IMG/VR virus record: IMGVR_UViG_3300008267_001663 | Coordinates: 1 to 31,960 of that record | DNA from: a virus | Length of the DNA: 31,960 nucleotides | Reading direction: 5' to 3' (one strand) | Part shown: positions 1 through 31,960 of the stretch, piece after piece | Numbering within the stretch: the first letter of the stretch is position 1 | Layout of the letters: every line of letters starts with the position of its first letter | Translations under genes and position numbers: made by a program | The notes under the pieces: generated by a model | The model's database searches: none | Told to the model about the DNA's origin: nothing | The model's input: only the letters and a program-made list of their open reading frames with translations

Positions 1-1452
1 AACTTTAGTGATTTCTACGATAGTAAATTTACTGAATACGGAAGAGCCAGGAGTTATTTTGATACTCCAGAGAATAAGAAATTCATGGCCGATATAAGGT
101 ATTCATATGAATTAGTAGCAGATTCAAGAATAAATTTACTTAATAGATTTTATCCAGAGAATAAAGTTTCTTTTGATTCAAGGTACGGTGGTATTAAAAA
201 ATTATTCCAGCGTGATAATACTTTGGTTTGTATACAAGAAACAAAGGTTGGCTATATTCCAATTAACGTATCCATCATAGAGGACCAGGTGGCTCAGGAA
301 AACGTAGCAACATCTACAAGGCTGCTCAATAAAATAAGGTATAGTGATTCTGGTAATATGGGTATAGGTAACGCTGTAGAATCATTTACCGAATACAGTG
401 GTACTATGTACTTTGTAGACCCAAATAGAAGTGAACCTGTTCAGATATCATATAACGGAATAAGGCCCATATCTGCTAAGATGAGTAAGTATTTTAAGAA
501 TACATTAAAAAACGCATCTGATAATAATGTTAAAATCATTGGGTATTACAACATTTATAATAAAGAGTACATAGTAACAACCGAGTCTACTGCTGGATTT
601 ATTAATCAATTAGCATTTAATGATACTAACTGGGAGTTCAATGAACCATACACTGTCAATAATGCAACACTTGCAATAGTGGGCTCACCTTCTAATGGTA
701 CATTATCTGCAATAACTGCAACTGGTAGTGTTGACTATACAGGTAATATTGGAACAACTGGATCAGATACATTTTCATTTAGCTTTACTCCAACAGGAGG
801 TGGTGCATCAGTTACTAAAAATGTATGTATCAATGTATCACAAGGCAACATAGATTTATTTAGTTTTATTCTTGGGTTTGTAGTAAATCAAGCATTGAGC
901 TCTTACTCTGATCCATCTAACATTATAGGTAACCTTGGTAACACTGCTCCAGTTGCTATATCGATATCTGCTGGTGGTCAGTATAGAATCAACGGAGGTG
1001 CTTGGACAAGTAGTTCAGGTTACTACTACCCTGGTGAACAAGTAGAGGTAAGAGTGTTTACTAGTGGTTCTTTAAATACAGAAACAACAACTACATTAAC
1101 AATAGGTAACAGAAGTGCTGTGTTCTCTGCTACAACGGAAACTGGAACACCTCCAGAACCTCCAACTCCAATACCTACTGAATACAGAGCGTATGGATAT
1201 GATGAGAATGGCTTAAGACAAGATGCGTGTATAGCAAACAATTTAACTGGATCGCCACAAACCGTTTACGCAGGAACTAATAACCCACTTGCCGTAACTC
1301 AGTTTTATAATGATATCGGACTAACAACACCGTGGCCTAATCTTCCAGGTGATGGTTACGCAGTAAGTTTTTCTACTGCAGCTAACACAGCCGTTAGATA
1401 TGCTGCTTTTGGTACGACCACTGGAGCTATAAGTGGTGTAATACCTTGTTAA
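1..1452 (+). CDS. Virion structural protein, propeller-like, C-terminal part
   Basis: The frame is open from base 1, so the true start lies upstream; 483 residues are visible. The first ~200 residues have the look of a phage beta-propeller structural protein, with blade-like strings such as ESFTEYSGTMYFVDPNRSEP followed by ISYNGIRPIS. I know this style from large virion proteins of Bacteroidota phages, but the exact role (tail tube, stabilisation, baseplate) is inferred. A bacterial Ig-like stretch follows (NNATLAIVGSPSNGTLSAIT, then DTFSFSFTPTGGG), then a second beta-rich segment and a Pro-rich linker (PPEPPTPIPT). The last ~92 residues (from base 1177) form a module ending in Cys that recurs almost unchanged at the end of the 15979-16485 gene. 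An ATG at 85 is internal to the open frame and is probably not the start. It lies 20 bases before the next virion gene. Confidence 0.7.
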   Translation, partial: NFSDFYDSKFTEYGRARSYFDTPENKKFMADIRYSYELVADSRINLLNRFYPENKVSFDSRYGGIKKLFQRDNTLVCIQETKVGYIPINVSIIEDQVAQENVATSTRLLNKIRYSDSGNMGIGNAVESFTEYSGTMYFVDPNRSEPVQISYNGIRPISAKMSKYFKNTLKNASDNNVKIIGYYNIYNKEYIVTTESTAGFINQLAFNDTNWEFNEPYTVNNATLAIVGSPSNGTLSAITATGSVDYTGNIGTTGSDTFSFSFTPTGGGASVTKNVCINVSQGNIDLFSFILGFVVNQALSSYSDPSNIIGNLGNTAPVAISISAGGQYRINGGAWTSSSGYYYPGEQVEVRVFTSGSLNTETTTTLTIGNRSAVFSATTETGTPPEPPTPIPTEYRAYGYDENGLRQDACIANNLTGSPQTVYAGTNNPLAVTQFYNDIGLTTPWPNLPGDGYAVSFSTAANTAVRYAAFGTTTGAISGVIPC

Positions 1453-1472
1453 TATAATAAATATATAAGAAT

Positions 1473-2396
1473 ATGTCAGTACAAGCAATACAGGGGATAC
1501 CTAAAACTATAAGTCTAACAGAAATTGGTAGGTCTACTGGATGGACTAGCTCTGGTGATATAGCTACTCATGAAATATGTAATGCTGGATACATAGAAGC
1601 AAAAGATATTTCATTTATATCTGGCGTTACGTATATTATTTATTACGATATTATATCGATATCTGGTGGCTACTTAAATGTAAGTATTGGTAGCTCTATA
1701 TCAGCTAATGTAACTACTCCTGGATTAAAGTCAGCAACTCTCGTGGCTGCAGGAGATTTAAAATTAAGGGTCTACTCAAATGCTAATTGTGTTATTCAAT
1801 TGATGGCCGTAACTAATAATGTAGTTAATACAAATAACAAGCAAAGAAGTACTATATCTTTTTCTCAGGAATTAAATAAGTGGACATCGTTTTACACATT
1901 TGTACCTGACACTGGGTGCTCGCTATTCACAAACCTATATACATATAAAAACGGTATAACTTACCTACACAATCCATTAGACCCTAATAGAGGATATATA
2001 TATGGTAACCAATACTATCCATACATAAAATCAGTTTTTAACGAAGCTCCATCTGTACAAAAGATGTTCCAATCTATAAACATGAACTCAGGTACATTAA
2101 TGATAACAGACGTTGGAGGAGTAACTACATCCCTTGGACAAATATCTAATCTTGATTCTTTATCGTTTTTACAACACACTCTAAATGATGGAGTTACATC
2201 AATAAACATATATAGCAAGGATGGTATTTATTTAGCAAGGTTCCTTAGAGATACATCTAGCGATGGAGGTTTGTCGTTTGGTAATTTACTTAAAGGTAAT
2301 TACATTACAGTTGATTTTTATGCTCAAGACCCAGACAACCTTAAGTTAATGTTTATGTCTGTAAAGAGTGTACCGAGTATAATTAATGTAAGATAA
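1473..2396 (+). CDS. Putative virion structural protein (307 aa)
   Basis: This gene follows the propeller-like gene closely and is probably co-transcribed with it. The N-terminal ~120 residues are beta-rich (SGYLNVSIGSSI-like strands), as in a small jelly-roll or carbohydrate-binding fold. From about residue 125 a stretch starting STISFSQELNKWTSFYTFVP and continuing with LYTYKNGITYLHN and FNEAPSVQKMFQSI resembles the C-terminal part of large virion proteins in Bacteroidota phages, which often read 'W-S-F-[YF] ... NG..Y.H ... NE.PS..K.F'. Function beyond 'virion component' cannot be told from sequence. A possible alternative is that this and the preceding gene together represent what is a single polypeptide in relatives. 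The stop is followed by an A/T-rich gap of 100 bases with an inverted repeat. Confidence 0.6.
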   Translation: MSVQAIQGIPKTISLTEIGRSTGWTSSGDIATHEICNAGYIEAKDISFISGVTYIIYYDIISISGGYLNVSIGSSISANVTTPGLKSATLVAAGDLKLRVYSNANCVIQLMAVTNNVVNTNNKQRSTISFSQELNKWTSFYTFVPDTGCSLFTNLYTYKNGITYLHNPLDPNRGYIYGNQYYPYIKSVFNEAPSVQKMFQSINMNSGTLMITDVGGVTTSLGQISNLDSLSFLQHTLNDGVTSINIYSKDGIYLARFLRDTSSDGGLSFGNLLKGNYITVDFYAQDPDNLKLMFMSVKSVPSIINVR

Positions 2397-2409
2397 AATA
2401 ATTCCTTAA

Positions 2410-2467
2410 TTTTAATTACATCGAATTCTATGGAATTAAAATAATTACTTAATTTTAGGTAAATTTG
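2410..2467 (+). promoter_or_regulatory. A/T inverted repeat and TAnnTTTG box
   Basis: The gap between the virion genes holds a 9-bp inverted repeat (ATTTTAATT and AATTAAAAT, loop about 16 bases), then TAAATTTG at 2460-2467, which fits the Bacteroidota -7 box TAnnTTTG. No TTTG lies at the usual 19-21 base spacing upstream, so this is a weak promoter candidate. The inverted repeat could be a weak transcription stop. Transcription of the internal-protein operon may restart here. Confidence 0.35.
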
Positions 2468-2496
2468 TAAACAAGTAATAATAAAAATATAATATT

Positions 2497-3258
2497 ATGC
2501 CATTACCAATAGGTTTAGCTATAGCTGCTGGAGCAGGTTTATTGAAAGCTGGTGCAGGTGTTTACCAGCAAGCAAAAGGAAAAAAAATGCTTAAGAAAAC
2601 CATTGACCCTGGATATAAAATTCCAAAGGGATTTGGTAGAAACTTAGCTGAATCTGAGCAGATGGCAAAATCTGGTCTTGGATCTCAACAATATAACCAA
2701 GCTCAACAAAGCATAAGTAGAAACGTAGGTACAGGTGTAAGAGCCTTATCTAGGTCAGCAAACCCTGCAGCAGGTGTAGCAGGATTAGTTAGAGCACAGA
2801 ACGATGCAACAATGGGATTAGATGTATCTAATGCAGCAGCTAAGAGACAGAATATCTTACAAGCTATGGGTGCAAGACGTGAGATGGCAGGACAACAGCT
2901 CGCCCAACAACAATACGCACAGAACAGGTACTTCGATAAAGTAAACGAAGCTAATGCTAGAATTGGTGCAGGTACTCAAAATATATTTGGTGGATTAAGT
3001 GATATTGGAACTGCAGGGTTAATGGGAATGGCTGGTAAAGGAACTTCTTCAGTTTCTCCTAATGTTGATGCAGGTGCTTATACTGGTAGCTTTGGTACAA
3101 ATCCATCTGTTGGTCAATTTGGAACTAGATTAGGTGGAAGTCAATCAGGTGGATTCGGTTCTGGTATGTTACCAGGTCTTCCATTTATTCCAAGACAAAT
3201 TGGAAAATTTACTCCAAAATCATTCCCAGCAAGTTCTGAAAATCCTTATAATTTGTAA
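2497..3258 (+). CDS. Internal virion / DNA-injection protein (253 aa)
   Basis: The protein opens with a glycine/alanine-rich hydrophobic helix (LPIGLAIAAGAGLLKAGAG), followed by YQQAKGKKMLKKTIDPGYKI and then a long Gln/Ala-rich helical stretch (QQYNQAQQSISRNVGTGVRA; MGARREMAGQQLAQQQYAQN), ending in a Gly/Ser-rich tail. This layout is typical of a widespread Bacteroidota-phage family placed among internal core or ejected proteins, comparable in position and style with T7 gp14. I infer that it sits inside the virion and enters the host envelope with the DNA. The next gene starts 9 bases downstream, so the set 2497-13677 looks like one transcription unit. The start is the first ATG after the TAnnTTTG box, preceded by an A/T-rich leader. 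Confidence 0.6.
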   Translation: MPLPIGLAIAAGAGLLKAGAGVYQQAKGKKMLKKTIDPGYKIPKGFGRNLAESEQMAKSGLGSQQYNQAQQSISRNVGTGVRALSRSANPAAGVAGLVRAQNDATMGLDVSNAAAKRQNILQAMGARREMAGQQLAQQQYAQNRYFDKVNEANARIGAGTQNIFGGLSDIGTAGLMGMAGKGTSSVSPNVDAGAYTGSFGTNPSVGQFGTRLGGSQSGGFGSGMLPGLPFIPRQIGKFTPKSFPASSENPYNL

Positions 3259-3267
3259 ATTTAAAAA

Positions 3268-4575
3268 ATGGCAATTAGAACAGGTATAGGTGTAGGTGCG
3301 GCTCAAATAGCTGACACTAGCGGCATTATGAATGCTTATGCTAGACAGATAGCTCAACAACAAAGAGCACAAGCAGCTCAAGCACAAAGAGAATTCCTTA
3401 GTGCAGAAAAAGAAAAAGAAAGATCGGAAAGAGCAGCAGCTAAGTTTGATGAGGATTTAGCAGACATAATGGCTAGTGCTAAGCTTGGAGGTATTAGAAA
3501 TATTGATGTTGAAGAAATTACAAAAGCATATAATGAAGTAAAAGACTTCTATTCAAAATCTGGATCTTTAAAGGATTCCGAGAAGCCATTATTTAGGGCT
3601 GAGTTAAGGAATAGAATGAATACAATAAACGATGCGGCCATAAATTCAAAAGAAGTAGAGAAAAAAAGATACGATATAGCATCAAAAGTTGCACAAAATC
3701 CGTGGGATTATGATCCTAAAGTAATTCAAGACTTAGATTATATTAATAAAACTCCATTAAGTAAGCTTGGTTCTTTTGCTAATGTTGATATAATGAATTA
3801 TCAAAGGCTCCCTAACTTTGGATTGATAGATACTATTATAGATGATACCTATGACTTAGGTAAAGAGAACGCTAAATTTGCTGGAGAGATACGTGAAAAA
3901 GGTCAAAGATTAAAAGTTAAAAGAATTGGTCAAGATTTTATTCAAAATAATTTAATACAGAGATTCACAAGCTCACCAGAGGCTATAAGAGCTATTAGTA
4001 ATCTTTATTCAAGAGAGTTAGGTAAACAACCAACTGATCAAGAGCTTACCAATTACATAATGGATAAGTACAAGACTAAGCATAGCTTTGATTATGTTGG
4101 AGAACCATTGGACCTTAAGGAACCTAAAGAAGGCGGTGCAGATCAAGATAAGTATACTTATAGACAACAAGTAATTACTGGAGCACTTCAAAATGATAAG
4201 GATTCTATAAATAAAATAAAGGCTGCATTACCTGAGGGAACTACTATAGAAAGATATAAATCATATCCTACAGCAAAGTCAAAGGGTGGTTATAATTTAT
4301 TAAAAATAACTATACCACAAGGTATTGATGCTAAAGGAAATCCTTTGCCAAGATTAGAACAAACAATTGAAGCATCTAGAGGTGAAGGTGTTATTAAACT
4401 TAATAGGATACTAAATACATACACAGGAGAAAATATATCTGACAGTAAATTGGGTATTAAAGGTGGTAAGCTTGCTGGAGAGCAGATAAAGGTTAATATA
4501 CCTAAATCATCTCCCACTAAAATAAAAGGAACTTACGCTGGATTAGATAAAGACGGAAACCCAATTTTTAAATAA
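3268..4575 (+). CDS. Putative internal virion protein, coiled coil (435 aa)
   Basis: Residues ~25-75 are strongly helical and charged, with Ala/Gln/Glu-rich runs (RQIAQQQRAQAAQAQREFLS), as expected for a coiled-coil internal-core protein. The rest is a mixed alpha/beta region rich in Lys, Asp and Asn without a motif I recognise. There is no signal peptide and no membrane helix. It lies between the gp14-like gene and the 1765-residue gene, 9 and 6 bases from its neighbours, so it is very likely part of the same ejectosome or internal-core set. T7 places gp14, gp15 and gp16 in this order, and this gene has the gp15 position. That comparison rests on gene order and size class only, not on visible homology. 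Confidence 0.5.
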   Translation: MAIRTGIGVGAAQIADTSGIMNAYARQIAQQQRAQAAQAQREFLSAEKEKERSERAAAKFDEDLADIMASAKLGGIRNIDVEEITKAYNEVKDFYSKSGSLKDSEKPLFRAELRNRMNTINDAAINSKEVEKKRYDIASKVAQNPWDYDPKVIQDLDYINKTPLSKLGSFANVDIMNYQRLPNFGLIDTIIDDTYDLGKENAKFAGEIREKGQRLKVKRIGQDFIQNNLIQRFTSSPEAIRAISNLYSRELGKQPTDQELTNYIMDKYKTKHSFDYVGEPLDLKEPKEGGADQDKYTYRQQVITGALQNDKDSINKIKAALPEGTTIERYKSYPTAKSKGGYNLLKITIPQGIDAKGNPLPRLEQTIEASRGEGVIKLNRILNTYTGENISDSKLGIKGGKLAGEQIKVNIPKSSPTKIKGTYAGLDKDGNPIFK

Positions 4576-4581
4576 TAAACT

Positions 4582-7500
4582 ATGCAACAGGATCCACTGA
4601 CATTAGATAATAGTAGGAAAACTCAACTTGACAGCAACATTAAAAAGATGCTTGAAGGTGGTGCTTCAAATGATGATGTAATGTCTTATGCTAGTGATTT
4701 CAAAAATAAATTTGGAGTAAAAAAAAAAGACGATTTTCAAGTCGATTCTCAGATTGGTTCAGAGCCTTTACCGATTGGCTCAAAGCCTTTCCAAGCCCAA
4801 GTAGATACTAATATAGGTGCAGGCTCAGATTTTATAGGTGGTTTTGCAAGACTTGTTGCTAAATCAAACCCATACGGAAGCCCAGTATTAGCAGCAACTG
4901 CCGATGTTCTTGGTAGCAAGGCGGAACAAGTAGTTGAAAAACTACGTTCAGGTTCATCTTCAAAACAATACGAAGAAAAAATTCAACAAGGTTTTGACTT
5001 AACAAAGGGCGTATTTACAAAAGAAAACGCTAAGGCACTTCCATTGATGATTTCAAGATTTGCAGGTGACTTAGGTCTTGCAATACCAACAGCTGGTGCA
5101 TCTTACTTAGCACAGAATTATAATCAAGGATTAAAAGAATTTGATAAAGCGATTGGAAATAGAACGACAGATGACCCTGCTTCGTTGAATAACGCAAGAG
5201 AATTATTTGGGGTTGCCTATAGTACTATTAGTAGTGTAGCTGATAAATACTCATTAGGTTTTATGACCAAAAGTAATCCTGTTGCTAAAAAAGTAAAGCA
5301 AGCTATTCTAAAAGAAACAGTTCAAGAACTTGCAACAAAAGCAACAGGAAAGATTACTGCGGATGTTATTGAAGAAACTGCAAGTCGAATAGCTAAAAAG
5401 GGATTAAATAAATTTAAGTCAGTTGGTCTTAAGGGATTAACATCAGCAGGTGTAGAAGGTGGTACAGAGGTTATAACAGGAGTTGGAACAGACTTAGCTA
5501 AAATGGCTACTAATTTACTTACTGACAAAAATATATTTAATGAAGAAGAAGTTATAGAAGACTTTTGGAAGAACAGATTAAATGAATTTGGAGGGGGTGC
5601 AGTATTAGGTGGTATTACAGGAAGTGCTATCAGAGGTATTAAGTCGGTTGATGATATGGTAGCAGAAAGAGTTTCTTCGGCTACAAATTTAAATAATGTT
5701 GTAGCGGTAGCACGAGAAATTGAACAAGATTTAATAACAAGATATAATGAAGGTTCTTTAGATGTAGATAGATATGATGAAATAATTAAAAATCTAAATA
5801 AATATGTTAAGGCTACCGAGTCTATACCTTTCGATATAGGTGCTAAAAAACGTAAGGAAGCCATACAGTCTATTGTAGATAGGGACAGGGTTGCTGAAGA
5901 AATAAAGGTTAAGCAAGAACAAATGAGTGTTTCTGACGAGTCTTTAGTGCCTCAAGCACAACAAGAGTTAGATATTCTTGAAGCTAAGAAACAAAGCTTG
6001 AATGATAATATTGTTGAAGCTACGGCAGATGAAAAATTCAAATATTCAAAAGACCCCGAAAAAGATTTGTATTATAAGCAATTAGGAGAAGATGGAGAGT
6101 TAGAAGAAATATCTAAGCAACAATATGAATTAGAAACACAATCTGTTCCAAAAGAAAAGGCACAAGAAATTAAAACACTTGCCAAGCCAACATTTGACAC
6201 CGAAGAGCAGTTAGTAGAAGAGATTCGTGCAGCAGAAAAGGAGTTTAACGAAACAGGTGACTCTGCTGAATACCAACTTAAAATCAACGACTTAAATACA
6301 AGGCTTGAGAACTTAGTTCCTGCTCCTGAAGTAGAAGTAGCTCAACCAACTGAAGAGGCTGAGATAGAATCTAAAAAGGCTGATATAGAAAAAAGAATTG
6401 AAGAGGATAAAAAACAACTAGGTAAAAAAGTTTTATATAATGGTTCTGATAGAAAGTTTGTAGAACTTACTACTAGAGGTCCTATTCAATTAGAAGATAT
6501 TGAAGGTAAAAATGAAATTTTTATTTATATAAAACAATCTGATGGTTCTGTAAAGTTTGGCAAAGCAAAAAGAGATACTAATGGTTTGTGGTCATGGTCT
6601 ATAGCTCCAATTGGCAGGAGTGGATTATCTGATAATGAGCTATTCGAAAGTTTATCTGGTAGTAAAATAAGAAAAGCAGAGGTTGTTGAAGAAAGAGATT
6701 ATGATGCAGAACTAGCCGAATTAGAAACCCCTAAACCAAAAATAGATGCCGTTCAAGTCGAAGCAGCAGGTCAAGTACCTGTACTCACAGAAGCCCCAGT
6801 TGGCGAAGAAGTGGAGCAAGGAAAACCCCAACCAGAAGCTAAAGTCGTTACCGAAGAAGGTGTCAAGGCAGAAGAAAAAATAAAAACAGCTATTGATGAT
6901 TTACAAAAAGCAAGAAGTGTAAAGTGGTATATGGAGCCTGTTTTTTCTTCAGAATCAATCGGTCAACCTAAAAGTTATGAACCTAATGGTTTTACATATG
7001 ACATGGTTGATACATCAGAAGGTAAGGCAACAATAATAAATACGTATGATGCAGAAGGTAAAATTGCTGCAACTATGTCTATATTAGATGCCCCTTCAGG
7101 AGATTCTCCTAAAGGAGCTTTCAAGATATCTACAAGAGAAGATGTTAAAAAGCAAGGGTATGCTTCAAGACTTTTAGACGAAGCTTCTAAAATGGGATAT
7201 GATATTCCTTCTTTAATAAAAAACAATAGTTTTAGTACTTCGGGAAGAAATTTATTACGGTCATGGCTTGATAATAAATTAAAAACCATTACCCAAGAAC
7301 AAACCCCTGCACAAAAAGTAGAACAACTAAGAGCGGCCGAACAAGTTGAACTAAAAGCTGCAATACCTAATGCAGACCAATATTTAACAGATGGTAAGGT
7401 AGATAGAGCTAAGATTACAGATGCTAAAGACTTAAAGAAGTTTGATAAAATCTACGATAAGTACGATAAGCTCATTACTCCTCGGTTAAAAGAAGCAAAA

Positions 7501-9879
7501 GCTGATGCTGAAGTAGCAAAGCTATACGCTTTACTTGGTACACCAGATGGAGAACCTAGATTTAGATTATCAGATGAAGTAGAAGAACCACTTACATCGG
7601 ATGTAGAGTCTATTGAAAAAGAAATGAATGCAATGCCTGAAGTTGAACTTAACTTCACTGAGCCAGAAGTTTCACAAAAGGGATTAAAGGTAGACCCAGT
7701 ATCCGAATCCAATTCATTAGTTAAAATTGCTAAAAAGGTAGGTGATGCATTACTAAAGCCTATACAGTTCTTTAACGGTATACCTATGATAACTGGTATG
7801 TCAGATATATTATCAGCTGGAAAGATAAAAGATTCAACTGGTAAACCGATGGATGTTGAAGGTGGTTTATTATTTAATGTGTTAGGTAAGAATAAAAATG
7901 CTGCGTGGGCTGGTGTAGACAAAAAAGGTGCTAAAGAACAATACGATAATGCTGTAAAACTATATAATTCAAACAAGGAACTATTCGATAGACTATGGTC
8001 TGAAGGAAGACTTCCTGATGGTCATGTGCCAATGGCTATTATGAGAATGGGTAATGAAGCAGTTAATTCTAATGAAGCTGTATTTAGATGGGTGCTTCCG
8101 ACAATAGAGGGTCTTCCTAAGCAAAACAGGATAGACGCAATGAATGTGTTTACTGAAACTTTACAAAGCAAATCAGATGCTATTACAAATAAATTAAACG
8201 AATTTGGTAAAGGAAAATTATCTCAAGCTGTTTTAAAAGAATTAGGATTACTTAACAGTACATTAAAGTTCATAAAAGACAATAAAATAACCGACCTAGG
8301 TCAGTTCTTTAAAGAAATAGTTTCAGACTCTAATAAAAGAGCTAAAGGCAATTCGGGGTCTACGTTATCTTTACCAAATAAAACATTTATATATAATTTA
8401 ATTTTTGCACCCAAGCGTATTAAGACTGCTAGTAAGCCAGTTGTTAAGGCATTACTAAGTGGTACAGATAACTCTAAGAATAAAATATTTACATCTGATT
8501 TTATCTATAGCTCTATAGGTGAGCCATCAATGTTGAAAAGCAGACAGGGTGAAGTTGTTAGTATAGTTGGTATAGATGTAAAGAATGGTGGTGTAATAAA
8601 GGTAGATCACGGAAACTATGGTTTTGGTCCTAAGGGTAAAACAATTGCATTAATCGAAAACCCTACCCACGGTATAGATGTATTTCCAGAATGGAAAGCT
8701 AAAGCTTCAAGAGTATTTAAAAGGAGTGATTCCAATGATCCTAATAAAGAAGGTAAATACCCATCTCCAGAAAATGTAGCAACGCAAACTGGTGGAGCAT
8801 TTTTCGGAGATAGTGCAATGAAAGGTGCGAAGGTTTTTGCAGATGTTATATCTGATTTAAATCTTTTAATTGGTAAGCTTAGGTATGCTTTCCCAAGTGT
8901 AAGTGTATCAACTACTCAAGAAGAATTTAATAATATAATTAATAGTCCAGATGTAAGAACTCAGGTATCGGATGGTAAAGTAATACTTGGTTTAACAAAA
9001 GATGGTAAGATATACTTGAATCCTGAGATGTCTTCTCTTCAAACACCAATACATGAGTTTGGACACATATGGATTGATTTCTTACGATCAAAGGCATCTG
9101 GTCCAAAGGGTACTGCTTTCTTGAATAAGGGATTAGAATTAGTTAAAAATACAAAAGAGCACAAGAAGGCAATTGAAAAATATGGTGATACTGAGATAGC
9201 ACTAGAAGAAGCATTGGTTGAACTAATGGCTAATAAAGGGGCAACAATAATATCAGCAGCACAAAGATCAAATTTCTTGTCGTGGATGAATGGCGTATTT
9301 AAATACATACAACAAAAGTTTACTACATTTGATGTCACATTTAAAAATAAAGATAAGGTATCTGAGATAATATCTAAATTAACTTTAGATGAGTTTATAA
9401 ATATAGGCTTAGCTGATTTATTTTCAGGTAAAGAATTATCTACTAAATTTGATCCAGGACTTTCTGAGTCTGCATTTAAAGCTAGGATGTCTGCCATTAC
9501 AGATATAAATGAAATAGTAAAGATAGGATTAGATAATGGAATATCTATAGATTCAATAACAAAAGTACTTAAAGATAAAAACTTTAATGAAAAAGAAATA
9601 TCCCTTGCTGTTTATAATGCAATTAGTAAAGATATTAAACTAGATGAATCTAATGTAGAAAATGCTATTGAGTTACTAGATGAAATTGAAGATAACAAAA
9701 GAAAGGCTGAACGTGCAAGCAGTAAAAGAAAAGCTGATCTTGAGCAAAAAATATCAGAAGCAGAAACCGAATTAGATAAGATACAAGAAGAAGCTAAAAT
9801 AGTTAAGGTTATTAACGATAACTTTGATAAGATTAAAAAAGATTTAAAAGAACAAGGACTACTAAACGTAAAATGCTAA
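4582..9879 (+). CDS. Giant internal virion protein with zincin-like motif (1765 aa)
   Basis: This multi-domain giant is typical of phage ejected or polyvalent proteins. In order: a Gly/Ala-rich segment at ~70-180 (ALPLMISRFAGDLGLAIPTA) that could insert in a membrane; a second Gly-rich amphipathic piece near 340 (GGGAVLGGITGSAIRG); long Glu/Lys coiled coils (~360-620 and again 1690-1765); a small stretch at ~845-880 (KKQGYASRLLDEASKMGYDI) resembling the acetyl-CoA loop of GNAT acetyltransferases; a conserved-looking block at ~1060-1170; and HEFGH at 1491-1495, the zinc-metalloprotease HExxH motif, followed by acidic residues (ALEEALVELMA) that could supply the third ligand. Its position matches T7 gp16, which is also very large and enzymatic. 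Protease activity could open the peptidoglycan layer or process partners; this is inference. Confidence 0.6.
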   Translation: MQQDPLTLDNSRKTQLDSNIKKMLEGGASNDDVMSYASDFKNKFGVKKKDDFQVDSQIGSEPLPIGSKPFQAQVDTNIGAGSDFIGGFARLVAKSNPYGSPVLAATADVLGSKAEQVVEKLRSGSSSKQYEEKIQQGFDLTKGVFTKENAKALPLMISRFAGDLGLAIPTAGASYLAQNYNQGLKEFDKAIGNRTTDDPASLNNARELFGVAYSTISSVADKYSLGFMTKSNPVAKKVKQAILKETVQELATKATGKITADVIEETASRIAKKGLNKFKSVGLKGLTSAGVEGGTEVITGVGTDLAKMATNLLTDKNIFNEEEVIEDFWKNRLNEFGGGAVLGGITGSAIRGIKSVDDMVAERVSSATNLNNVVAVAREIEQDLITRYNEGSLDVDRYDEIIKNLNKYVKATESIPFDIGAKKRKEAIQSIVDRDRVAEEIKVKQEQMSVSDESLVPQAQQELDILEAKKQSLNDNIVEATADEKFKYSKDPEKDLYYKQLGEDGELEEISKQQYELETQSVPKEKAQEIKTLAKPTFDTEEQLVEEIRAAEKEFNETGDSAEYQLKINDLNTRLENLVPAPEVEVAQPTEEAEIESKKADIEKRIEEDKKQLGKKVLYNGSDRKFVELTTRGPIQLEDIEGKNEIFIYIKQSDGSVKFGKAKRDTNGLWSWSIAPIGRSGLSDNELFESLSGSKIRKAEVVEERDYDAELAELETPKPKIDAVQVEAAGQVPVLTEAPVGEEVEQGKPQPEAKVVTEEGVKAEEKIKTAIDDLQKARSVKWYMEPVFSSESIGQPKSYEPNGFTYDMVDTSEGKATIINTYDAEGKIAATMSILDAPSGDSPKGAFKISTREDVKKQGYASRLLDEASKMGYDIPSLIKNNSFSTSGRNLLRSWLDNKLKTITQEQTPAQKVEQLRAAEQVELKAAIPNADQYLTDGKVDRAKITDAKDLKKFDKIYDKYDKLITPRLKEAKADAEVAKLYALLGTPDGEPRFRLSDEVEEPLTSDVESIEKEMNAMPEVELNFTEPEVSQKGLKVDPVSESNSLVKIAKKVGDALLKPIQFFNGIPMITGMSDILSAGKIKDSTGKPMDVEGGLLFNVLGKNKNAAWAGVDKKGAKEQYDNAVKLYNSNKELFDRLWSEGRLPDGHVPMAIMRMGNEAVNSNEAVFRWVLPTIEGLPKQNRIDAMNVFTETLQSKSDAITNKLNEFGKGKLSQAVLKELGLLNSTLKFIKDNKITDLGQFFKEIVSDSNKRAKGNSGSTLSLPNKTFIYNLIFAPKRIKTASKPVVKALLSGTDNSKNKIFTSDFIYSSIGEPSMLKSRQGEVVSIVGIDVKNGGVIKVDHGNYGFGPKGKTIALIENPTHGIDVFPEWKAKASRVFKRSDSNDPNKEGKYPSPENVATQTGGAFFGDSAMKGAKVFADVISDLNLLIGKLRYAFPSVSVSTTQEEFNNIINSPDVRTQVSDGKVILGLTKDGKIYLNPEMSSLQTPIHEFGHIWIDFLRSKASGPKGTAFLNKGLELVKNTKEHKKAIEKYGDTEIALEEALVELMANKGATIISAAQRSNFLSWMNGVFKYIQQKFTTFDVTFKNKDKVSEIISKLTLDEFINIGLADLFSGKELSTKFDPGLSESAFKARMSAITDINEIVKIGLDNGISIDSITKVLKDKNFNEKEISLAVYNAISKDIKLDESNVENAIELLDEIEDNKRKAERASSKRKADLEQKISEAETELDKIQEEAKIVKVINDNFDKIKKDLKEQGLLNVKC

Positions 9880-9882
9880 GTC

Positions 9883-10377
9883 ATGAAACAAAAAATATTA
9901 TCTAGTAAAATAGAACAGAAATTAAATAATCTTATAGGTCAAGAGCTTTATGCTATGTACGCATATAAGGCTATGGCTAACTGGTGTCAAGATGAGGGGT
10001 TCTTAAGAGCTCACCCATTCTTTATTGAGGAGAGCTCAGATGAGAAGTCACACGCAGAGATATTAGAGCAGTACTTGCTTGACATGGGATGTGTACCCAA
10101 CTTAGAGAAGATAGATAAGCCTGAGAGCTCATTTAAGACTCTGTACGACGTTGTTTATGAAGCGTATGATATGGAAGTAGCATTAGGCGAGAAGTACGCT
10201 GAGATGGCCTTAGAATGCGTCAAGGAGGATGCTCTTACTTTAACTAAGATACAAGAGTTTATTAAGATACAGACTGAATCTATCGGATTTTTTGGCGATA
10301 TTTGCTCAGCAATAAAAGGCTTATCTAATAGTAAGTTTGAGCAGTTAATGTTAGAAAAGATTTTAGTTAAAGGATAA
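9883..10377 (+). CDS. Ferritin-like diiron protein (164 aa)
   Basis: The protein is a four-helix-bundle ferritin of nearly standard bacterial length. The motifs are in the right order: QELYAMYAYKAMANWCQDEG (Glu21), EESSDEKSHAEILEQYLLDM (Glu54, His57), MEVALGEK (Glu98) and FIKIQTES (Gln130). By position these match the ferroxidase residues Glu17, Glu50, His53, Glu94 and Gln127 of E. coli FtnA. The position matching FtnA Glu130 appears to be Ser133, so the third iron site may be lost. It is placed 3 bases after the giant protein and 9 bases before the next, in the middle of the virion-protein operon, which is unusual. It may store iron, protect DNA from peroxide, or be carried in the particle. 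A rubrerythrin-like or Dps-like role is less likely given the spacing of the motifs. Confidence 0.8.
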   Translation: MKQKILSSKIEQKLNNLIGQELYAMYAYKAMANWCQDEGFLRAHPFFIEESSDEKSHAEILEQYLLDMGCVPNLEKIDKPESSFKTLYDVVYEAYDMEVALGEKYAEMALECVKEDALTLTKIQEFIKIQTESIGFFGDICSAIKGLSNSKFEQLMLEKILVKG

Positions 10378-10386
10378 TAATCAATT

Positions 10387-13300
10387 ATGAGTAGCTGTAA
10401 GTTTACATTAAATGATAAAGATGGAAACATCATTCTTAGTGGCGTTACTGAGCAAGAGTTTAAAAAGTATTTAGCTCTTAATGCAGGCAAAGAACAGAAG
10501 CTGCTTGGGGCATCTCGTATTATAGGTGAAGCAATAGAGCCTGAAGTTATATCTGAGTTTGAAGATGTATCGGATGCGGATGTGGAAAATGCTTTGAGAG
10601 AGAGTATAAGGACCCCGTTCAGGAATAAACAAAAGCTCGACAAAACATCTAAGGGGTTATTCTCAAGAATACTAACCAGATTGGTTGACTCACAGATAAA
10701 CGTAATAGATAAGATACTCAAGGATTTTAAGTACACAGGAAAAATCGCTGTTGCTGCCTTAAAGAACAGAAAGGGGTATAATGGATTATCGTCTATAAGA
10801 ACCAGATTATTTAATGCGGAGATATTTGATGATTTAAAGATAACCCCAAACCTAGAGCTTGTCGGTGATAAATTATCTGAGAAAGATATGTTCGATATTT
10901 TCTTAAACCTTAATCGTGTCATAAAGATTGATAACAGGATAAGGGATAAGTTTTATGAATTTATGTCACTTAGAGATAAGTTAAAGAATAATACTAAGTT
11001 ATCTGATAGTGAGAAGGCTGATCTAAAGGTTAAGATAGATAACTTAAAAGAATACCTTTACGACAGAAATGTATTGGGGGTTAAAAATGGAGATTATGTT
11101 CTAAGGCAATACGTGCACTCTCAGAACAAAACATCTCAACTAGCTAGAGGAGAGCTAAATAGAATTAAAAACAAGTATCCTGACATATATAAAAAATTCG
11201 AGAAGAAGGGTCAGAGTTATTACGATGCATATAAAACACTTCTCTATGAGCAGTATAAGAATGGTATGATCGCCAAGGATGTGTACAATGAGCTTTTATC
11301 GTATGACTATATCCCAACTAGGTATATCCAGCATATTGTCGAGAATGAGCTTTCCGAGGCTGGCTCTAAGTCTGCATCTAAGTTATCAACATCTATTAAG
11401 AACCTAACAGGTGGTAGTGATTCAGATGTAATGACTAACTTCCAGGCTATTCTTGAAATATATACTAATAGTACGTATAAAAAAATATTTGAGAACAGAG
11501 CGGCTAAGTCACTTGCTGATGCTATAATTAAAAAGCCTGTTACATTATCTGAGTCTAAGGAATTAATTAAGGCAGCGGATGCTAAATTAAATCCACAGGG
11601 TATTCAGGATATGAATTTAGATATGTATATCCAGCAGCCAATAGGACAAGATAAGTTTGGCAATCCTACATATGGTGATATCCCTGCAGGTATGGATGCT
11701 ATCTACTTCTATAGAGCAGACGGCAAGAGAGAGAGAATTATAGCCCCTAAAGACTTTGTTGATGTATGGTATGATAGAAATAACTTATTGACACCATCAG
11801 GTGAGGCTAAGTTATCTGGGCTAAGTAAATGGATGGGTAATAATATTTTTAAATCACTTACAACTAAAAACAATCCTGCGTTTGCTGTTTATCAGATATT
11901 AATGGATGCTCCACAAGCTATAATAGCAACCAATGCGTATCCAGATTTCTTTTTAGGTAGTTTCATGTTAGCTAAAGATTATGCCTCAGTATCTAAGGAT
12001 ATAATTGACTTTATTAAGTCAGATAAGCTAAGTCCTTTATTTAAGGAAGCGGTAGAGGCTGGTATATTCTCTGATTTCCTATCAACTGAAACAGACTTAA
12101 TTAAATTCTCTCCTCTTACTAATATGCAGGGTGAGACTAATTTCGGTACAATACTTAAATTAATGAAGGCTAAGTCAATCAAGGCAGCTAATAGTGCTCT
12201 TGACTCAATAGCTAAACTTAATGAGGGCGTAGAATACGCTACAAGATTGGCTGTATATAAGCGTGTTAAACAAAATATTACAGAACAATTCTTAAAGGAA
12301 AATAAAGGTGCTCCATTAAACAAGGACCAGGAATTTGAGGCTAGAATGTTAGCGGCTGAGCAGGCCAGGAATATGGTTGACTTTTCCAGATCGGGTACAT
12401 ATGTTAAACCATTGAATAAAGTATTTGCCTACTTAAATGCTGGTGTGCAGGCTTTTTATTCAACTGCAAGAGCATTAAAAAATAATCCTACTAAGGCTGC
12501 TGTATTACTAGGTGAAATAGGATTAGCTGGTACTACTCTGCTCGCCTACTCATTAGGAGATTTTGGTGGTGACGAGGAGGAAAAGAAGAAGAGGCTAGAT
12601 GAATATATGTCACTACCTGATTACCAGAGATCTAATTACTTTAATATATACAATCCATTTGGTAAAGAAGGATCTTCCTATAGATGGATTAGGCTATATA
12701 AACCTCAGGCGTTTAGGGGCTTCTTGAATATGATGGAACAAGGGTATCTTAAAAATTTTAAAAAAATAGATATAGATGAATATCAAATAGTTGAGTCTTT
12801 TAAGAATGATTTACCAGTTGATCCTAATATGGCTAACTTATTAACCAGGAATCCATTAATTAATGGTGTTGCTAAATATAGTTTTAACTACGATGCTTAT
12901 AGAAAGCAATACACATATAAGAATGAAGAAAAAATTGAAGACTGGGCTGAGTACGATAAAAACACTGGTGATATGTATAAAAAAGCTGGTGAGTTAACTA
13001 AAGATTCATTCTTTTTTCCTGAAGGGATATCTCCTATAAGAGCTCAAGCATTTGTTGAATCTCTTATTGGCAATCCAGAAAAGAATACTACTACTGCCTT
13101 GTTGGACAAGGCTGGAAGAATAATGTATTACGGTGCTATTAATGATAAGGATGGCCTAAGTAAAGAATTACCTGCTCCTGGAGAAGAGGCTGATTGGTTA
13201 TTTAAGTTAAGTGGATTAAAAGGAAGGTTATTTACTAAAACACCAGAAATTGACTTTGAGTTTATAGATAAGCTTAAAAAAGAAGAAAGAAAGCAGTATA

Positions 13301-13677
13301 CTCAAAACAAGTTTATTAAAGAGCAGGTTGATGAGATATTTGCTAAAAGTAAAGACAAGAATGAAGCATTGCTCACCTCATCAAATATGTTAGATGAATT
13401 AATTAAGAATGGTGACTTAAAGCCTGATTCTAAGAAAAGGATTTTAGACATTCAGGATAAAAGAGATTTCATAAAAGGTAAGCCAAGGTTCTATGGTGAT
13501 TTATTATATTCTAGCTCAAATGATTCCAAGGTTACTATATTGGATTACGAGACTGAGTCAATGGATGATAAAAAGTTTAGTGATTTAATGTTTGACTTAA
13601 GATTAAATAATATAATTAGTAAGGATGTTTTATTTAAGGTTCAATCCAATAGATATGCAAGAGAAAAAAAGAAATAA
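10387..13677 (+). CDS. Large internal virion protein with LPD38-like segment (1096 aa)
   Basis: This is a long, mostly helical protein. Around residues 655-730 it carries ARNMVDFSRSGTYVKPLNKV and FAYLNAGVQAFYSTARALKN, then a hydrophobic helix (AAVLLGEIGLAGTTLLAYSL). That layout (DF.R.G, ln...f.NA..Q) resembles the 'large polyvalent protein-associated domain 38' found in phage giant proteins. A second notable segment is LLTPSGEAKLSGLSKWMGNN, followed by MDAPQAIIATNAYPDFFLGS at ~500. The Lys-rich C-terminus (EKKK) overlaps the next gene by 23 bases, which suggests translational coupling. Together with the 1765-residue protein it is probably ejected into the cell. I considered portal or terminase and saw no ATPase or nuclease motif. 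Confidence 0.6.
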   Translation: MSSCKFTLNDKDGNIILSGVTEQEFKKYLALNAGKEQKLLGASRIIGEAIEPEVISEFEDVSDADVENALRESIRTPFRNKQKLDKTSKGLFSRILTRLVDSQINVIDKILKDFKYTGKIAVAALKNRKGYNGLSSIRTRLFNAEIFDDLKITPNLELVGDKLSEKDMFDIFLNLNRVIKIDNRIRDKFYEFMSLRDKLKNNTKLSDSEKADLKVKIDNLKEYLYDRNVLGVKNGDYVLRQYVHSQNKTSQLARGELNRIKNKYPDIYKKFEKKGQSYYDAYKTLLYEQYKNGMIAKDVYNELLSYDYIPTRYIQHIVENELSEAGSKSASKLSTSIKNLTGGSDSDVMTNFQAILEIYTNSTYKKIFENRAAKSLADAIIKKPVTLSESKELIKAADAKLNPQGIQDMNLDMYIQQPIGQDKFGNPTYGDIPAGMDAIYFYRADGKRERIIAPKDFVDVWYDRNNLLTPSGEAKLSGLSKWMGNNIFKSLTTKNNPAFAVYQILMDAPQAIIATNAYPDFFLGSFMLAKDYASVSKDIIDFIKSDKLSPLFKEAVEAGIFSDFLSTETDLIKFSPLTNMQGETNFGTILKLMKAKSIKAANSALDSIAKLNEGVEYATRLAVYKRVKQNITEQFLKENKGAPLNKDQEFEARMLAAEQARNMVDFSRSGTYVKPLNKVFAYLNAGVQAFYSTARALKNNPTKAAVLLGEIGLAGTTLLAYSLGDFGGDEEEKKKRLDEYMSLPDYQRSNYFNIYNPFGKEGSSYRWIRLYKPQAFRGFLNMMEQGYLKNFKKIDIDEYQIVESFKNDLPVDPNMANLLTRNPLINGVAKYSFNYDAYRKQYTYKNEEKIEDWAEYDKNTGDMYKKAGELTKDSFFFPEGISPIRAQAFVESLIGNPEKNTTTALLDKAGRIMYYGAINDKDGLSKELPAPGEEADWLFKLSGLKGRLFTKTPEIDFEFIDKLKKEERKQYTQNKFIKEQVDEIFAKSKDKNEALLTSSNMLDELIKNGDLKPDSKKRILDIQDKRDFIKGKPRFYGDLLYSSSNDSKVTILDYETESMDDKKFSDLMFDLRLNNIISKDVLFKVQSNRYAREKKK

Positions 13678-13939
13678 GTTAGCAGGTAGTCACCCTTCTT
13701 ATGACAAGTTAAATATGTCAGAGGAAAGGCGTAAGAAGAAGATAGCTTACGATAAGAAGTACTCTGCTACTAAGGAACGTAAGGACTATAGGGTTGAGCT
13801 TAACAAGGCTAACAAGACCATGGGTAAGAAGGGCGATGGTAAAGACGTTTCGCATAAGTCTAATGGTAAGCTCACCTTAGAGAGCTCTAAATCAAATCGT
13901 AAAAGAAATGGCCAGAACGGTAAACCAACTAGAAAGTAA
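13655..13939 (+). CDS. Small basic HNH-like protein (94 aa)
   Basis: I start this at the ATG at 13655 (MQEKKRNKLAGSH), which overlaps the end of the preceding gene; a further upstream ATG in frame (13625) would add ten residues unlike the rest. The protein is extremely basic, with RRKKKIAYDKKYSATKERKD and then KKGDGKDVSHKSNGKLTLES and NRKRNGQ. It resembles the phage HNH families that read 'GKDVDHKDGN...N.R...S.S.NR.RNG', but the second His/Asn catalytic block appears reduced, so it may bind DNA without cutting. Bacteroidota phages often carry such a protein near the structural genes. Role unknown: DNA-binding, packaging-associated or remnant HNH nuclease are all possible. Confidence 0.55.
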   Translation: MQEKKRNKLAGSHPSYDKLNMSEERRKKKIAYDKKYSATKERKDYRVELNKANKTMGKKGDGKDVSHKSNGKLTLESSKSNRKRNGQNGKPTRK

Positions 13940-13943
13940 AATC

Positions 13944-14141
13944 ATGGATGCATACCTAAAAACAATAATAGACAAAGTAAAGATAAAGAGCTGGAAGACT
14001 ACTCTTGTTGGGTGGATACTTGTCTGCTCTGGTATATTTTCTGTGTTATATAAATCAACTAACTGGGTTGATGCCAGTCCTTTAATTATAATAGGAGTAG
14101 GCTTTATATTTGCTAAGGATTCTGAGCCTGACAAAAAGTAA
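13944..14141 (+). CDS. Holin-like two-helix membrane protein (65 aa)
   Basis: The start at 13944 is preferred because it follows the upstream stop by 4 bases; an earlier in-frame ATG (13908) lies inside the preceding gene. The N-terminus is charged and amphipathic (MDAYLKTIIDKVKIKSWKTT), followed by two membrane segments (LVGWILVCSGIFSVLY and SPLIIIGVGFIFA) separated by a short turn, and a charged tail (KDSEPDKK). That is the plan of small holins in Bacteroidota phages, which often end 'GI.L.FAKD'. It would make the inner-membrane lesion that releases the lysis enzyme. No endolysin gene was recognised in this window. It closes the operon; the next gene has its own upstream promoter-like boxes. 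Confidence 0.6.
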   Translation: MDAYLKTIIDKVKIKSWKTTLVGWILVCSGIFSVLYKSTNWVDASPLIIIGVGFIFAKDSEPDKK

Positions 14142-14145
14142 AAGC

Positions 14146-14162
14146 TATATTTGGTATCTTTG
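14146..14162 (+). promoter_or_regulatory. Two overlapping TAnnTTTG promoter boxes
   Basis: TATATTTG (14146-14153) and TATCTTTG (14155-14162) both fit the Bacteroidota -7 box and lie 34-50 bases before the ATG at 14196, after the end of the holin-like gene. Neither has a TTTG at the expected spacing upstream, so strength is uncertain. They probably start transcription of the fibre module. Confidence 0.4.
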
Positions 14163-14195
14163 CCTAAATCAATATTCTAAATTCAGATATAAGAT

Positions 14196-14726
14196 ATGGC
14201 AACATTTGCATCTACCCAAAACTTCACAGTAGCACAAAGTGCAAATTGCACTACATATACGCTGACTGACACATCTAATTATACTACAAACGATGAGGGT
14301 TACACTATTAACTCTTTTAGCAACAGAAGTTTTCTTATTTATGATAGTACTAATACACTAATAGATACTATTATCTTAGGTTTAAACCTAACCGCTACCT
14401 ATACACTTACTCAAGATGAGATGCTCATCATAGTGCTTTCGTGTACTCCAACAAGTACAGGTGTCGCAATAACTAAGTCACACAGTGTGTTGTCTACTTG
14501 CTTTTTACAATTAGCATTTGCTGAGATTGTATCTGAGACTGAGTGTGGTTGTGGATGTGGTGGAGGAGGTAACTCTTGTGGGTGTGACTCAACGTCTAGT
14601 AATACAATTACATTACTTCAGTACATCAGAGCAGCTGAAATATTTGCTGAGTACTCTAACCCTGTAGCTGCTCAAAAACAATTAGATGCTGGTACTGCAT
14701 TGGTAGAGGCTAACTTAAATAATTAA
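14196..14726 (+). CDS. Putative virion protein with Cys-rich knot (176 aa)
   Basis: Residues 1-100 are beta-rich and Thr/Ser-rich, without motifs I recognise. At residues 117-130 there is a dense cysteine cluster (ECGCGCGGGGNSCGCD; Cys 117, 119, 121, 128, 130), which could bind a metal or form disulfides. The last 40 residues are helical (TLLQYIRAAEIFAEYSNPVA). No signal peptide is seen. It is the first gene after two promoter-like boxes and immediately precedes the tail-fibre genes, so it is most likely a minor virion or fibre-attachment protein. I know similar short proteins with Cys/Gly stretches in Bacteroidota phages, but their function is not established. Confidence 0.5.
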   Translation: MATFASTQNFTVAQSANCTTYTLTDTSNYTTNDEGYTINSFSNRSFLIYDSTNTLIDTIILGLNLTATYTLTQDEMLIIVLSCTPTSTGVAITKSHSVLSTCFLQLAFAEIVSETECGCGCGGGGNSCGCDSTSSNTITLLQYIRAAEIFAEYSNPVAAQKQLDAGTALVEANLNN

Positions 14727-14740
14727 TATACTTATATATA

Positions 14741-14992
14741 ATGTTAACTCCACAGGAACTATTATATAGGATTCAAAATGGTGAGCAATACTTTGCTATA
14801 CTAATGGATGAATATGTCGATGAGACAGAGGAGTTAGAGCCAGTAATTAGACCCTACATTCTTAAGACCTGTTATTTCAATACCTGCTGCATTCACTGGC
14901 CCTCAGGGTGCTCAAGGATATCAAGGCTTTCAGGGACCAATAGGACCCCAGGGAGTACAGGGTGTTCAAGGACCCCAAGGTTTTCAAGGTAA
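14741..14992 (+). CDS. Tail fibre A, 5' part (docking domain, frame-shifted)
   Basis: The first ~40 residues ([20 protein letters not shown], then [10 protein letters not shown]) parallel the start of fibre B at 16519 ([20 protein letters not shown]), so this is the fibre's particle-docking part. After about base 14862 the frame turns into a non-coding shadow of collagen repeats ([20 protein letters not shown]) and stops at 14992. The genuine continuation is in the +1 frame from at least 14862 (read as [20 protein letters not shown]) to 15977. Either a one-base insertion or two-base deletion disrupts the gene, or translation changes frame at a site such as CCC-TAC (14852) or CTT-AAG (14861). 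Assembly error is also possible. Confidence 0.7.
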
Positions 14993-15977
14993 CAACGGTA
15001 CAAGTGTTGTACTAAAGGGTGCAGTACAGTCGGTTGGTAACCTTCCATCTGTAGGCAATACGGTTGGTGACCTATATGTTGTATTAGACAGTGGAGATGG
15101 ATATGTTTGGGATGGAGCAGAGTGGGATAATGCTGGACCTATAAGGGGACCACAGGGTACACAGGGAGCACAGGGTGCTACTGGTTCACAAGGATTTCAA
15201 GGACCAAGAGGTTTCCAAGGATCACAAGGATTCCAAGGCACGCAAGGACCTCAAGGTATGCGTGGTACTCAAGGTTTTCAAGGTTCTACAGGAGCACAAG
15301 GATTTACAGGTCCTCAGGGAACGACTGGTCCACAAGGACCAACAGGACCACAAGGATTAACTGGTTCACAGGGACCTAATGGGCCGCAAGGTTTCACTGG
15401 ACCTCAAGGACCTACTGGACCAACTGGACCACAGGGACCTAACGGACCTCAAGGTCCTAACGGAGCTCAAGGACCTACAGGGCCTCAAGGTTTCACTGGC
15501 CCACAAGGTGTTCAAGGAGTTCAAGGCGTGCAAGGTCCTCAGGGACCTGGTAATGTTATAGGAACAGGAACAGTCAATACTGTACCTAAGTTTACAGCTT
15601 CAAGTACAATAGGCGATAGTGCTATAACAGATGATGGTACCACTGTAACATTGAATGGTAGAGCCTTAGGAGGAACATCTGGTTCGTTTAGTAGTAGTTT
15701 AACTGCATCTGCATTCTTTGAGTCTTCGAGTGTAGCAGGCAAGGACATAATAAAGACTAACCCATTAACTAATCTTAAATTAGATGTTATACAATACACT
15801 CGTAAGACAGATAAAAGTAAGGATGTAAGGTATGGTTACTCTGCAGAGCAAATACATTCATTGATGCCTGAACTGACAGACAAGGATGTAACCTCGGTTA
15901 AGTACTTAGACGTACACACGGTATTGATTGCTCAACTGCAACAAGAGATAAGAGAACTAAAAGCTAAATTAAAATAA
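14847..15977 (+). CDS. Tail fibre A, collagen-like shaft and S74-like C-terminus
   Basis: This frame is open from 14847 and has no credible own start before its collagen region, so it must be reached by a +1 shift from the 14741 frame. It reads: a short collagen-like stretch ([20 protein letters not shown]); a compact globular insert ([20 protein letters not shown], then W) of a type seen in phage fibres; a long Gly-X-Gln/Thr shaft; a link ([20 protein letters not shown]); and a C-terminus ending in [20 protein letters not shown] and a coiled coil ([17 protein letters not shown]). The last part matches the peptidase S74 / intramolecular chaperone domain that trimerises fibres and cuts itself off. 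The 5' S74 portion seems short, so whether cleavage occurs is uncertain. The fibre would recognise the host surface. Confidence 0.7.
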
Positions 15978-15978
15978 T

Positions 15979-16485
15979 ATGAGTTGGGCAGGAATAGTAG
16001 CTAATCAATGTGTATCACTTAATAATTTACAGGATGCTGTAGATACTTCTGTGTTTACTCTGAAAAATACTATACCTGCAGGACTAAAGCAAATAACAAA
16101 AGCCGAAGCTAATGACTACGTTAACATAGATGTTAGTTATGCTCCGTATGCAGCAAAGAGTAGTAATCAATTAGTAGTTAAGTCAGACTTAGTTGCAGGT
16201 ACACCTACATTTACTGAGTATCGTGCATATGGTTATGATGAATTTTTAAGGCAAGATGCTTGCCCATTAAATAACTTAACTGGTTCACCACAAACTGTTT
16301 ATGCGGAAACAAGCAATCCTTTTGCTGTAACTCAATTTTATAATACTCCAGATACAAACGATCCTTGGGATAATCTACCAGGAGATGGTTATGCGGTGAG
16401 CTTTTCTACTGCAGCTGATACAGCTACTAGATACGCTGCTTTTGGTACAACTACTGGGGCTATAAATAGTGTAATAGCTTGTTAA
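15979..16485 (+). CDS. Small adhesin-like virion protein (168 aa)
   Basis: The N-terminal ~75 residues (WAGIVANQCVSLNNLQDAVD; IPAGLKQITKAEANDYVNID; NQLVVKSDLV) belong to a recurring segment in Bacteroidota-phage virion proteins. The C-terminal ~90 residues (from base 16213: TEYRAYGYDEFLRQDACPLN through IAC) are nearly the same as the end of the first gene of the window, including the two cysteines. It lies one base after fibre A and 33 bases before fibre B. I infer an exposed decoration or receptor-binding module shared between two virion proteins. There is no enzyme motif. Confidence 0.6.
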   Translation: MSWAGIVANQCVSLNNLQDAVDTSVFTLKNTIPAGLKQITKAEANDYVNIDVSYAPYAAKSSNQLVVKSDLVAGTPTFTEYRAYGYDEFLRQDACPLNNLTGSPQTVYAETSNPFAVTQFYNTPDTNDPWDNLPGDGYAVSFSTAADTATRYAAFGTTTGAINSVIAC

Positions 16486-16518
16486 ATAGGATAAATAAAA
16501 ATATTAATAATATATAGT

Positions 16519-18048
16519 ATGGCAATTACTAACGAAGATCTGATCATTAAATTACAGCAAGGGAACTTATATTTTGCTAACTTGATGGATGAGTATGTAG
16601 ATGATTCTGTTTATTCATTAGATGTCAACCACGAGTTATTCGATAGAGCAACTTGTGTATTCTTAGTATTAACTGCCTTACAATTTCAACTTGATAGGGG
16701 TCTTGGTGGTTCAAATTCGGTTACTGAGGATTTATATAAAAAATTAAATTGTCTTGTTCCTGTTAACAATGAACCGATTAATTTTGATGAATCCCTTATA
16801 ATCCCTAATGTAGAGAATGCAATTACTGTACAAGGACCACAGGGTCCTCAAGGATACCCAGGCCCACAAGGTTTTCAGGGTCCACAGGGACTACAAGGTA
16901 ACCAAGGACCTCAAGGCTTCACTGGCCCTCAGGGTTTAACTGGTCCACAGGGTCCTGCAGGAACTCAAGGTCCTCAGGGTATTACTGGACCTCAAGGTAT
17001 TACAGGCCCACAAGGAGCAGCTGGTCCTCAAGGTGCTCAGGGTCCTATAGGCGTACAAGGTCCTCAAGGGTCTACTGGTGCTCAGGGTGTGCAAGGTACA
17101 CAAGGAACGCAGGGATTCCAAGGCACGCAAGGTTCTACTGGTCCGCAGGGAGTGCAGGGTATACAGGGTCCTATAGGAACTCAGGGTGTACAAGGTCCTC
17201 AAGGCTTACAGGGTGATCAAGGTGTTCAAGGTATTCAAGGTCCTGTAGGTCCACAAGGCTTCCAAGGTACACAAGGTTTCCAAGGCTTCCAAGGTTTCCA
17301 AGGTGATGTTGGTCCTCAAGGTGTGCAAGGAGTTCAAGGACCTCAAGGGTTCCAAGGTGATCAAGGCCCACAAGGTTTTCAAGGCGTACAAGGAACACAG
17401 GGTACTCAAGGGTTTCAGGGACCAACAGGTATTAGTTCTGGGTTGATTTATTATTTTAATGAGTCGCAGAGCTCACCTATATCTGGTTATAAGGTACTAT
17501 CTATTGAACCATCTGGTGCTGCAGAGCAAACTGTTGTAGCAACAACTAATGGAACTACACCTGTATTGGTTAGTGACTTTATATCTGATGAGATAGGTCA
17601 GCCCTTAATACCATTTGGAACTCAAAGATTCCATATACACTTTTTAAAGGCTAATTCAGGTAATAGTATTGAGGCATTTGCTGAGTTACAATTAGCTGAC
17701 TCAACTGGTACTTTAATAGGTTCTACTTTAACTACCAATGTAGCTTCTATTGGATATATAGACGCATCTACTCCAGTTGAGACATTATTTGATGTTGTCT
17801 TCCCTAGTATTGTTATAGACCCTACTGATAGGATGGTTGTTAGGTTGTATGTAAGGGAAGCATCTGGTAGCTCAAGTCATAATGTTACATTCTATACTGA
17901 GGGTACATCTAATTATTCATATGTAGTTACTAGTTTATCTGCTCCAGCTGGAGATCAGGGTCCTCAAGGTCCACAGGGTTGGAGCACAGGGTTTCCAAGG
18001 TACACAAGGCTTTCAGGGAGCTCAGGGAACGCAAGGATTCCAAGGTGA
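16519..18048 (+). CDS. Tail fibre B, 5' part (docking domain, collagen shaft, beta-sandwich)
   Basis: In order: a docking domain (1-~105), similar at its start to fibre A ([20 protein letters not shown]); a long collagen-like shaft of Gly-X-Gln triplets (from base ~16831, with GFQ, GPQ, GVQ and GTQ dominant); a globular beta-sandwich of ~165 residues (from [20 protein letters not shown] to [11 protein letters not shown]); and a second collagen block that opens [10 protein letters not shown]. At bases 17977-17983 the sequence reads GGT-T-GGA and the frame is lost; the last 20 residues (from [14 protein letters not shown]) are a shadow frame ending at 18048. The true continuation is the +1 frame at 17981-19576. 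The whole fibre would be ~1,020 residues. It would bind the host surface, probably with fibre A as an alternative or partner. Confidence 0.7.
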
Positions 18049-19576
18049 TATAGGTCCACAGGGACCAACTGGTGCACAAGGTTTTCAAGGAGACCAAGGA
18101 CCAACTGGACCTCAAGGGGTGCAAGGTGATACAGGAGCTCAAGGTGCTACAGGAGCTCAGGGAGTTCAAGGACCGCAGGGATTCCAAGGTGTACAGGGTT
18201 TCCAAGGTACTACGGGGGCACAAGGTGATACTGGACCGCAAGGATTCCAGGGAACTCAAGGCTTCCAGGGTACGCAGGGTGTACAAGGTCCACAGGGTGT
18301 TGGTACAATTACTGGTTCAGGTACAACAGGTACTCTTCCTAAGTTTACAGGTTCTACTGCAATAGGAGATAGTTTATTTACTGATAATGGAACTAATGGT
18401 GGATTTGGAGGAGCAAACTACTCAAGTGGAACAGATGTAAGGAGTTTCAATATTTCAGCTCCACTTTACGCAGGTTTAGGTTTTTGGGTAAACAATGTTT
18501 TGGCTGCAGATATTTTTGGTTATAGTGTTACAGGTAATTTAATTATAAGTGCAGACCCTGGTAATGTATTTGCTAGTTCTAATTTATTATTTAATGTAGA
18601 TGGTACTACAAGACTTACGATAGCATCCTCAGGAGCGGCTACGTTTTCAAATACAACTGCATTAGGTGTAGCGACACAAACTACAGCAGGATTATATAAC
18701 GGAGTAGCTACAAGTGCATCAGGTTCTTCATTCTTTACAAAAACAGGTTCATTAAGCAGTTCTTTTAGTAGTGGATTTGGTGTGGATGGAACATATGCAG
18801 GTGGTTTATCTCTTATTAATTTAAGAGCTATTGGAACAAGAACAGCAGGTGGCTACGCTTCTGCTTTTTCGTTTATACTTGATAATAATGGAGTTGATAG
18901 AACTCATGCTTCATTTAATAGTGATGGAAGTAGTAATTTTTATGGCGATGTAATATTGCCATATAGCAAATCATTAGCATTTAATTCTATATCAAATCAA
19001 TATATAACTGCTGATGCTTCAAATCTTTATTTAGGTACTGCAAATCTTGCAAGACTAACAATATCAACATCAGGAGCAGCTACGTTTAGTTCAGGAATAG
19101 GAATAGGTGGTGCAACTGCAACAACTGGAGGTATTCAATTTCCTGCTACACAAGTAGCAATAGCAAGTGCTAATAATTTAGATGATTACGAGGAAGGAAC
19201 TTGGACTCCTGGAATAAAATTTGCTGCATCTACTGCTGGTATAACTTACTCTGCACAAACAGGTACATATACTAAAATTGGTAGACAAGTTACAGTAAAT
19301 GGTTATTTTGCTTTATCAAATAAAGGTGCAGCAGCAGGTCAAGCAGTTATTACGGGGTTACCTTTTACAATAGCTAATACTGCAGGAAATTATACATCAG
19401 CAACATTGAGATTTAATGTTATAACCTATACAGGAACAGTAATGGGATTGGCAAATGTTAATGATACAACAATAGGGATGGAGCAAATAAGCGTAGCAGG
19501 GGTACTTACAGATGTTACCAATACCAATTTCGCAAACAGTAGTTCAATAGTATTATCACTAACATATTTCGTATAA
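17981..19576 (+). CDS. Tail fibre B, 3' part (shaft end and receptor-binding C-terminus)
   Basis: This frame has no credible start of its own; it is the continuation of fibre B in the +1 frame. It begins with more Gly-X-Gln triplets ([20 protein letters not shown]) and ends the shaft at about base 18300. The link [20 protein letters not shown] is closely similar to the one in fibre A ([20 protein letters not shown]). Beta-rich repeats follow ([31 protein letters not shown]), and then a C-terminal domain ([45 protein letters not shown]) of a type common at the tips of phage fibres, which lacks the S74 catalytic pattern. The tip therefore differs from that of fibre A. Confidence 0.7.
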
Positions 19577-19578
19577 TC

Positions 19579-19854
19579 ATGGCAATCACAGAAAAAAACA
19601 TTATAGATGTAATTGAAGTTTTAGAAAACAACACCATTCAAATTCGTAATGCAAACATCATTGAAAAAGATGGAGTTGAAATTGCAAAAACTTATCATAG
19701 GCACGTTATAAATCCTTTAGATGATATAACTAACGAAAATGCAAAAGTTCAAATAATAGCTAATGCTTTATGGACAGAAGAAGTAGTTAATAATTACAAA
19801 GCATTGATTTCAATAAAGGTTGAACCGATTATTGAAGTTGATTCAGAAATATAA
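19579..19854 (+). CDS. Small fibre-associated protein (91 aa)
   Basis: It starts 2 bases after fibre B. Residues 4-45 (IDVIEVLENNTIQIRNANII, then EKDGVEIAKTYHRHVINP) follow a pattern I associate with short proteins encoded right behind phage fibre genes: I-x-V-x-V-L-E-x-x-x-I-Q-[VI]-R, then dG-x-E-I, then [HY]-R-x-V-x-[NP]-P. Such proteins may be fibre chaperones or tip components, but this is inferred from location. The remaining half is helical (IIANALWTEEVVNNYKALIS). There is no membrane helix or enzymatic motif. The stop is followed by a promoter for the next gene. Confidence 0.55.
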   Translation: MAITEKNIIDVIEVLENNTIQIRNANIIEKDGVEIAKTYHRHVINPLDDITNENAKVQIIANALWTEEVVNNYKALISIKVEPIIEVDSEI

Positions 19855-19857
19855 TAA

Positions 19858-19888
19858 TTTGTAATTACCGATTATATTACTATATTTG
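19858..19888 (+). promoter_or_regulatory. Bacteroidota-type promoter before the glycosyltransferase
   Basis: TTTG at 19858-19861, a 19-base spacer and TATATTTG at 19881-19888 reproduce the Bacteroidota consensus TTTG-N19-TAnnTTTG. The predicted transcript start (~19895) gives a short A/T-rich leader to the ATG at 19923. This is the cleanest mRNA promoter in the window and separates the fibre module from the next. Confidence 0.7.
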
Positions 19889-19922
19889 CAAAATATATAT
19901 TTTTTATTAAATAACATTTTTT

Positions 19923-21728
19923 ATGGGGATGCCAGGGTTATTCCACGTTATAACTAGGTGTACTAGGCCAGACAATCTAAAAAAAATTCATAGCTCCTTT
20001 AACGGATACGATAGACTTAAGTGGACTGTTGTATTCGATGGGAGCTGTTTAGCTGAAATAGAATTAGAACTACTTGGATGGCTAACTAAGGTAGGTGCAA
20101 GCTATAGAATATTTTATAGTAAAAAGGGCTCATACCTGTACCCTGAGATGAATAAGGTTATAAGCTCAAATAAAGGCTTGTGGACCATTCTTATTGACGA
20201 TGACAATATAGTTCACCCAGATTATTTTAGTTCGTTAGAGAGCTTAATACAGGGCAACACGACCTCAAATATATTCGTCTACAATCAGGTGTTAGAGGAT
20301 GACTCTATTAGACTGTGCTCACCAGAGAATACAGTAGTTGGAGGTATAGACTTAGCTCAGTTTACTTTTCATACAGAGGTAATGAATCTTACTTCATTTA
20401 AAGCAGGTTACTGTGGTGATGGTGAGTTTATAGAGGAGCTATACAAGAGGGTCCCAGAAGACTTTATGTTTATAGACAAGGAGCTATGCTACTATAACTA
20501 CCTTGATAGACCAGATCAGGTAGTAAAAAAAAACTCTAGTTCATCCCCCTCAGTCCCAAAGGTTCTTTGTAAGGGAGGTAGGCATTTAAGTGAGCTACAT
20601 TCTGCATCTCATCTAGGTTACGAGGATACATCCTTGAGGTTGGTAGACTCACTACAGGATGACCCAGACTCTATTGTAACAATAGGAAGGAAGGGTATTT
20701 ATTACGATTTTTTATGCTCAAAGCCAGCAGAATTAAGAAAGAGGTGGATACACTTAGACAAGGGCGACAAGAACTTAGGAGAGATAGCTTATAATGTAGC
20801 TATGAATTCTATATTAGATGTACACAGGCCAACCATATCCTACTTTACATCTGCATACAAGACAAAGGATAAGCTATGGATTGCATACAATTCACTCTAT
20901 AGTCAAACGTCACATGACTGGGAATGGGTTATAGTAAACGACTCTCCTAACTGTGCAGTAACAAGAAACATTCTTAACGAGATATCTGCATTAGACTACA
21001 GGGTTAAGGTCCACGAGTTTAAGAAGAAGTCTGGTGGTGTTATAGGTGAGGCTAAGTACAGGGCAGCATCGTTATGCTCTGGTGAGATACTGGCCGAGCT
21101 TGACCACGATGATGAGCTAAATGCAAACTGTACAGACTACTTAATACAGGCATCAACTGCTCACCCAGAGGTAGGATTCTTTTACACTGACTGCATAGAG
21201 ACAGATGAGTACGGTAACTCAATGACCTATGAGGATGGTTTCTCATTTAGTTACGGTAAGTATGAAACTCAGTTACATAAAGGCAGAGAGGTAAGTGTAG
21301 CCATTGCATCTCCTATTAACCCTAAAACTATACGTCACATTGTAGGGGTTCCTAACCACATCAGGGCTTGGAGGCGATCATTTTATCACAGTATAGGAGG
21401 TCACAACAGAAGGCTTGCCATAGCAGATGACTACGAGTTGGTTGTACGCTCATTTTTAAATACAGAATTTTGTCATATTAAAGCATTAGGTTATGATCAA
21501 AAAATATACAATAATCAATCTGGTCAGAACACTCACAATGCTACCAGGGGAGACATTCAACGTAGGGTTCGCACTATTATGTACTTCTATAACGAACTAA
21601 TAGCAAACAGGTTCAAAGAGATAGGATACAACGACTGGGCATACGAGTCTAATAAAAATAATCCATTGGCAGTAGAAAGTTTATTCGATGGATATAATTA
21701 CTCAAAAGAGTTTACTCCTGTAAAATAG
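19923..21728 (+). CDS. Two-domain glycosyltransferase (601 aa)
   Basis: The N-terminal part (1-~200) has a GT-A-like core with LWTILIDDDNIVHPDYFSSL, DDDN at 92-95 serving as the metal/nucleotide-sugar site. The C-terminal part (~303-560) is a family-2 glycosyltransferase: ISYFTSAYKTKDKLWIAYNS; EWVIVNDSPN (~335-343); GEAKYRAASLCSGEILAELD; DHDDE (394-398); and ADDYELVVRS for the acceptor side. So the gene encodes two catalytic modules joined by a ~100-residue linker. It has its own promoter, directly after the fibre genes. Likely targets are a fibre or virion protein, or a host surface glycan; DNA is less likely because the TAGT-type gene at 26047 covers that role. A start at 19929 is also possible. 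Codon use is slightly less A/T-biased than in the fibre genes. Confidence 0.75.
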   Translation: MGMPGLFHVITRCTRPDNLKKIHSSFNGYDRLKWTVVFDGSCLAEIELELLGWLTKVGASYRIFYSKKGSYLYPEMNKVISSNKGLWTILIDDDNIVHPDYFSSLESLIQGNTTSNIFVYNQVLEDDSIRLCSPENTVVGGIDLAQFTFHTEVMNLTSFKAGYCGDGEFIEELYKRVPEDFMFIDKELCYYNYLDRPDQVVKKNSSSSPSVPKVLCKGGRHLSELHSASHLGYEDTSLRLVDSLQDDPDSIVTIGRKGIYYDFLCSKPAELRKRWIHLDKGDKNLGEIAYNVAMNSILDVHRPTISYFTSAYKTKDKLWIAYNSLYSQTSHDWEWVIVNDSPNCAVTRNILNEISALDYRVKVHEFKKKSGGVIGEAKYRAASLCSGEILAELDHDDELNANCTDYLIQASTAHPEVGFFYTDCIETDEYGNSMTYEDGFSFSYGKYETQLHKGREVSVAIASPINPKTIRHIVGVPNHIRAWRRSFYHSIGGHNRRLAIADDYELVVRSFLNTEFCHIKALGYDQKIYNNQSGQNTHNATRGDIQRRVRTIMYFYNELIANRFKEIGYNDWAYESNKNNPLAVESLFDGYNYSKEFTPVK

Positions 21729-21773
21729 TTTCTATTATTTTTATATTTTTGTAGCATAAACTATAATTATGTT

Positions 21774-22070
21774 ATGAGCTCTGAAATACTGTTACAAGCT
21801 ATTATATTGGTAATATCCAATGCGGCAACAGCATGGTTTACTAATTCAGCAACAAAGAAGAAGCACTCAGCAGAGGCAGCAAGTTATATTTCAGACGCAT
21901 ACAAATCACTAGTGGAAGACTTACAGGATCAAATAACTATAATGAAGAGCGAGATAGACGATCTTAAGTCTAAATTGACGGCTATGGCAGCCAGAGAAGC
22001 TGATTTATCTTTAAAGGTCAAGAAACTGGAGACCGAAAACTTAGTTCTAAAGCGAGATAAATCGAATTAA
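21774..22070 (+). CDS. Membrane-anchored coiled-coil protein, possible spanin (98 aa)
   Basis: An N-terminal hydrophobic helix (EILLQAIILVISNAATAWF) is followed by a cytoplasmic-like basic patch (TKKKH) and a long heptad region (LVEDLQDQITIMKSEIDDLK; VKKLETENLVLKRDKSN). That is the topology of inner-membrane spanins and of phage small anchored coiled coils. It lies beside a second such gene and far from the holin-like gene (13944), so a spanin role is inferred. There is a TAnnTTTG-like box (TATTTTTG, 21744-21751) 22 bases before the start, without a -33 element. A lipoprotein lipobox is not visible. Confidence 0.45.
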   Translation: MSSEILLQAIILVISNAATAWFTNSATKKKHSAEAASYISDAYKSLVEDLQDQITIMKSEIDDLKSKLTAMAAREADLSLKVKKLETENLVLKRDKSN

Positions 22071-22103
22071 ATTTGTTTTTATAACAAATGCTCCATATCT
22101 TAG
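22068..22103 (+). promoter_or_regulatory. Promoter-like boxes over a 7-bp inverted repeat
   Basis: A TTTG at 22072-22075 and TATCTTAG at 22096-22103 (20-base spacer) nearly match the Bacteroidota consensus; only one base of the -7 box differs. The -33 element sits within an inverted repeat (ATTTGTT at 22071-22077 and AACAAAT at 22083-22089, loop TTTAT). The repeat could be an operator or a weak transcription stop. The predicted transcript start (~22110) precedes the ATG at 22131. Confidence 0.45.
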
Positions 22104-22130
22104 CTTCTAAATAAACACATATATAATATT

Positions 22131-22760
22131 ATGAAACAGTGGCTATATTGGATTGGAAGTGCTTTATTAATCTCTTTTATAATCATTTATATTTCTTCCC
22201 TATCAAAAGAAAACGTATCTAATAAGACAGAGTTAGAGCTATTCTATGACCTACAAGACACCATCAGATACTACAAGAATAAGGATGGTTCCACTACAGC
22301 TCAAATAAAGCTCTTAGAGGCAGACAAGAAGTCTTTAGCTAAGGTGTTAGCACTTAAGAACAAAAGTCTCTCAGATCTTCTTAAAAGTGGCTCTACGACA
22401 GCGACAGTATTTAACACCCTTACAGTGTACGACACAGTAACCAATGTGAGGTTAGACACAGTTAATTCCAAGCCAAGCTTCAAGGACCAAACAAAAGACG
22501 AGTGGATTGAGCTCAACATCGAACTAAAGAATGATAGTTTGTACAAATCTATAGTCCTACGTGACTCACTTAGTGTATCATTTAAAAAGGTATCACAGGG
22601 TTTCCTTAAGAGAAAGAAGTCTGTCGTTGAAGTGAAGAATTATAATCCTTATGTAAAAATAAATAACCTTCAATCGTTTGACGTTAAAGAGAAGCGAGTG
22701 AATCTATTGTTCCCTGGTATTGTTATTGGGGCAGTAGGTACATTGATTCTTTTAAAGTAG
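22131..22760 (+). CDS. Membrane protein with N- and C-terminal helices (209 aa)
   Basis: Residues 4-22 (WLYWIGSALLISFIIIYIS) form a membrane anchor, and the last ~18 residues (LLFPGIVIGAVGTLILL) form a second hydrophobic helix. Between them lies a charged helical region (AQIKLLEADKKSLAKVLALK) and a more beta-like part (TVFNTLTVYDTVTNVRLDTV). This layout recurs in Bacteroidota phages and prophages as a protein of unknown function; a two-anchor spanin-like role in lysis is possible. It is located 1 base before the endonuclease gene and after a near-consensus promoter, so it may head the DNA-metabolism operon. Confidence 0.5.
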   Translation: MKQWLYWIGSALLISFIIIYISSLSKENVSNKTELELFYDLQDTIRYYKNKDGSTTAQIKLLEADKKSLAKVLALKNKSLSDLLKSGSTTATVFNTLTVYDTVTNVRLDTVNSKPSFKDQTKDEWIELNIELKNDSLYKSIVLRDSLSVSFKKVSQGFLKRKKSVVEVKNYNPYVKINNLQSFDVKEKRVNLLFPGIVIGAVGTLILLK

Positions 22761-22761
22761 T

Positions 22762-23166
22762 ATGGCCAAGGTAATAAGAAAGAGTAGGAGAGTTCTCAAA
22801 AAGAAAACCTTTAGGTCTGGTTTAGAGGATATCACGGCTCTACATATCAAGAGTAGGGGAGCTAAGGTCCTATACGAAACATCTAAAATAAAGTACACTA
22901 TCCCCCAAAGCGATCACGTCTATACCCCAGACTTCATACTACCCAATGGTATCATCGTAGAGACCAAGGGTAGGTTTATGATTGAAGACAGAAAGAAGCA
23001 CTTGTTAATACGTGCTCAACACCCAGATAAAGATATACGATTTGTGTTTACAAGGTCAGCTACTAAGCTATACAAGGGGGCTAAGACTACGTATTCCGAC
23101 TGGTGCATTAAGCATAACTTTAAGTTTGCAGATAAAAAAATACCTGATTCTTGGTTCAATGAGTAA
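22762..23166 (+). CDS. T7-type endonuclease I (Holliday-junction resolvase, 134 aa)
   Basis: The match to T7 gp3 is clear from sequence: SGLED (Glu22), HVYTPDFILPNGIIVETKGR (Asp57, Glu67, Lys69), DRKKHLLIRAQHPDKDIRFV, then KLYKGAKTTYSDWC and FADKKIP near the end. By position Glu22, Asp57, Glu67 and Lys69 correspond to T7 Glu20, Asp55, Glu65 and Lys67, the metal-binding catalytic set of the PD-(D/E)XK fold. The length is close to T7's 149 residues, with a shorter N-terminus. It would resolve branched phage DNA before packaging and may degrade host DNA. The start ATG follows the previous stop by one base, and the end overlaps the next gene by 8 bases. Confidence 0.93.
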   Translation: MAKVIRKSRRVLKKKTFRSGLEDITALHIKSRGAKVLYETSKIKYTIPQSDHVYTPDFILPNGIIVETKGRFMIEDRKKHLLIRAQHPDKDIRFVFTRSATKLYKGAKTTYSDWCIKHNFKFADKKIPDSWFNE

Positions 23167-23395
23167 CAGAAGAAAGAAACTTCCTAAGTATAGGGTCCCT
23201 GATGATGAGGATTTAAGTATGTTAATATATCTAAATGCTAATGGAGACCTTATGCATATGTTATTTAATCTGCCTATATCTGGAGTATTTGAGTGGGAAA
23301 ACAATGATGGCCCTCAACAAGATTTTTTTGTAGAGTTTAGATTTGAGGATGGTGACGATGATGATAATGATGAATACGATGATGAATACTTTTAA
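23159..23395 (+). CDS. Small acidic protein (78 aa)
   Basis: The start at 23159 is chosen because it overlaps the endonuclease stop and gives a sensible N-terminus (MSNRRKKLPKYRVPDDEDLS); a longer frame from 23012 would read almost entirely within the endonuclease gene. The N-terminus is basic, the middle is mixed (MLIYLNANGDLMHMLFNLPI), and the last ~20 residues are almost purely acidic (FEDGDDDDNDEYDDEYF). An acidic tail of this kind could mimic DNA or modulate the neighbouring nuclease. I do not recognise the family; the idea of a nuclease partner rests on gene overlap and charge only. Confidence 0.5.
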   Translation: MSNRRKKLPKYRVPDDEDLSMLIYLNANGDLMHMLFNLPISGVFEWENNDGPQQDFFVEFRFEDGDDDDNDEYDDEYF

Positions 23396-23413
23396 TAACT
23401 AAATAAAAAGATT

Positions 23414-24703
23414 ATGCAAGAATTTAATACTGAAAAAGCTTTAGCGTATTATTCGCAAGAGCAAAACATTACTGATGCTTGTAGAAGGCATTGTTTTGAA
23501 TTAGGTATAGAGTACTCTGAAAAGTATAGAAACAGACTTAGTAGGCTAATAAGGAGTGGAAGAGTTGACTTAGACATTGAGAATGAAACTGTTACAGGAA
23601 GCAATAACTACTCTAACGATAAAGAAAAGATTCATAATGGTTTTAATGCAATAGGTGATGATGGTCAGTTAATGAATATTGAATCTTATTGTAAGCACTA
23701 CGGATTAGATGTAAGTAAGATTAGAAGTTATAAGTTAATAAGCCATTCTGGCATACCTTTTTACAATATAGTTTTCTATACGCCAGATGAGGAAATTATA
23801 TTTGACATTGATAAGAACCTAGATGAAATAATTCAAAAGTATATAAATCCTATTGTTTCTTCTGTTAGTAAAAATGATACTACATCTAATGATGATTGGT
23901 TTGATAGGTTAGTTTATACTGACGTTCATATAAACATGAATGTAAATGGAAAGGATGGAGATGCTTTGTATGATGGAAAGTGGGATGAACAAGATGTTTT
24001 AAGTCGCTTAGATTTAATGATACAACACGTGAAGACTTATCATAAATCAAAAACCTTGGTTATATCTGATCTTGGTGATTACCTAGATGGTTTAGGTGCA
24101 CAAACAACTAGAAAGGGTCATGAACTACCACAGAATACAAATGATAAGGAAGCTTTTGAATTAGCCTTGAAGTTTAAAATAAAGTTAGTAGATAGCTTAG
24201 TTGATGACTATGATGAAATAATTTGCAATGATATTACAAATGATAATCACTCTGGTTTGTTTTCTTACTTCGTATCGTCTGCTGTAAGTAAAATATTAAC
24301 AGAAAGGTATAATGGTAAGGTAAAAATAAATACACTTAAAAAATTTATTAATCATTTTACAATTGGGAAACATACATTTGTAGAGATGCACGGTAAGGAT
24401 ATAGGTGAGATGAAGTTTGGTTTTAAGCCTAAATTAGATGCTATACAAGCCGATAAGTTAGATCACTACTGTAAACAATATAATCTATACAACGGTAACT
24501 TTATAGAAGTATCTAAGGGCGATAGTCATCAGGCCATATATGATGATGCGACAAGCAATGATTTTAGTTATTACAACTACCCTGCATTTTCTCCACCAAG
24601 TAATTGGGTAAAGACAAACTTCGGTAACTCGAGATCTGGCTTCAACTTCTTTAATATCAAGAAGGATGATAATATAAAAATATCAATACCGTATTGGTTT
24701 TAA
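23414..24703 (+). CDS. Metallophosphoesterase with N-terminal HTH-like segment (429 aa)
   Basis: Residues ~1-50 (LAYYSQEQNITDACRRHCFE, then RNRLSRLIRSGRVDL) look like a helix-turn-helix-type DNA-binding segment. The C-terminal part has the order of motifs of calcineurin-like phosphoesterases: YTDVHINMN (Asp170, His172), SDLGDYLDG (Asp222, Asp225), TNDNHSG (Asn278, His279), VEMHGKD (His326) and KGDSHQA (His372). The spacing around the third motif is atypical. It probably acts on nucleic acid or nucleotides, as an exonuclease subunit or phosphatase. I recall relatives in Bacteroidota phages near replication genes; the substrate is unknown. A strong hairpin terminator follows at 24812. Confidence 0.65.
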   Translation: MQEFNTEKALAYYSQEQNITDACRRHCFELGIEYSEKYRNRLSRLIRSGRVDLDIENETVTGSNNYSNDKEKIHNGFNAIGDDGQLMNIESYCKHYGLDVSKIRSYKLISHSGIPFYNIVFYTPDEEIIFDIDKNLDEIIQKYINPIVSSVSKNDTTSNDDWFDRLVYTDVHINMNVNGKDGDALYDGKWDEQDVLSRLDLMIQHVKTYHKSKTLVISDLGDYLDGLGAQTTRKGHELPQNTNDKEAFELALKFKIKLVDSLVDDYDEIICNDITNDNHSGLFSYFVSSAVSKILTERYNGKVKINTLKKFINHFTIGKHTFVEMHGKDIGEMKFGFKPKLDAIQADKLDHYCKQYNLYNGNFIEVSKGDSHQAIYDDATSNDFSYYNYPAFSPPSNWVKTNFGNSRSGFNFFNIKKDDNIKISIPYWF

Positions 24704-24772
24704 ATAAAATATCGTTACTTAGAATCATTCTAAATTGTAAATAAATTTCGTAGTGTCAACTACATTACATAC

Positions 24773-24788
24773 ATTTACCGATGTAAAT
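24773..24788 (+). terminator. Weak hairpin with T run behind the phosphoesterase
   Basis: ATTTAC (24773-24778) and GTAAAT (24783-24788) pair over a 4-base loop and are followed by TTTTTC. The stem is A/T-rich, so efficiency would be low. It precedes a second, stronger hairpin. Confidence 0.35.
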
Positions 24789-24811
24789 TTTTCATGTACT
24801 TAGTTTGTAAT

Positions 24812-24855
24812 GGGCGAGTGGGTTTAGTAGTGTTTACCTCTCGCCCTTATTTTCT
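24812..24855 (+). terminator. Likely intrinsic terminator (GGGCGAG / CTCGCCC)
   Basis: A 7-bp G/C-rich stem, GGGCGAG (24812-24818) and CTCGCCC (24840-24846), encloses a 21-base loop and is followed by TTATTTTCT. In such an A/T-rich sequence this block stands out. It would end transcription from the 22131-24703 unit. It lies just before a gene that has no ordinary start codon, so a regulatory (attenuator-like) role is also possible. Confidence 0.55.
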
Positions 24856-24926
24856 AATCTAACCCCAACAAATCTATAGATAACCAACAAGAATTAGAAA
24901 GTAGATGGTATGAAGCAAAAGAACAT

Positions 24927-25280
24927 TTGATTTTTAAAACAGATGGTAATAAAAGAGTATTTGAAACTGGTAGTCAAAGAGACAACGACACCAACAAGTC
25001 ATTACCTAACCACCTTGATGCATATGTACGTATGAGGTATGGTTACCTACTTAGGCATGGAGCTAATCACTACGATAAGGGTAACTGGAGAAAGGGCCAA
25101 CCTACTGAGGCTGCGTTAGAGAGTCTTCATAGGCACTTAGCTAAGTTTGAGATTAACTACTACAATGGTGTTGAGCAGGACGAGGATCACTTGTCTGCTA
25201 TTATCTTTGGTGTACAGCTCATCATGAAGAACGAAGAGAAAGAGGGTATTAATGTAGATCATTACTATAAGCCTATTTAA
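24927..25280 (+). CDS. dATP/dGTP diphosphohydrolase N-domain-like protein (~117 aa)
   Basis: The segment FETGSQRDND, then RMRYGYLLRHGANHYDKGNW, RKGQPTEAALESLHRHLAKF and DEDHLSAIIFGVQLIMKNEE follows the phage family in which 'ETG..RD..', 'GA.KYG..NW.KG', 'S..RH...F' and 'DEDHL.A...N' recur (called dATP/dGTP diphosphohydrolase or DUF5664). The RH...F and DEDHL acidic/histidine set is probably catalytic. There is no ATG in frame: the coding-like frame continues upstream without a stop to 24858 (… QELESRWYEAKEHLIF), and TTG at 24927 is the only common alternative start. So either a TTG start or an upstream non-ATG start is used. It might deplete or shape the dNTP pool. Confidence 0.6.
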   Translation: MIFKTDGNKRVFETGSQRDNDTNKSLPNHLDAYVRMRYGYLLRHGANHYDKGNWRKGQPTEAALESLHRHLAKFEINYYNGVEQDEDHLSAIIFGVQLIMKNEEKEGINVDHYYKPI

Positions 25281-25291
25281 CGTAACGCAAA

Positions 25292-25394
25292 TATGAGAAG
25301 TGGGGAATGTTACACGCAATCCGTGAAAGTTGACGAACAAGTAACGCTCTTGGGTGGTATCCAAGTTCATTTGCAGCCCGCCCCATTTCTTATA
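25292..25394 (+). ncRNA. Putative structured RNA element
   Basis: A 14-bp stem (25292-25305 with 25381-25394, including two G-U pairs and a GGGG/CCCC core) closes a region containing two more helices: GTTAC (25309-25313) with GTAAC (25341-25345), which can hold a CACG/CGTG hairpin with loop CAATC, and CTTGG (25349-25353) with CCAAG (25361-25365). Such nested complementarity in a non-coding gap of an A/T-rich phage suggests a folded RNA, a riboswitch-like leader or a DNA cruciform. No known class (tRNA, hammerhead, preQ1) fits what I can read. Strand is inferred from the direction of the genes. Confidence 0.45.
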
Positions 25395-25413
25395 ATGTTA
25401 CAAAACTATATGC

Positions 25414-25514
25414 AATTCGGTATAAATACGAATTAAAGTGTAATATAATACACAAAAGCATATAATTTTGTTGGATATAAGCTACATTACACTCAAAAGT
25501 GCTACTTAATGCAC
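25414..25514. repeat. Cluster of short inverted repeats before 25560 gene
   Basis: Three inverted repeats lie close together: AATTCG (25414-25419) with CGAATT (25429-25434), GTGTA with TACAC (about 25438-25453), and GTGC with GCAC (about 25500-25515). A TAnnTTTG box (TAATTTTG, 25463-25470) lies among them without a -33 partner. Dyad-rich A/T DNA between the nucleotide-metabolism and replication genes could be an origin, operator region or promoter for the 25560 gene. Confidence 0.35.
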
Positions 25515-25559
25515 AATGAAAAGTCTTTAATATGCACAATACAATTAAAATATAAAATT

Positions 25560-25763
25560 ATGGCAGATATATCAATGTGTACGGGTACAGGATGCCCAGC
25601 TAAAGACAGTTGTTACAGATTTACCGCTACACCATGCGAGTATAGACAGTCTTACTTTTTAGAGCCACCTATAAAGGATGGTAAGTGCGAGTATTATTGG
25701 GGAGACAACCAAAAGGATATACTAAATATGTTAAAGTCTGTAAATCATGAAGATACGAAATAG
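25560..25763 (+). CDS. Small Cys-motif phage protein (67 aa)
   Basis: I start this at ATG 25560 (MADISMCTGTGCPAKDSCYR), which is preceded by an A-rich leader; the in-frame ATG at 25509 would add 17 residues that do not resemble the family. Five cysteines (7, 12, 18, 26, 43) frame a compact domain: CTGTGCPAKDSCYRFTATPC, then EYRQSYFLEPP and GKCEYYW. I recall this 'NCP.KD.CYRFTA.P.EYRQSYF' pattern as a widespread Bacteroidota-phage protein. Zinc or iron-sulfur binding is plausible; the function is unknown. Codon use matches neighbours. Confidence 0.6.
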   Translation: MADISMCTGTGCPAKDSCYRFTATPCEYRQSYFLEPPIKDGKCEYYWGDNQKDILNMLKSVNHEDTK

Positions 25764-25802
25764 TATTTGTAAAAATTCATGCAACTATTAATAAATTAAA
25801 CT

Positions 25803-26072
25803 ATGGCAAAAATAAAAAAAATGGAAAATTTATTTGAAATACAATATCAAGAATCTGATTGGAAACAAGAGTGGAAAAATATGCCTGAATTTGTGCAAGT
25901 AAACAAAGAGCCCTGCCAAAAAATAGTTATTAATTTTGAAACATATGATGATGTATTAAATTTTGCTAAATTATTAGGATTTAGCGTAACTAATAAAACA
26001 AAATCTATATGGTTTCCAATAAGAGATAAAGATAAACCAAGAGAATATGCTTATGTGGACAAAAACAAGTAA
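25803..26072 (+). CDS. Small partner of the TAGT glycosyltransferase (89 aa)
   Basis: The protein reads LFEIQYQESDWKQEWKNMPE, then FVQVNKEPCQKIVINFETYD, DVLNFAKLLGFSVTNKTKSI and WFPIRDKD. I know a phage family with the form 'W...W..MPEF.Q....P...I.v.F....d...FA.l.Gq..T.kTkSiW[YF]P', often encoded directly upstream of a TET-associated glycosyltransferase, as here. It overlaps the next gene by 26 bases, so the two are probably translationally coupled. No catalytic motif is visible, and the function (DNA-binding partner, modifier, specificity subunit) is unknown. The first ATG (25803) has an A-rich leader; ATG at 25821 (MENLFEI) is an alternative start closer to family members. Confidence 0.6.
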   Translation: MAKIKKMENLFEIQYQESDWKQEWKNMPEFVQVNKEPCQKIVINFETYDDVLNFAKLLGFSVTNKTKSIWFPIRDKDKPREYAYVDKNK

Positions 26073-26889
26073 ATACCCGATTTATATTATTAGTAAGGGA
26101 AGGTTTAATAATCCTTTAACTGCAAGAGCAATGGATATTTGTGGTATTAATTACAAAATTGTTGTTGAGCCAAAGGAGTACGAAGAATATGCAAAAGTAA
26201 TTGATAGCAATAAAATACTTGTATTACCTAGCAATTTTAGTGAATTAAGACAAGGCTCAATACCTGTTCGCAATTGGGTTTGGGACAACTCAATATCTTT
26301 AGGATATACAAAACATTGGGTAGTTGATGATAATATTTTTAAGTTTATGCGACTTAATAACAACAAACGAATACAATGTAGAAGTTCGCAATTTTTTAGA
26401 ATATTAGAAGATTTTACAGATAGATATAATAATGTAGGTTTATCTGGGTTTAATTATCAAAATTTTGCACACGATAGGGTTGAAATGCCACCATACAAAA
26501 CAAACACACGAATTTACTCTTGTATTTTGATAGATAATAAATTACCATTTAGATGGAGAGGTAAGTATAATGAGGATACTGATTTATCTATAAATGTATT
26601 AAAAAGTGGATTATGTACTATATTATTTAATGCGTTATTGATTGATAAAACAGGTACAGGTAGAAATAATGGAGGAAATCAAGATATTTATAATGAAACA
26701 AATAATAGAAAAGAATTTGCGGAAGCGTTACAATTATTACACCCCGATATAGTAAAAGTTACTTGGAAGTTTAATAGATGGCATCACGATGTTAATTATA
26801 AAATATTCAAACAAAAACTACAAAGAGTTGATGAATTACAAATAAGCAATGAAGTAAATAATTATGATATGTATTTAATTAAACTATAA
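26047..26889 (+). CDS. TET-associated-type (TAGT) glycosyltransferase (280 aa)
   Basis: Markers are YPIYIISKGRFNNPLTARAM (SKGR at 16-19), YKIVVEPKEYEEYA, PVRNWVWDNSISLGYTKHWV and VDDN at 93-96 with the DxD-like metal site, then CILIDNKLPFRWRGKYNEDT with the acidic acceptor residues, and WKFNRWHHDVNYKIF near the end. This corresponds to the TAGT family (related to the GREB1 C-terminus) described by comparative genomics as working with TET/JBP-like oxygenases to glycosylate modified bases in phage DNA. I see no TET oxygenase in the window, so either it lies elsewhere or the modified base comes from another route. It probably protects phage DNA from host restriction. ATG at 26053 is an alternative start. 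Confidence 0.7.
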   Translation: MLMWTKTSKYPIYIISKGRFNNPLTARAMDICGINYKIVVEPKEYEEYAKVIDSNKILVLPSNFSELRQGSIPVRNWVWDNSISLGYTKHWVVDDNIFKFMRLNNNKRIQCRSSQFFRILEDFTDRYNNVGLSGFNYQNFAHDRVEMPPYKTNTRIYSCILIDNKLPFRWRGKYNEDTDLSINVLKSGLCTILFNALLIDKTGTGRNNGGNQDIYNETNNRKEFAEALQLLHPDIVKVTWKFNRWHHDVNYKIFKQKLQRVDELQISNEVNNYDMYLIKL

Positions 26890-26892
26890 AAT

Positions 26893-27273
26893 ATGGCAAA
26901 AATAACTAATGTCCAAATTGATTTACTTAAAGCATTTGTCAATAGGTTTGATCTTGACATTGTTAATGAGGGTCAGTCTATAAGTTTTGAGAATGCCGTT
27001 AGAATCTTTCAAGGAGATCAACCCATCCCTAAGACTAAGGATGAGCGAAGAAAGGACTTCATAGGCTCACTGTCTCCTTACCTACAAACCTATGGATCTA
27101 AAATGCTTAATGACTTCTACAGGTACTGGGCAAAAGATGATGGAGCAAAGATGAAGTTCGAGAACCAGAAGAGTTGGAACGTAGAGCTAAGGCTTTCTAA
27201 GTGGAAGTCTAATCAAGATGAGTATGAACGTAACAATTATATTAAACAACTAAGTAACGGATTTAGAGGATGA
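26893..27273 (+). CDS. Putative helicase-loader / replication accessory (126 aa)
   Basis: The protein is helical and basic. The C-terminal half (MLNDFYRYWAKDDGAKMKFE, then NQKSWNVELRLSKWKSNQDE) matches a motif that occurs at the end of many Bacteroidota-phage and plasmid replication proteins ('FY.YW.E....K.RFE..K.W....RL..W'). It overlaps the helicase gene by 4 bases (ATGA), so the two are translationally coupled, which fits a loader or primosome partner. The N-terminal part (VQIDLLKAFVNRFDLDIVNE) is not recognised. No ATPase motif is present. A DNA-binding regulator is the main alternative. Confidence 0.5.
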   Translation: MAKITNVQIDLLKAFVNRFDLDIVNEGQSISFENAVRIFQGDQPIPKTKDERRKDFIGSLSPYLQTYGSKMLNDFYRYWAKDDGAKMKFENQKSWNVELRLSKWKSNQDEYERNNYIKQLSNGFRG

Positions 27274-28202
27274 TTAAAAAATACAGTAGGGCCAGTGAGT
27301 TTACGCAAGACATCATCGACTCTCAGCACTCTACATTTGATAAGGGATGGAGCTGTGGATGGAATACAGGGGATGAGAACATAAGTTTTAAGAGAGGGTA
27401 TACCTCATATGTCTACAGTCACCCAGGTCAGGGTAAGACCGTGTTTGTTACTGAATCTCTACTTCACTTAGCTAAGAATCATAAATTAAATGTGTGCATC
27501 TATTCTCCTGAGACTGGAGGAAGAAGTGAGATAGTTTGGAACCTTATACAGGTGTATACTGGCAAGAGATTATACGGCAAGGGAGCTCACAAGATTAGTA
27601 AGGATGAGATAGAGAAGGCTATTGAGTTTATTGATAAGCACTTCATTATACTTGAGCATAACCCATTCTCTGGTAAGGGCAACGAAAGGTTTACAGTTAG
27701 GGACATATTCAATCAAGTACATATGGCAGAAAGAGAGTACGATATGAAGGTAGATGTGCTATGTATTGACCCATTTAATCTATTGGATAGGGAGTTAGAT
27801 GATGATCGTAAGGCTATACAGGACTATGTATTGAGCACACTTGGTTTTATTAACTCTGCATCTAAGAAAATGAACCTACACACCATATTGGTTGCTCACC
27901 TTGCAGGAGATGATGTAATAGTAGACAAGGACACAGGTATAGAGTACAGTCCTAAGCCTCATCCAAGTAAGCTTGCAGGTGGTCAGAGTTTCTGGAGAGC
28001 AGGTTTTCAAATGATAGGCCTCTGGAGATGTCCTTACGGATGTATCGATAGACAAGGCTTCCCATACAGAGAAAACTCTATGTGGATTATGACACAAAAA
28101 GTGAAGCCTATAGGAACTGGCAAGATTGGTCACTTTGAGATTTATTACGATACTAATACTCATACATTATATGAGACATTCGGAGATTTTCCCTTGACTT
28201 AG
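27270..28202 (+). CDS. DnaB-type replicative helicase domain (310 aa)
   Basis: It is a RecA-fold ATPase of the DnaB/T7-gp4 helicase group: HPGQGKT (Walker A, 51-57), VDVLCIDPFN (Walker B region, Asp167), LVAHLAGDDV (sensor-like His), PSKLAGGQSFWRAGFQMIGL and IMTQKVKPIGTGKIGHFEIY towards the end. There is no N-terminal DnaG-binding or primase domain, so the protein is the ATPase core alone and would need a separate primase or loader; the preceding gene may be that loader. The last codons (FGDFPLT) end at a TAG in a region where the -1 frame is open into the next 240 bases. Confidence 0.8.
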   Translation: MIKKYSRASEFTQDIIDSQHSTFDKGWSCGWNTGDENISFKRGYTSYVYSHPGQGKTVFVTESLLHLAKNHKLNVCIYSPETGGRSEIVWNLIQVYTGKRLYGKGAHKISKDEIEKAIEFIDKHFIILEHNPFSGKGNERFTVRDIFNQVHMAEREYDMKVDVLCIDPFNLLDRELDDDRKAIQDYVLSTLGFINSASKKMNLHTILVAHLAGDDVIVDKDTGIEYSPKPHPSKLAGGQSFWRAGFQMIGLWRCPYGCIDRQGFPYRENSMWIMTQKVKPIGTGKIGHFEIYYDTNTHTLYETFGDFPLT

Positions 28203-28441
28203 GTATTTCCTATGGAGACTTATATGTTGTATCTAAAACTACAGATGATGAGGAGCTCAGGGAGTCTCTCAATAAATCACTAAAAACATTAGATAAGGCC
28301 AGAACAGGATACGATCAGATGTATGCTCAGTATGTACACGCTATGACTGGGTTCTGGGAACTAAGGGAGCAGGTGTCAGCTATGAGTAAGATAATAGTAG
28401 AACACGAAGAGTTACAGGAGTCACTTAAAAGAGAAATATAA
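28175..28441 (+). CDS. Reading frame behind the helicase, -1 frame, no ATG start
   Basis: From just after the TGA at 28172 the frame is open to TAA at 28439 and reads … DLYVVSKTTDDEELRESLNK, then SLKTLDKARTGYDQMYAQYV and SAMSKIIVEHEELQESLKRE. The composition is like a phage helical protein (many Glu, Lys, Leu heptads), not like random shadow sequence. There is no ATG before codon 28319. It overlaps the helicase end in the -1 frame; the end of the helicase has GAT-TTT-CCC-TTG, where TTT can re-pair in -1, although CCC to TCC is imperfect. It could be a helicase C-terminal extension made by frameshifting, a separate gene with an unusual start (for instance from ATG 28319, 40 residues), or a disrupted gene. 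Confidence 0.4.
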   Translation, partial: DIRRFSLDLGISYGDLYVVSKTTDDEELRESLNKSLKTLDKARTGYDQMYAQYVHAMTGFWELREQVSAMSKIIVEHEELQESLKREI

Positions 28442-28448
28442 TAACAAT

Positions 28449-29495
28449 ATGGGAAACATACACAAAATAAATTGGACTGGGTCTTCTCACGAAGAGTGGT
28501 TAGCTCAACGTAAAGCTACAGAAGGTATTGGTAACTTAGATGTAACACGCATTGGAGCATCTGATGTGTCAGTGATTACTGGCTCTAATAAATGGAAATG
28601 TTCGAGAAGATTGTTCTATCACCTGATAGGACTTTATAGCTCTGAGTGGAGAACTAATAAGTCTGTAGCTGGTCATCTACTTGAACCAGTAGTGGCAGCT
28701 AACTGGGAGGCTTGGACAGACTCTGAGGATCAATTCCTGTTTAACCTTGAGAGAGGTATCAAGGTAAGGAACACAAGGAAGGCTGACTACTTCTTATTGA
28801 ACGATGACTACGAGAACTTATTTGTTAGTATAGATAGACTGCACGATGGTGAGGTTTACTCTCCTTGGACTGGTGAGTTGTATCCTGAGCTCACCCCAAT
28901 AGAGTTAAAGACTACAGAGGATAGCTACTACAGGCTATGGTCGAATGGAATAACTGCTGGATATATGGACCAGTTGCAGGCTCAGATGATGGTATCTAAC
29001 ACCAAGGTGGCCGTGTTCTGCGTACTGGTGAACGGAACTTATTTTCACGTAAGGGAGGTAGAGTATGATAGTTTTCTTGCTGAGCAGATAGACTTTAAAA
29101 CCAGAGAGTTTGCTGTTGTTGTAAAGGCAGGTAAGCAGATACTTGACTTAATGAACTCAGCTAAGACTGAGAAGGAAAGAGAAGAGTACGAGGCCATGCT
29201 TGAAGAGATTACTCCTGACCCATTAGAATTATTGGATGAGCAGGACTTAAACAAGGAGAGATTTGGTTCCTCTCTGGGCTCTGTTATAGGCGATGAGAGC
29301 GACTTTAAATATTTAGAGCAGTATCAGTCAGCTCACGATGGAATAAAGGCTCTGGAGGAAGCTAAGCAGTTGGCAAAGAACAATTTGACTACTAGGATGA
29401 AGCAAGCCGAGGAGTTGAAGTTTGAGGGTGGTAAGGTCACGTGGAGAAGGTCACCAGATAAGCGTGATTTCTTTAGTATAAAGCTCTTCAAGTAG
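28449..29495 (+). CDS. YqaJ-like viral recombinase / exonuclease (348 aa)
   Basis: The gene has the motifs of the YqaJ/lambda-exonuclease family: EEWLAQRK at the start, RIGASDVSVITGSNKW (Asp39), AGHLLEPVVAANWEAW (Glu79), VSIDRLHDG (Asp129), TPIELKTTED (Glu152, Lys154) and AGYMDQLQAQMM. This PD-(D/E)XK set is complete, and the length is typical for Bacteroidota-phage versions, with a helical C-terminus (LEEAKQLAKNNLTTRMKQAE). It would resect DNA ends and hand 3' single strands to the ERF annealing protein at 30238, forming a recombination pair. The start at 28449 follows an A/T-rich leader. Confidence 0.85.
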   Translation: MGNIHKINWTGSSHEEWLAQRKATEGIGNLDVTRIGASDVSVITGSNKWKCSRRLFYHLIGLYSSEWRTNKSVAGHLLEPVVAANWEAWTDSEDQFLFNLERGIKVRNTRKADYFLLNDDYENLFVSIDRLHDGEVYSPWTGELYPELTPIELKTTEDSYYRLWSNGITAGYMDQLQAQMMVSNTKVAVFCVLVNGTYFHVREVEYDSFLAEQIDFKTREFAVVVKAGKQILDLMNSAKTEKEREEYEAMLEEITPDPLELLDEQDLNKERFGSSLGSVIGDESDFKYLEQYQSAHDGIKALEEAKQLAKNNLTTRMKQAEELKFEGGKVTWRRSPDKRDFFSIKLFK

Positions 29496-29520
29496 GTTTG
29501 TATACTTATTTTCAAATAAA

Positions 29521-29552
29521 TTTGTTTGGCAATGTTGAAAAACATATATTTG
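29521..29552 (+). promoter_or_regulatory. Bacteroidota-type promoter of the tRNA-like cluster
   Basis: TTTG at 29521-29524, a 20-base spacer and TATATTTG at 29545-29552 match the consensus TTTG-N19/20-TAnnTTTG. The expected transcript start (~29559) lies only about 3 bases before the tRNA-like acceptor stem at 29562, so the RNA would have almost no leader. Confidence 0.7.
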
Positions 29553-29561
29553 TTGAATAAT

Positions 29562-29696
29562 AGTCAGGTGGCGGAATTGGTAGACGCTAAGATGTAGTAT
29601 TAGATAACCCACGGAACGGTTATATCATTGAGGTAAAATCCGATAAGTAAATTCCTCGTAAACTAATACATACAGGTTCGAGTCCTGTCCTGACTA
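29562..29696 (+). tRNA. Leu-like tRNA with an expanded, non-decoding middle (135 nt)
   Basis: Acceptor arms pair fully (AGTCAGG 29562-29568 with CCTGACT 29689-29695, discriminator A as in Leu). The D-arm is canonical (GCG-GAATTGGTAGA-CGC) and so is the T-arm (ACAGG-TTCGAGT-CCTGT). Between them are 83 bases instead of ~31 for a class II tRNA, and no anticodon arm can be formed from a plain 17-base stem-loop. Instead GTATTAG (29597-29603) pairs with CTAATAC (29663-29669), enclosing ATAACC/GGTTAT (29604-29609 with 29618-29623, 8-base loop) and GAGG/CCTC (29630-29633 with 29654-29657). No CCA is encoded. A self-splicing intron is unlikely at this length. It could be a tRNA-like regulatory RNA, a decoy or a decaying tRNA. 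Confidence 0.6.
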
Positions 29697-29700
29697 CGAA

Positions 29701-29717
29701 TGTGGTTCGAGTCCACT
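29701..29717 (+). other. Orphan T-arm-like sequence
   Basis: GTGG-TTCGAGT-CCAC, with the exact T-loop of the preceding tRNA-like gene, but with no partner acceptor strand (GTTAGCG or similar) upstream. It probably is a remnant of another tRNA or of a duplication of the first gene's 3' end. The following 60 bases hold a further short stem-loop (TGGAG/CTCCA). Confidence 0.5.
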
Positions 29718-29800
29718 CGCTAACTGAGGTTATGGTAAGTAGCCTATGGAGGTACGAACTCCACTGAGCAATCAGGTAGAATTAAGGGAACAGTTTGACA

Positions 29801-29816
29801 GCTTGGAAAGACAAGC
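29801..29816 (+). repeat. Hairpin directly before the second tRNA-like gene
   Basis: GCTTG (29801-29805) and CAAGC (29812-29816) pair over a GAAAGA loop; CAGT (29791-29794) and ACTG (29819-29822) can extend the stem and compete with the start of the next acceptor stem. It may guide RNA processing of the cluster. Confidence 0.4.
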
Positions 29817-29820
29817 ATAC

Positions 29821-29923
29821 TGTAGAGTGGTGGAACTGGCAAACACATCATCTCGTCTCGATGACGCTGATAAACCGAATAAATAAGGTCAGCTTGAAGG
29901 TCCGACTCCTTCCTCTACAGCCA
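29821..29923 (+). tRNA. Class II (Leu/Ser-type) tRNA-like gene with odd anticodon loop
   Basis: The acceptor pairs in full (TGTAGAG with CTCTACA; a C29820-G29920 pair could extend it), followed by G and an encoded CCA (29921-29923). D-arm: GTG-GAACTGGCAAA-CAC. T-arm: GAAGG-TCCGACT-CCTTC. Long variable arm with GCTGA/TCAGC (29866-29870, 29889-29893). The anticodon stem TCATC/GATGA is perfect, but the loop is TCGTCTC: the base at position 33 is C rather than the near-universal U, position 37 is a pyrimidine, and the nominal anticodon would be GTC (Asp), which does not belong to a class II body. So decoding ability is doubtful. Discriminator G resembles Ser, the D-arm resembles Leu. Confidence 0.6.
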
Positions 29924-29944
29924 ATTAATTAAATAACAAGAACA

Positions 29945-30226
29945 ATGAGAATTAACTTCACAATTTTAAAGACAAGGTATTCAATAGATGCCGACACAAA
30001 TCAGTATACACTGATAAGACACAGTATTAATCAAGACCCTAATTCAAAAAATTTTAATGAACCTACAGAAACCCAGTTAGGGTACTACAGTAATGTATCT
30101 AACGCAGTTAATAAGGCGGTTAAATATGAGTTAGGTAACCAGCCAGATGAGATATCTCTTCGTGAGTTTATTGAGAGATATGAAAACTGTGTAGAGCTAA
30201 TTAACAGTCAATTACAAGAAAAATAA
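29945..30226 (+). CDS. Hypothetical protein (93 aa)
   Basis: It starts at the first ATG after the tRNA-like cluster (MRINFTILKTRYSIDADTNQ) and ends 11 bases before the ERF gene. The sequence is mixed alpha/beta, with charged and polar residues (YTLIRHSINQDPNSKNFNEP; YSNVSNAVNKAVKYELGNQP; ISLREFIERYENCVELINSQ). The pattern 'Y.s....a..k....el........sl.efi..y..' resembles small phage proteins encoded next to recombination genes, whose function is unknown. No cysteine cluster, membrane helix or catalytic motif. It probably shares a transcript with the genes that follow. Confidence 0.55.
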   Translation: MRINFTILKTRYSIDADTNQYTLIRHSINQDPNSKNFNEPTETQLGYYSNVSNAVNKAVKYELGNQPDEISLREFIERYENCVELINSQLQEK

Positions 30227-30237
30227 TTATAAGAATT

Positions 30238-30966
30238 ATGGAAACAAACACGCAAAAACAAAACATCTATCAGAAGTTATTAACTATTCAAAAGTCTGTT
30301 GTTGGATTAGGTAAGGATAGGAATACTAAGAGCCAACAAAACCCTAGTGGTTATGCCTATGTTACTGGATCAAAAGTTCTAGAACACATTAAGCCATTAA
30401 TGAATGAATTAGGTTTGATATTAAAGCAAGAGGTTATATCAGCTGAAAATACAAGACAAGATTATGCTACGAAGTACGGTAGTAAATCTGAAATTCTTAC
30501 CAAGGTTATGATGAAGTTCACATGGGTTGACTGCGAGACTGGTGAAACGGATGAAAATCTATTTGGAGCTAATGGTCAGAATGATTGGGAAAAGGGGTTT
30601 GGGTCTGCTCTTACTTATGCAGAAAGATATTTTTTACTTAAGTACTTTCACATTGCAACAGATGAGGATGATATTGATAACCCAGATCGTAAGAAAGCTG
30701 ATCTAGTTAAGGTGAGCACACCTCCTCCAGTAGCTAACACATCTATACCTAAACAAGATACTTTATCTGGTGAAGCTATAGCTAAGGCAGAGAAGGCATT
30801 GAACAACTTGATACCAGACACTAAGGATTTGGTACTTAAGCAAAAAGATTTTAAGGCTACTCCAGAGGGAGCTAACTTCCAGTCTGGTGCCAGTGTAGCT
30901 GATGTAGTTAAGATTAATCACCCTGATTTAGTTAATGGTTTTTATAAGTTTATTAAGAATAAATAA
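30238..30966 (+). CDS. ERF-family single-strand annealing protein (242 aa)
   Basis: The N-terminal ~145 residues have the ERF pattern: YQKLLTIQKSVVGLGKDRNT, GYAYVTGSKVLEHIKPLMNE, LGLILKQEV, then GFGSALTYAERYFLLKYFHI and DEDDIDN (121-147). The C-terminal part is a Pro/Ser linker and a helical tail (EKALNNLIPDTKDLVLKQKD), as usual in this family. It would bind single-stranded DNA produced by the YqaJ nuclease and promote annealing. Its stop overlaps the next start by one base (TAATG), so translation is coupled to the DnaA-like gene. A motif of ssDNA-binding protein at the C-terminus was not seen. Confidence 0.8.
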   Translation: METNTQKQNIYQKLLTIQKSVVGLGKDRNTKSQQNPSGYAYVTGSKVLEHIKPLMNELGLILKQEVISAENTRQDYATKYGSKSEILTKVMMKFTWVDCETGETDENLFGANGQNDWEKGFGSALTYAERYFLLKYFHIATDEDDIDNPDRKKADLVKVSTPPPVANTSIPKQDTLSGEAIAKAEKALNNLIPDTKDLVLKQKDFKATPEGANFQSGASVADVVKINHPDLVNGFYKFIKNK

Positions 30967-31670
30967 TGAAGTACACAAGAGATAAGTTTACAGAGCAGGA
31001 GATAAAACAGATAGAGTCTTTAGGTTTTGTTGTCTGTTACGTATTTGGGATAGAGGAAAGTGATTTAAGGAGTAAGGTAAGGGAGAGAGATTTTACTGAT
31101 GCACGTAAGGTTCTGGCGAGCTGTGCATCTAACAACATAGATGTTAATGCATCTTATAACTATAAGTGTGTAGGATTCAACCATGTGGCACTTGCTTCGT
31201 GGTATCTGGACATGGATCACTCGACCATATCTTACTCTATTAGTAAGGCCGCCCAGTTATATGAATATGATATTAAGTTCAAAGCTCTTTATGATCGTGT
31301 AATGGCTATCGTTAATAACCCAGATGAGAAGACCCTTGATAACCTTAATAAATATTCTTGGGAGAAGGAGCTTAGTTGGGAGGATGTTAGGGCCAATAAG
31401 ATGTTTAAGGATAAGCTCAGGTTTGCATTAGCTCCACAGGAAGTTATTGATGGCATAGTTAGTCTGTATGAACGTGGATATGGTGGTGCACTGATCTCCA
31501 ATAAGTACTCTGTGTTATCATCATTTGTTAACTATGTAATTAGGGAGCTAAATGTTTCCAGGGTAAAGAAGGGATCTTCATTTGTTCAAGCTTCACATTT
31601 AATAAAAGGAATGAGCTCAGTTGTTAAGTCTGCTCTCAAGGGTAATTCATATAGTAAATCTAACTATTAA
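30966..31670 (+). CDS. Protein with DnaA domain-IV-like DNA-binding segment (234 aa)
   Basis: Residues ~40-110 read VRERDFTDARKVLASCASNN … FNHVALASWYLDMDHSTISY, then SISKAAQLYEYDIKFKALYD. This resembles the C-terminal domain of DnaA, which recognises DnaA boxes: 'R.R....AR.i...L......s...ig...g..DHSTv...' with DHST at 84-87. The rest (111-234) is helical, without a recognised motif, and there is no AAA+ ATPase part. It may recruit the host's origin recognition sequence or bind a phage origin, or act as a regulator. One base overlap with the ERF gene suggests coupled expression. Confidence 0.65.
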   Translation: MKYTRDKFTEQEIKQIESLGFVVCYVFGIEESDLRSKVRERDFTDARKVLASCASNNIDVNASYNYKCVGFNHVALASWYLDMDHSTISYSISKAAQLYEYDIKFKALYDRVMAIVNNPDEKTLDNLNKYSWEKELSWEDVRANKMFKDKLRFALAPQEVIDGIVSLYERGYGGALISNKYSVLSSFVNYVIRELNVSRVKKGSSFVQASHLIKGMSSVVKSALKGNSYSKSNY

Positions 31671-31685
31671 ATTAATAAAAGCATT

Positions 31686-31960
31686 ATGAAAAACATTTTA
31701 GGAACAACTGAGGATTTAGAACTCTTTAATAAAGAGGGTGTAATTGTTTATAAGTTTTATAAAACTTCCGAAGGACATTGGTATGAACAAACCTACGATT
31801 CAAAAGGTAGTCCTTTAACCTACAAAGATTCCAATGGATATTCACATGAATACACTCGAGATTCAAATGGTAACAAACTAACCTACAAAAATTCCAATGG
31901 ATATTGGCGTGAATACACTCGAGATTCAAATGGTAACGAACTAACTTATAAAGATTCCGA
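31686..31960 (+). CDS. Tandem-repeat protein, 21-residue repeats (cut by window end)
   Basis: The start ATG (31686) follows an A-rich leader. After ~30 residues (MKNILGTTEDLELFNKEGVI, then VYKFYKTSEGHWYEQTYDSK) the protein becomes periodic: LTYKDSNGYSHEYTRDSNGN, then a near-identical unit LTYKNSNGYWREYTRDSNGN, and a third begins at the end of the window. The unit is 63 bases. The DNA copies are almost identical, so copy number may change by slippage. The Y-x-R-D-S-N-G-N pattern resembles YD/RHS-type beta repeats, but I know similar short repeats in phage genes of unknown function. Direction is + and the end is not in the window. Confidence 0.65.
   Translation, partial: MKNILGTTEDLELFNKEGVIVYKFYKTSEGHWYEQTYDSKGSPLTYKDSNGYSHEYTRDSNGNKLTYKNSNGYWREYTRDSNGNELTYKDS

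Follow-up and report, generated by a model that had tools for sequence, protein, structure and literature searches.

tRNA-framed phage elements with exchangeable folded middle domains

Is a phage gene that keeps the outer arms of a tRNA but has no anticodon arm a tRNA in decay, a tRNA that is restored by splicing, or an RNA of another kind that makes use of the tRNA shape? The question is raised by a 135-nt element (element 1; 29562-29696, + strand) within a 31,960-bp IMG/VR virus record, the whole of which was analysed and is referred to here as the window. The basis of all results is sequence comparison on metagenomic contigs and assemblies, and from such comparison we give an even chance to the reading that element 1 belongs, as a single allele, to a large class of phage RNAs in which a constant tRNA chassis carries an exchangeable folded effector domain, the payload.

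Element 1 and its surroundings in the window

The acceptor stem of element 1, which is of the AGTCAGG type, is perfectly paired (AGTCAGG/CCTGACT; 29562-29568 with 29689-29695) and is followed by the discriminator base A73 at 29696, the last of the 135 nt. The D arm GCGGAATTGGTAGACGC (29571-29587) has a 3-bp stem GCG/CGC (29571-29573 with 29585-29587) and displays A14, A15, G18 and G19, and the T arm ACAGG-TTCGAGT-CCTGT occupies 29672-29688. An 84-nt payload (29588-29671) replaces both the anticodon arm and the variable arm; an anticodon arm with a 7-nt loop, U33 and a purine at 37 is absent from element 1. The payload begins with a 9-nt linker and ends with the dinucleotide AT, a 2-nt spacer abutting the T stem; between these a 7-bp inner helix GTATTAG/CTAATAC (29597-29603 with 29663-29669) encloses two hairpins, A (29604-29609/29618-29623) and B (29630-29633/29654-29657), whose complementary loops may be in contact through CGGA/TCCG (29612-29615 with 29639-29642). 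The minimum free energy structure and the centroid structure given by RNAfold are both identical to this fold, confirming the tRNA-like layout with perfect outer arms that had been proposed for this stretch in a sequence-only reading.

Folded alone, element 1 has a z score of -1.41, and 18 of 200 shuffled sequences fold equally well, i.e. the result is not significant for the single sequence; nor is a pseudoknot layout in element 1 (z = -0.67). Since the fold is mild in comparison to shuffles, the inner domain needs proof from comparison with homologues. The whole element recurs in four other contigs, with a payload that is identical in L267 and L269 and nearly so in L270 and L271, where the differences are confined to unpaired bases. 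As L267 and L269 have common flanks, the window payload is thus found in at least three other, unrelated contexts. The window payload displays no compensatory changes because these homologues are too similar. The recurrence bears out the earlier proposal that the middle is a real folded domain and, together with the 15-48 covariation and the hundreds of relatives described below, excludes simple decay. A degenerate pattern designed for more diverged homologues of the window payload gave 72 matches, with element context only in the four known homologues.

The tRNA and structured-RNA searches that the sequence-only reading had suggested recover little at this locus. Element 1 is missed by ARAGORN in its default mode and by Rfam at the gathering score, and the sole Rfam match to its region at a loose threshold is a chance snoRNA. 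When introns are allowed, ARAGORN reports a "tRNA-Phe(aaa)" whose anticodon stem is mismatched and which arises only because the program splits the insert; it also proposes a tRNA-Leu that was rejected as implausible, again because its anticodon stem is mismatched.

Element 1 is preceded by a Bacteroidota-type promoter (29521-29552, + strand) consisting of a -33 TTTG (29521-29524) and, after a 20-nt spacer, a -7 TAnnTTTG element, TATATTTG (29545-29552), that lies 9 nt before element 1. A TAnnTTTG -7 element is typical of Bacteroidota promoters, and on the basis of its position transcription in the window should begin a few bases before A1. The same promoter is found before elements in L124 and L391-L394. 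Among the collected elements TAnnTTTG starts between -17 and -11 in 21 of 273, whereas 60 other upstream positions together account for 15 starts, so that per position the motif is about ten times as frequent near the element as further upstream. All 225 ordinary-size tRNAs in these loci lack it. The promoter type, together with a partial likeness to a tRNA array of the Tenacibaculum phage pT24 that is considered below, suggests that the hosts are Bacteroidota.

A second tRNA-framed RNA, element 2 (29821-29919, + strand), has the acceptor stem TGTAGAG/CTCTACA, a hairpin TCATC-TCGTCTC-GATGA, a long helix GCTGA/TCAGC resembling a variable arm and the T arm GAAGG-TCCGACT-CCTTC. It is conserved in L124 and L393 and has another middle in L394/L392, and its acceptor stem covaries among TGTAGAG/CTCTACA, TGTAAGG/CCTTACA and TGTAGGG/CCCTACA. 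The hairpin in element 2 and in L392 and L394 is anticodon-like, with a TCGTCTC or TTGTCTC loop that places GTC at the anticodon position, and element 2 may therefore be a tRNA of changed function on a long-variable-arm frame. Just before it is the hairpin GACAGCTTGGAAAGACAAGC (29797-29816, + strand). Hairpins of the form GAC-stem-GGAAAGAC-stem, with changing stem pairs, are found just upstream of elements in the window and in L124, L121, L111, L108, L110, L093 and L168, possibly as a separate conserved RNA motif. Both window elements are flanked by a RecE/YqaJ-like exonuclease gene and by a small gene that is followed by an Erf-like annealing gene. Elsewhere in the window, 15258-18048 and 18119-19576 encode collagen-like GPQG repeat proteins in several overlapping frames, probably tail fibres, and at the window end (31726-31929) a short repeat unit NLECIHANIHWN... 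in reverse frame, with repeated matches in L124, looks like a tandem repeat.

Frame and payload across the class

The exact 26-nt 5' half of element 1 is present in at least 119 IMG/VR viral contigs, whereas across 84,980 species genomes of bacteria and archaea the 26-nt pattern is held by no more than three contigs; the whole frame is absent from 50,697 records of cultured phages. In contigs with the 26-nt 5' half, the 3' half is near-constant and the middle is fully variable, for total lengths of 73-169 nt. The collection was extended by a second scan seeded by the 3' half and by a de novo search across all fetched loci, which contain 520 distinct tRNA-shaped sequences, 260 of them of the AGTCAGG type with a non-canonical middle. 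The collected loci yield 289 elements in about 208 payload families; 50 of the 208 have two or more members, and the Chao1 estimate is about 575. In the 20 records that were searched whole, all copies within a record are on the same strand and are mostly clustered, and as many as 16 are found in one 135-kb contig. Apart from the T arm of pT24, searches of plasmids and cultured phages returned short segments that belong to ordinary tRNA genes. In the locus L168 (1300-4957, reverse strand) ~3.6 kb of DNA that appears to be almost wholly noncoding is packed with ordinary tRNAs and with tRNA-shaped elements of several acceptor types, AGTCGGT, TGACTAT and CCATTCT among them.

The exact AGTCAGG/CCTGACT acceptor stem is found in 237 of the 289 elements, a conservation that is in part by construction since the seeds used to collect the elements already specify some of the frame; some members show compensated changes on both sides that keep the pairing, e.g. 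GGTCAGG/CCTGACC. Less biased evidence comes from promoter-selected sites, described below, from members without both seeds (57 after dereplication, 48 of them AGTCAGG), and from covariation of the 15-48 pair. Counting one element per payload family, A15-T48 is found in 170, G15-C48 in 8 and a mismatch in 5 (Fisher P = 1.6e-10), and the same rule holds in the ordinary tRNAs of these loci; A15 goes together with T48 and G15 with C48, and thus the tertiary pair is maintained. Among 256 dereplicated members 87% have a T immediately ahead of the T stem (1.33 bits) and 79% have a T at acceptor position -1, while other positions of the middle hold about 0.1 bit or less each. The reading of the frame as a real tRNA elbow, a chassis, is well supported by these comparisons, and with hundreds of relatives and 15-48 covariation the earlier suggestion that the outer tRNA parts are kept for a reason has held up.

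Two rival explanations can be weighed at this point. That it is a decaying tRNA gene or an assembly chimera appears scarcely credible, and has been largely refuted already. All sightings of the class are in metagenome assemblies, and shared frame ends could in principle mislead assemblers; however, payloads are conserved in independent contigs, positions 15 and 48 covary, and D-arm variants travel with their payloads so that alleles have only ~10 nt in common on the 5' side, which is too short for assembly jumps. That it is a functional tRNA, able to decode once it has been spliced, with the payload as an intron or an extended arm, we consider very improbable. Most members do have a leucine-type D arm, ARAGORN proposes introns, and the AGTCAGG members L013 and L074 have a clean 7-nt anticodon loop (UUU). 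A strict anticodon-arm test was nonetheless passed by only three collected elements of this acceptor type, two of them AGTCAGG; the payload spans the distance from D stem to T stem, leaving no exon anticodon arm in the window or in most members; and Rfam gives no group I or group II intron match. Moreover the same phages carry ordinary tRNAs, in some a full set, and hence the elements of the class are not the decoding tRNAs of these phages.

The middles fold better than sequences shuffled with dinucleotide content kept (mean z = -0.69, n = 237). Over the whole class there is also a modest but significant excess of a pseudoknot layout (z = -0.56, SE 0.08). Strong T-proximal helices leave a 2-nt gap to the T stem in 35 of 60 cases, as in the window. 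Similarity links between payloads number 128, versus 4 in shuffled payloads. Helix covariation is seen in the CTATACGTA family, of which four divergent members keep a 7-bp helix 100% paired even though both bases differ in three of its pairs, and in which the flanking unpaired motifs CTATACGTA, CGTTA and GGGCG are invariant. Helix replacements are visible also in the families {L190, L102, L037} and {L169, L103, L195}.

Exchange of payloads between phages

The nearest relative of the window, L124, is 97% identical to it over 952 bp upstream, including gene and promoter, and 98.6% identical over element 2, yet the payload of element 1 has been replaced. Comparable relationships are found throughout the collection: in 100 element pairs the payload is >75% identical and both flanks are <65% identical, in 74 pairs a flank is conserved and the payload is <62% identical, and in merely 7 pairs are both conserved. 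Payload conservation across unrelated flanks is 78-100%. Some of the identity between alleles could stem from recent transfer and not from selection.

Two sites were sampled by their upstream (promoter) sequence alone. Directly behind TATATTTGCAT an AGTCAGG element is present in 56 of 56 contigs of a phage group that is about 90% identical around the site; 16 payload alleles are distributed among the 54 contigs that could be read, sometimes as a tandem pair of elements with a constant linker. At the promoter site of the window itself, six of six phages have tRNA-framed elements, from about five payload families, and L391 and L392 have other acceptor stems there. Judged from these comparisons, payloads are cassettes that are exchangeable within a constant frame, among related phages and at the same genome position. 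Random variation of the middle had been put forward beforehand as a sign of decay or misassembly. Different middles do occur at the same site, but each alternative is itself conserved and is found in other phages, and for this reason the variation is not random drift.

Noncoding sequence next to the elements contains further conserved stretches. ACACGT...TAGTATGCCC...ATGAGAAA is found in linkers after elements in L017, L041, L072 and L271, and ACCCATAC...GATGGGCTAAGT...GGGAGTAGAATGC in L031, L040, L075 and L048; stems in both apparently change together between loci, and these are probably further undescribed RNA families.

Cassette behavior this clear might be thought to need no RNA product at all, the frame being simply a homology block or recombinase site of a selfish or recombination module that shuffles neighboring genes. 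The RecE-like exonuclease and Erf annealing protein encoded alongside the window elements would fit such a module, as would the finding that the same gene can sit after different elements (L110, L029). However, it is the interior of the element that is swapped and the flanking genes that stay, and covariation of the 15-48 tertiary pair and of payload helices amounts to constraint at the RNA level; we assign this explanation a low probability.

The frame could alternatively be a processing or stability signal for RNase P and RNase Z, a form of tRNA punctuation or 5'-end cap for which the payload is neutral filler. In agreement with this, the elements are intergenic and never within open reading frames of 100 aa or more, they are often at or near the start of transcription, and they end in an A-C-N-A 3' tail like that of the ordinary tRNAs of the same phages. 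Neutral filler would not be expected to be conserved across unrelated flanks as described and to fold better than shuffles, nor would its unpaired sequence be expected to remain fixed as a helix covaries, and the AGTCAGG acceptor is conserved far beyond what RNase P or RNase Z should require. This account is accordingly improbable as well, and the reading of element 1 as a chassis with an effector payload is retained in what follows.

Possible function and relation to known RNAs

Effector function, processing and charging of these RNAs are features that we infer, as follows. The RNA would be transcribed from its own promoter and trimmed by host tRNA enzymes, i.e. RNase P, RNase Z and possibly the CCA-adding enzyme, to give a stable small RNA in which the payload would act as effector domain and the chassis would provide processing and stability. 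The payload targets would differ between hosts or rival phages, with a factor of host defence or a competitor phage as the likeliest candidates; for a target that varies among hosts or competitors one would expect sites that are always filled, replacement of alleles between close relatives, and strong conservation within each allele. The shared frame may be where recombination exchanges the payloads, perhaps through phage enzymes of the RecE/Erf type such as those encoded alongside. The payload families are so diverse that a single common effector function is not obvious. When payloads were searched for sense and antisense targets in the same, co-sampled, set of phages, there was no clear excess over shuffles beyond unmasked homologous elements, and a small surplus at 30-34 bits.

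A tRNA-like RNA might instead act as a decoy that soaks up or jams the host enzymes that attack tRNA in abortive infection, with different alleles matched to different enzymes. The sequence-only reading had raised this idea, and beside it that of a charged regulatory RNA, which is likewise possible. Such a decoy would be expected to keep a true tRNA elbow and acceptor stem and to lack the anticodon loop that is cut by anticodon nucleases, both of which are found, and allele swapping is consistent with an arms race. Yet nucleases whose recognition depends on the anticodon loop would have no such site to bind here, and a decoy based on the frame would have no need for hundreds of payload families; we regard it as unlikely, though not negligible.

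Several known systems share features with the class. Class II tRNAs, including tRNA-Leu, resemble element 1 in the acceptor stem, the D arm, the T arm, A73 and the 15-48 pair. Unlike them, the elements have no anticodon arm, the payload varies in sequence and length, and one acceptor sequence is common to members regardless of payload or D arm. tmRNA, to which the sequence-only reading had compared the element, also combines the acceptor and T arms of a tRNA with a different domain where the anticodon arm would be, and some payloads fit a pseudoknot layout. The comparison stands as a loose analogy only: element 1 keeps the D stem GCG/CGC, has T-A rather than G-U at pair 3-70 and is far shorter, and neither Rfam nor ARAGORN -m matched it to tmRNA; no tag reading frame was found. 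Integron attC sites were considered solely for their constant ends and variable middle.

Small intergenic cassettes of T4-type phages, which consist of a T4-type early promoter and a simple stem-loop, are spread by recombination between phages. The elements are similarly intergenic, promoter-linked and spread by recombination, and differ in having a Bacteroidota-type promoter, a tRNA fold and hundreds of payload families in a constant frame.

GOLLD and ROOL are phage-encoded structured RNAs of unknown function that occur near tRNA islands (PMC12286853). They are much larger, have a single conserved fold each and are not built on a tRNA chassis whose payloads are swapped; in sequence there is no relation, and their Rfam family models have no match in the window. 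A GOLLD RNA (298.8 bits) is found at a contig end near AGTCAGG elements (L117, 3644-4051).

Among cultured phages a partial counterpart is the Bacteroidota phage pT24 of Tenacibaculum (L275, LC168164), which has an array of tRNA-shaped genes with aberrant middles (190743-193768) annotated as tRNA-Undet, tRNA-Sup and tRNA-Pro, together with a further tRNA-shaped piece, not annotated, at about 1011-1086 in locus coordinates. One T arm with acceptor 3' end is 92% like the AGTCAGG frame, but pT24 has no AGTCAGG/CCTGACT element. Experiments could possibly start from this phage.

No description of such elements was found in a search limited to open-access papers, and a class of exchangeable RNA parts on a tRNA frame does not seem to have been described so far. 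Phage tRNA arrays contain hundreds of structured RNA families that have been overlooked, being either dropped or mislabelled by the usual tRNA finders and by Rfam. Payloads that are conserved yet swapped on a constant tRNA chassis would constitute a new form of modular RNA evolution, one that opens tests of whether phages direct RNA effectors at host defence or at rivals; the chassis itself might serve for the expression of stable RNAs. More tentatively, phages of Bacteroidota could draw on a shared stock of several hundred RNA effectors that circulates horizontally, all of them on the same tRNA chassis and held at dedicated promoter-driven sites that are always filled but differ in allele between close relatives. 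If this is true, it would be an arms race based on RNA, with targets that are modular, its alleles comparable to those of anti-defence or immunity-type protein genes.
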